A DNA stretch of 64,000 nt from Mytilus galloprovincialis (Eukaryota > Mollusca > Bivalvia > Mytilida > Mytilidae), in contig NC_134848.1 in assembly GCF_965363235.1 (NCBI RefSeq), positions 62,334,181 through 62,398,180 on the forward strand. Direction: 5' to 3'. The notes under the pieces were generated by a model. It was given only the letters and a program-made list of their open reading frames with translations, did no database searches and was not told where the DNA came from. A program made the position numbers and the translations under genes. Below, in pieces: positions 1 through 64,000 of this stretch; position 1 is the stretch's first letter, and every line of letters starts with the position of its first letter.

Positions 1-163
1 TCACTGAACTAGTATATATTTGTTTAGGGGCCAGTTGAAGGACACCTCCGGATGCGGGAATTTCTCGCTACATTGAAGACCTGTTGGTGACCTTCTGCTG
101 TTGTTTTTTTCTATGGTCGGGTTGTTGTCTCTTTGACACATTCCCCATTTCCATTCTCAATTT
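1..163 (+). repeat. Family A repeat: retroelement 3' tail copy
   Basis: This stretch is nearly identical to 16696-16858, the tail of the retroelement at 15563-16860, from the TCACTGAACTAG motif to the closing TCTCAATTTTA. It is cut by the window edge, so its full length is unknown. Other copies lie at 53660-53946 (+), 63547-63875 (-), 50690-50777 (+) and 11395-11535 (-). It is a fossil tail with no coding content. Confidence 0.8.
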
Positions 164-1866
164 TATGAATGTGTATAACTGTAACTTTTTATTGGCCGTT
201 CCTATTTTATTCATATAATAACAAGTTTTCCTATCAAATTCAATCTGACCATCAATTCAATTCAATGTTTTATTAAAGTCTCATCTAACAATTACAATCA
301 ATGATTATTTATTGTAAAACAATAAAACAATCATCTTCCTTTGATTTTAATAGGACGTTTTTCGAAAATTTTAAATACACTTAACACTTAAGTTTATGGG
401 TGGCATATATAAAATTCAAAAATAAGAAAGCAATAATTGAGGTTGTTAAATTTGATATATGCCTTTTTGTGCTCCTTTGTTAAATATTTGTTTTGTTTTT
501 ATTGTGAAAAATATAGTTGTGTTACTTGTTCATCCTGTCATTATTGTGTATGATGTTCTCGTATTGTTGTCTTTCATTTTTGCTAATGTGCTTTTTCTAT
601 ATGCATTTTGGTTTTACTTCAATACATATAGCGTGGCTCTGTACTTATACATCCCTTTATTGTGCTATTGTTGCTTGTCTTTCATTTTTGCTACGTGCTT
701 TGTCTACAATGTATATGCCTTTTTTATGTTTCTTTGTTACATAATAATGACCTGGCTCTGAACTTATACATCCCGTCATTGTGTTACTGTACTATGGTAA
801 ATGTGTGTATTCTTGTCTTTAATTTTTGCTAATCTGCTTGGTCTATGTGCCGTTGTGTTTTTCTTTGGTTTTTTTTAATGATTTAGATTATAACACAATG
901 TTGACTGCTGTATTTTTGACATTTTTACCTTATGTCTATTTGTTTTGTTCACGCAACGTTGTCAATATAATGGAAGTTGATGCGACTGTCATACAAGTGA
1001 GAGGTTTAGCTAGCTATAAAACCAGGTTCAATCCACCATTTTTCTACATAAGAAAATGCTTTACCAAGTCATGAATAAGATAGTTGTTATCCATTCTTTT
1101 GATGTGTTTGAGCTTTTGATTTTGCCATTTGATTAGGGACTTTCGTTTTGAATTTTCCTCGGAGTTCAGTATTTTTGTGATTTTACTTTTTAACACTTAA
1201 CATTACTTCCTTTTTTGATAGTTTGATCTTTGACTTTCACTTTTTATAAAATGTAGATGTTTCTGATGTTTATTGAATGATACTTGATAAAATATTTTTG
1301 AACCAAGAAAGTCTTTTGCATCATATCCAGAAAGAATGATGAGAAAAAAAACTCAGCTCTATTCTAACGGCGCTTTTCTCACAGTGTCTTTGAATCACTT
1401 GATATATAACTTATCAACCTTGAGTATTTTTACAAGTAACTCGTCAGGTGCTATACGTAGAGCAGTACCTGTCAAGTACACTTCTGGTGAAACCTTAGCT
1501 CATTCCCCAATTTTTGATTGGGTTCCTGTTGCTCAGTCTTGGTTTTCTGTGTTGTGTTTTGTTGACTGACAAATAATATAAAAGGGTTATCACACAAATG
1601 TGATAATCAGGGACAAGATCAAGTTCGAAGTTAAACCTCGCGATCTAAAATTGCGCTACGAATCGCCAATTATAAATCCTGCGAAAAATAGACATATGTT
1701 GGTTTAACCCCTATCTTCCCGTAAAACATTATCCTTATTTCTTCTTTTTTTATATATATATAATCGTATGATTGAAACCATGTAAAAAGGGTAATTCAGT
1801 ATTATTTGATATAAACAAATTATTTATTTATACATCATATCTTTTGTTTCACCAAAATGTCACAAA
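164..1866. other. AT-rich non-genic stretch with repeat pieces
   Basis: No convincing exon is seen. The open frames at 459-1074 are T-rich and low in complexity. Two pieces are repeated elsewhere: 955-1130 matches 49845-50005 in the same orientation, and 1080-1190 is the reverse complement of a family F piece found at 26041 and 54205. A short reverse family E fragment lies near 1495-1565. Confidence 0.6.
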
Positions 1867-2007
1867 ATGGCGGTTACGTTACGATATGGAATGGTGGATG
1901 AAATTAAGAATTGCACTGAATTATTAGAGAGACTTGGCTTGACGTTGAACTTTGAAATTGAAACGACACATGTTACTGACGACGCGATAATGTCAATGAG
2001 CATGTAA
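1867..2007 (+). CDS. Candidate 46-residue small ORF
   Basis: An ATG in a good Kozak context (AAAATGG) opens a 46-codon frame ending in TAA. The product starts MAVTLRYGMVDEIKN and has a balanced composition with acidic and leucine-rich stretches, unlike the low-complexity frames around it. It has no signal peptide, membrane segment or motif I recognise. It could be a small gene, an exon of a gene extending upstream or downstream, or chance. No promoter or poly(A) signal was tied to it. No function is proposed. Confidence 0.25.
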   Translation: MAVTLRYGMVDEIKNCTELLERLGLTLNFEIETTHVTDDAIMSMSM

Positions 2008-5000
2008 CTCTATACTATACTTTGTGTATTGAAAAGAAAAATTGTCCTTCTCTGTTTGTTTACTAAATTACCAGATTGTCATTTAAATTGATTGTGGTCA
2101 GTCTACAACAGGTACGGCTGCGTGGTACTTACCCACTTAAATATAAACATAGTAATTATATAGTTTAGACGATTAACGTCTTTGTATGGAAACACATCAT
2201 TTATGTTTAGTTGACTCCTGCCATGTGAACGAACCCTCATTAAAAATAACGGAATTTCTCTCATTTAACAAAAGGATACTTTTCACATATATACACTTAT
2301 AATTTGGCTTGATAGGTGTACCGCAATGTAATTTTTTTTCATTATAGTAAGGCATATACTGCACTGTATACTTTTTGTAAATTCACTACATCAAGAAGGT
2401 TGGTATTGCATTTTTTTTCTATATTATTGTATGCTCTCATTCTGACAAAGGCGTTTTGTCCTTTATCGAGCGCACATCGACCTTTTTGCTGCAGGTGATA
2501 TCAGCTTTTACATTAAGGCACTCAACCTTTTCATATATTTTAACAAAAAACATAGCATGCGTACGAAATTTTATGGAAAGATGAATACATAGGACAAATA
2601 TCTGATACATTGGTGTAAAAAAAGGGGGTCACAAAAATTGAAACCTGATTAGTTTCTGATACCCTTATTCAATCAGCGACCTCGAGTCGGTCATATGTTT
2701 TATCTTAATTGCTCTACCATATTATATACGTTGAAGCTCGAAAACTCTGAAGTATTTTAGCGACTCATCCCAACCTCACATTATAAACTATTGCCCAACC
2801 TCCTTTAGAATTACCAATAATTATTTTGAGCTAGCATATTAACTCGTTAGGATCTCGAAAGGCATCAGAGCAGTTTTCCGACATGATTGCATGATCGGTC
2901 TTGATTTTTGACAGACATTTTCAAAGGTAAGGAGTAGGTTTGATAAGTTTCCGATATTGCCCCTATTTTTAGCTGGCTAAAATTTCTAATGCGAATTTAT
3001 TGACAAATTTTCAATTTAATAATACATGTAACTAAAACAATAACTAGATTTTTGATTGATTTATTCTTCTTTAAAAAGGCTCAAATATCACTAATGTTAT
3101 TTCCCACGAAAAATCATCGAAAAATGACAAATTTACATTGATTTTAAGACTTCTATGATATCTCTTATTGTAACTCAAATATCTGATATGAATTTCTAAC
3201 AATTTTGTCAGCTTTCAAAATCATCTAAATCCTTATACTATATATATATATATGTGTGTGTGTGACGATTTGGGTCTTATGGTTATTAGCCCAATGTTCC
3301 TACTAGATCTACCATGAGCCATACAGATTCCCCTGGAATCAAGATTATAATGTATTTAAAAAGAAAGTGCAAAATAAGGGTCCAAAAATATTTGGTTGAC
3401 GAATAATGGTTTTACACGAGTAATGTGTGGGGCCCTTTATACATGTAGCTTGCTTTTGACCTATAATGGTTTACTTTTATAAAGTGTCACTTGGATGGAG
3501 AGTTGTCTCATTGGCACTCATACCACATCTTCTTAAATATCTATATATCCCATTAAGTATAATGTCTTTTTTCTCTGTATTTCATTCATTTCTCAGTTCC
3601 ATTGGATGAAAATGAAAAAAAAAAAAAAGGGTTGATGTAATTGTTTAAATGTTTCAAATTTTTACTTTTATCTAACTTAAAATACAATGTAGTTTGTCAG
3701 TTGCCGTGATTGAATTCGAAGGAATGGTTAAGCCTGGTGCAAAACGGTAATATTTTCAGTCTTCGGATCATCTCCTGTTGTTTTTTTCCGTATGGATGGT
3801 TGATGCCTTTATTTATGAACTGTGTCATTGACCTACCTTTTAAACATTGAATGTAATTTTGAGACTTTAACTATATAATTATATCAAAATTGAAAGAGTA
3901 GAGTTGAAGTACATTTCTCTTTGTTTTATTTTATTACAATATATCAGTGTGATTGAAAGAGAGATTAAGACGGATGCAAAAAGGTAATATTATACTATTG
4001 ACTGAATATAAATTGAAAGAATATCGATGAGCATCGTGTTTTATCTAAATCTGTTAAAGAGGGACGAAACATACCAGAGGAACATTCAAATACATAAATC
4101 GAAAAAAAACTGGCAACGTCATGGCTACATGTAAAAATGAAAAATACAGACAGAAAACCAATAGAACACAAGACACAACATATACAAATGAAGACTAAGC
4201 CACACGAACCCCACACAATTGGGAGTGATCTCTGGTGCTCCGGAAGGATACGCAGATCCTACAGATTTTATTAAGGAGATTGTAGTCTTATTGGTTATAA
4301 TAAAACACCACATAGTTTGTATGTCTAAATTTTGATTCACATACTGTTGATTAATTATTATTCGTTGGATGCCAATTTTCGTGGCTTTCATGGGTACAGG
4401 TGAACCATGAAATTAAATGTTCAACGAATAACAAATAACTCTCTATAAGCCTGTATGCAGACTTCGGCAAAACCACGAAATTGAATATCCACGAACATGC
4501 AAGTATTCCATAATCCACGAAATTTGATACCCACGAAAATAAATCAATCCACAGTATTGTCCATATAATAATTTTCTATCGACTAATACTTTGCAAAAAC
4601 CTCTTGATATGCAAATATTAATTAATTAACAGTTCCCTTTTGCAATAGTATGGGAATATGTGCGAACCTCGTGACTATAAATCATTGTGTTGTGGTAAGA
4701 TTGTCAATCGTAGCGAGAAAGCTATCCACCCGAGAACTGAAGTAGGTATTAGAATATCAGTTCGTCTCACGATTTACGTTGTTAAGCTGCATAACTAACT
4801 CCTTGATGCATCATAACAAACACTATTCGTTAGCTAAGATGTGAATGTATGACATTACCTTCACCTTCAATCGTGTTTGCGCGTCGAGAGAGATCAAGTT
4901 TATTTACACACTTTATGAACTTGCATAATCTTTTTAGCTCTGACTTTTTGTAAATTTTGCTAATCACTTTTCTAGACTTTTAGTGTATAACACGAGCAAA

Positions 5001-7319
5001 ATAGTATTTTTCAACGTGTAATTTCCTACTGTCGTTAAAAAAATGGACATTCTAGCGGACATTGAAATTCGTCTCCAATGCTACCAATACAAAATAATTA
5101 TTAGAATATTTTTGGAACCGTTCAGTTTTCTTCTGTTCACGATTGTTTTTCTTTTTGAATTTGTTTTATTGCTTTAATAAAAATTGGGAAGAAAAAAAAT
5201 GCTTTATAATCATGGGGACATGAGATAAATTGGCATAATTATTATCTTATTTGTTACTTGCAAAGAAAGAGTACGGTAACTCAATAATTTTAATCCACTA
5301 AATGTTTTTTTCGAAAACATTTTAATAGGCTATTTTTAACTTTACCACAAGCGCTATTTTCCTGTATTTTTTTTCAAATATAATATTGTGGCTTTTAGTC
5401 TAACACAATAAGAAGCCCAATGACCTATACATCTGATTATGGTTTTTTTTTTATAAAAGCACGATATAATTGAACTTTTCAAGTGATAGAGTATTTATTT
5501 TCATATCTATTTGTGTTCTTTACATCTTTAAATATTTTCCTACTGATATTTTACACTTTTTCATTATGTTCTCCGGCAAAAAACTCAAATATCACACAAT
5601 ACAGTATTTGTATTCATTCAATGAAAACAAACAGAATGAACTTTTGATAAGAGTCAATACGTGAATTTCAAGGTTTTTTCTCGATTAAATTGAAACGCAA
5701 TCTAAAAATGTTTTATAAAAGTGTTTAAATTTAATTCAAATTGTATTTACTTTTCATTAAACCATTTTTCTTTTAAAAAACATGATCGATTAATGTAGTG
5801 TCATTTTGCATTTAATTTTTTTCTCGGTAGCCACCCATATTTTCTGAACCTCTAAATATATTAAGTTCATTTAAGGTGTATGATCCCAATTGTCTTGATG
5901 CTATTAGTCAAATACATATATTACTAGCTTAAAATAATTCACACATTTGATCATATATTAGAATTATATTAAATATGGAATTTGCTCATAGTTATTATAG
6001 ATAGTTTACGGTGTTCGTCCGTATGGTGATCTATATAGTTGCTTACACCAACATTCATTCGTTCTTTGCTCTCCGGTGGTAAGTTGTCTCCTTAGAAGTC
6101 ATAACACACCGCTTTATATTTTGATATGAATTTTAACACCCTAAACCCCTATTTTGTATCTAAATCTTTTACTTGGGGGTTGATCGAACATTGATGTAAT
6201 ATGGCTAGTTCTCATTGCTAATCTTTCATGTTGACTTATTTTTATATTTTAACAAATGGAAATTTAACGATTAAGGGAAGATATAAAATCTTAGACAATG
6301 CTTTGATAAGTGGAAGAGTGTTTTTATAATAATTGAAACTGCTGGTGCATTGTTCCGAATAGATATGTCGTGAAAATAACACGAGACACAATCAAATCAA
6401 AGCATATGATCTCGGACCGTTCTCAGACCAATAGATTTATGTGTAGGTCCTGGATGTAATTTTTTTTTTAAATATATAAACCTGCCGAAAACCAGTTTAA
6501 ACGTACATGTACGCAGAAGTTGAAAATAAGAATAGTCATGATAATTATTGTTTATTTAGTTAGTACAATGTCTGTGTAGTTTATAGTTACCAACGAATGA
6601 AGTATCTTACAAACGTTATCATATTGTACGTCATCTCGTACAATACACTCGTCTGACGTCGAATTATCATATGCAAGGATTGTTGCTCCTCTGTTTCAGA
6701 ATAACGACCGTTTAAAAAAACTATTATTAAATGATGGAACTAAAAAGCAGAAAAAACGAACGTTCCGTGTGCCTGTTGTCTAGATATATAATTCATTGAC
6801 AATTTGGCGGGAAATGATTCTCTTTAGATTTTTCGTAATTTTACATTGGCATAATTTTTCTTTCAAATACAATTAGAAAATAACAAGGAGTTTATGATAT
6901 TTTCGAATATAGCCATTAACCTTTATGTAATACAATTTTGAAAAGAAAAGTATGGCTCGGTTGGCAAAATTTTATTGACACCACAAAGATAAAACAAGAT
7001 GATTCCGAATATCTGACAAACATTAAACGACAAGGGTAGAGAACATCCTCGAACTAACATCATAATGTTACATTTTTGCAGAACCATTTATCAATTATTG
7101 TATAGTAGAATATTGATAATTTAAAGTGAAATGTCCTCTTACATGTAGCTTTAACAGAATATTAAAAGAACAGTTTATTTTGGGTGGTATGATTATTTAA
7201 ATGGCTTTATTATTTTACAAATAATGTTGGGAGTCGAGCTTACAATAGCAATTGTATTATTTTGTAGTTTAAATTTATGAACTTCATATGTGTTATATCA
7301 TTTCAGCTAGGAACTTTTT
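2008..7319. other. Long non-genic AT-rich stretch
   Basis: No exon with supported splice sites is seen. The stretch holds a short TA/TG microsatellite near 3239-3263, a reverse piece of family B near 3470-3535 and a family E copy at 4045-4262. Short open frames here, such as 4125-4391 on the minus strand, fall inside the repeats and look incidental. Confidence 0.6.
4045..4262 (+). repeat. Family E dispersed repeat
   Basis: This matches 48655-48862 in the same orientation over about 200 bp, from a ...ACCAGAGG... motif to GCAGATCCT. Reverse-strand relatives lie at 24270-24400 and 61900-62115. No terminal inverted repeat or RNA polymerase III box was seen, so the class is open. Confidence 0.7.
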
Positions 7320-7610
7320 TCTACGGACATAAAGCTGGATATATTATGCTTAACAATTCTACGGAAAATGAGCTGGGAATATTTTGCTTAACAATTCTAC
7401 GGACAGAAAGCTTGGAATATTTTACTTAAGAATTCTAAATACAAAAAGCTTGAAATATTTTCCTTGTCAATTATACGGACTAAAACCTGGAAAAAATTTC
7501 TTTATTAATTATGCGGACTAAAAGCTTGAAATATTTTGTTTCATAATTCTACTAATGAAAAGTGGGAGTGTTTTCTTTAAAAATTATACAAACAAAAGGC
7601 AAGAACTATA
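7320..7610 (+). repeat. Degenerate 38 bp repeats
   Basis: Several diverged units resemble the clean array that follows: each holds a variant of AATTCTACGGACAAAAGCTTGG and then AATATTTT. Unit length and sequence drift here, unlike the uniform units from 7621 on. This is probably the older edge of the same array. Confidence 0.7.
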
Positions 7611-7620
7611 ACTAGTTCAG

Positions 7621-8380
7621 TGTTTGCTTCACAATTCTTCAGACAAAAGGCAAGGAATATTTTGCTTAACAATTCTTCAGACAAAAGGCAAGGAATATTT
7701 TGCTTAACAATTCTTCAGACAAAAGGCAAGGAATATTTTGCTTCACAATTCTTCAGACAAAAGGCAAGGAATATTTTGCTTCACAATTCTTCAGACAAAA
7801 GGCAGGGAATATTTTGCTTAACAATTCTTCAGACAAAAGGCAGGGAATATTTTGCTTAACAATTCTTCAGACAAAAGGCAAGGAATATTTTGCTTCACAA
7901 TTCTTCAGACAAAAGGCAAGGAATATTTTGCTTCACAATTCTTCAGACAAAAGGCAGGGAATATTTTGCTTAACAATTCTTCAGACAAAAGGCAGGGAAT
8001 ATTTTGCTTAACAATTCTTCAGACAAAAGGCAAGGAATATTTTGCTTCACAATTCTTCAGACAAAAGGCAAGGAATATTTTGCTTCACAATTCTTCAGAC
8101 AAAAGGCAGGGAATATTTTGCTTAACAATTCTTCAGACAAAAGGCAGGGAATATTTTGCTTCACAATTCTTCAGACAAAAGGCAAGGAATATTTTGCTTC
8201 ACAATTCTTCAGACAAAAGGCAAGGAATATTTTGCTTCACAATTCTTCAGACAAAAGGCAAGGAATATTTTGCTTCACAATTCTTCAGACAAAAGGCAAG
8301 GAATATTTTGCTTCACAATTCTTCAGACAAAAGGCAAGGGATATTTTGCTTCACAATTCTACGGACAAAAGACAAGGAAT
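7621..8380 (+). repeat. Tandem array, 20 units of 38 bp
   Basis: The core AGACAAAAGG recurs every 38 bp from 7641 to 8325 (19 units), and a 20th, slightly changed unit follows at about 8363. No unit gains or loses a base. Two sites vary (CTTAAC/CTTCAC and CAAGG/CAGGG), and their pattern repeats every four units, giving a 152 bp higher-order repeat. Because 38 is not a multiple of three, each frame rotates through the unit, yet all three plus-strand frames stay open for long runs. The array has no plus-strand ATG, and it abuts the start of the C2H2/homeodomain-like gene. Confidence 0.9.
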
Positions 8381-8388
8381 ACAGTCAC

Positions 8389-8905
8389 ATGATGCAAACG
8401 GATAAAATGAATCTATTAATAGATGGTCAACAAGACCAAAGAGAAAATACGTTACTGTGCTCGTTTTGCTTTCGTATTTTTGATAACTTTAATGATTTAG
8501 AAGATCATCTCATATCACACGACCCGTTAAATCTATCAAATGGTCAATGTGAGGATTACGTAGGCTTCAACTGTGTTAGCGAAAATATAAACTTCGATTC
8601 ACGGAATTCTATGAATACATGTGCGTCTAAATTAATTAAAACAAAACAAAACTATTTTGGTAACCAACAGCAACTATCGCCAGCGATACATTCATTACAA
8701 CAGTTAAAAAACGTCATGTTTAAACGTAAACGTGATAATGATAATGACGAAGAGGCGGAGGATGTCAAAGACAATTGCAAAGAGGAAGATTATGACGACA
8801 CTGACGAGGAGACAGAGGTTGATTACGACTGTGATGAAAAAGACGGAGACGCAGACGAGGAGTCAGGGGTCGATTCCGACGAGGACGACGACAGTGATGA
8901 TGAAA

Positions 8906-8945
<40 letters not shown>

Positions 8946-11900
8946 CGACGACGAGGAGGGGGAAGACAGCGACGAGTCTCAGGATGAAGATAAAGAAGAG
9001 GAGATGGCGGCCATGAACAACGTGAAGGATTGCGACGACCGCGATCGGAACGAACAGAGGAAAGGAGTGAAACGAAAACCGTATAGAGTCAAAGAAGAAG
9101 AGGATAAAATCATAGATAAAAAGATCAGGTAAGTTTAAATTTACTATCGACAAACTATCATACAGATGAGGGTTTTTTTGCTGAAAGAAGTGTTGTAGAC
9201 CTGGAGATATAAAGGTAGTCTAACTAGTTGAGTAAGGGGAGATCTTCTTTGGCTCAATTGGTTAGAGCGCTGCCTTTAGATCCCGAGATTGAGAGTTCGA
9301 ATCCCGCTGGTACCATCCATGGATTTTCACATCATTGGCGCTGCGAGCATCTGCTACTTGTACAAACATTGTAAATAGAATATTGCCTGGCAGTGAGATG
9401 TTAGAATTGGTCATGAGGATTGACCAGCCGGTCAAAGGATACCATGACAGTTCTAGGTGACATCTAGGGAACTGGCCAGAGAGTTTCCGAGTAGAAGTCT
9501 CGGGGTTGTACAGTAGTGGACTTGTGAGTTGCTCGGATGGATGGTACTCAGCCCGAAAAAAGAAAAGGGGGAAGAGTGTTGTAGACCTGGAGATATAAAG
9601 GTAGTCTAACTAGTTGAGTTAGGGGAGATCTTCTTTGGCTCAATTGGTTAGAGCGCTGCCTTTAGATCCCGAGATTGAGAGTTCGAATCCCGCTGGTACC
9701 ATCCATGGATTTTCACATCAGAAGTAAAAAAAAGAGCGACATGTTAAATGATGTAATGACAACTTACCACTTAGAATCATGATACATTTTTATGTATACC
9801 TGCTTTCTGTGCTGTACTGTTGCCCCACTGTCCCAGGTGATGGGAGGGTAAGCGCCTTCAAACTATTATAGTTTGTTGTTTATCTAAAAAAGGAGATGTG
9901 GTATGATTACCAATTAGACAACGCTCCACAGAAACCAAAATGACACAGAAATTATTTACTATAGGTCACCGTACGGCCTTCAACAATGAGCAACGCCCAT
10001 ACCGCATAGTCAGCTATAAAAGACCCCAAAATGACAATGTAAAACAATTCAAACGAGAAAACAAACGACCTTATTTATGTAAAAAAATGAACGAAAAACA
10101 AATATGTAACACATTAACAAACGACAACCACTGAATTACAGGGTCATGAATCATATTTTTTCGTGATTATTTTGTACATAAATCATGCCGTTAGTTTTCT
10201 CGTATGAGTTGTTTTTCATTGGTCATTCTGTGGCCTTTCATAGCTTTTATTGCCCATTGTTGAAGGCCGTAAGATGACGTATACATCTAACTTCTACGAC
10301 ATTTGTGCATTGGTGTCTCATTGGCAATCATATCAAATCTTTTTATTTGTTTAGTCTGGACATTAAGCTAACAGGAAAAAAGCCATGTTCCAAAATGTCA
10401 GAATTGATTAATTTTTTTCAGAAACATTGATCAAATGTCATACACTGAGACTGTTAAATACAAATTACTTATGCAAAGTGATACTATACGAAGATTAGAA
10501 ACTATGGTAAAAACTATGAAGAAATCACCTAGAACATATGAGAATTGCAAGTATTCACCTAGAAAACCCGAGAACAAGATGGAATCACCTAGAATACATA
10601 AGAATAACAACCGCCTCTTTGTGAGTAACACTTTAATAATTGCAAATAATGATATATTAATACCAATTGTACAATTTAGCCGTTTTATGAGGTTCATACA
10701 TGTACGATAACATATTGACCTCGGAATTTGACTGCAAACATATTGACCTCGGACTTTGTTCGCAGTCAATATACTCCTTTCGGGTTGAAATTATCCTCGC
10801 GTGGACTTTTACAAAGGCTATGAGTCTAAATATATTAGTCTCTGTATCTACATTAGGGGTATGGATGCTGTTATATTCCCTGAATTTAATAATACAATCT
10901 GATCAATTCCATTTGGGTTTTGCCCCTTTTTGTTCGTCAATTATTATGTCACACTTGATCAGATATGGTGCATTCATTCCCAAAATGCACCTTAATAAAC
11001 AGCAACCAAAGGAAGGTGATGTTGTTGATATTCTTTAGCTAATGTTGTCCTTAGAATGGACCAATAGCAGCTTGAATATGTCCGTCCCTTATAATATATA
11101 AGAGTTTACTACATTGTAAACCAAAAAATGTTATATATTTTTTAGGCACTAGATGGTGGAATGACAATCCATAAAAGTACTCAGACAGAAAGCATTAATG
11201 AAGGTAGAAACAAATGTTAAAATACTGAATATATACTTGGTAAAATATCAAAACATATGAATTAAACATCGCATTTTTTGTTTTAGTATTTGTAAAACAA
11301 TAATATATGGTACGGTTTTGTTACACAATAAACATTTTTATAAATATATGCCCTTCAACTTATGGTGAAATTTGATGAGTTTTTATTGTCTGTAAAATTG
11401 AGAATGGAAATGGGGAATGTGTCAAAGAGACAACTAAGAACACTCTGGCGCAAAAATGCGGCAGGGATTAACATGTTTTATGAGATCTTAAACCTCCCAT
11501 ATACAATGTACCTCTAGCAAATGTAGAAAAACAGATATATACATGATAGCAATACGCACAGTAAAACTCAGTTTAAGGATGTTCGCTACTTTGTTAAAAC
11601 ATAACAAGCTTTATAAGATTGGTATAAATTGAATGTATATAAATAAAGAAACTAAAAAAGCAGAAAAACGAAGAGGTCCGTTTGCTTGTTTCGAGATATA
11701 AGCCATTGAAAATTTGAAGGGAAATAATTCTCTCTAGATTTTCATAAACTTAACATGGGCACCTACATGTAATCAAATTATGAAAAGAAAAGTAGAGTTT
11801 AGAAGGAAAATTTCGCAGAAGAGAATTATGTATATAATATTCAAATATCTGAAAAGGCATTAAAAATTTTAAGTAGACGATGTTGAGGTTTCAAATCTTA

Positions 11901-14456
11901 AGTTCTTATATCTATTTTTGAATTTTTGGGAAAAAATCTAAGATTTTTGAGAAAACAAAAATTCCATAAAAAGATTCGCTTTTTTGCTTTAAATCAATGG
12001 TTTTGATAAGAAAATAACTCTGTAAACATTAGAATAATTGGGAAATTATTAAGAATTGTACAGTGAAACCAATTTCATTATATATGGAAAAACATTGCCT
12101 TTAGCTTGTATTATGTCTTTTGTTTAGTATATTTACGTTGATCCAATATAGTTTAGTACGGTAAATTTTTTCAACAGTAAAAAAAGTATGATTGAATTAC
12201 ATTTATCGTACTAAATTACGACCTAGTTTCTTTCATTGAAGTGTAATCATTTATCAGTGGTGAAAAGTGCAGGTGAAATAAGTACAAATTTTGACAATTA
12301 AATACTTTAAAATAGACAAGATTGTACGATTTATATTGCCGCCTCAAAAGCTTTAAGATTTCATTCTAATCTTCACACCATCTTAACGTGTTAATGTCTG
12401 CATCTGAACAGTTAGAGATAATGACACTTTTCTTGTTTTATCATAACTGATCACTCTTTTAAGAACACGAGAAAAGAATTAATATTTAGTTTTTAAATTC
12501 TATGTAGATCAGATGAGATCGTGGCATATCGTCGGGTCTTACGCTACTCAAATAAAAGATACAGTCGAAGATTTTATTGATATACAATCCAAAATCTGGA
12601 TTGTCATCAACACAAACAAAGAACAAACATTAATCATTACAATCAATTATATATCAATACAGAACATAACAAAATATCAAGAGATTTATATAAAATCTTT
12701 TTAATTTTTCAAAACCCAACTCACCAAACCCAACCCACCCACCCCTTACATCTATTTGACTGAAGTATGAGAAGCTTACATCTAAAACACGCTTTATTTT
12801 CATTTACCTAGATGTTAATGACGGTTGCTGTCAGTGTAGGATGTGTACCTGTAAATGTCATATACATTTAAAGAATGGTAGGTATTCTAATATTAAAGGA
12901 ATGAGGGTTTTGAATGGGGGATCCTTCAATATTTTTTTTTTACTTTTCATACCATTTTCGCCCCGATATCATGTGTATATGTTTACCTTTATTTTCCATT
13001 CATTATACATGCATACTTTTTTGTCTATCTGTTCTTTGTTTCAGCATATCAATTTTCTCTTTTGTCTATTTACATTTATCATTTTACCCATTTTGCTGTA
13101 GACTTGGCTCATTATTCCTTATTGTGTAATTGAAACACAATCCAGACCCGCGTGGATGTTAAAGTAATTTCAATTTCCTCAAATTTTACCACTAAATAAA
13201 TGCTCTATTATTGTGAAATTGGCACAAAGAATGTATAGACAACACATAATGTATTTGACTGATACAGTAAGGTATAAGTATGAGGAGAAATTCTGTGTTC
13301 AATTGAGGACAATTCTAAATCTCGAGTTGCATAGTTTCATATTCAGTTAAATGTACATCGAATTACTAGTAATTTAGAAATTCGGATGTTGCAAGAGGGA
13401 ACAAACCACTGACATTTGGAAAAAAACAGAAAAAAAAGAAATAAATTATTGTCATTAATAGAAACAAACTAGAAATAAAGAGACAACAACCCGGCCAAAG
13501 AGCAGGCAACAGCCGAAATCTATGCACTAATGGATCTTCAATGGTTTACTGTTACAAATTGTGACTTGGATGGAGAGTTGTCTCATTAATGGCACTCATA
13601 TTTCTTCTTCTTATATCGATGTATGATTTATATGAGTATATACGAAAATTTCTTGTCGACCATTAAAATCCTAATTAGCTAGAACCATTGAGTATGTTTA
13701 CCCCTTACTTATTTTAGATATGCAGAATGCCTTGAAATGTAGCAAACAATTGTTCCAGTCAAATATATTTCCAAAAGAGAAAGACAAGAAAAAACTTTTA
13801 ACAAAAACACTGACAATCCAAACAGTAAATAAATGGTTTATAAACTATAGGTGAGTATGTTGTCTCTGTTTGATATTTAAAGCATAAAGAATCGTATTTA
13901 TCTTGGTAAGTAAGCCTTGACCGACAGGGGGTCAAGAAACATCTATGAACAATTTAAAAATATCTTATGAAAATTATTTTTCTTTTGCTTGTTACGTTTT
14001 GTCAAATTTAAAAATATACTAGATATCCCTTGCTTATATACAAGTAAAACATACGTGTGGTGTCATTGTCATCTTATTTATATGCAAGTATGGGTTTTAC
14101 TCATTGTTGTAGGTCGTACGGTCACCTATAATTTCTGTTTCGTTTAGTCACGTGTGGGGAGTTGTCTCGATGGCAATTATACCGCATCTTCTTATTTTCA
14201 TATGTTTTGCATTTTCAGATATCACTTTTTCCTCCACATAAAAAAGAATGCTGCTGATACCATCTCATCAAAGTCAACTACAATAGAAATAAACAGATTA
14301 ACAAACAAACATTATACTAAATGTTTTCAATGTGTTTCCAAAAAGCCAAAACACCACTCGAAACAACAAGTGAAAAGGGCTTTCATGGCGTGGAGATTTG
14401 CCTTGCAAAACAATCTTAATCCTGAAAAATACATGAGGCAGGCTTTAAAGTCGTAA
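8389..14456 (+). CDS. C2H2 zinc finger / divergent homeodomain-like nuclear protein
   Basis: Six exons join in phase: 8389-9128, 10422-10620, 11146-11203, 12812-12877, 13718-13850 and 14219-14456. They encode 477 residues. Residues 24-44 form a classic C2H2 finger (C-x2-C-x12-H-x3-H). About 115-205 is very acidic and includes a long Asp run from GAT/GAC repeats. Basic patches (KRKR, KRKPYR) look like nuclear signals. Exon 2 has a heptad-like helix. Exon 4 (333-354) is Cys-rich (CCQCRMCTCKCHIH). Residues about 360-408 resemble helices 1-3 of a homeodomain, with LTIQTVNKWFINYR: W394, F395, N397 and R399 match the recognition helix, and WFIN is typical of the TALE class. The spacing before helix 3 seems one residue short, and Tyr replaces the usual Ala/Arg at 398. 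The start is the first ATG after the repeat array; ATGs at 8392 or 8407 are also possible. A DNA-binding regulator is inferred; the exact family is not settled. Confidence 0.7.
9187..9727 (+). repeat. tRNA-headed SINE-like unit, tandemly duplicated
   Basis: Intron 1 of the homeodomain-like gene holds a 386 bp unit and a second copy cut off after about 150 bp; TGTTGTAGAC starts at 9191 and again at 9577. Each copy has a tRNA-like head (9241-9316 and 9627-9702) with an A box (TGGCTCAATTGG) and a B box (GAGTTCGAATC) at tRNA spacing. The anticodon arm does not fold well, so this is a tRNA-derived repeat and not a working tRNA gene. Confidence 0.7.
9890..10137 (+). repeat. Family B dispersed repeat
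   Basis: It starts with GATGTGGTATGATTACCAAT and runs through CTTCAACAATGAGCAA and AGTCAGCTATAAAAG. The best-matching copy is 23313-23510. A reverse copy follows at 10160-10340, so the pair forms an imperfect inverted repeat in intron 1. The open frame at 9940-10134 is inside the repeat and is not a gene. Confidence 0.8.
10160..10340 (-). repeat. Family B dispersed repeat, reverse copy
   Basis: The reverse complement matches the family B head and body (ATGAGACACC..., AACAATGGGCAA). It lies just before exon 2 of the homeodomain-like gene. Confidence 0.7.
11395..11535 (-). repeat. Family A tail, reverse, shortened
   Basis: The sequence starts AAAATTGAGAATGGAAATGG, the reverse complement of the family A end, and then moves directly to more internal family A sequence (AAAAATGCGGCAGGG). 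It lies in intron 3 of the homeodomain-like gene. A still shorter reverse piece is at 13474-13520 in intron 4. Confidence 0.7.
14100..14200 (-). repeat. Family B piece next to exon 6
   Basis: A reverse family B head ends less than 25 bp before the exon 6 acceptor of the homeodomain-like gene. Part of the sequence near that splice site is therefore repeat-derived. Confidence 0.6.
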
Positions 14457-15562
14457 CGAAAAATATAGTGCATAATCATTCAAACCAAGGAACAGGAATT
14501 AAGCCGCAGGTCGTCAAGCACTGCAGTGACGACATAGAAACTACAGATGACGTTCGATACAAATGGTCTCTGCTTTTTACTTTGATTTATTCATATTCAT
14601 TTCTTAACTTTTGGATCCTTTTACCACCAATGTATATGATCATTTCTGTTAAATTCAAAATGTGATCGGATGGACGGTACACTTTATTTAAATGCATGAT
14701 TTGGTCTAGATTTTCAATTATGTATTATTTCGTATTTAATTTTTTCACCTAAATCCATCCTTCCAGTAAGTGGACGAAATATACCCAAAACAATGTCTTT
14801 CGCGTACCTTAAAAAGAAAAGAAAATTTGATCTAAAAGTTTGGGCTGCTGTCCTAATTTTTACGTTTAAAATTTGAGAGAACGATTCGGTTTAAACGTTG
14901 ATAAATGCAGGATTTTAAAAAGACTGATAGTCTCAGCATATTTCAAAATGTTGTCTTAAATATACCAATCAGGTATTGGTCATTAGACAGTAAGATGTTT
15001 GTTTAGAATATACTAGAACACACCCGTGATATCGCGGGTCCGTGACTGAATTAAAGTATATAACTATGCGCAAGCCTTATTTTAGTATTAGTACTGTCAT
15101 CTGATAAAGTCATGCCGATTATAAGATACACAATTTTCTCTGCTTTCAAATCTTTCTGTTTGAACCCGTCGAACTGGAACTTATCAATTATTGGTAATAT
15201 TAATTATTTGGAAAACAAAAGGTCCTGGAATGGAGTATTTTTTAATCAACAGCATTGTCCTATATTAGTTATAAATAAAGTTGAATTCTTTGATTCGCTG
15301 TTTTATGTCATGCCCGCTAACAAATTGAAACTTTCCAGATTTTTAGTATTCGTATTGTTATCTTAGAAAGTCTTACGGATTAAAATACTACAATAGGTAA
15401 CAGTTTGACAATTAAGTAGTTTCAACCCTGTGATTATGACCCGTGTATAGCATATTAATCCTGAATACACCGTTTGGTGGTGCGCCTGTCAGATGCGGAA
15501 CGTACAGATAAGGTAATAGGTAACAGGTGATTATACTATTGGTATCGGTATCGGACTCGACC
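14457..15562. other. Gene-free stretch 3' of the homeodomain-like gene
   Basis: No clear AATAAA follows the stop at 14456, so the transcript end is unknown. The open frames at 14468-14665 and 15112-15366 have no recognisable product. A GC-richer block from about 15010 (CCCGTGATATCGCGGGT) to 15560 looks like another repeat, into which the retroelement that follows was inserted. Confidence 0.5.
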
Positions 15563-16860
15563 CGGAACTTATTTGGATGACATTTTGGCTCTCAATAATG
15601 ACGACTTCAGTATGTATACTAAAGAAATTTATCCTGTTGAACTTACTTTAAATAAAGCTAATACTAACTATGACCACTGCCCTTTCCTCGATCTTGATAT
15701 CTATATCACTAACGGAAAGCCTAATACTAAAATTTATGATAAAAGAGAAGATTTTTCATTTCCTATCGTTAATTATCCATTTTTAGATGGTGACGTTCCA
15801 TTGTCACCATCTTACGGTGTTTATATATCTCAACTTGTACGATTCGCTCGTGTATGTAACAATGTTTTAGATTTTAACGAGAGAAATTTATGTATTACTG
15901 AAAAATTATTACACCAGGGTTTTCGATATCACAAACTAGTCAAAACATTTACTAAATTTTATCATCGGTATAAGGACATCATTCGTAAATATAGCTCAAC
16001 ATGCAGACTTCTTATACGTTCAGATTTCACATCCATGCAATTTTCTATGGAAATATTCTTTATAAAGCACAAAAATGTCAGTATTCACCACAGAAACTAA
16101 CAAAACCTTTAAATAGACTTATCAAGAAGGGATATAGTTACGATACTGTTGTCAGGTCACTAAAGATTGCTTATTTTGGCGTTAATATTGATTCACTTAT
16201 AGGGTCTTTGCTTCGGAACTAAACACATTTATTAAAAACCAGTTGTTGGCATGACACGGGTTATGTTCTTTTCATATATGTTATGATTGTATGATACTGA
16301 ACCCCTAACGGGAAGGATTGTGCCTGACATTCATATGATGAAATCATAATCTTTCAATCAGTTTAATTGAAGTCTGGAGCTGGCATGTCAGTTAACTGCT
16401 AGTAGTCTGTTGTTATTTATGTATTATTGTCATTTTGTTTATTTTCTTCGGTTACATTTTCTGACATCAGACTCGGACTTCTCTTGAATTGAATTTTAAA
16501 TGTGCGTATTGTTATGCATTTACTTTTCTACATTGGCTAGAGGTATAGGGGGAGGGTTGAGATCTCATCAACATGTTTAACCCCGCCGCATTTTTTCGCC
16601 TGTCCCAAGTCAGGAGCCCTGGCCTTTGTTAGTCTTGTATTTTTTTTAATTTTAGTTTCTTGTGTACAATTCGGAAATTAGTATGGCGTTCATTATCACT
16701 GAACTAGTATATATTTGTTTAGGGGCCAGCTGAAGGACACCTCCGGGTGCGGGAATGTCTCGCTACATTGAAGACCTGTTGGTGACCTTCTGCTGTTGTT
16801 TTTTCTATGGTCGGGTTGTTGTCTCTTTGACACATTCCCCATTTCCATTCTCAATTTTAA
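15563..16860 (+). mobile_element. Retroelement 3' part with YLDD reverse transcriptase
   Basis: Coding sequence begins at the YLDD catalytic motif of a reverse transcriptase and continues with the following thumb-like region (IYDKREDF, FPIVNYPFL, YGVYISQLVRFARVC). From about 16223 a long untranslated tail runs to TCTCAATTTTA. No LTR was seen. The protein type is one I recall as abundant in invertebrate genomes, but I cannot decide between a non-LTR and a Penelope-like element. The copy is partial and broken, with few breaks, and the closely matching tails elsewhere suggest a fairly young family. It is a fossil. Confidence 0.75.
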
Positions 16861-19740
16861 TGTAATATTAATATAATTAATCTAGTTGTGTGCAAGACCG
16901 GTGTTAACATGCTAGCTCACGTAGTAACTGGCCTACATAAAACCAAAAATTGATTCAGGGCGATCCAGTCTGATCTAACTAGTTAATGCTGCCTGCAGAG
17001 CATGTGAGCAGCAAATACCAATGTTAAAATCTTTTGATTTAGTCCATCTGGGAATTTGACACAGTTGTGGTTATAAACGGTAAATGCTTTCTTTCTGGAA
17101 TTTTTCATCTTGAAGTTTTGATAGATGGACAAATTCTAAACGTCGGGATAAACCATTAGAGATTGATGAAATGAAAACAAAGGTCATCAATTACTAAAAT
17201 TGTCCGTTTATAAATTTTGAAATTATTAAAAAATTGAGGTTTCAACTCTCTCAAGCAAAGTTGGCTTTAGATGAATTTGGCTATTTATTTTAGGTATTTT
17301 TGACATATATCTCTTCAACGGTTTCGGTACTTATACATCTTCGGATTTCAAATGTTTGGCTTTGAGCGTTCCTGATGAAGGTAAATCCAGATAATTGCTT
17401 CGGACGCAAGCAATTATTATCGACTCCTAGGAGTCGATATTAAGAATTGAACGATGGACAGTAAGTGCGTGAATTTTTCTTGTTACCTGATTGGAAGATA
17501 TTACGAGACGTGAATAATCAAAGTTTATTGATTGGTTAGGACAATCCAAACCTAGTAAATGTCCTTCAATCCCGTAGGGTATCGGATTTGTCCTCTCTAT
17601 TTTAGCAATTAGATTTTGCCTGGTCATTGATCATGCATATTCATGATATTGGTACACAGGTAACTTTTATCTATAAATAGTCGAATCTTCTGGAGTTTCG
17701 TAGACAACAACGTTAAACGATTTATACTACTTCATAACGTGTGACCTCACGTGTGTTGTAAAATTTGTTGATTGATGCACGTGGCTATTCTAGTAAATGA
17801 ATTAATCTACAAAGCGAGAGCACTTTCCATTTTCATCAGCTAAGAGTCGACTAGCCCTTTTTGAAAGGCTAATGCTTGTTAAACGTGTTGTTTTCAATCA
17901 ATTAAAACAATTGAAATATCTTTTTTTTTCTTTCTTGTTTAGTAAATAGTCACAGAATGTAATTTGCATGGACTATTGAAACACTTGTGATACAAAGAGC
18001 GTTAGTAGCAATGGTTGTCTAATTATTTTCATCTACATCCATCCATAGCCTGTCAACACTTGGTGCATTCGACTCTGATCTGATTTGACTATGATTGTCA
18101 GTTTTCTTGTTGAAACGTCAGTCATTTGTCCGGCACTCTGGCATCTTCCACCTATAAAAATATCAGCAACGATATTATAATCGCACACAGGTTGTACATG
18201 TAGATGCGTTCCAATTATTGTGGACATATTTGTATTTAATTTATCTTCAGTTTCGTCTGTAATACATTCATTTTTGCCATGGAATGATATAAAAAGTAAA
18301 ATAAAAAAGTACATGCAAGATACTCTAAGGTTTATACTTTCTGTAAACAGAACTCTTAATGTTTAATTCCAAGCTTGACAGTATTCAAATATTTGTATCT
18401 GGGGACTATATATTCCCTCTCTAGCTAGATCTAGATCTCTACCAAAACGAGACGAACCCGAAACAATAAAATTCGTAATATACTGCGCAGCGCTACTTTT
18501 GTTTGTATACAGACTACTCTATAATGCCAGGGTATGGCCAATTATGAGTCATCTCTCTTTCTGTATCATTTTAGTTTAAACATATTTATTTATAGTGGAT
18601 TGGGGGAAAAAAGTTATTGCAACTTACATGTATATTAATCCCATTCAACTTTGCGGATGCGAGTGCTGCCTTGTAGCGGCATTAGCCTGAAGTTCTCTTT
18701 TCTAGAAATCTACAAGGGTGTCTCTTTTAACACGTGTCAGCCATTTATCTTCCCCTTCCGACGGACTATCATAGTTTATCATATTGATTAGCTTGCAGGC
18801 GAAAAAAAATGTGCTTGTTTCTATCATGCAAAATAAGTAAACATAAGCCGATATATCGATTATCTAGTATAGTCTGTATATTCATACATGTATTATAAAA
18901 TGTTATTTTCTAGGCATAATATGAAACCTTTTTGAACTTGTTTGCTGTGTTCACTCGAGAAAAAGCTTCATATTTAATACTGATATTGTTCAATACCGAT
19001 ATGCTGACAATCTGATAATCTCTACTTAACTATTCCTCGCATGAATATCTTGAAGGAAACTATTCTTAACGGAGACAAGTAATACACAAAATGTTTCTTT
19101 TTGGTTGGCTTATCTTGCAATGTATTTCGAAATTAAGTCATTTCTTTTGACTATTCGTTAGGACAATGATAAAATATAACTTTTAAGCTCACAAAGAACT
19201 AATGTTTCCCCTGGGCAACGGAAATTTGTGATTTTTCTTTATTACCACAACATTTGACAATATGTGATATAGGTTTAACAACTCACGGGAATTAGTTATC
19301 AACATTCGTTATTAGGTTTCAATGATTTAATACTCGTCTTTAGTAGCAACTCTGAAAGAGAGTCAGAGCATCAACGATGTTACATCTGCCGTATGTTAAT
19401 ATTAACAATCGGCAAAACTCGGGTGACTCCGCTACTCTCCATCTGTGATCATCTGTCCTGGAAATACGGAATCAGCCGAGTTATGACGATTGTCAATTTC
19501 AACTTTTGCATTACAAATAAACTGCAAGTGCAATATTTCTTAAACAGATTCAAATCAACATTCTTGTGCAAATATAAAATACAATATTTTATTCAATTTC
19601 AAAGACAACGTGGGAGTTCAAAGTTAGCATATTTTAATGCGTGGCGTATTTTGCGATTCGATTTATGACTAAGGCTCGTTTATTACTATTATATTATGAT
19701 ATTTCATTATTTTCTATAATTCGTACATCAGTCACGGCTA
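16861..19740. other. Gene-free stretch
   Basis: No exon or strong repeat structure was found. The minus-strand open frames at 17427-17627 and 18033-18314 have no recognised domain. A family G piece lies at 19405-19492 (AATCGGCAAAACTCGGGTGA), related to 50424-50525 and, reversed, to 37198-37280. Confidence 0.5.
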
Positions 19741-19762
19741 GCGAACTTAATAGCATATTATA

Positions 19763-20055
19763 GGGTTATTGCATGAATATTGGGGAATATTGTCCCGAGT
19801 AGAATTTTATATTGCACGAGCTTGCGAGTGCAATATATGTTCTACGAGGGACAATATTCCCCAATATTCATGCAATAACCCTTTTATTGTATAGCAATAT
19901 AATATTTGAAAGTAAAAATTGGTTTAAACTAAGATTTTGTCGTTAATGACGTCATGAATTTTGAAGATTTATTGCACTAGTGCAATATTAGAATTTATTG
20001 CACGCTAACTTTTGGTTACGTTCTGTGGGAAATATTATATTGCTATACAATAAAA
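19763..20055. repeat. Nested fold-back element
   Basis: Perfect 34 bp inverted arms lie at 19763-19796 and 19848-19881, and the spacer between them is itself nearly palindromic around ATTGCACGAG. Directly adjoining is a second inverted pair (about 19883-19907 and 20030-20055, core TTGTATAGCAATATAATATT). This looks like a fold-back or MITE-type element, or two nested ones. Confidence 0.85.
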
Positions 20056-20363
20056 TAAGTTATTTTAGAATTAATTTAATAATAATAATGAATTGTCCAT
20101 TAATTCGCCTTTGCCTCCCTCTGATGGTATGTTTGTTTTACGAATCTGCAATGCAAATCGCAATAAGTTAACATTTAATATGACAAATTGAGTAATTCGT
20201 ACATTAATTATATAGTTACACAAGTTTTAATACAAAATGATGCTGACATTTTTAGTTCGTATTATAAGGGAAAAGTCAAAGTTATAAAATTACAAACACC
20301 GATTCACTTTACAGGATGTGAAATATTTAATGCTAAATGAAAACATAAACAAGGTTGACAGTC

Positions 20364-23300
20364 ATGACGCGAGTGGTTGTAGGAATTTGTCTGTTTATAG
20401 TCATTATTTTGACATTAAGTGGATTAGTTACAGGAAAATCAATTAATGGTAAGAAAGTTAATTGTAACTATTTAAAACCTTTTACTTTCGTATAGTTATT
20501 TGATTTATTACAACAAATAGATTTGTAATAATAAAAATAAAGAGATCTGAATATGTGAATGGCTCTCATAGTTATTTGATTTTTTACCACAAAACAGAAA
20601 TGTTTTCAATATAGAATATAAAATTATGGTTGTAAATATGAAAATAAAGAAGACCTGGTATGCCAATGAGACAAATATCTACAATCCAATGACATAGAAG
20701 TCAACAACTGTATATGTCACAGTATGGCCTTCAACAATGAGCAAAACACAAACTGCATAGTGAAGTATTAAAGGCCAAAAAATGACAAATGTAAAACAAT
20801 TGAAACGAGAAAAGAAACGGTCTGATATATGACGTACAAAATGTTGAACGGTAAACAATCGATAGAAAGCAGAAATACATCTAACAAAAACATAGACCGG
20901 ACATGTAAGGCAGCAACCATTTGATTTTCTGGGGGGGGGGGGGTATGGTTTTTTTGGAACAAAATTGTTTGTTTCACCCTCAGCTGCCACTATATGTAAT
21001 GCCAAAATTGAAAGAAAAAAATGTGTCCAGAAAAAAAAAACCATAGCCCCCCCCCCCCCCCCCCCCCCCCTAGAAAAAAACAAATGGTTTGCTGCCTAAG
21101 AATGTATAATTATTATCTGGTTGTGCAGTTTTCTTGACTATTGTTAGAATCTGTTAGTTTTTTTAGGAGGAGTCGGGTGCAGATAGTTGGTGTTGTGCTA
21201 ACCAATAATCTAGTTGTCTTCTTTATTTGTTCATCCAACCTAGAGACAAACAATATAATAATATAAGTGAAGGTAATATGAAAGAAAAAAATATTTCAAA
21301 AGAGTTTGTTCTACATCTATATTTCTGAAGTCACGTGAAAAAATATCAATCATCCATACAAATCGATAAATGATCAAGTGAGAAGAAAATTAATATACCT
21401 GTATGTTAACGAAAATTGAAAATTCATCTTTTGTTTAAGAGTTGTTTTTTTTTTTTTTTTTTTTTTGTTATTTTACTTCTCTGTCTGAATTTGCACTGTT
21501 ACAAATTAAATGTATGTATGTCTCGTATGATTTTTACTGCTGATCGACCGATCACATGTATTACCTTAACCTTTTCCCCCCTAAATACATAGGCTATAAT
21601 AAAACAGAACAATATATTCATATTTCCGATAACCCAGACAGCTTGAAGGACACCGTATTTTTTAAGTTGAAAATGCAATACATAAGCATAAATAGATAAA
21701 TAAATCAATACAATTATAATAGATGATTACTGAATGCTGATATATGCTGTATATTTAAGTTAAATACCAAATAATAACAAATACTCTTTCATCGACGATC
21801 CCGCCGGCCAGCAAATACCAACTAAAACGAGTTAACTCGGTCACACTACATTAAATACTAAATATGTAGCGGAAAAAAAGTTGGAAACCTGTGTCCAAAC
21901 CCTATGCTCGGAAGACCGTCTCCAGAGGTATACTTGGACAGTATAAAAAAAATGAAATATAGATAATCATTCGAAACAAAACACAACTAATCATGAGCAG
22001 AAACATGAATTAAAACTAACCAAAAATGTTACATATCTGAAATATGTAAAAATAAACTTGACACTACGACTGTTGGGTAGAAAGTGAAGGCTTTCAAAAT
22101 AATTTCACGTGACTAAGTTAGAAAATTCATACGCATCGTTAATACAAATGTTTCCCGCTATGCGTTGAATCGCGGGAAAATGTAATTGTTCACGCTAAAA
22201 ATTCGTAAACCATTAGTCTAAGATTAAATGCTCTGCTGATGAAATTCATTACCATATCAAACGTATATATGCATGGTCATGACGCCAAAAAAAAAAACTG
22301 TCACTATACATATACAATATATTTATGTTGTCGGAAAATATCAAATGTATGTGTATGGGCTTCAGAAACAGTACGAAAAGCGAGGCTCTGTCGAGCTTTT
22401 CTCCTATTTAGTAGCGAGTACAAATAAATTTTATATTTTCCGACATTATACATATATTGTGTTTATCCTGAAATTACTCCCAACACTTGAAAATTAAGTT
22501 ATCAAAATCTAAATCATTGTCTCTAAATGTCTCAAAGAAATCGACTTAGTTGAAATGCGGACTGCGAAGAGGACCCCGAAATGAACTGGTTAGGAAACAG
22601 AAATATTCGTATTACAGCTTGCTCAACATGGACGTGGCGTAGCAGGAGACTTTATTTGAACAAGTACCAATAAAGCAAAAAAAATTTGTATACCTGTTAT
22701 TTGTACAATAGATGGCTAATTGCAGGATTTTTTTTTTTTGTTGCATTGAGCAGATTGCTACCTCGTTTTCGATGGTTTTATCATAGCCTGCTGTACTTAT
22801 TATTTGCGGCGTCATAAAAAGTTATAAGACAGAAATCAATAGTTTGTATATATATCATGAAAAGTTTAATATTTGTTTTTAGATTTATTCAAATAGACTT
22901 TTTTTAAATGATTATACACAAGCAGCTTCTAAATCAAACCAAAACAAAATTAAGTCCAACACCGCAACATTTGCGCCTGTAAATCAAGATGTGAATAAAG
23001 TCATCATAGATACCAGGACTAAATTTAGTATATACGCCAGACGCGCGTTTCGTCTAAAAACGACTCATTAGTGACGCTCGAATCCAAAAAAGTTAAAAAG
23101 GCCAAATGAAGTACGAAGTTGAAGAGCATTGAGGACCAAAATTCATAAAAGTTTTGCCAAATTCCAGCGTTCATGTCCGTCAATTTTTGTTCGTAAATTA
23201 TATTGTTTTTTTCGGATGAATAGTTTCACATTTTATGAGTCGGGTCTTTTTATAGCTGACTGACTACTAGTATACGGTATTGGGTTTTCTCATTCTTGTC

Positions 23301-25622
23301 GCTTGCGTATAAAAAAGAAGATGTGGTATGATTGCCAATGAGACAACTATCCACAAAAGACCAAAATGACACAGAAATTAACAACTATAGGTCACCGTAC
23401 GGCCTTCAACAATGAGCAAAGCCCATACCGCATAGTCAGCTATAAAAGGCCCCGATAAGACAATGTAAAACAATTCAAACGATAAAACTAACGGCCTTAT
23501 TTATGTTTATATTTTCCCCATTTGAACTGTCGTGTATAGTTGTGTCATTTGTCAATCAGTACACATGTCCTTATTACTTTAGATGATGCTAATTTCGATA
23601 AAATACATACATTTTATATACGGTAAACTATTAATTACATTCTTGTCTATTTTTCTGTCAAGGCGTTTCGTGTGGATCTGACGAATTCCGTTGTAAGAAT
23701 GGTAAATGTATAGCAAGTGACTGGAAGTGTGATGGTATGGTAGATTGTGGCGGGAACGACGAATCTGACGAAAAGAATTGTAAACGAGGTATATCATGAC
23801 ATACATTCATATTATTCAAAAATAGTATTTCCTATTTCACTGGATCTAGCTTTATTTGCAGAGCCAAAATCTGACAATTATTTATGAATGAATCCTAGCG
23901 CATTTTTAGTATATACTAGTAAGTATGTACACATAAACTAATATCTCGTTTAAATGCATACTATAAATAAGAGACAAACACAGCTTTCTGATGTTCAAGT
24001 CGCAAATATGCTAGTTGATTTAGCCTGGTATCCTAGATCACTGGTCGACGTACTGACGCAAAGAAGAGGTTTGGTCAGGATGTGAGGCTAAAATTTATAA
24101 TAGAAGATATAAATCAAGGGGATGAACTAAGTTATTTGATAGAGTACTCTTCATCAACAATGGCTACCTTCAGGACTTACAGTATCCACGAGACTACCAT
24201 CTTGAATATATAACGCGACAGGTCCTCTCGCGGAGCAGGATTTGCTTACCTTTTTATTTTTTTTTATCACCCCTAGATTTCGGTGGGGTTCGTGTTTCTC
24301 AGTCTTGGACTCTTTTTTTGCCATGACATTGTTAGATTGTTTATGACTTATGAGTTTGAATATCTCTTGTGTGTCTTTCGTCTTTCTCTAATGTTTTTTT
24401 CTTTAATTCACATAACACTAGATAAATATGGTTATTTATTTGTATTTTTTTTTATAATTCAAAGCCTTTAATTTAATTGCATATTAATTTGTGGAATAGG
24501 ATAAATGGTGAAGTTTACATTACTTTTTATTGAAGATGTATAATGGTACACGAATGCCCGATCATTTCTGTTCTAAAGTTATAATTTGGTTGAAATGCAC
24601 TTGCAATTAACATTAAAAGGGAGGTAACTCAATTATTTGCCATCATTCTTTCGATCTACAGATTTATCAAATTACCAGAAACGCAGAGAGAAAAAAAAAC
24701 TTTTTCAGCTCAAGATAATGGTCACTTTAAACTAGGATAAAGGGTTTTTTCTGCCTTGTGTTGAGATTTTTCTAAATTGTCTTATTCTCATAAAGACTGG
24801 CTATCAAAATGAAAACGTCGTGTGTCTTTAATTGACGTTTGTGTAACTTTAGTACTGGACTTGCTAACATGTAATCTGGTTGTTGAATGATTTTCTTGAA
24901 TATTAAAAAGTCGTGAATTGGTACCTATAAGTTTTTGGTTTGCAGTAGAGGAGGGCTTAAAAACATAGCTTTTGTTGAGAAATGAGATAGAGTTAAACGG
25001 CCTCCGAGTATATTAACCAATCAAAATCTGGCATTACACTTGAAGTATAATTATAATGCATTCAATCTACTACTGACAAAACAGCTACTATTATCGACAA
25101 TTACTTTTTAATTCAAATTCAAAAACAGAAAAGATTCAACTTATTAATTTGTGTAAACTGTTTTTGTTGTAAACTTTATGGATATTAACACTTTTAATTT
25201 AATTGAATGCTTTAACATTATATGGTATTAATAAACTATCCACCAGAGACCAATTGACATACAAGCATAACTAAATATACATGTATATAGGTCACCATAC
25301 GGCCGTATGCTAATTTTACTGTATATGTGTCGTACTGAAAAGACCGTGAATAATAAATGATCAGTTGTTTGGCATTTTTATCGACGCTGTACTCAAGAAT
25401 TATCTACTCTGAGCTTGTTTTTTTTTTTTGTGTAGATTTTAATCATATGTATTGTATATTTGTGCAGACGATAAGTGTGATCAGTATCCATGGTTCTACT
25501 TCCGGTGCACGATTACCCATCGATGTATACCAAAATCGTGGATGTGCAATGGGGTACCAGATTGCCTTTACAACGACCGATCTGATGAAAAGCATTGTCA
25601 ACGAATAAAACATAAAAACTGA
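20364..25622 (+). CDS. Secreted protein with two LDL-receptor class A domains
   Basis: Three exons join in phase: 20364-20448, 23663-23788 and 25468-25622. All introns are phase 1, giving 121 residues. Exon 1 encodes a signal peptide ([20 protein letters not shown]). Exons 2 and 3 each carry one LDLa domain of about 40 residues with six cysteines and the calcium-binding end: D-C-x-x-N-D-E-S-D-E in the first, D-C-x-x-N-D-R-S-D-E in the second. The protein ends in a short basic tail (CQRIKHKN). There is no membrane anchor, so a small secreted binding protein is likely. One domain per phase-1 exon is the usual plan for shuffled modules. LDLa domains bind lipoproteins, proteases or other ligands; the ligand here cannot be read. 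The large introns hold several repeats. An AATAAA overlaps the last codons (25604) and another lies at 25750. Confidence 0.8.
20648..20860 (+). repeat. Family B repeat in LDLa intron 1
   Basis: The match to family B runs from AAGACCTGGTATGCCAATGA through TTCAACAATGAGCAAAAC to the TGTAAAACAATT stretch. It is followed closely by the G-run element at 20907. Confidence 0.75.
20907..21098. mobile_element. Small TIR element with G13 and C24 runs
   Basis: The ends AGGCAGCAACCATTTG (left) and CAAATGGTTTGCTGCCT (right) are inverted copies. Just inside them lie a run of 13 G (20931-20943) and a run of 24 C (21047-21070). It looks like a non-autonomous DNA transposon. The inner TIR (ACCATTTGATTTTCT then G-run) is shared with the larger element at 52354-53658. 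Confidence 0.75.
22998..23165 (+). repeat. Family C dispersed repeat
   Basis: It starts CATCATAGATACCAGGACTA and includes GACGCGCGTTTCGTCTA and GAAGAGCATTGAGGACC. Other copies are at 29510-29645, 52190-52350, 61318-61462 and 62815-62975, all on the plus strand. No polymerase III boxes or inverted ends were identified. Confidence 0.8.
23313..23510 (+). repeat. Family B repeat, well-preserved copy
   Basis: It starts GATGTGGTATGATTGCCAAT and runs through CACCGTACGGCCTTCAACAA and CATAGTCAGCTATAAAAGGC. It lies about 150 bp before LDLa exon 2. Other copies in the window were compared with this one. Confidence 0.8.
24270..24400 (-). repeat. Family E repeat, reverse copy
   Basis: The reverse complement resembles 48655-48860, including the stretches that read GGTTCGTGTTTCTCAGTCTT and ATGACTTATGAGTTTG on the plus strand. 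The open frame at 24283-24471 comes from this repeat and is not a gene. Confidence 0.6.
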
Positions 25623-26863
25623 AATTTCAAAAATAAGCTGCGTAGACTTTAACAGTCACTGTGATAGACAACTTTAAATCTTACTTTCATGGTTCGATTG
25701 CCAATGAGACAACATTTTAATCTAGAATTAAAACAAAGTGGATGAAAACAATAAAAGGCAGCTGTTAGACCTTCAACAATGACAAAAACCTAACACCGTA
25801 TAGTCGGCTATAAAATAGCTCGACAAGAAAAATGTGACACAAATTAAAAACAACGGACTAGTTTATAACAAAACAATTTACGGAAACAAAATATGACTGG
25901 CAATCATGAAACAACGACAACCACTGTAACACGGGTTCCTGATATGGGACAAATACCTTAAAATCCGGATCAAACATGTTGTTGAGCGCTCAACCCGACC
26001 CATAACCTGGAACAGTTGTGTAAAGTATTATAACAAAATTACCGAACTCCGAGGTAAATTCTACACGGAATTTCTCTAAGAAAATGGCAAAAACAAAAGT
26101 TCAAGCACATCAAACGAATGGATAACAACTGTCATATTCCCGACTGGGTACATTTGTGTACAGGCATTTTCTTAGGTAGAAAATGGTTTATTAAACCTGA
26201 TTTATTTTTTCAACCAACTAAACCTCTAACGTTTAAGACAGTCGCACAAATTCCATTATATTGACAACGATGGTTTTTTGTGAAGTTCGATATGAACCTC
26301 ATGGGTAGTCAAAGTCGTTACCCTCTACCCTTTTCCGTGCTCGTCTCAATTATTATTTACATGTATCAAGGTATGATGATATTACTTTTTGTGAAGCTGG
26401 ATATGAACATTGAGGCAAGTTAATGACCCGATGTTAACCTTACATGACATACGAAAACTGCCCCGAGCATTAAGTATTGCTTTTGTTTGTGCATTTGTTC
26501 TTTACGTCAACAGTCGAATAACATACTATATATCTATCAAAGTACAAGTTATATTTTGTAATTAGATAATGTATTTTGGACATTTGCGTAACAGGGACAC
26601 AATTCCGGATTTATCAGGACAGGGCCGGCAGTTTGTTTTTTGCTACCCGGTCCCCCTAAATTTTTATGAATAAATTTCTTCAATTGCAGAAAAATATTGG
26701 AATTTCAAGATGATTTCAAGATCAAATAAAAAAGTCTTATTTCATTGAATAAAAATCATAGTGCTAATTTCTCCAACGTGTAAAACAAATGGCGTTGTAA
26801 AATAAGTTGCAACAAAATGAAGGCAGAACTGGAAGGAAAGATATACAGAATAAAACATGTAAA

Positions 26864-27009
26864 AGGTAGTTTCGTTTTTGATACTGACTATATCATGTGG
26901 AATATCTAGACGAGCCCGTTATATATCATGTGGAATATCTAGACGAACCCGTTAAGGGCGAGTTACGATATTCCACATGATATAGTCAGTATCAAAAACG
27001 AAACTACCT
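26864..27009. repeat. Fold-back with 43 bp perfect arms
   Basis: The arms 26864-26906 and 26967-27009 are exact reverse complements (starting AGGTAGTTTCGTTTTTGATA). The spacer holds a second direct copy, offset by 32 bp, of the left arm's inner end plus CTAGACGARCCCGTT. Outside the arms, ACAGAATAA and TTATTCTG extend the symmetry with gaps, and further symmetry reaches about 27140 (TTATCGGTAATT / AATTACCGATAA). Confidence 0.85.
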
Positions 27010-28375
27010 ATTATTCTGTTTATCGGTAATTATGACGTCACACAATGTATTGCCTAATATTTTCAGTTATACAGCCAGTACGTTGATACTCGAAAATATT
27101 AGACAGTAAGATCAAAGGGAAAATATACGAATTACCGATAAATAATAGTTCCTTGTATTTTCTAATTTATTTTCATCGAAATATGATTTTTTTTCTTCAA
27201 ATTTATACAAAGAATGATACATAACAGAAAAAAATGGCTTGAAAATAAGAATAAAATCATCAGAAAAATAGCTTTGCCTTTTCTCCCGATTTAATCATTG
27301 ACTTATTCGTTTGACCTACTGCGCTAATACACTCTTGTAACGTTAGACCTTGACAAAGCAAATTCGTACATATATTACTATTATATATGGTAATATATTC
27401 AATATGTGAATATCATGAACAAATCATAATATTTGCATATAATGTGTTTAAATTGTGCATTATGAGATAGTCCTAAATATATACATGAGAACATAAAGGT
27501 GTATGGTCAACCCTGGACTTCGTAAGATCCAGTAGTTAAACCCTGTCAAAGAGTGGTTTCCATGTGGCTGTCCCGGATGTATAAATACGCAGCCACGTCC
27601 GGTAGGAATAGAAAGTGCAATCCGATGTATCTTGCAGGGAGAAGAAAGACAAGCTTTCTACACGTTTAAAACATTGCAACATCCCTCAAAGAGGCTTGTA
27701 GATGACATGCTGTAAGGCTAAATGTCCGCACATTTCCAGCATATTTCCAGGTGTAATTAATTGTGTCCGCTTTTCATCCTGGTCGGCCTACTTGCACCTT
27801 CCTAGCTTTTGTATCGTAAAATGAGTATTAACGTCCCTAATATAAATGAAACAATTGCCACTGGACGTTTTGCATATATATATATAGCAATCAATCATTA
27901 TGTATCTAATATAGGAGTATCATCAAATTACTGAAGTCAGCTGAACTCAAAAGGTTGTGCTCTAGCCTTTATACATAAATAAGGACATGTGGTATGATTA
28001 TCAATGAGACAGCTATTCACCATAGTTCACATTTAATAGATGTAAGCTACATGTAGTAAAGGAGACCTATACGTTTATACGTGTTGTCTAGTATCACTCT
28101 AAATGCGACTGATAATGAATCATAATTATTTCGGGGCACCAGATTGCAAGGGAACAAACTTATAGATTTTTATTTTCCTGTTCATGATTGTTTCCTATTG
28201 TTGTCTTTCGTCTATAAACTCATAACATCGCTTGTGGCAATCATCATTCGACTGTGGATATTCTGTGTTCCTCCATCAAAAACAACTGTCAGTCATTGTA
28301 TGGTCCAGTGTACTGGAATAAGCGTAATGTGTATACATAAACTATCAATTTTGTCTTTTTAAAACAGTGAATATG

Positions 28376-28666
28376 TTTCGGTGGCCGAATGGTCTAAGTA
28401 GTCGAACAGATGTATCACTAGCCAGTCAACCCTGAGGTATTGAGTTATAATCCCACACGTGGCAGCCAGTCAACACTGAGGTATCGAGTTCTAATCCCGT
28501 ATGTGGCAGCACACGATCGACCCGAATCTTTATTGAATTTGATTGCCATTTTTTCTACCGAAGGTCAGTGGTTCTCTTCGGGAACTCCGACTTCCATCAC
28601 ATATAAACACTGACAGCCAAGAAATATCACAAAAGTGCTTAAAATGGTGTTTAGCGCTAATCAATA
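28376..28666 (+). mobile_element. tRNA-headed SINE with doubled B-box segment
   Basis: The head CGGTGGCCGAATGGTCTAAG is an A box of the Leu/Ser tRNA type, with a B box at GAGTTATAATCCC. The 44 bp segment with the B box is present twice (28421-28464 and 28465-28508). The body (GTGGTTCTCTTCGGGAACTC, then GTGCTTAAAATGG) matches the copy at 51775-52030 on the minus strand. It resembles tRNA-derived SINEs known from molluscs; a specific family name is not claimed. Confidence 0.75.
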
Positions 28667-30179
28667 TTCTTCGAAACGACTGGTCCAATTCGGCCTAATC
28701 TTGGCAACGTATTTCATTTTTAAAGTTATGGACTACCTGTCAGTAGCTGCGAGTACTCTCCGATCTGAACTTAGTGGGGTTTTTTATTGGGATGTACCCG
28801 GTCACGTTCACTATGTATTTCTATTTGTATTCATCTGATGCGTTCAGCCCTTTTCAACTGATTTGTATAGTTCTTTCTTATGTTGTACTGTTACATCACT
28901 GTCCCAAGTTATGGGAGGGTTCACAGGGTTGTAGTCCCACTATAATGATTAACCCCTTTATATTCTATATATTTGTGCTTGTCCCAAAATCGGGAGCCTG
29001 TAATTCAGTGGTTGTCGTTTGTTGCTGTGTTCATATTTGTTTTTCGTTCATATGTGTTCATTGATTTGGCCGTTAAACTCATTTGTATTGTTTTACATTT
29101 GTGATTTCGGGGCCTTTTATATATGACTGTGGTACGTGCTTTGCTCATTGTTGAATGCCAAAAATCTTCTTTTTTAATATTTTGTGCGATGGCTCTCCGA
29201 TTCAGTTTAACAACATGCATTTACATGTAGTTCTTGCCTATAAATGGGCGTTTTTAAGGCTTTCCTTAGGTATATTTTTAGTTACTTCTTAGTTTATGGT
29301 TAGTTTTAAAACAAAAAAGTAGTTTAATACATGAAGTGGTAAAATATCCCTCAAATTTATTTACTCGAGAGCCATTTTCAAAAGGACTTTTATCTTTTTT
29401 TATATAAAAATTCACCAAGCTTGAAGCGTATTCGTTAAGGTTTTAGTATTACATTGTAGACTCATTGTAAGATGATGACTTATTATCAAACATATGATCA
29501 AAAATAAACTCATCATAGATTCCAGGATTAAAATTTTATACGCCAAACATGAGTTTTGTCTACAAAAGATTCACCATAGACGCTGGAATCAAACGAGTTA
29601 AAAAAAAAAAACACGAATAACTTACGAAGTTAGCTACATGTTGTACAATGAATATATCAAAAAGAAGATGTGGTATAATTACCAATGAGACAACTCCTTA
29701 CAAGAGACCAAAAGACACAAAATTTTTGCAAAATGTTGAGTATTTATCAAAGAAATGAATACACGAAGGCCTCTGAACTTTAAGCAAGTTTAGGTACATG
29801 TATATTAATAGCTTAACAGTATTCAGTTGGAAGTAATTTTTCATTTCTTGTTTGTCAAATTCAAGTTTTTTTGTTTTTTTTTTTTCATTTTTGCTGTTGT
29901 TGATGTCCTTCCATGCAAAATTTTACAAAACTATATAGAATTTGCCGTTTTGCTTCCAAATGCCTTCGACAGCTGAACAACATTTCTATTGTATGGACAC
30001 ACGTTGATAAATATTATAGGTTGATGATTTCAGATCTTTTTTAATTCCCTTTTCTGTATGATTTTTTTTTTCGGTCAGTTTTATAATATCAAATAGTCTA
30101 ACTGGTTAACAACATTGTAAATTATTAGCTTTAAAGTTAAAGTTTAGTTTAAACATATACAATAGGATTGGATACAAGT

Positions 30180-31440
30180 TATAACAACTTAAGATAATCC
30201 TCTCCATATAAGTACAATATACAAAATTTCAAGATGACAGCAATTATATATTTCAGTACAATATGAAAAATATATACAATAGATATAGTATGTTTAAACA
30301 GTATAACAGTTGGATACGAGTACATTTTAAGATACAGCAAATTGCCAATATTAATCAAAGAATCTTTTTGTATGGCGTATATAACTATGTACATTTCTGA
30401 AAAGGATTGTGTTTTGTTCAACAGTAATTTCGTCTGTTCCAAATAAAATATGTTCTATGGAGATATCAGCTAAGTGTTGAATGTTTTTAAAGAGCTGATT
30501 TCTAAAGTTTATGTAGAGTGGACATTCTAAAAAATGAATCGAATCTTCTAATGGACACCCACATTCACAACTTGGGTCATTTACTAAATTAACTCTGTAT
30601 AAATCAGCTTTTAAAGGACTACATCTGTGTCGTAATTTTGTATGTAGTATATTTTCCATCCTGTTTCCAATGAAATAATATTTAGGTACCAAAAATGAAA
30701 TATCATTTCTCCGGATGGTGTTTTTGAAATTTGGAGATGATTGTATGGATCTATTATCTAATGGTAATAAATTCCATGCTCGAATTGAAGAAGGGAAAAA
30801 AGATTTAGAAAATATGTCCAATCTACATCTCGGTACTCTATAGTGAGAACGGTTTCTAGTATTATAATAATTATCATCTGTGTAATTCGAGATACAATCC
30901 ATAAGATATTCTGGAACATAATTGCTGTGTATTTTATGAAATAAACATAATTTACGTCTATTTCTTCTAGAACTCAAAGTTTCCCAACCAGTTTCAAAAA
31001 GTAGGGATTCTATGCTTGCAAATTGCGGAAGCCCAGTAATAATTCTGGCTGCCTCAAACTGCAAGCGCTTTTTTTTTCAGAATCTCTAACACAACATCCA
31101 TCCCATAGTTCGCATGCATATTCTAAAAGTGGAAGTATTTATGCAAGATATATCTTATTAGGATTGTTTCTGTTAAGAATATATTTCAATTTTCTCAGAA
31201 CAAAAAATTGTTTAGTGGCACTACAGCAAATGTTATCTATATGTACTGACCACTTGCAATTATTAGAAAAAGTAACACCCAAATGTTTGTGGTCATCAAC
31301 CTTTTCTATAAATTGTCCATTAAATTTCAAATTAATAGGCTGTGAATCCTTACGGAAATTAAAAACCATATATTCTGTTTTCTTAGGATTAAAATCTACA
31401 AGCCATTGTTTTGACCAATCATTTAAAGTTAAAGGAACCT
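30180..31440 (-). mobile_element. 5'-truncated LINE, RT C-terminal part
   Basis: On the minus strand the frame starts inside a reverse transcriptase (VPLTLNDWSKQWLVDFNPKK, KTEYMVFNF, DDHKHLGVTFSNNCKWSVHI). It continues with a typical LINE C-terminus (FEAARIITGLPQFASIESL, SSIRAWNLLP, and the Cys/His segment CECGCPLEDSIHFLECP), ending at 30351. An in-frame stop after KIYLA near 31139 and a frameshift at an A-run near 31070 make it inactive. About 170 bp of 3' sequence follows. The motifs fit the Jockey/CR1 group in a broad sense. The plus-strand open frame at 31023-31442 is a shadow. Confidence 0.85.
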
Positions 31441-32684
31441 AGATTTCATAAATCACAGAATTGTTCTCGTGACTTTTTTTATTGGAGAAGGGGTATTTGA
31501 ATCCATCACTTCATCGAAAAGATTTCAGTGACAGTTGCAAGTGTTTTATATTTATATGTTTATAATGTTCTACTCGATTCGTTTGCTATTCATAAACTTC
31601 AATGCATTTTATTTCATATGCTGTACAGTTACTGCACCTGAGCTGTATTTTGAAACAAAAGTTTTAGTTCATATAATAAAGTTTCATTGTGTATTAATTT
31701 CATTTTCATTTATATTTTTATTGTATTTCATTCTGCAAGATCTACTTATTTATAGAATATTAAAGTAAGTTTAATTTATTATGCAATACAATATAGCAAC
31801 TATGAGGTTGTTTTTTTTTGTGAAACTATAGAAGTTAGATATAAGAAGATAAATTATAAGTGCCAATGAGAAAACTCTCCATCCAAGTCATAATTTATAA
31901 AAGTAAACCATTATAGATCAAAGTACGGTCTTCAACACGGAGACTTGGTTTCACACCGAATAACAAGCTATAAAGGTCCCCCCAAAAAAGCTAGTGTAAA
32001 ACCAAGGAGGTTCTAATAGATCTAATATAACCTCCTTGTGTAAAACCATTGAAAATGGGAAACCAACGGTCTAATCTATATAAAAAACGAAAAACGAGAA
32101 GCACTAAAAATATAATGAACCACATCGACAAACAACAACTACTAAACATCAGATTCCTGACTTAGGACAGGTGCAAACAATTGCAGCGGGTTAAAGTAGT
32201 CTTTGTTTTAAATTAATGTTAACTTGTTTGAAACATATTTGTCTGAAGGGGTATAATAACAATTGTACCAGACTACATTTGTCTGCACATTATGTAAACA
32301 TTTCAAATTTAAACAATACATAATTATATACACACAGACTTATGACAGCTGATTTACATGTTGTACATGCATGCAACTGGTCATTTACATGCTTTATGGT
32401 GATAAATTGAGAAAATGACCATGCACAGTACCCATCCCGAATAGGGGCCTCGGAAAAATAAAGGGGAAAGTGTGCAACAGATTTATAAAAACCAATAAAA
32501 AGTCAAAAAAAATATTTTAATTGAATAAATTTCCATAATCGTAAATTATTACAAATTTTGAGAAAAAGAAACATTTGTTTAATAATGAAATTGACGTTTA
32601 TTGTCCAAGGTGTCCCCTTAGATTGCCTCTGATCTTTAGAGTTGACAGTAGATAGTAATAAATCATTATTTTATAGTAAATATG
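31441..32684. other. Repeat-bearing stretch upstream of the structural gene
   Basis: No gene is seen. A diverged family B relative spans about 31840-32200 (GTGCCAATGAGAAAACTCTC, GGTCTTCAACACGGAGAC) and carries the 36 bp insertion at 32003-32038. The open frame at 31535-31768 is T-rich and has no recognised product. Confidence 0.6.
32003..32038. mobile_element. 36 bp palindromic insertion with 8 bp target duplication
   Basis: The insert begins CAAGGAGGTT and ends AACCTCCTTG, a perfect 10 bp inverted repeat, and is flanked on both sides by TGTAAAAC (31995-32002 and 32039-32046). An 8 bp duplication is typical of hAT transposons. The host sequence is a family B copy, in which TGTAAAAC normally occurs once, which supports a real insertion. 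Confidence 0.8.
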
Positions 32685-32694
32685 TATAAATATA
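32685..32694 (+). promoter_or_regulatory. TATA box of the Gly/His-rich gene
   Basis: TATAAATATA lies about 70-80 bp before the start codon at 32764. A start site near 32715, at CAGCTTATGTAG, would give a short leader of about 50 bases. No other strong element was identified. Confidence 0.6.
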
Positions 32695-32763
32695 TGTTTT
32701 CAGCTTATGTAGATTCGCTCATTACCAGGAAAGATCCACCAGTGATTCAGTCGACTTGCCAAA

Positions 32764-35700
32764 ATGAACAAACTTATCTTGTTAGCGCTTGTTGTCGTAG
32801 CATTGGAATGTGGTAAGATTGAAATTTTCATGTGCATTCTATAGTTTACTAATTTTTTTTTAATTTTCAAAATGTTTTTTTTTTTTAACTATTTTTCTGT
32901 TTATTCATTTAATTTGTTATATGCATTCTATATGAATATGGATTTAGCATTTTCTAGTCTACTCAATTTTCTCATTTTTTAACTAGTTTACTGTTTATTA
33001 AAAATAAACCCTCCATGCAGATTTCCTAAATATTGAGATCTTCTTTTTCATATGCATTCTATATTAATATGGATTTAGCATTTACTAATTTACTCATTTT
33101 TTTTTATATATATATTTTGTGTAACAGTTTTATTGTTTATTAAAAATAAACCCTATACGTGCAGATTTCCTAAACTTATATGGATATGTGAATTTGGATT
33201 TCGTTGATAATCTTTTCCCGCTAAAAATTAAAATTTTCAACTGCATGTACGTCAAAAACAAAACTGAAAGCCAAAATGGTCTACCACCATCTTAAATGTG
33301 TTAAGGTATACACAAACTATCAAAGAACGTCATTTGTTGCTATTATAACTTAGCATCAAACATTATTAACTGATAGAGGTACTATTTTTTGGAACAAAAT
33401 AAATCCTCTGATCTTTAATGTAAACTTGAATTGAAGAAAATGCTAGTACGGACCGTTTATACATTGGTTAAAGTTGGCTTTATAAGATTAATTTTTTTGA
33501 TAATTTAAAGAGGCAAGTTTTACCGCATGGAACGTGCGAGGGCTGTTTAGCCAGTCAAGGTCGTTTAACACTTTCATCATCGGTATGGAACGTTTACATA
33601 ATTTGCGTTATTTTTAAAGTAAAGTTTTATTCCGTGAAATGCTTTTTTTGTACAAGTTCATGAAAGGTTCATTTAGGACGGAATTTAAGTGGTGGTGTTT
33701 TTATAACTTTTGTAAAATATAATGGGTAACAAGGATTTCAGAAAAGCTTAAAAACGTTAATTTACCATACGTTTCATATTTTTGTAAACTAAAGGATCGT
33801 GCGTAGTATTTTTTTATCTCGTTATATTGTTTCTCAACTAAGTTATTTATTATACGAAGCTTAATGAAGCCCAACAATATTGTCAGCACAGAAATTTTGC
33901 TAATTGATATTGATCCCCAAGAAGGGTTCGAATTCACGACAGAGTGACATTAGCTGTAGCCCTGCCTGCCTGCGCAGTGTCCCAAACCTTAGATAATTCC
34001 ACCATCTAGGTTTTACGATTATTTTGTTTTTATAACTAAAATAATTGAATTGAAAATATATTTATACATGTACATTCTGTGAGTACAATGTTATTAAAAT
34101 TATTGTTACATTTCAGCATCTGCCTATAAGAGTGAGTAAAGATTTGGTTTAATCTTGAACTTCATACTTTAATCTTAAACTACATACTTTAATCTTCATC
34201 TTCAATCTTAAAATGCTCATTTCTTCTAAAGCATGACTTATCTTTTTTCCTGACTTTCTTCTTTCAGTTTCGAGTCACAAATGTAAGTATTTAATGTCTG
34301 TCTGTCTGTCCATCTATCTGTTGCATGTTTTTCTTCTTTTTTTTAAGTACAACTTACCGAAAAATTGGATATAGCCACGTTATTCACACCTTCAAAGATA
34401 CGAAACAGTTCATGAATTATTATTTTCTAAGTTTAATTATCTATTAAAAAGAGAATTATCAGTAAAAACGCAATATAATAATGGAGTAAATTTTGGTTGG
34501 TTTGATTTTTCTTAATTAATTTTTTTTTTGGGGGGGGGTATTATATTATGGGGAGCTCAAATATAAAAAAAAACTAGGGTACAATGCGCAAATAAATTGA
34601 AATATAGATAGAAATTGACCTTTAGTTATATATATAGTACTGTACTTAAGGCGATACCTAGATTGTAAGTTACTTAAAACAAGTCCTTTTAAGGGAAAGA
34701 GGTTAAAGAAATATATTTTATGTGAAATTTTGTTTGTGGTCAAAAGTAAGAAGAACAGATATCTATTATCAACAGAGATTAATTGAATAGATCTTCCGTT
34801 CTCATCCATCACCCTGTCACAATGTTACAATGAAGACAAGTTGAATGTAAAAAAACAAAAACTTTGATAGATATACAATATTTTCTCATGGCATAATGTG
34901 AAATATATTTATTAATGGCGATTCTCATAGGTCTGTATGAAGACCATAAAAGGCATTAAAATCACGAACCATGACGTTCCGATAAATTCACACGTACAAT
35001 AACGTTACTGTCAATCATTTGTCAGCATTTGTCTTTGTCGGACCATTGTTAAGATATGTCCTTGCAGACCCTCAGGCTTTACATTCTAGTCGAGGATTTA
35101 TTTGATGCTCCATAGCTTTATTATGATGCAATAAATGTACGGATAATTGTACTTTTTCTTGTCTAACTATTAATTTAATTTAAAGACGTTTTAATAATCA
35201 TATATATAAGAAATTCGAGGGAACTTTTTTGTTATAGTAGAATTTCAATTATGGTCTATCCCGCCCTCGTTTTCAGTTTTAAGTCAAGAATTTCTGGAAA
35301 ACCTCCGATTTCAGTCACTGGATAGAACTCGGTATAATGTGGTTTGTGAATTGTTATGGTGTTTTCTTGTTACCAGTTTTAAGTTCTAACCAAATGTTTA
35401 GTCTTTTTTTCATACAAGTTGATACAGTCAGCTGTATATATTTGAGCTAAAGCTTGTAATGTTTTTTTTTAAATTTTCTTGTCCTGTGCATTATACATAA
35501 AGGATAATTTTGGGTTTCATATTTGGAGAATAAGTTATTAGTTCGGTAATGAATTTGTTTACATGTATATAATACATTGTATGCCCAAAATGCACCCCAA
35601 ACCTAATCAATTTTCTTTCTTTTTCATTTTTGATAATTTGTCTTCGATTTTGTTGACCTATATACCTCAGTGATTTCTATTTGTTTTTGCCTTTGAATTA

Positions 35701-38700
35701 AATATAAAGTTTATGCACCCCACAAATTACATCGTCCTAAATATCAATGCTATATTTGCCACTGGACGTTGATCAATTTACAATCAACCAATCACTTAAG
35801 TTAAAACAAAGTTTGAATTCATTTAGATCCATACAGACGGCGATACTTGCCTAGATCAAAACTTGGTTTAAGATATTCTAAAAAGTGTAAGTACGGGAAC
35901 GGACATGTGTAGTATACGTATGCGGTAACGGACCTGTATTGTCCATATACAACAGCGCATTTATGTATGTCAATAACACGTCGATGTAAATCTATGTATG
36001 TCAAAAATGCAACATTTTACGCGCGCATAGCAATAACCATGTCATTTGTACGTTACTAGTAGTATATATATAGTCTGAATGATTTGTATATAATCTTTTG
36101 AAAATTATATGCATTTAAAATTATAATACCATATCTCGTCAAAATATTTATTTATATCTAATTCAATTTTTTTAACATATTTGAATTGGTGGAAGCAATC
36201 AATAATATTTATTGTAGCATATATAATATTACTTAGTCAGCTAAGACTGTGCTTACTCTATCCATACTTCCGGTCTCGCTGCTTACTCTATCCATACTTC
36301 CGGTCTCGTTCTTATCGGGATTTATACAGATAAATGGCTTTATAAATAAAGAATAAGGAAATGAACGGCGTCAACCAGTCCCTTATATAGTACGAAAATC
36401 ATTACTTTGAATCACTAATACACCTGTTTATCGTACATTTTAATGTTAAATACGACTTTTCTCCTCCCTCCCCTCTTCTGATAGTTTCTGTACGCATTCA
36501 CTCACTCATCCTCTTCGTGCTTATCAGCAAATAAGGCCTCGTATGCACTTGTTATTTAATAGATTCAGCATTGTTTTTATTTTCAACCCAAATTATTTTG
36601 TCAAAGCGCAGTTGCTTATCTATAAATTTAACACTGTATTCCTCTAACTGTGTTCGTAATAATGCTGTGTATAAAATCGTAGCTAAGTGCATCTACTAAT
36701 GCATGTACGCCATCATATGCTTCTGATTGTTGTAGTTTGTTTGTAGAATACTTTTTTATGTAATTTTGGATAGTAGACTTTTATTGTTAACTTCATTTAG
36801 CGATTGTGAAAAAAAACTAAACTTTATTGAATACATTTTTATTTTTGTTACTTTTATAAATATGACAAAATATATACTTTAGATCAAGTGATGCATTTTA
36901 AATAATATATTTGTTCACGTTTTGTTTTAAAGTCTGATTAAATCATTAAGTTTGAATATCTGTATCATCGTTTATGTATACTATCAAGGATATATTTAAC
37001 GAGGTTTATCGACTCACCACGAAGTATTCCGATGTTAATAATAATTAACTTGTATATTATTTTTTACAGTGCCAGTAAAGTATGTGCCAATTGTAAAGCA
37101 TGTCCCAGTCTATAAAACGGTCCCAAAATATATTCCAAGATATATCCGAGGTAAGTTCATTTATAGGAGGACAATAATCAATACAAATATGTTTATACCC
37201 CAATCGCCACAACTCGGCTGATTCCGTACCTCCTTCTAACGGGAGAGAAGCGGTTCACCCGAGGTTTGCCGACTGGTTTTTACCCTTAACGTATTTACCA
37301 AAGGGAGAGAATAAATGATATTTTTTGTTTGTCACACTGTAAAGATGGGTTATTTTTCTTCTGATAACCAATGCGTTAAAGGATTGATGGCTTTTTTTTT
37401 TTTTTTTAATTTTTACACTGAATGATAACATATTTTAAATTTTGAAAAATAATTAAGACATTTAATTTAACTTTTTTTTATTGTTTTTAATTTATCTGTT
37501 ACTAACTTATCTTGTTCAAAATAAAATTAATTTTAATAACAAATCTAAAACAATATATATGTAGCTCTTCAGTCGCAGATAAAAAAAAAAAAAAGAAGAC
37601 AATATATCTGCTGTTTTTCAGCCTCATTTTAAATAGGCTTGATTTTTATCTTTCAGTTCCAGTTATAAAAAAGATCAAGGTACCTCACACAGTTATCCAA
37701 AAAGGTAATTATTCATATATCATACACATGTGTTTTAAATTCAGTCTTCCATACATGTTTAACCCCGCCGCAATTTTGCGGTTTTTATATTGTATACCTT
37801 ACCGCAAAAATATTTTCGTAACGACACAACAGATGCTTCGGTTGTGACATTCAGTCAACAAAAGATAAGGAATATAATATTTCGGTCAAGGAATTTGATA
37901 TATCACAGAAGCAATTTTCTCAGTAGACGAAATATACACGTAGTAAAAATAACAGTCATGTAGCTATCGTAATATGTTTCCTTCTTTTAATCAGAGGAAC
38001 ATTCACACGAACAATTTTGGATTGTTATAAATTCATGTAGCAGTATACATAATACCATATATATACACATAACCCGACGTTAGATAAAGATAGATTTCAC
38101 TCATATGTTTATTCTTAGCCTGTGTATTCAATATACATATGCGCTCACAGCATGTCGCATACTTCGTCCATTCATTTATTGTTTACACAATTTTCATTGG
38201 TCAATTGTTTGTTTTTTTTAATTCTTCTTCAAAAATGAATACTGTTGTTTTATCTTCCAGTACCCGTTTACAATACCATCGTGAAGTACGTACCTAAAGC
38301 AGTTAAGGTTTACGTGCCAAAGGAAAAAATCGTAGAGGTACCAGTACATCACCACACAGAAAAAGTTATTGAGGTACCAGTTCCGGGACCAGCAAGTAAG
38401 TCCAGTCATTTATTTTTGTGGGATTCGGGGTTTAGGGGGAGCCTTTTGTGAATTTTAAGATAAATGATTATCTAGTAATACGTTAATGAATTAAAACATA
38501 TTTTCTCCTTGGCGCTTTTCCACAATTCTGTCCATAAATAGAACCTGTGTAAAGGTTTTCGAATGTTATTGTTAATAACATTCTCTTTTGCTAATTTCTA
38601 AGTTTTTTTTAATGGCAGCACAATGGAAAAAAACACCAAAATTAAAAAAAAATTTTAGTATTATATTTTAATTTGTCGTGATTATTATTTGTAGTTCACC

Positions 38701-39471
38701 ACAAACCAGATGTTATTGTTGCTGGCGGTGGTAAGTTCCTACTTAGATAAGCTGTGTACTCATGAATTTTTCAAAATAAAGGATATTAGATATGAAGTAC
38801 ATATTGTAATAAAATACATAATTCCTTTATTTCTTTTATTTTCTCGTACACAAAACAGTGTAAAATTCTTGCATTATTATATTGGATTATATTCTCATAA
38901 AAAAGAATGAAAAAATGACATATCGCAACCACTGAAAAACTCGTATATATACAACACTTTTGTACAAAGAGGAATACTGTATGGTCCATGTGAAAACCAC
39001 TGACAACTCTTACAAAAAGTGGAATACTACAGTCTCGGTGAATAATTTACCATCTTATGATAAAGTTTATAATATTTTAAAGAATTTATCACATTTTTAT
39101 ATAAAAATGTAAGAAAGAAGATTTGGGCTATATGTCAATAAGACCGGGACAAAACAACGCAACAATACACATGTCATCTAGATAAAGTTTTGAGATTAGT
39201 CAAATGTTTACCATACAAAATACAATAAAAATGCATAATTTTCAAATTCAAGTTTGCAATGATATCGTTTATTTCTGTTTGCGCCAAGCGTTGCTTGCTT
39301 AGTCGCTGCATTCACGCAAGACTATATGGCTGCTGTCTTTCCATCAGGCTAGTTAAATAGCTTCATTCAAGCAAAATGCATTCCTGCTAGAATGTAAGGC
39401 GTCTTTCAATCAGAATGTATAAAATAGTTTTAATAGTCTTGCATGAGATTAGATTTTCTGAATTATTTTTT

Positions 39472-39503
<32 letters not shown>

Positions 39504-42500
39504 CTTTTCACGAACAATGCGAAATATTATTTACTAATCTAAACCGGATGTTGAACTACTATTGTGTCCGGATCTTAACTGGTTAATTAAAAAAAAAGAT
39601 CCCCCATAAGGGAAACATTTCATTTGTCAAACTTTGATTAATCTAAAGCACCGGACAATAGATTCTTCTTTTATACTTAAGGCCTACAGATAACATGACA
39701 GGCTTCAATCATATTTTTATACTCAGTGTAAATTAATCTGCATTGCTATCAGTCAAAATGGGATTGTATAATCACTCCTTATCCCTGCTTTTTAAACAGT
39801 GTCTAAGTATAACCCGATTAATTCAGTCGGTATATTCTGCTGATCTACGATTACTACATTAACAAGTAGGAGAGATCGATTACGGGGAGGGACTGAATTA
39901 TGCGGGTTATTCTAATAATGATATGCTAACATACATAAATATATATATAGCTATACTAACATGTGATATCTTGCTTGCAGACAACATCCAGATTGGAGGC
40001 GGCAACGGTAAGATTGGCTTTGCATCGCTTAAAATTTGATTAACTTATTTTAGACCAAATTTGCGTGCTTTTTCGTGTTGATCGCAAAATAAAACATGAA
40101 ATAAAATAAGCTAAAGATTTACATGTAGTTTAGTGTGGAATTAATTTAAATGTTTGTTCTTGAATAATGTTATCTATCAAATTACACGTCTGTGTTTGAA
40201 TATTTTTAACCAAATTAAGATAACTAAATTTAAATGAGATATCAAAAAGTTTGATTTTTTGCTAATCAAAAAATAGAACAAAATGTGTTTTGATTCAGAC
40301 TATCAAAAACCTACAACGTACAACATTCAAAAGACTACACAACTTTGGCTTAATGCAAGGAAAACGCCTTTTCCCTGAAATTTCCAAATAAAAGATTATA
40401 TACTCATGCTAATAAATGATTAAAAGATAATTTATTTAGATTTCTATAAACTTTTCAACAAAATAATTGCCATTTTTTTTGGTAAAACTTTTTCATTCGT
40501 ATAATTTGGATGTTTAGTTAAACAACAATACTAACCTAAATTTAAAACTATTTTAGATTTTGGCTTTGACGCAGCATGGGAAAACGATTTCCAGTTTAAC
40601 GGTGGAGCCGGTAAGATATTGTTGCGCACAGACGCACTGCGCATTATCATTATTAACATCGGTCACACATGTTTGTTGTGATTGATAAGATAAACTTGTT
40701 GGTTTATCCAAACTTTAATCTTTGATTTATTAAGGCATTGAAATATTAAAAAGTTACATTAAGTGTTGATAATGATAATTTCCATCTTCATATTTGACTT
40801 GACAAGCCGACTTGTCTGTTTAATGCGCATGCTATTTTGTTTACTTAGAAAGACATACAGTGACATTAACATTATATAAACCTCATTTCGATATATAAAT
40901 TCAATTATAAGATATTTCTATTTTCTTTCTTTACGTTGTCATTTTCTCTATAAAACATTCTTTTCCACTAACAACCTGCATGCGCATGCGTTTATAATCT
41001 GCTGTGCGTACGCACCGATTTCATTTACAGTTCCAACTCAGCAAACAGAAATATGCGACTTGCAAAAGAATCAAATACAAAAGGATGAATTGTTTGCTAT
41101 TTTAGGTTTTTAGATAAACATCCTTATAAGTATACATTATAGAATTAAAACAACAACTTTATGTAACATTTAGCAAATATGTACTTTGAAAAAGAAATAA
41201 TTGCATACTTTACATGGATGTTTATTTAAAGAAACTGTAACTATGATTTTAATATGTAACAATCAGTTATTTCGTCCTATTTTTTTTCCTCTGGTGGAGG
41301 AGGAGTTTTTTCCTCTGGTGGCGGAGGCGGACCATTATCCTTAGCCGCCAATGGTGCTGGAGGAGCCAATGTTATGAAACTAGGCAATGGAATAGAAGTT
41401 ATCGATACCGGTGCAGCTAAAATATTCGACCTTGGTTTCGGACCTGAAAACCTTGAAAAGATTCTTCAAACTCAAGCTGTTCAGGCTATACTAAATGATG
41501 CCACTGGTACTGGTGGTGGCCATGGAGGCGCTGGCGGCAATGGTGCTGGCGGTCACGGTGGCGTTGGAGGTCATGGTGGTGGCGGCGGCCACGGTGGTGC
41601 TAAAGCAGGTCATGGTGGTGGTAATGGCGGCCATGGAGGTCCAAGAGACATTTTCATAGACCAAACAGGACACGCAGGTGGGGCTGGAGTTGATTTTCTA
41701 GGTGGGGGACAACAACTTGTCTTCGATCAAGGAGCTCCAATTGGCGGGGCGGTTGGCATAAACGCGGGTCAATTTGTCGACTTTGGTATTGGGGGTCATG
41801 GTGGACAAGCAGGGGGCGGGGGTCATGGTGGAATTGTAGATATGGGACATGGTGGTGCCGGACATGGAGGTGCCGGAGGCCACGGCGGACTAGGAGGAGG
41901 AGGTCACGGTGGATTCGTAGATGTTGGACATGGCGGTGCTGGAGGCCACGGCGGTGCCGGAGGCCACGGCGGACTCGGAGGAGGAGGCCATGGTGGACAT
42001 GTAGATTTCGGACACGGAGGAGGCGGGGGTCACGGTGGGGGAGGCAATGGTGGGCAAGGCAGTGGGAAAGGAGATATAAATATCGGAATTGGATTAGGCT
42101 CTGGAGGCGGCATGGGTCAAGGAATTGCCGGTGGAGGAAAAGCTGTCGGAATAGGAATGGGAGGTGGCGGTGGACACCATGGCGGCGCCGGTGGACATGG
42201 AGGCAGTGGTCATGGTGGCTCCGGGGGACATGGAGGCGGTGGTCACGGCGGAGCTGGTGGACATGGCGGCGCTGGTGGTCACGGAGGCGCTGGTGGACAT
42301 GGAGGCGGTGGTCACGGCGGCGCTGGTGGACATGGAAGCGCTGGAGGTCACGGAGGTGCTGGTGGACATGGATTAGGAGCCGATTTCGGATTTTTGCCTC
42401 AAGATATAGGAATGGGTTTCGGAACTAAAGATCTAGCACTCGGTGTTGGAGTAGGTCCTGGAAGTATTGGCGCAGGGATATCTGGAGGTCAAGGAGGAGC

Positions 42501-45500
42501 TGGGATGGGAATGACCCATGACTCAGTCGGCATTGGTGGAGGAACTCATGGCGGTGGTGGAGCAGCAATGGGAGCTGCAGATGCCCAAGTTGGCCTGGGC
42601 TTTTCGGCTGGTGATGGCTTGGGTCTTGGTATGAGTAAACCAGGAGGTAACAGAAATGTTAAATGTGTTCTGTGTAGCATGTGACTTAACGAAATTTACT
42701 AACTTCTGACCTTTCGTACTTCTCTCTCCCTACTCTATATGTATGTATTCATGTATTAACCTTGCCATCTTTACTATTTACAGAACAACACGCACCTCGA
42801 TCTATTGTTATTTGTAAGTATTTAAGGACCGTTTTGGATACTGGTTTATCTTTGGTGATGATGTTGGTTTTTGTTCCTATCAGACAATAAGTTCAAGTTG
42901 GCGCATGCCCATTGAAGGATAAATGGGAAAAAAAATATATCAAAATACTTGAAATGTTAAGAATATGTTCATATATTTAAAAGACAAAAATGTTGGTTTG
43001 CCTTGTTGTATTTATTCATTTCTATTTGTTTATTTTGTATTTCAAAATTTGCATTGTATTTAATTTTTTCAAATTTTGGTTATAGGATATGGTCTCGAAT
43101 TTATGGTTGTGGTGATTGTTGAATTGCAAATTTTATAGCACTTTTGTCGTAAAGTTCATTTTAAGCCTTTTGAAAACGATTATTAATATAAAGCATCATC
43201 AGTATTACTCTTCTACAACACTTAAATAAACGATGAGTTATTAAAAAATAATCTTGAAAAATCCATTGTTCTTTTAATATCATCTAGTTAACATCAAATT
43301 ATATGTATACGTGTGAATGTGTTGTTTTGTTCTCGTATTATATTAACACATTAACACATGTTTATATGTTGTGTATTAATATATCTGTTTTTATCTTTTT
43401 TCGTCACATGATCAGCTGATGCTGACAATGGTAAGTCTTCCTCGCACTATTTTTTTCTTTCTTTTTGAATTTGATTTAAAAATATAATTCTTTTAATTAA
43501 ATATTGATGAGATATAAAAAAAAAAATAATAATAATTGGAAGAAAATAATACAGAAAGTAATTCGCCATTTTCCATTACATTTATTCATTTCGATTTTTT
43601 TTTAAATTTTTGTATTCAAAAATATAAACAAAACACCCTTTCTCATATTGGCATTTCCTGCTTCAATGAATAACGAATAAAACAATAAAAATATTAAAAA
43701 CTTCATAAGAGGAACAATAATTTTGATTGGTCGCTAGCATTTACTATTTTACTAACATTTATATAACTACTTGTAGTTCAAGTGAACGCTGCTCCCGGCG
43801 GTGGTGCACAAGCTGATCTTGTTATAAGTAAGTCTATATTTTTACATTATTGCATAGTTCGCTATTAATGTATAAATAAAGTAGCATTGTTTTTGCTTGT
43901 TTATTCCCATGTTTTTAATATGGAAAAGTTAATATTTATTTTTTTGCAAATTGATAAAAAAAAAAAAATACAAACCGTTTAAATAAAGCATTGAAAAATA
44001 AATCATTGAATTAAAGTCAAAAGTCAAAGAAATAAAAAAAAAGGAACTATTGAGATGCCGTTTATTGTGATTTAGTATGTATTATGCTGCTTTTTTTCTG
44101 CCCATTGTAACCATGCCTATATTATCTGCTTTCAGACGGCGCTGACAATGTCAATGGTAATGTAAAAAACAACAAAACAGCGCGCTTGCAAACACTGAAA
44201 GCGCTCTACTTTAACTTCTAACCAAACAAAATGATCAAACACTGTTTACTTTGCATTTATGATTGATAGAGATTTTATGAGAGCTGATATATCTGTCACA
44301 TAATGCTCTTAGTTGACATACGCCAATGCGATATCCATGGCTGTTAGTTGACACACACCAATGCGATATCAATGGCTGTTAGTTGACACACGCCAATGCG
44401 ATATCCATGGCTCTTAGTTGACACACGCCAATGCGATATTCTTGGCTGTAAGTTGACACACGCCAATGCAATATCCATAGCTCTTAGTTGACACACGTCA
44501 ATGCGATATTATTGGATCTTAGTTAAAACACGCCAATGCGATATTCATGAATGCTTTAAATGTAACATCATTCTATTTAATGTAATATTTAAACAGTTTT
44601 TGATCATCTTCTTATCTAACATATCCAGAATTCATGACTGACAAAATACCGTTTCTCCTTTTTCACTAAGTTTTTGTTTGTTTGTGTTTTTGATCACGTG
44701 GTTTATCTAACATATCTAGAATCTTATGACTGTAACTGACTAAATACCGTCTCTACTTCTCTTCCCAGAATTCTTATTTATAATAGTGCTGGAATTTTAC
44801 TTCTTATGTTACTGCTCTTTTTATATACACGTTTTTGTTTGTGTTTTAAGGAAGTTGACTTTGGTTTAGGGAGATAACTCTTAAAAATCAGTCACGCGTT
44901 TGAAAAAGTCAAATTACAAGTTTCATCAATGTATTTTTAGCATTTACCTGAAACAGATTGTAAATAATCTATGTCACCTAGAAGTTTAGAATATATTTAT
45001 GAAAATGGTTGACACCAACGTATTAAGAACGATAACTCTTTAAATCGGTAGTGCGTTTGTAACAGACAGCTGCTTCGATGCTTTTTAAGCATCTGTGTGA
45101 AACAGTTTTAAAAACAAATCTGAATTAAAGTTATGAAAAAATTATTGAAACATTTATAAGAGTTGTGTCCCTTACCAAAGTAAAAATATTTTTCCATTGA
45201 TGATCGATATCGTTCGAAATACATAACCACAAAGATTAATACATCTTATTTCTTTTTTTTTTTTTTTGTATTCGTTATACTATTTGGCTTGACATTTGTT
45301 TTTCGATGACATAAGAAATAATAGACAATTTCTATTTCATCTCATTCAAAAAACTTAAAGAGAACAATACTGTTTATAAGAAAAGAATATTACATTTCCT
45401 AAGCATAGGTTGTTGAAAGTGTTCGATCTTTAGACTCATGAACGTTAAATATGACTGTGCACGTGTTTATGGAATTCATGAATATGAATTTGGACAGCAT

Positions 45501-47177
45501 CTGTAAAATTTATTTGCGTTGGGTTTTTTGTTTTGCCGAATAAGATAAAAATTAAACAAATATTACTAGAAGCTTTTAGCGAATATCTACTCAATGAAGG
45601 ACCAACCAAATTCTGAAAATATTAAAAAAAAGTTCAAATGTTGCTTATAAACGGGAGTTTTAGATTTTTCATTTGGTTTATGTATTCGTCTTTTTCAGTG
45701 GACGGTGGTATTAATTTCGGACATTTAGGCGGAAACGGAGGTCACTTTGCAGGTAGGAATATATCAAAGTTTCTTATTTGCAAATGATTGAGAAAACATA
45801 ACATATTTGAAATAAAAGATTTTTTTAAAGAAAATGAAAACAAAGAACTTAAAAAAGCAGTTAATAAACAGATTTGTTTTTCATCTTTAAACAGTTTTTG
45901 ATATCTACTCTGTATCTTTCTTTAAAAAAAACCATTGTGTTTCCGATTAAATGCTTAGTTTGATATTAAAATATTATTAAGATATCAAGCACATATATTT
46001 AAATTTAGTTCATGTTACATTTATTTAGCTGTTTAGTAATAAAAATATGCACGAATCTCGTTTATCGTGTAGAAACCTCGTTTAACTTGCTGAAATCTCG
46101 TTTAACATGCTGAAATCTCGTTTAAGGATTGTCTACAGGTACTTAAGCTGCAGTTGGCAAAACCTTTCCGAATTTGGTATCCACAAAAAAGTATACAGGT
46201 ATTAATGATAAGTTTATTTTTACCTATTTATAGCTGATGCCGGACACCATGGTTCTCAACACCCAGTAGCAATCATTGGAATCGACAAACACGGCCAAGG
46301 CGGACACGGTGGACAAGGTGGACACGGTGGACAAGGTGGACATGGTGGACATGGTGGTCAAGGAGGTGTTATTGATAACGGAGCTCAATGGGACCAAGGA
46401 TTCGGACATTTCGATCAGGGAGCAAATGGAGCTTGGGACCAAGGATTTAACGGACATATCGATGCTGGTCATGGTGTCGTAGACCTCGGAATCGGACAAG
46501 GATCTGGACATGTTTCCGGCCATGGAAAATCTGGTGGCAAAGGTCAGTATATAGTTTTTCCGCAATAGATTTATGATACGACACCTTTACTAATACTATT
46601 TAAAGACTTTACATTTTATCTCGCCCTTTCATGGCACTTGGTCAATCAGTTCGGATTTCATGCGTGTCCGTTTGTTATTGTTTTATATCTGGACTTGAGT
46701 GATTGTACTTACACAGTGGTATATGACGGCTATAAAAGTCAAAGTTATTGTTCCTTCCAGCAGATATAAAACATGACGCGTGTTATAGACTTATAACATA
46801 GTTTATTGAGCAATTTCCTCACTGGTTATAACAATAAATAAGAATATTTATTCGATGTGCATGTTGACCGAATGACTGCTGTTTTGTTATGGTTTTTTTA
46901 ATCAAAATTATGATGATAACATAATGCAGAACATATTATAATCCATGCATTTAGGTGGAACAAGTAGTTAATTTTTAATTTAAAAAAAAAAATGTCGTTT
47001 TGATATGACCATACAGGTACAATTTATGTGATACTTTTTATAGATTAAAAATAAGTGAAATTAAAATTAATCTCAAATCAAGTTAAATGTTATTTCATGT
47101 TAATGAATGCATGATTATTTATATTAATTATATATGTCAAAACCAATTATTTTTTTTTTCTTACAGTTCTTCATTAA
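32764..47177 (+). CDS. Secreted Gly/His-rich structural matrix protein
   Basis: Seventeen coding exons join in phase: 32764-32812, 34117-34131, 34268-34282, 37070-37150, 37657-37704, 38261-38395, 38695-38730, 39981-40007, 40557-40610, 41267-42646, 42784-42813, 43416-43430, 43777-43827, 44136-44156, 45699-45752, 46234-46542 and 47167-47177, giving 776 residues. All introns are phase 1 and all internal exons are multiples of three; three are only 15 bp. A signal peptide (MNKLILLALVVVALECASA) is followed by Val-Pro-Lys repeats (VPVKYVPIVKHVPVYKTVPK), a short His cluster and a patterned linker. The 1380 bp exon encodes mostly GGHGG-type repeats with a non-repetitive block (EVIDTGAAKIFDLGFG) near its start. 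Exon 16 has GGHGGQ repeats and the protein ends KVLH. Such proteins form extracellular materials in molluscs (shell, byssus, periostracum); which one cannot be read here. The histidines could bind metals or pH-switch the assembly. Confidence 0.85.
32921..33177 (+). repeat. Two-copy tandem repeat, about 131 bp, in intron 1
   Basis: ATGCATTCTATATGAATATG at 32921 recurs, slightly changed, at 33052, and both copies end with AAAATAAACCCT and GCAGATTTCCTAAA. A partial third copy may begin near 32831 (GTGCATTCTATAG). It lies in intron 1 of the structural gene. Confidence 0.8.
36251..36309 (+). repeat. 30 bp direct duplication in intron 3
   Basis: Two adjoining copies of GCTTACTCTATCCATACTTC plus CGGTCTCG lie at 36251 and 36281 with no mismatch in that stretch. 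It lies in intron 3 of the structural gene and no role is evident. Confidence 0.85.
37198..37280 (-). repeat. Family G fragment in intron 4
   Basis: The reverse complement (TACGGAATCAGCCGAGTTGT) matches 19405-19492 and 50424-50525. The forward form lies 48 bp after the exon 4 donor of the structural gene. Confidence 0.6.
44306..44550 (+). repeat. Tandem repeat, 7 units of 35 bp, in intron 14
   Basis: The unit contains TTAGTTGACACACGCCAATG and CGATATCCATGGCT. It starts at 44306, 44341, 44376 and so on, with the last unit diverged. It lies in intron 14 of the structural gene, and no coding role is evident. Confidence 0.85.
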
Positions 47178-47288
47178 GAATCATTGACGAATATCCATTC
47201 ATATCGCCTGAGAAGCACGCGCATCACCCAAGGACAGTCATTCCATTCATCTATCACCCTAACTTATGTAAATTTCATTCATTTGTAC

Positions 47289-47309
47289 AATAAATGGTGT
47301 TTTAATAAA
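47289..47309 (+). terminator. Poly(A) signals of the structural gene
   Basis: Two AATAAA hexamers (47289-47294 and 47304-47309) lie 112-132 bp after the stop codon. They set a short 3' untranslated region and mark the likely end of the transcript. Confidence 0.75.
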
Positions 47310-47740
47310 AAGTTATTTTTATAAATAATAATGTGTTCTTATCCTAATCAACCCTTTAAGAATTACGGCTGTTGGTACATATGTGCACTTTTGATCAAAT
47401 TTAATTGCAATATTCCTGACTTGGTCCAATCATTTTCCTATGTAGATAATGGTGCGTTAAACCTGGTTTTATAGCTAGCTTAACCTCTCACGTGAAATTA
47501 CTTTGAGCTAACTTCAAGTAAATGCGTCTGTACAGTCTCTTATCAAGCATGATGTTGTAACGCTGCTATTCTTTGTTTTATTTTGTTTTTACAGTGCACA
47601 ATTTATTTGGAGTTTATTTTTCTGAAATGTTTCCTTTATGGTCCTACTTTGTTGGTGTTGCAATGTTGAATTAAATCGGGTTACTTTATTTAGAGAGTAT
47701 ATTTTGCTGACAGATCTTTGAAGGTGCATTATAGTGTTTT

Positions 47741-48538
47741 TATACCCCCGCTTTAAAAAAGGTGGGTATACTGTTTTACCTCTGTCTGTCAGTCCGTCCG
47801 TCCATCAGTCCGTCTGTCCATCAGTCCGTCCGTCAGTCAGTCCGTCCCATGAAACTTTCGTCACATTTTTCTCAGGAACTACACATCCACCCTTTCTGTA
47901 ATTTGGTATCAACATTTATATATGTCAGCCATACCGTGTGATGCGTTTTCAGATTCATCACTTGACAACTTCCTGTTTACCGAACACTTGTCTGATTTTA
48001 CACATGATAGCCAAGTTGAAAATTTTCGTCACATTTTTCTCAGGAACTACAATACAAGGATTTCTGAAATTTGGTTTCAGGATTTATATAAGTCAGCTAT
48101 ACCGTGTGATGCGTTTTCAGATTCATCACTCGACAACTTCCTGTTTACCAAACACTTGTATGATTTTACACATGATAGCCAAGTTGAAAATTTTCGTCAC
48201 ATTTTTCTCAGGAACTACAATACAAGGATTTCTGAAATTTGGTTTCAGGATTTATATAAGTCAGCTATACCGTGTGATGCGTTTTCAGATTCATCACTCG
48301 ACTACTTCCTGCTTACCGAACACTTGTATGATTTTACACATGATAACCAAGTTAAAAATTTTCGTCACATTTTTCTCAGGAACTACAATACAAGGATTTC
48401 TGAAATTTGGTTTCAGGATTTTTATAAGTCAGCTATACCGTGTGATGCGTTTTCAAATTCATCACTCGACAACTTCCTGTTTACCGAACACTTGCATATT
48501 TTTACACTATTAATATTATCCACTTGCGGCGGGGGTAT
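47741..48538. mobile_element. TIR-bounded element with 168 bp tandem repeats
   Basis: The ends TATACCCCCGC (47741) and GCGGGGGTAT (48529-48538) are inverted copies. A GTCCGTCC-type microsatellite (about 47790-47850) is followed by about four tandem 168 bp units, with TCAGCCATACCGTGTGATGC starting at 47925 and 48093. A period divisible by three leaves two overlapping frames open for about 190-210 codons. The likely class is a non-autonomous DNA element of mollusc type. Confidence 0.7.
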
Positions 48539-48654
48539 CATCAGTGAGCAGTAGCTCGCAGTTTCACTTGTTTATTCAGAATTGGTGTCTTGATTTAGAT
48601 CTTTTTACACTGGTACGACAAATGTCAATCACTGAAATATGTGTATTTCCCTCT

Positions 48655-48862
48655 AAAAGAGGTACGAAAGATACCAGAGGGACAGTCAAACTCATAAATC
48701 GAAATCAAACTGACAACGCCATGGTTAAAAATGAAAAGGACAATCAGACAAACAATAGTAAACAGGACACAACATAGAAAACTAAAGAATAAACAACACG
48801 AACCCTATCAAAAACTAGGGGTGATCTCAGGTGCCCCTGAAGGATAAGCAGATCCTGCTCCA
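48655..48862 (+). repeat. Family E dispersed repeat
   Basis: It matches 4045-4262 in the same orientation, from GAGGTACGAAAGATACCAGA to GGATAAGCAGATCCTG. The open frame at 48544-48777 runs partly through it and is not a gene. Confidence 0.7.
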
Positions 48863-49101
48863 CATATCCTGCTCTAAATGTCTTAAGCTATTTTGCGTCT
48901 TTGGTTGTTGTTACATAAATCGTATCTTGATAAAAGTTTTGATTAGCTGAATCAACATAAAAGAAACAAAATGTACACCAAATCATTACTGTGGATCACA
49001 GGCTTTACATGCAGAAAACAATACGTTCTGAATAAAATTTTCGTTTTATCAATGCAAACTTCCAAACTATTACTGTAAAACTACCATCAAATATAGGAGG
49101 A

Positions 49102-49404
49102 AGAAGATGTGGTTAGATTGCCAGCGACACAAGTTGAAGGACAACTCTCCACAAGAGACCAAATTACATAAAAACTAACTAGTACAGAATATCTCCCAGT
49201 ACGTCCTTCCACAATGAGAAAAGTAAAAAACCGCATAGGTTACTATAAAAGGTCACCCAAATGACATATGCAAAACAATTCAAACGTGAAAACAAACAGC
49301 GTAATTCATGTACAAAATATTGAACACACAACAAATATGTTTCACAGCAACATCCGACAACCACTAAAGTACAGGCTTCTAACATTAACAGGCATGTGGC
49401 GGGG
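49102..49404 (+). repeat. Family B dispersed repeat
   Basis: It starts GAAGATGTGGTTAGATTGCC and runs through CTTCCACAATGAGAAAAG and CAAAACAATTCAAACG. It is followed directly by the 183 bp duplication. Confidence 0.7.
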
Positions 49405-49409
49405 TTAGA

Positions 49410-49774
49410 CTAGCTATATGGCGCCAATTTGCCCCCCCAACCTGGGACATAGCAAATATTCATTCATTATATCTAAGACGATTCGTGACGTAGGACAGGT
49501 GTAAACAATTACAGCGGTGTTAAACGTTGTAATGGTACCATACCTTCACTCGTATCTGAACCAATAGTGTTATATCACAACATAGAAAGGCACTAGCTAT
49601 ATGGCGCCAATTTGTCCCCCTAACCTAGGACAAAGCAAATATTCATTCATTATATCTAAGACGATTCGTGACGTTGGACAGGTGTAAACAATTGCAGCGG
49701 TGTTAAACGTTGTAATGGTACCATACCTTCACTCGTATCTGAACCAATAGTGTTACATCACAACATAGAAAGGC
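49410..49774 (+). repeat. 183 bp tandem duplication
   Basis: CTAGCTATATGGCGCCAATT begins at 49410 and again at 49593. The two copies are nearly identical through CAACATAGAAAGGCA, which points to a recent event. Confidence 0.9.
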
Positions 49775-50423
49775 ACACCATAAAATATAAATTCAAACGG
49801 CTTAACTCAATCAAAAGACATATTAACACAAGTGAACAATGCATTCTGTGCGTCTGTCATACATGTGAGAGGATCAGCTGGCTATATAACCAGGTGCAAT
49901 CCACCATTTTCTACATAAGAAAATTCCTGTACCAAGTCAGGCATATGACTGTTGTTAAACATTCGTTTGAGGTTTTGATTTTGCCTGACAGATGCCCACA
50001 GCCAGAACTTTAATTCAGTGGTTGTCGTAATTTGCTATCTGTTATATTGGTTTTTTTTTTATTGTTGTTGGAATTATATGTAAAAGTGGACTTTGTGTCT
50101 TTTTGTCCTACCCTAAATTGCTATAGGCGTCACGAATATATGTCCATTCTATTCTAAAACCCGTGTCCTTAACTTCAGGTTATACACTGATGTGTATTGT
50201 GTCACATATATAGGAACAAATTCACCTAGTTGTGTGTATTTCAGTGCTGCCCTGCTCCTTTTTATAAGGAAAGTTTATAATAAATAAAAAAAAGTATGAA
50301 CAAAACAATTAACACCCAACGCAAGTTAAAAAAAAAAGAAGTCCAATAAATCTGACTCAATCAACGTTCGATCATATCAACCAACGGAACTAACGAAAAC
50401 CAACCGTCATATTCCTAAACAAT

Positions 50424-50525
50424 CGGCAATCATCGGGTGAATCCACTACTCTAGATGAAGGTACGGAATTGACCGAGTTGTGACGAATGAAGGTTCGGAA
50501 TCGACCGAGTTGTGACGAATTATTC
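50424..50525 (+). repeat. Family G fragment with inner duplication
   Basis: The motif GGAATTGACCGAGTTGTGAC recurs about 35 bp later as GGAATCGACCGAGTTGTGAC. The first part (AATCGGCAATCATCGGGTGA) matches 19405 onward. Confidence 0.65.
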
Positions 50526-50907
50526 CAAACTTGTACAGGCATTTTTCAAAGAATCTGGTTCTCTTTAGAGAAACAATGGTTGGACAATTGCTTATAGTTC
50601 TTTGATATTGAAAAAGGTGGGAGCGGGATATTCTCGATGTGTTAAAGATTGTAAAGGGGTAGTTTCACATTAAAATATATATATATAAAGACTCATTGGG
50701 GGCCGTGGGCTTATTGCTGCTCTTTGGTCGGGTTGTTGTCTCTTTTACACATTTCCTGTTTCCATTCTTAATTTTAAAAGTGGGTGAGCAACCCAAACAT
50801 ACATTATTGGCTATAGTGGCAATGAGAGGTTGTGATTTTGTCTCTCTCCCAATTTCTATGAAATATAAATGAATTCACTAAACCATGTGTTTAACATCAT
50901 ATTCATT

Positions 50908-50970
50908 TCATGAATGTCTTTCAATTTTTATATCATCAGTCCATCTCATCGTCCTACGACTAGATCGTTC
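50908..50970 (-). pseudogene. LINE remnant (RWTDDIK motif)
   Basis: A minus-strand frame of 20 residues, ERSSRRTMRWTDDIKIERHS, ends in a stop. An R-rich stretch followed by RW-x-DDI-K is common near the C-terminus of LINE reverse transcriptase polyproteins. No more of the element was recognised beside it. Confidence 0.35.
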
Positions 50971-51774
50971 CCTGTAAAAAGACGAAAAAAAAAATTCATT
51001 TTTGAGATACAGTTGGTTGTACCCAATATTTAATATTTGCAATTATATTGGAATAAAATTTTAACAAACAAAAAATTGTGGAAGAATAAAATTCCATGAT
51101 AAAACATAATCGTTGTTTAATTTTACTTGAAAGAGGGGATGGTATACACAGAACAGCAGCCAGTATTTACATTTACATAAATTCATATTGATAAATAGGC
51201 TCAGGCAGTTGGTTTCGATTAATTGATAATTTTAAATTGATAAGGGTAAATAATTTTAAATTTGTATGTTTGGGGATTATTTTCTTTCTTTATAAAGGTA
51301 TCTCAAAACGTGCCGCTGATATGGGTCACTCTTTTACATGCCAAATATATCAATATGGTTTTAATTTCAAGGAGGACATATAACACTGCGTAGAAATATA
51401 TATGTCAATGGGTCGTGCATAGTCATCTTATGGTAAGTAGTCAGTCAAAAAACTAAGCACTTATTTTTTTATATAGTTATTGTGAATAATTCATGTCGTT
51501 TACATTTTATTAAGATGTTAGTTGTAAGGTTGATAGCTGGGAAATATATATGAATGAGGGGGAGGTTCCTATGCAAGATAATTATGTATAATTGGTAGGG
51601 ATGATATAATAATTCAAAACAGGAATTGTGTGCAATTGCTTTTAAATAAAAACCAGACGTCCCTACTTAAAAAAACAACATAAAATATGAAACCAAAATT
51701 AACGTTGATTTGATATTGCGAAATGTTAAACTTGTATTTATCAGGATCACTAAGACCGTAAATTGTGAATTGAT

Positions 51775-52030
51775 TTTGATTTTTGGTTTTTTAACGCCAC
51801 TTTTAAGCACCGCATTTAGGCTATTTTGTAGAGGTCAGTTTTTTATTGGTGAAGGAAGCCGGAGTGCCCGGAGAAAACCACCGACCTTCGATAGGAAAAC
51901 TGACAATCCTAGTCTATTAATATTGGTGTCGAGTGCACCCGCACGAGCGGGGTTCGAACTCACAACCTCAGTGGTGACTGACTAGTGATTACAGTAGTTA
52001 CTACTTGGACCACTCGGCCACCGAGGCCCC
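51775..52030 (-). mobile_element. tRNA-headed SINE, about 255 bp
   Basis: Read on the minus strand, the head CCTCGGTGGCCGAGTGGTCC is an A box and GAGTTCGAACCCC a B box. The body carries TCTCCGGGCACTCCGGCTTC and ends near GTGCTTAAAAGTGGCGTTAA. It is the same family as 28376-28666 but has a single B-box segment. Confidence 0.75.
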
Positions 52031-52189
52031 TCTGTAAATTGTGAGGACCAATGCTGTATAAGATACTCTTTAAGTAAAGGGAGCTAACTGACCAACACTG
52101 GAGTAAAAACAGCCATACTGATTTATTTTTAACTTTTCTTGCGGGAATTAGAGCCTTTGTTTCTAAATAATTTCTTAACGTAATTAGTT

Positions 52190-52350
52190 ACCAAAGGTAC
52201 CAGGCTTACAATTTAATACGCCAGACGCACGTTTCGTCTTCATAAGACTCATGAGTGACGCTCAGATAAAAAAAAGGTTAGAAAGCTAAACAAGTACAAA
52301 ATTAAAGAGCATTTATGACCCAAAATTCCAAAAAATTGTGCCAAATACGG
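52190..52350 (+). repeat. Family C dispersed repeat
   Basis: It starts GGTACCAGGCTTACAATTTA and includes ACGCCAGACGCACGTTTCGT and AAGAGCATTTATGACC. The G-run TIR element starts directly after it. Confidence 0.75.
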
Positions 52351-52353
52351 CTA

Positions 52354-53658
52354 AGGGGACGACCATTTGATATTCTGGGGGGGCCAGGAGGATTTGTTTT
52401 TGATCGGTTATTTATTTTCGTAAACTAAGAGGACAGATTATTCATTTTCTGCACTATTGAAACAAGATTTTTCATTTTCATTAAAGCAAGGGACTGATTA
52501 TTCATTTTCACAACTATATTTATGATATTCGAAAACATACAATTTTTAAATGATTTGTTTATTATAACTAATACATGTATAGTAAAGTCATTATGTACCA
52601 TTTAATCAGAATTAATCATAATCCTCTGCAGAAAGGAATCTCTTTATATTCCCAACTGCATATACATGCATTGCATACATACATATTATTAAAGTTTGGT
52701 TGTAACTAGCCTCTTTTAAAAGGATTGGCAAACAGATTTCGCCGAGCGGAGCGAGGCAAAAATTTTTTTGAAGGGTTTTGGAGCCACTGCAGGCCCAAGA
52801 AGCTATAGAACAAATGATGCAAAATCATGCTTTCTGGGTGTTCCGAAGACCCTTTTATAATCTGAAAATGCAAGTTTTGTTTTAATAATTTTTTGACAAT
52901 ATTTTGGTCTCAAAGCACAATGTATAAATTCAGTGTAAGACTTAAGTTTCTAAGGACAACATCAAAAGACCAATGTGCATGATAAAGCAAAAATGTAATT
53001 CACATAGTTAAGTCTGTGGCTGCTGTTTTTTTAAACTCATGATCAAGTTCATAACAAAATTACTAGATTACAAAAGGAATGCAACACTAACAGAATACAG
53101 AAGGGCAATCAATGAACAAAAGACAAATAAATAAGAAACATTGATCCCAAAAAATCAGGGCTACGTCTGAGGGAAAACAGAACTTGCTTCTTGCAAGGCA
53201 CTCGCTGTGAACACAATTTGATATGGAGACAATCATTTGGTTTTGAAATTTCCTACACGAGGCATTTGCCTCAATGTAGTTACGGCCCTGTAATAGAATA
53301 AAAGTGAGGTAAGGTTTCTGAGACAATATATACCTCAAGATAAATGAAACCAATTTTCAGACATTTCAAGTATATTTAAATAATATTTATACTTTTATTA
53401 TTAAAAAAATTGGGAAGAGTTTCCCGATTTTTTTGGGGAAAAAGATGAATTTATGAAGAATCTGGTGCCATCTCATACTTTCGATTAGACCTGCTGAGTT
53501 ATTTATTTTCAAGACATTGCAAGTCAGGTAATTTATTTTCAAACTACCACAGAACAAACCATTTATTTTTGTGATTATCAAGGCCAAGTTATCTATTTTC
53601 AAAATCCTCCTGCCCCCCCCCCCCCCCCCCCCCCCAGAATATCAAATGGTCGTCCCCT
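52354..53658. mobile_element. 1.3 kb TIR element with G/C runs
   Basis: Inverted ends AGGGGACGACCATTTGATAT (52354) and ATATCAAATGGTCGTCCCCT (to 53658) continue into a G-run on the left and 23 C (53613-53635) on the right. The symmetry extends inward to an AGGAGGATTT motif and repeated TTATTCATTTTC-type stretches. No transposase was recognised. It shares its inner TIR sequence with 20907-21098. Confidence 0.8.
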
Positions 53659-53659
53659 A

Positions 53660-53946
53660 ATCCCGCCGCATTTTTGCTCTTGTCCCAAGTCAGGAGCCTC
53701 TGGCCTTTGTTAGTCTTGTATGAATTTTAATTTTAGTTTCTTGTGTATAATTCGGAGTTTAGTATGACGTCCACTATCACTGAACTAATATATATATATG
53801 TTTGTTTAGGGGCCAGCTAAAGGACGCCTCCGGGTGCGGGAGTTTCTCGCTGCATTGAAGACATATTGGTGACCTTCTACTGTTGTCTGTTCTATAGTCG
53901 GTTTGTTGTCTCTTTGACACATTCCCTATTTCCTTTCTCAATTTTA
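53660..53946 (+). repeat. Family A retroelement 3' tail copy
   Basis: It matches 16580-16858 from CCCGCCGCATTTTTGC to TCTCAATTTTA and starts directly at the end of the TIR element. It is a fossil without coding content. Confidence 0.8.
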
Positions 53947-53989
53947 AGGTTATAATATCTTGGGATAAGAAAATAAGTTATCCACTTAC

Positions 53990-56900
53990 TATTAGACATT
54001 AATATATTTGCATGAGCCGATACTGTTCCATAAGGATTTGTAGCTGTACATTTAAGTATTCCAGAATCACGGATGTGAGTAAGCTGAATTCTCCCGCCAT
54101 CTGAGCTGGTCACGTGAGACGGCATGGTGTGGCTATCACGGCTACTAGTATGCAGATACTTGAAAAAGAAAATATTTTGTTTGTGAAAACAAGTATAATC
54201 CTAAAAATACTGAACTCCGAGGAAAATTCAAAACGGAAAGTACCTATAAATCAAATGGCATATCAAAAGCTAAAACACATCAAACGATTCGAAAACAATT
54301 GTCATATTCCTGACTTTGTTTATGTGATACATATTTGTTTTTCGTTCATTTTTTCCTATAAAAAAATAAGGCCGTTAGTTTTCTCGTTTGAATTGTTTTA
54401 CATTGTCATATCGGGGCCCTTTATAGCTGACTATGCAGTATGGGCTATGCTCATTGTTGAAGGCCGTACGGTGACCTACAGTTGTTAATGTCTGTGTCAT
54501 TTTGGTCTCTTGTGGACAGTTGTCTCATTGGCAATCATACCACATCTTCTTTTTTATATTTGGTACAGACATTTTCTTAGGTACATTTATTAAAATGATT
54601 GCACCCAAAGAGCTTTTTTTGGTGACCTTCACCGAAAACGCTTATACTTAAAAAAAAATTAAGCTAGGTATGGTCAATATGTATAAATGTTAGAAGCTGT
54701 ATTACCGAAAAAAGACACACGGAAAGAATAGAAGACAGAGAAAAATTAAATTAGGATGAGAAAGTTGTCATTTAAGTTTATAAATAATTTCTTTATTTAT
54801 CAACAAATTCTGATTTATCAAAATTATTTTAAAAATAATGACAGTACTGAAGCACTGTCTACTCAGGTGATAATACCTCAGGTGATAATACCTCAGGTGA
54901 TAATACCTGAAAATTAGTTTTGGGATTTTAACCGATCTATAAACATGACAAATACACGCACATAAACAAGTGCAAAATAAATTCCTTATCGTTTGATATA
55001 AATATATCTCTTCAATGAATACTGATAAAAATATTTTTGTTAATTAATAATATCAAAATGTATATATATATATTGTAGTATATAGATATATATAAGTAAA
55101 AAAATCATTGATTATATCAATGCACACGTACCGATAGTCTGGGAACCTGACACTATATATCAATGTCGTAAGCCGACTTCCGGTTCGAATATATATATAA
55201 TTTGCGGGAAAATATGAATGGTTACTCGTATCCAAACTTTTACAAAAAAAAACAACAGAAAAAGTGTCCGCCATGCACTTGCATTGCACTATTATAAGAA
55301 GAATATAAGAATAGAATAATATACAAATGGATAGAAATCATATATACACGTAACTGTTATTTTAATATAATATATAACAACAAATCAGTGTATATTGATT
55401 TGTATCACTACAACATAATAATTAGTACGGGAAAGTTGAATTTCCTGTCATTTATTCGTCATCCAAACACGAAGTTGTCTCAGATTTTTCTCCCTCTGTA
55501 CATTAATGAGGGGCGTAATAGTGATAGTGCACTGAAGAACGCGAAATAAAGTTGCCATTTCACAATGAACGAACAATTAAAAATGTCTTGCACGTTGATC
55601 TTTTTACCGACTTCTTGAAACACTGTGAATAACCAACCTTTTTCACGGCTGCACGTGAAAAAAAATTGGTAAAACACTTTGCCTGAAAATAACCGATTAC
55701 CACACTCATTAATCTCAGTTTCAGGTAAAGAGATATGTGAATTTTTTTTTCCGCGACAAGTGCTTTTGACCATCCACAAGAACTTGTGGTCATCCGATGT
55801 TCAGTATTTCAGTACTTTGTTTTTACTTACTGGGGTTTAAGACCAGGCAATGGTTGGTTGGGGATTTCCAGTAGCCTTCCTTACATACATAGGTTTACTT
55901 ACTGAGGTGTAAGACCAGGTAATGGTCGGCTGCGGATTTCTAGTAGCCGTCCTTACATACATAGGTTTACTTACTGAGGTGTAAGACCAGGTAATGGTTG
56001 GTTGAGGATTTCTAGTAGCCGTCCTTACATACATAGGTTTACTTACTGAGGTGTAAGACCAGGTAATGGTTGGTTGAAGATGTCCAGTAGCCGTCCTTAC
56101 ATACATAGTTTGTTTTACTTACTGAGGTGTAAGACCAGGTAATGGTCGGCTGCGGATTTCTAGTAGCCGTCCTTACATGCATAGTTTGTTTACATACTTA
56201 GGTGTAAGACCAGGTAATGGTCGGTTGAGGATTTCTAGTAGCCGTCCTTACATACATAGTTTGTTTACTTACTGAGGTGTAAGACCAGGTAATGGTCGGC
56301 TGCGGATTTCTAGTAGCCGTCCTTACATACATAGTTTGTTTACTTACTGATGTTTAAGACCAGGTAATGGTTGGCTGGGAATTTCCAGGAGCCGTCCTTA
56401 CATACATAGTTTTACTTACTGAGGTGTAAGACCAGGTAATGGTTGGCTGATGATTTGAAGTAGCCGTCCTTGCATACATAGTATGTTTACTTACTGAGGT
56501 GTAAGACCAGGTCATGGCTGGCTGAGGATTTCTAGTAGCCGTCCTTACATACATAGTTTGTTTACTGACTGAGGTGTAAGACCAGGTAATGGTTGGCTGG
56601 GAATTTCTATCAGCCGTCCGTACATACATAGTTTGTTTACTTACTGAGGTGTAAGACCAGGTAATGGTCGGCTGAGTATTTCTAGTAGCCGTCCTTACAT
56701 ACATATTTTAACTTACTGAGGTGTAAGACCACATTATGGTTGGCTGGGAGTTTCCAGGAGCCGTCCTTACATACATAGTTTTACTTACCGAGGCGTAAGA
56801 CCAGGTTATGGTCGGCTAAAGATTTAAAGTAGCCGTCCTTGTATACATAGTATGTTTACTTACTGAGGTGTTAGACCAGGTCATGGCTGGCTGAGGATTT

Positions 56901-59900
56901 CTAGTAGCCATCCTTACATACATAGTTTGTTTACTTACTGAGGTGTAAGACCAGGTAATGGTCGGCTGAGGATTTCTAGTAGCCGTCCTTACATACATAT
57001 TTTTACTTACTGAGGTGTAAGACCGGGTAATGGTCGGCTGAAGATTTAAAGTAGCCGTCCTTGTATACATAGTTTGTTTACTTACTGAGGTGTAAGACCA
57101 GGTCATGGCTGGCTGAGGATTTCTAGTAGCCATCCTTACATACATAGTTTGTTTACTTACTGAGGTGTAAGACCAGGTAATGGTCTGCTGAGGATTTCTA
57201 GTAGCCGTCCTTACATACATAGTTTACTTACTGAGGTGTAAGACCAGGTAATGGTTGGTTGGGGAATTCCAGTAGAATTCCTTACATACATAGTTTGTTT
57301 ACTTACTGATGTTTAAGACCAGGTAATGCTTGGCTTAGGATTTCTAGTAGTCGTTCTAACATACATAGTTTGTTTACCTACTGAGGTGTAAGACTAGGTA
57401 ATGGTTGACTGAGGATTTCCAGTAGCCGTCCTTGTATACATAGTTTGTTTACTTACTAAGGTGGAAGACCAGGTAAGGGTTGGCTGAGGATTTGTAGTAG
57501 CCGTCCTTACATGCATAGTTTGTTTACTTACTGAGGTGCAAGACCAGGTAATGGTCTGCTGAGGATTTCTAGTAGCCGTCCTTACATACATAGTTTTACC
57601 TACTGAGGTGTAAGACCAGGTAATGGTTGGCTGGGAATTTCCAGTAGCCGTCCTTACATACATAGTTTTACTTACTGAGGTGTTAGACCAGGTAATTGTT
57701 GGTTTGGGATTTCCAGTAGACTTCCTTAAATACATAGTTTGTTTACTTACTGAGGTGTAAGACCAGCTAATGGTTGGCTGAGGATTTCTAGGAGCCGTCC
57801 TTACATACATAGTTTGTTTACTTACTGAGGTGTAAGACCAGGTAATGGTTGGCTGAGGATTTCCAGTAGCTTCACACAGGAAGCTTTGTATTTCTCCTGA
57901 ATGTTTAACTGCAGATGAAGGTGGAACAGTGATCTGTGGTGCATCTAAAGGTTAGCAATAAGATACTGTATTACATATGTTTTGTTCAGGCTACTGTCTA
58001 ATAATTACATTGCATATATATTTTTTTAGGATACGTTGTTTTGATTGGCTAACAGCAACCTTGCGTCCTTCTGAAATTAACATTCGTTACACCTCAATAA
58101 AATTAAAAAAGGAAGAATTCAATTCTTAAATGCATAACAATTAATAAATTAATGAGAAATCCTGTTACAATATATCTCTTGATATTATTGAACCAGATTA
58201 ACCTATTCATCAGTTTGATTTCTTCATCCCAAACTATTTTTCTTTCACTAATAAAAAGCAGATGTGACATCATTGCCAATGAGAAATCTTACCCAAAACA
58301 AATTACGCAGGAATTAACAATTATAGGTCACCGTACGTCCTTTAATAATGGAGAACGCCTATTCCGCATAATCAGTTAACTTAATTTTTAATTAATAGAG
58401 CTTAACATATTTGCAGTGTAAAAAGGGTCCTTCATTTATTTAATCCTTTGATATTTGAGACCATTTCTTTCTGTTCTTTATATTTGAGGTTCTATATCAT
58501 CTATTATTTATATTTCAGCATCCCACTATTTTCTAGCCTTTATTTTATTTGTCCATTTTATTAACCTCTTTATTTGTTTTGCCCATTATTGTCACATCTG
58601 TAAACCCCACCCAGATTCCCATGAAAAAGTTAGGAACCCTCACCTCCTGTTACAGATACCACTGTGTTTGCTTGGGTTTGTCCAGCATCATTAATGGCAA
58701 TACACAAATACAACGCATTATCATCAAAAGTGGCGTTTGAAATCTGAAGAGTTTTTTGATGAATTGTTTTCTGTAAACATGGTAAATTTGTTATAAAACA
58801 ATTAAAATTACATTAGACTGCTAGTACTCTCATATCTATAATGAGTGTTTTATTTGTTGTAGTAATGTGGGGTGGATAAATACCCGGCCACGTCCGTGCT
58901 ATGGTTTTGTTTGATACTTTTTTGCTTCGAATCGATCAGATGACATAATTATTTTTCAAATGATTTTCAAAGTTCTTTCTTATATATTGTATTGTTGCAT
59001 CACTGTACTTGATTATGGTAAGGTTGAGTGCTGCCAACATGTTTAAAATCGTTATGTGCTTGTCCCAAGTCAAGAGCCTGTAGTTAAGGGATTAACCTTG
59101 GTTCATGTCTGTCATGTTTGTCAATCATACCAAATCTTCTTATTTTTATTCAAGCATTAAATATTAAACTGTTATGTTCATTTGTTTAGTCCTATAATAC
59201 ATGTATTCACTTGTTCTCATCTATATTCTGTATTTTTACTCTACATTTAACTTGTACAATGTTGTATTACGATATTTTGTTTTGTCGCAAAAAGTAAAGA
59301 AATAGAAAAACATAAAATTAAAAAATCATTGTGATCAATTTGAAAGAAACTCTATTATGAAAAAAACTGTTTTATGGTAAAAAGTTTAAAAGACATACTT
59401 TAACAGAAATAAACCAGGCACTCAACCCTCATCTCATACGCAGATGTTATTAAGGAATATTTTTGGTGTGAATATATAATGTATTAAGTTTAGGGAGTAC
59501 ACTTTATAGAAAGATGCACAGACTGATAATTTCTTTTGGGAATATTAATGAAACACATGCAGGGTTTATTCACGACAGCTTTGGAAATCATTTTTTGCGC
59601 TGTTTTAGAGAGTTAAGTGAGACCAGAACATATACATGTAAACATATATTTTACATACGTGATGTGCGTGCCACGTTATTTGTGGCTCCGGATATCCGGT
59701 TGCATTGCAGTTCAATGTAACAGATGATCCATATCTAACTTCGACTATTTGTGTTGAACTGATCACTGGAGGTATATGTGGACGCAATGTAGTTGGTTTT
59801 ACTACAAATCAGTAATGTCATGTTGATGAGAGATGCTTAATCTAAACGTCAATGAGTTATTGATAAATTTGCAATAAATAAACATGTAAGGGGTTAATGT

Positions 59901-61844
59901 TTCAATAAAAATGCAAGGTTGTCTGATGCCACCAAAACGACAGTCAAAAAATAAAGGCAGAAGGGATCCGTTTACGCACAAATGTCTTAACAGCATGTTT
60001 TTAAGTGGTAGTTTTTACAATAATATTTAACATGTTAAATTCAAATACATGTACTTGTATATTTAATGAGCATGGATATGTATAGCAACGAAAAGTTAAT
60101 TGTACCTTTCAAAAGTTATTTGTGGTTGTAATTTGTAATAATTCTCTAATCTTACTGAAACCTGACAGGAATTTAATTTTACTGGCATCACAACTCGTGC
60201 CAAGGTCTGTTTTGTTTACTTTGTTAATGTAATATTTATAACGTCTCTTTCGACGACATATCTTTAAGTTGACGCATGTAAAATGACAATTTACCAGAAG
60301 AGTAAGAATTCAAACCGATCCTTCAAATAATTTGTGTGAAACCATATGTATCTTCCCAGATTAGAGATTAAAAACGTTATTTAGGCAAAGCTTCGGCGAC
60401 AAAGCTGTACTTAACAATATTGGGGAGATGTCGGTACGCACATACAAGAGATATTCTAATGCAATTATTTTGTATCAATGGTTCTGATTGGATGACAGTT
60501 AGCGTAAAATTCTCTATCTCCTTGTCTGTAACTAAGGAAGCCGATATTTTGAATTGCTGAATGTATTGACATGTAATGTCTACAATAATTAGCCAAAAAA
60601 ACTCACATATTAGAATAGAGATAACTGTATTGTATTTGAAGCTTTTCGAACGTCCATCGGTGTGACTAGACAACTTTGTTCAGTTCCTTCATTGGCGTCA
60701 AAAAGGGTCAAATAATTAACAAGTCAGTAGCAATCCTGGTGAAAGGGGTAGAAAAATGTTTTTGTAACTTTACATTTCACTGAGGTATAGTGTAGATATG
60801 GTAAAGTTTTTACCTGTATGGTTTACTATGACGTGAACAAATTTGATATCAGTTCCAGCAGGATTCGTTGCCTTGCAGAAATAAGTGTTACTATCGTATA
60901 CACCAGCGTTATGAATTATTAGATACGGACCATGAATTTGGACATTGGATGGAAACTTGTGCTACAACGAAACGTAAATTATATATAAAAAAAGAAGATG
61001 TGGTATGATTGCCAATGAGACAACTCTCCACAAGATATCAAATGACCCAGAAATAAACAACTATTGGTCACTGTCTTCTTTTTCAAAGTTGAGCCTTTTA
61101 GTTTTAGTTCATTTTTATTATTATTACGAAATTTAAAAGGGATACAAACTTTAATAACAGCATAGATAAGTAGGAATGACAAACAATATTACATTGCTTG
61201 AAATGAATTACCCTGATTTCACAGTGAAATCAAAATCGATTATAACTCACTGACGTCGTACAATAATAGTATTTGTCAAGACGTGAATAATGTCGTATCA
61301 AAGCATTCCTTAATTAAATAAACTCATCATAGATACCAGGACTAAATTTGTATATACGTCAGACGCGCGTTTCGTCTACCAAAAAAAAAGTTAAAAAAGC
61401 AAAATAAAGTACAAAGTTGAAGAGCATTGAGATCCAAAATTCCTAAGTGTTGCCAAATACAGCTAAGGTAATCTATGCCTGAAGTTGAAAAGCCTTATTA
61501 TTTCAAAAAATTCAAAATTTTGTGTTCATTAACGTGTTGTTAGGTCACTCGTTGAATGTTGTTTTTTTCTATTAGAATAGTTCGATTATTTATTCTGTAA
61601 TTAATATTAGATAAGTGCCCATTGTTACACAATCACAATAATAAATTTACGTTAATAGAGTTTACAGTACATACATCGAAAGTGTCCCAGGTTACAGTAG
61701 GCGTGGGAAAGCCTTGTACTTGACAGGCTACAACTGATGATGACTTTCCTTCTGGTATGACTAACTTCTGTTGGAGGGTGATCAGGGGTGGAATCATAAA
61801 GACTGTTGTTGTTGCAAGAGTGGTCGCAGAAGCTGTTGTAGTTT
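53990..61844 (-). CDS. Immunoglobulin-superfamily protein, three I-set domains (partial)
   Basis: On the minus strand, six exons join in phase: 61675-61844, 60814-60961, 59659-59801, 58644-58770, 57826-57944 and 53990-54158. They form three Ig domains of 106, 90 and 96 residues, each split by a phase-0 intron and bounded by phase-1 introns. Domain 1 has a Thr-rich lead, then VVACQVQGFPTPTVTW and NTYFCKATNPAG. Domain 2 has VTLNCNATGYPEPQITW and ALYLCIAINDAG. Domain 3 has SFLCEATGNPQPTITW and GILKCTATNPYG. The cysteine pair, the Trp and the N-x-x-G end match I-set domains of adhesion, hemicentin-like or receptor proteins. The first exon found needs one base from an upstream exon and the last one ends in phase 1, so both ends are missing; no signal peptide, anchor or stop was found. 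It is either part of a longer gene or a partial copy. Confidence 0.8.
54205..54325 (+). repeat. Family F dispersed repeat
   Basis: It runs from CTGAACTCCGAGGAAAATTC to GTCATATTCCTGACTT, matching 26041-26160 and, in part, 62695-62765. A reverse relative is at 1080-1190. Confidence 0.65.
54340..54560 (-). repeat. Family B repeat, reverse copy
   Basis: The reverse complement matches 23313-23510, including TTCAACAATGAGCATAGCCC and ATGTGGTATGATTGCCAATG. It lies in the intron between the two exons of Ig domain 3. Confidence 0.8.
54864..54909 (+). repeat. 15 bp x 3 short tandem repeat
   Basis: AGGTGATAATACCTC occurs three times head to tail. Each unit is itself a near palindrome (AGGT...ACCT). Confidence 0.9.
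55830..57825 (-). repeat. Array of 27 exon-end plus splice-donor units
   Basis: About 27 units of 72 or 75 bp lie directly after (minus strand) the first exon of Ig domain 3. Each is a copy of the exon's last 45-50 bases (encoding NPQPTITWSYTS) plus the donor GTAAGTAAAC and a short piece of intron. Most units keep the GTAAGT (seen as ACTTAC on the plus strand). Unit lengths are multiples of three, so several units in a row read open as VSKQTMYVRTATRNPQPTIT and similar. None has a proper acceptor. The open frames reported at 55837-57810 are these units. Confidence 0.9.
58250..58375 (+). repeat. Family B repeat, partial
   Basis: A diverged copy with ATTGCCAATGAGAAATCTTA and TAGGTCACCGTACGTCCTTT lies in the intron between Ig domains 2 and 3. 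Confidence 0.65.
60990..61075 (+). repeat. Family B repeat head
   Basis: A short copy starting GAAGATGTGGTATGATTGCC lies in the intron between the two exons of Ig domain 1. Confidence 0.7.
61318..61462 (+). repeat. Family C dispersed repeat
   Basis: It starts AAACTCATCATAGATACCAG and includes CAGACGCGCGTTTCGTCTAC and GAAGAGCATTGAGATCC. It lies in the same intron of the Ig gene. Confidence 0.75.
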
Positions 61845-63546
61845 CTGTAAGCATACATAAAATAGAATCAATACCAATAGACACATTGTGGAATATGCCG
61901 GAGTACCTGAGATCATCCCCAGTTTTTGCTTCGGTTCGTGTTGCTTAATCTTGAGATTTCTGTGTTGTTTCTTTTGTACTATTATGTGTCTGTTTTTTGT
62001 TTGTTTTTTTTTTTCATTTTTAGCCATGGGGTTGTCAGTTTATTTTTGATTTATGAGTTTGACTGTTTCTCTGGTATCTTTTGCCCCTCTTTAATCTTTC
62101 TCTATCTTCCCATGAAATCATCCTTGAAACATCCCACCGTTGCTTGCAAAGTGCTAGCGAAAACGGTACTTATTATCGTGAAAAGACATTTTGGTATTAT
62201 GTAGTTTGACACCAATATTTTGTAGGGATGCAAAAGAAGTAGTTCGAGTTCAGAACTTTACAATAATAAGTAGTGAAGCAATTGTGCTTGTATTGGAACT
62301 TTTGATTCTAATATGACGTTTTTCTTATGTTTCGAGTATACACCCGTGGTATAATTCAAATATATTCATAGGTCAGCTAATAGAAAACTTCATGACTTAT
62401 TTTACCTGTTTCCCCACATCAGAATGATTTACTTTCATTTCAAATGGTGTAAACGACGTCACTGAACGATTACGTAATAATGAAATGATTATACGGGAAA
62501 ATGTATTTGTTTTACAACGGATTGGCTCGTTATGCTGATGTTTGACCCCTAGCTTTTACTCATGTACCCATACTTTACACAAAGGGTTAACCCGTGGTAA
62601 AGTCACGATAAATTCAAGCCCCAGTCAATTATTCCTTAAACAGAAGAGAAATGGGGTGCATTAATCATGTGTTAATGGTAAACTGACAAAAAATACCAAT
62701 ACCAAACTCCGAAGAAATTCAAAATGGAAAGTAAAAACATCAAGCGATTAAAATAACTGTCGAATTACTTTTGTTTTGATTTCTTTTGTATTTTCCTTGA
62801 TTTTGTTGTTCTTTAATACAATTAACGGTACCAATTTTTCTGCACCAGATGCGCATTTCGACAAAACATGTCTCTTCAGTGATGCTCGTGACCAAAATAT
62901 GTAAAATCCAAAGCTTATATAAAAGATGTAGAGCTATAATCCAAAAGTTCCAAAAAGTATAGCCAAATCCGTGAAAGGAATCAGAGTTTTGCATGAGGGA
63001 GATACATTCCTTAATTTATAATAGTTTTGAACATTGTGTAACAGCAAATTTAATAACACAAAAACTCCATATATTCATGCCAGTACCGGAGTATTGGCTA
63101 CTGGGCTACTTAGCATTACACATTTCCAAGGATTTAACCCATTTAGAAGTACAAGTTACAGTATAAGATTAAACCAAACTATAAAGGTCATTTGAAAAGG
63201 GTTTTACTCATCAGATAGACACAAAGGCATTTACAAACGATAGTGTTTCCAAGCCTATTAGTATGAGATAATTAAGGTAGTGGGTATTGTTTTATGTGGT
63301 TTTAAAGATATTTAATTAGCATGTTTAATCTGAGTCCGTGTACATAAACAGTATAAATATTGCTTTGTTCGACATCCAAAAACACATCAGCATCTAGATT
63401 GCAGTCAGTCATTCAATTTCAACGAATTGTTCGTAATCGCTTGTTAAAATTTTGAATATGATTCTAACCTCCATTAATAAAAAAAGAGTCTTATTTTTAA
63501 CATTAGGCGCAAGTACTTGCCGTCAACAGTATGCTCGTTCGAAAAA
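61845..63546. other. Stretch 5' of the Ig exons
   Basis: No upstream exon of the Ig gene could be identified on the minus strand. The stretch holds a reverse family E copy (61900-62115), a family F piece (62695-62765) and a family C copy (62815-62975). The open frames at 61926-62204 and 62740-62994 are repeat-derived. Confidence 0.5.
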
Positions 63547-63875
63547 TTAAAATTGAGAATTGAAATGGGGAATGTGCCATAGAGACAACAACCTGACCAT
63601 AGAACAGACAACAGCAGAAGGTCACCAACAGGTCTTCAATGCAACGAGAAATTCCCGCACCCGGAGGAGTCCTTCAGCTGGCCCCTAAACAAATATATAC
63701 TATTTCAGTGATAATGAACGCCATACTAAACTCCAAATTGTACACAAGAAACTTAAAGTTAAAATAATACAAGACTAACAAAGGCCAGAGGCTCCTGACT
63801 TGGGACAGGCGCAAAAATACGACGGGGTTAAACATGTTTGTGAGATCTCAACCCTCCCCTATACCTGTAGCCAAT
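63547..63875 (-). repeat. Family A retroelement 3' tail, reverse copy
   Basis: It starts AAAATTGAGAATTGAAATGG and runs through CTGGCCCCTAAACAAATATA to AGGTATAGGGGAGGG reversed, matching 16530-16858. It is a fossil tail. From 63876 to the window end nothing further is seen. Confidence 0.8.
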
Positions 63876-64000
63876 GCAGAAAAGTAAACGCATAGTAATA
63901 TATTTATTTTCCAAAATTGTCATATATTTTGTATATATAGATTGTCGTATGTTTCATTGCAAAATATTTTTTCTTTATTATATTTGACATGAACCAAACA

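Follow-up and report, generated by a model that had tools for sequence, protein, structure and literature searches.

An intron inside the third immunoglobulin (Ig) domain of a Mytilus galloprovincialis gene begins with a long tandem array in which every unit carries the end of the preceding exon together with a 5′ splice site. This array is probably a minisatellite that captured a splice junction, its extra donors being decoys or neutral repeat DNA; a decoy array, one of the two readings offered in a preliminary description of the locus, thus stands as a conclusion drawn from sequence. The evidence consists of the array itself, the ancestral position of its first donor, near-neutral change among the units and the presence of frame-breaking exon-end arrays elsewhere in the genome. 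From these we infer which donor is used, by which mutational route the array arose and why it is tolerated. A segment of about 75 bp straddling the junction of Ig3 exon A with its intron would have been duplicated in tandem, and the copies would then have expanded by unequal exchange or slippage. The 5′-most donor, at 57825, would be the original and is most likely the one used, while the other 27 would be silent or rarely used decoys within the intron. Such an array could persist because its first copy leaves the original exon and donor unchanged; whatever the period, the spliceosome could choose the donor furthest upstream, which is the earliest to be transcribed and yields the shortest exon.

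An Ig Gene with a Donor Array in One Intron

Three consecutive Ig domains are encoded on the minus strand of the analysed DNA (64,000 nucleotides, hereafter the window), each split by an intron a few codons past the strand C tryptophan (Table 1). The joined exons of Ig1-Ig3 give intact domains that match Pfam I-set (PF07679) at E 7.1e-40 in three stretches, the best of which (172-260) lies in Ig3. Ig3 is similar to Ig domains of receptor phosphatases and Roundabout, and a search of the 1.38 Gb genome with it gave 83 matches at E ≤ 1, four of them coming from the analysed locus. Ten other open frames of the window, nine of them on the minus strand, had no Pfam match, and the 3′ part of the gene and its full domain make-up were not found there; a search of a phage collection gave no match and is uninformative.

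TRF reported positions 55822-57870 of the window as one tandem array with a period of 75, 27.7 copies and 87% matches. Split at the donors, the array comprises 28 units, i.e., the exon's own end and 27 copies, with donors running from 57825 to 55830, and thus agrees with the roughly 27 units described earlier. A unit consists of 45 bp derived from the exon and 26-31 bp derived from the intron, the intron part of the final copy (donor 55830) being degenerate. It therefore spans the exon-intron junction, which fits a minisatellite at an exon-intron boundary. Exon A, which on the minus strand ends with TGGTCTTACACCTCA followed by GTAAGT, ends at 57826, the position earlier given for the donor, and the GT of the donor starts at 57825. 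A DNA search, in which very common words were skipped, placed the array at a single locus of the assembly.

Table 1. Features of the Ig3 locus (window coordinates) and arrays at exon edges on contig C1.
Feature	Position	Strand	Basis
Ig3 exon A: two bases of a split codon, then 39 codons, covering the first half of the third Ig domain	57826..57944	-	Sequence, translation, Pfam I-set/Ig_3 on joined domains, paralogous exons with the same end
Array unit 1: phase-0 end of Ig3 exon A	57826-57870	-	Sequence
Putative ancestral 5′ splice site GTAAGT (unit 1 donor)	57820..57825	-	Six distinct paralogous exons have GT at the corresponding site, three of them GTAAGT
Units 2-28: 27 further tandem copies, 45 bp exon part plus intron part with GT donor	55822..57795	-	TRF, splitting at donors
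Exon A reading frame through units 2-6, ending at TAG in unit 7	57394..57951	-	ORF, translation
Ig3 exon B, 169 nt: second half of Ig domain; acceptor reads TTTTTCAAG; exon starts at 54158	53990..54158	-	Sequence, homology matches
Ig2 region: open frames with exon A (then GTATGT) and exon B; divided internally like Ig3, without a donor array	58630..59808	-	TRF, ORFs, pattern
Ig1 region: open frames with exon A (found by pattern; then GTATGT) and exon B; same split, no donor array	60770..61944	-	TRF, ORFs
Fz domain exon-end array	C1		E 2.3e-9
EGF_CA exon-end array	C1		E 1.3e-10
PDZ exon-end array	C1		E 1.1e-7
Ankyrin exon-end array	C1		E 9.5e-5, just above cut-off
RIC1 propeller fragment exon-end array	C1		E 4.2e-6, far below curated whole-domain score
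Prostaglandin reductase 1 exon-end array	C1		E 1.2e-11; best hit (1e-12) an NADP-dependent oxidoreductase
Glycogen debranching enzyme exon-end array	C1		E 1.6e-7
HEATR1 exon-end array	C1		E 0.005, weakest of the nine
IP3 receptor exon-end array	C1		E 1.9e-4
PPWD1 exon-start array	C1		E 2.7e-19
Phosphodiesterase fragment exon-start array	C1		E 7.9e-5, 22.9 bits against a cut-off of 24.8

A strong GTAAGT donor had been attributed to every unit. The GT is indeed intact in 28 of 28, but the full GTAAGT is present in only 24, units 4, 7, 18 and 23 being the exceptions. Unit lengths had likewise been given as multiples of three: this holds for 25 of the 27 inter-donor spacings (75 bp in 16 cases, 72 bp in nine) and fails for the remaining two (71 and 76 bp), and the frame of the exon is lost between units 9 and 10 and restored between units 24 and 25. 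Across units 1-7 the spacing is 72 or 75 bp, and units 2-6 are open in the exon A frame, the first stop being a TAG in unit 7, which bears out the earlier statement that the early units stay open down to about 57394. At the junction, AGT (the last exon base, A, followed by GT) is found in 27 of the 28 units, unit 15 having CGGT; the junction motif of the array is CAGTAAGT, in which AG and GT overlap by the G. The units had been described as devoid of an acceptor, which is roughly right, except that the consensus unit contains a CAG preceded by 14 pyrimidines in 20 positions, compared with 12 in 20 when the true acceptor is scored in this same rough way.

Probable Origin from an Existing Junction

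A GT is present at the position homologous to the unit 1 donor, and in the same phase, in six distinct paralogous exons (those of L008, L011, L013, L014 and L015, and one exon common to L018 and L020). Three of these donors read GTAAGT, one GTAAGA and two GTATTA, and the donor region of L011, GTAAGTAAACA, is identical to that of Ig3. This comparison covered plus-strand matches, with L009, L012, L016 and L017, on the minus strand, set aside. L010 and L019 contain Ig domains with no GT at the donor place, apparently in unsplit exons. When TRF was applied to the paralogous loci L008-L020 (13 loci at 12 distinct places, with about 1.5 kb on each side), no array with GTAAG in its unit was detected, and the introns of Ig1 and Ig2 in the window had no donor array either. 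Ig1, Ig2 and the six paralogous exons all have their donor at this position, with no such array detected beside it, and unit 1 therefore most likely represents the ancestral donor, from which the array would have grown at one existing junction. Origin by duplication of an exon-intron junction, as first suggested, is thereby supported.

Sequence Change among the Copies

Special conservation of donor columns was looked for across the units and was not found. The donor 9-mer has seven changes, a total not exceeded by 14 of the 67 nine-base windows when its own is counted; in terms of distinct change types, the corresponding figure is 32 of 67. This bears on the possibility that the many donor-like sites bind U1 snRNP without being cut and so alter splicing efficiency or block premature polyadenylation of the long intron. 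The full GTAAGT in 24 of 28 units would suit such a regulatory role, and an intronic minisatellite of C. elegans has been linked to alternative splicing (PMC4039745). Given the unremarkable donor columns and the lack of a donor array within about 1.5 kb on each side of the 13 paralogous loci (TRF), we regard it as improbable. The distribution of changes is uneven along the unit, 2.9 per column in the first half of the exon part versus 1.1 in the second half and 1.0 in the intron part; the lower numbers in the latter two might reflect constraint, which would run counter to a neutral reading.

The copies were further compared with a neutral simulation, in which changes matching those of each unit in number and kind were introduced into the consensus. 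Stops are present in seven of the 26 internal units (2-27), against 5.7 ± 2.1 in the simulation, the stop of unit 9 coming from its short intron part. Changes were also counted from unit 1 and set against a nonsynonymous to synonymous (N:S) reference of 2.86:1 among all possible single changes. Distinct changes amount to 13 N and 4 S in units 2-6, which is near neutral and gives no sign of purifying selection in these units, and to 34 N and 10 S in units 2-27. When the changes of every unit are tallied separately, the figures become 15:5 in units 2-6 and 69:32 in units 2-27, the latter ratio (2.2:1) being a little under the reference. Units 8 and 21 carry one common stop-bearing haplotype, TAAACATCA, which suggests that an untranslatable unit was itself copied or converted.

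The preliminary description had also put forward an Ig domain of variable length, in which the donors of units 1-6 are used alternatively and each further unit adds 24-25 residues after strand C of Ig3. The open frame of units 2-6, the 72 or 75 bp spacing across units 1-7 and the intact GT of these donors speak for it. Against it, units 2-6 are all open in 27% of the neutral simulations, and their distinct changes (13 N to 4 S) lack a sign of purifying selection. The stop in unit 7 places 22 of the 27 copies out of reach in an open frame. The added piece would repeat the B-C turn and strand C without their partner strands and is unlikely to fit the fold, and no such insert is present in the two PDB alignments viewed. 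With stops, early open units, N:S and donor conservation all matching neutral expectation, a length-variable domain receives no support and appears very improbable.

Donor Arrays at Other Exon Ends

The genome was searched for AGGTAAGT occurring three times with gaps of 50-80 bp; as this motif is a donor consensus, donors were preselected. The whole genome gave 1822 matches, and 500 with the motif reversed, while triples of CAGTAAGT gave 1254 against 609, the matches listed for CAGTAAGT coming from two large arrays. These match counts are inflated by long arrays, and distinct arrays were therefore counted by eye among the matches listed: at least 19 AGGTAAGT arrays were recognized on contig C1, over the 123.4 Mb listed, and seven for the reversed motif on C1. 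Seventeen of the 19 could be judged at the upstream edge, those of L040 and L062 lying outside the sequence covered.

In nine of the 17, the array starts where an exon with a homologue ends (E ≤ 0.005; Table 1). Five (L021, L061, L072, L073 and L075) start at an open frame that lacks a homologue, the exon frames of L072 and L061 having no match in PDB or Pfam, and three (L069, L071 and L076) have no clear exon. L071 was considered as an exon and rejected, the weak Molybdop_Fe4S4 match (E 0.0017, below cut-off) lying away from the array edge. The search does not prove that donors attract arrays, since its motif is a donor consensus, and the share of arrays found at exon ends is not in itself a sign of preferential expansion there; it does indicate that such arrays recur, some of them in well-known genes.

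The periods of similar exon-end arrays include 64, 67, 74 and 82 bp. Splicing from the second donor, which lies 64-84 bp downstream in the nine homology-supported arrays, would shift the frame or introduce a stop in seven of them and would be in frame and open in two, PDZ and RIC1. Of all 14 exon-like arrays, four (L066, L070, L073 and L075) have a second donor that would extend the exon in frame without a stop. Given the seven disruptive cases among the nine, the 5′-most donor presumably wins, since functional genes at these loci would require splicing mostly from the first donor. These seven cases, together with the periods listed above, also suggest that tolerance of arrays does not depend on frame. 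The proposal that the Ig3 array is tolerated because it is frame-neutral consequently finds no support, and no such explanation is needed, since about one unit length in three can be expected a priori to be a multiple of three.

The same arrays argue against a partially inactivated gene. The Ig3 array might divert splicing to frames that end in stops, leaving less Ig3-containing protein, i.e., a partial loss-of-function allele; any donor after unit 6 does meet a stop, and read-through ends in unit 7. However, comparable frame-breaking arrays are found where exons similar to glycogen debranching enzyme, HEATR1 and the IP3 receptor end, and these genes are expected to be needed, and the joined exons of the Ig3 gene give intact domains. 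We therefore see only a slight chance that the gene is broken or changing in this manner.

Relation to Known Tandem Splice Sites

Human segmental duplications contain variable internal tandem repeats at exon-intron boundaries (PMC2812944), which, like the Ig3 array, consist of minisatellite units at such a boundary and can change splicing. The human units average 30 bp in four copies and can form new introns, whereas in Ig3 there are 28 copies at and after an exon end and no new intron is shown. In potato, a tandem duplication across an intron-exon boundary likewise copied splicing signals but made a new intron (PMC4974935); in Ig3, donors were added only inside an existing one. GYNGYN tandem alternative donors (PMC1779574) resemble the Ig3 array in offering neighbouring donors to one exon, but are a few bases apart, rather than 71-76 bp apart and 28 in number.

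The polyubiquitin gene UBC contains a dual-specific splice-site array with variable splicing (PMC10809524) and, as in Ig3, an identical splice-site sequence is present in every tandem unit. There, AGGT can serve in either role, as donor or as acceptor, and the number of units differs among isoforms. An array of this type was rejected for Ig3, as AG and GT overlap in CAGTAAGT and unit boundaries have AGT (27 of 28 units) rather than AGGT; unit-to-unit splicing would not be seamless, and splicing to the CAG of the consensus unit would put TAA directly after the exon. As far as shown, the Ig3 array works like none of the human boundary repeats, UBC or the potato case. Among open-access titles and abstract openings no report of exon-end donor arrays in molluscs was found, and the splice terms tried do not occur in a Daphnia tandem-repeat paper (PMC3152781).

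Choice between Equal Donors

Exon-end donor arrays may form a large class, with at least 19 of one motif in about 123 Mb of C1 and perhaps some 200 genome-wide, most of them at exon-like ends, in which cells would nearly always pick the 5′-most donor regardless of frame. We put this forward tentatively, as a conjecture that may well prove wrong. Splicing studies report that, where donors of equal strength compete, the one proximal to the intron can prevail. Such a preference would predict read-through into the array and counts against the 5′-most donor being chosen. The open, in-frame read-through available in PDZ, RIC1 and two exon-like arrays without a homologue is likewise evidence against the decoy reading of the Ig3 array.

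If the conjecture is true, the class would be a natural test showing that the choice among equal 5′ splice sites is governed by transcription order or exon definition, a competing-donor experiment run by nature in many genes, each with several to dozens of like sites. The remaining interest of the Ig3 array would then lie in this genome-wide class, a functional reading of the array itself being unsupported. In arrays of this kind, coding use is only weakly indicated by an open frame and by unit lengths that are multiples of three.

Arrays on the Acceptor Side

Triples of the acceptor motif TTTTGCAG matched 72 times and those of its reverse 291 times, and for TTTTACAG the counts were 1020 and 715; since the two counts lean in opposite ways, a strict asymmetry between donors and acceptors is not established. 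Eighteen acceptor-motif arrays of C1 were taken among the matches listed, a TTTTGCAG array near C1:18211385, which overlaps another of the set, not being counted apart, and 16 were assessable, the downstream edges of L087 and L090 lying outside the sequence covered. Three (L079, L089 and L093) are exon-like by eye, with no Pfam match below E 0.1. Two of the 16 run into exons with homologues, so arrays on the acceptor side also exist, as at the PPWD1 and phosphodiesterase exon starts.

Donor arrays in other genes

Searching contig C1 of the assembly (G000) retrieved further donor arrays, in which an exon end and its 5′ splice site are tandemly copied downstream of the exon. In the arrays of the PDZ (L066) and RIC1-like (L070) genes, the reading frame was kept and remained open at all four of the later donors examined. 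These two loci are better candidates for a variable-length protein than Ig3, the third Ig domain of the window. The repeat period at the prostaglandin-reductase-like locus L068 is not divisible by three. At three further loci, use of the second donor, the first extra copy after the exon's own, would break the frame. Acceptor-side arrays, which run into the start of a downstream exon, were also found.

Tandem arrays and other repeats
Location	Feature	Repeat
L066, C1	PDZ exon end + donor array	81 bp
L070, C1	RIC1-like exon end + donor array	72 bp
L068, C1:83557239-83558339	prostaglandin-reductase-like exon end + donor array	period 64 bp
L031, C1	glycogen debranching enzyme-like exon end + donor array	second donor 64 bp, frame-breaking
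L064, C1	IP3 receptor-like exon end + donor array	second donor 74 bp, frame-breaking
L074, C1	HEATR1-like exon end + donor array	second donor 67 bp, frame-breaking
L086, C1	acceptor-side array, PPWD1-like exon	
L094, C1	acceptor-side array, exon resembling cyclic-nucleotide phosphodiesterase	
window 7319-8381	tandem array	period 38 bp
window 41282-42372 (+)	Gly-His-rich repeats	
window 44305-44549	tandem array	period 35 bp
window 46212-46568 (+)	Gly-His-rich repeats	
window 47852-48507	tandem array	period 168 bp
window 49409-49776	tandem array	period 183 bp
window 54862-54908	short repeat	15-bp unit, three exact copies

Other repeats in the window

The 15-bp repeat lies inside the Ig3 intron, with the donor array on one side and the acceptor on the other. 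Two plus-strand segments are Gly-His rich when translated; the second reads HGGQGGHGG, and a Pfam search of this frame gave no match. The 168-bp-period array is spanned by an open frame of 233 codons.
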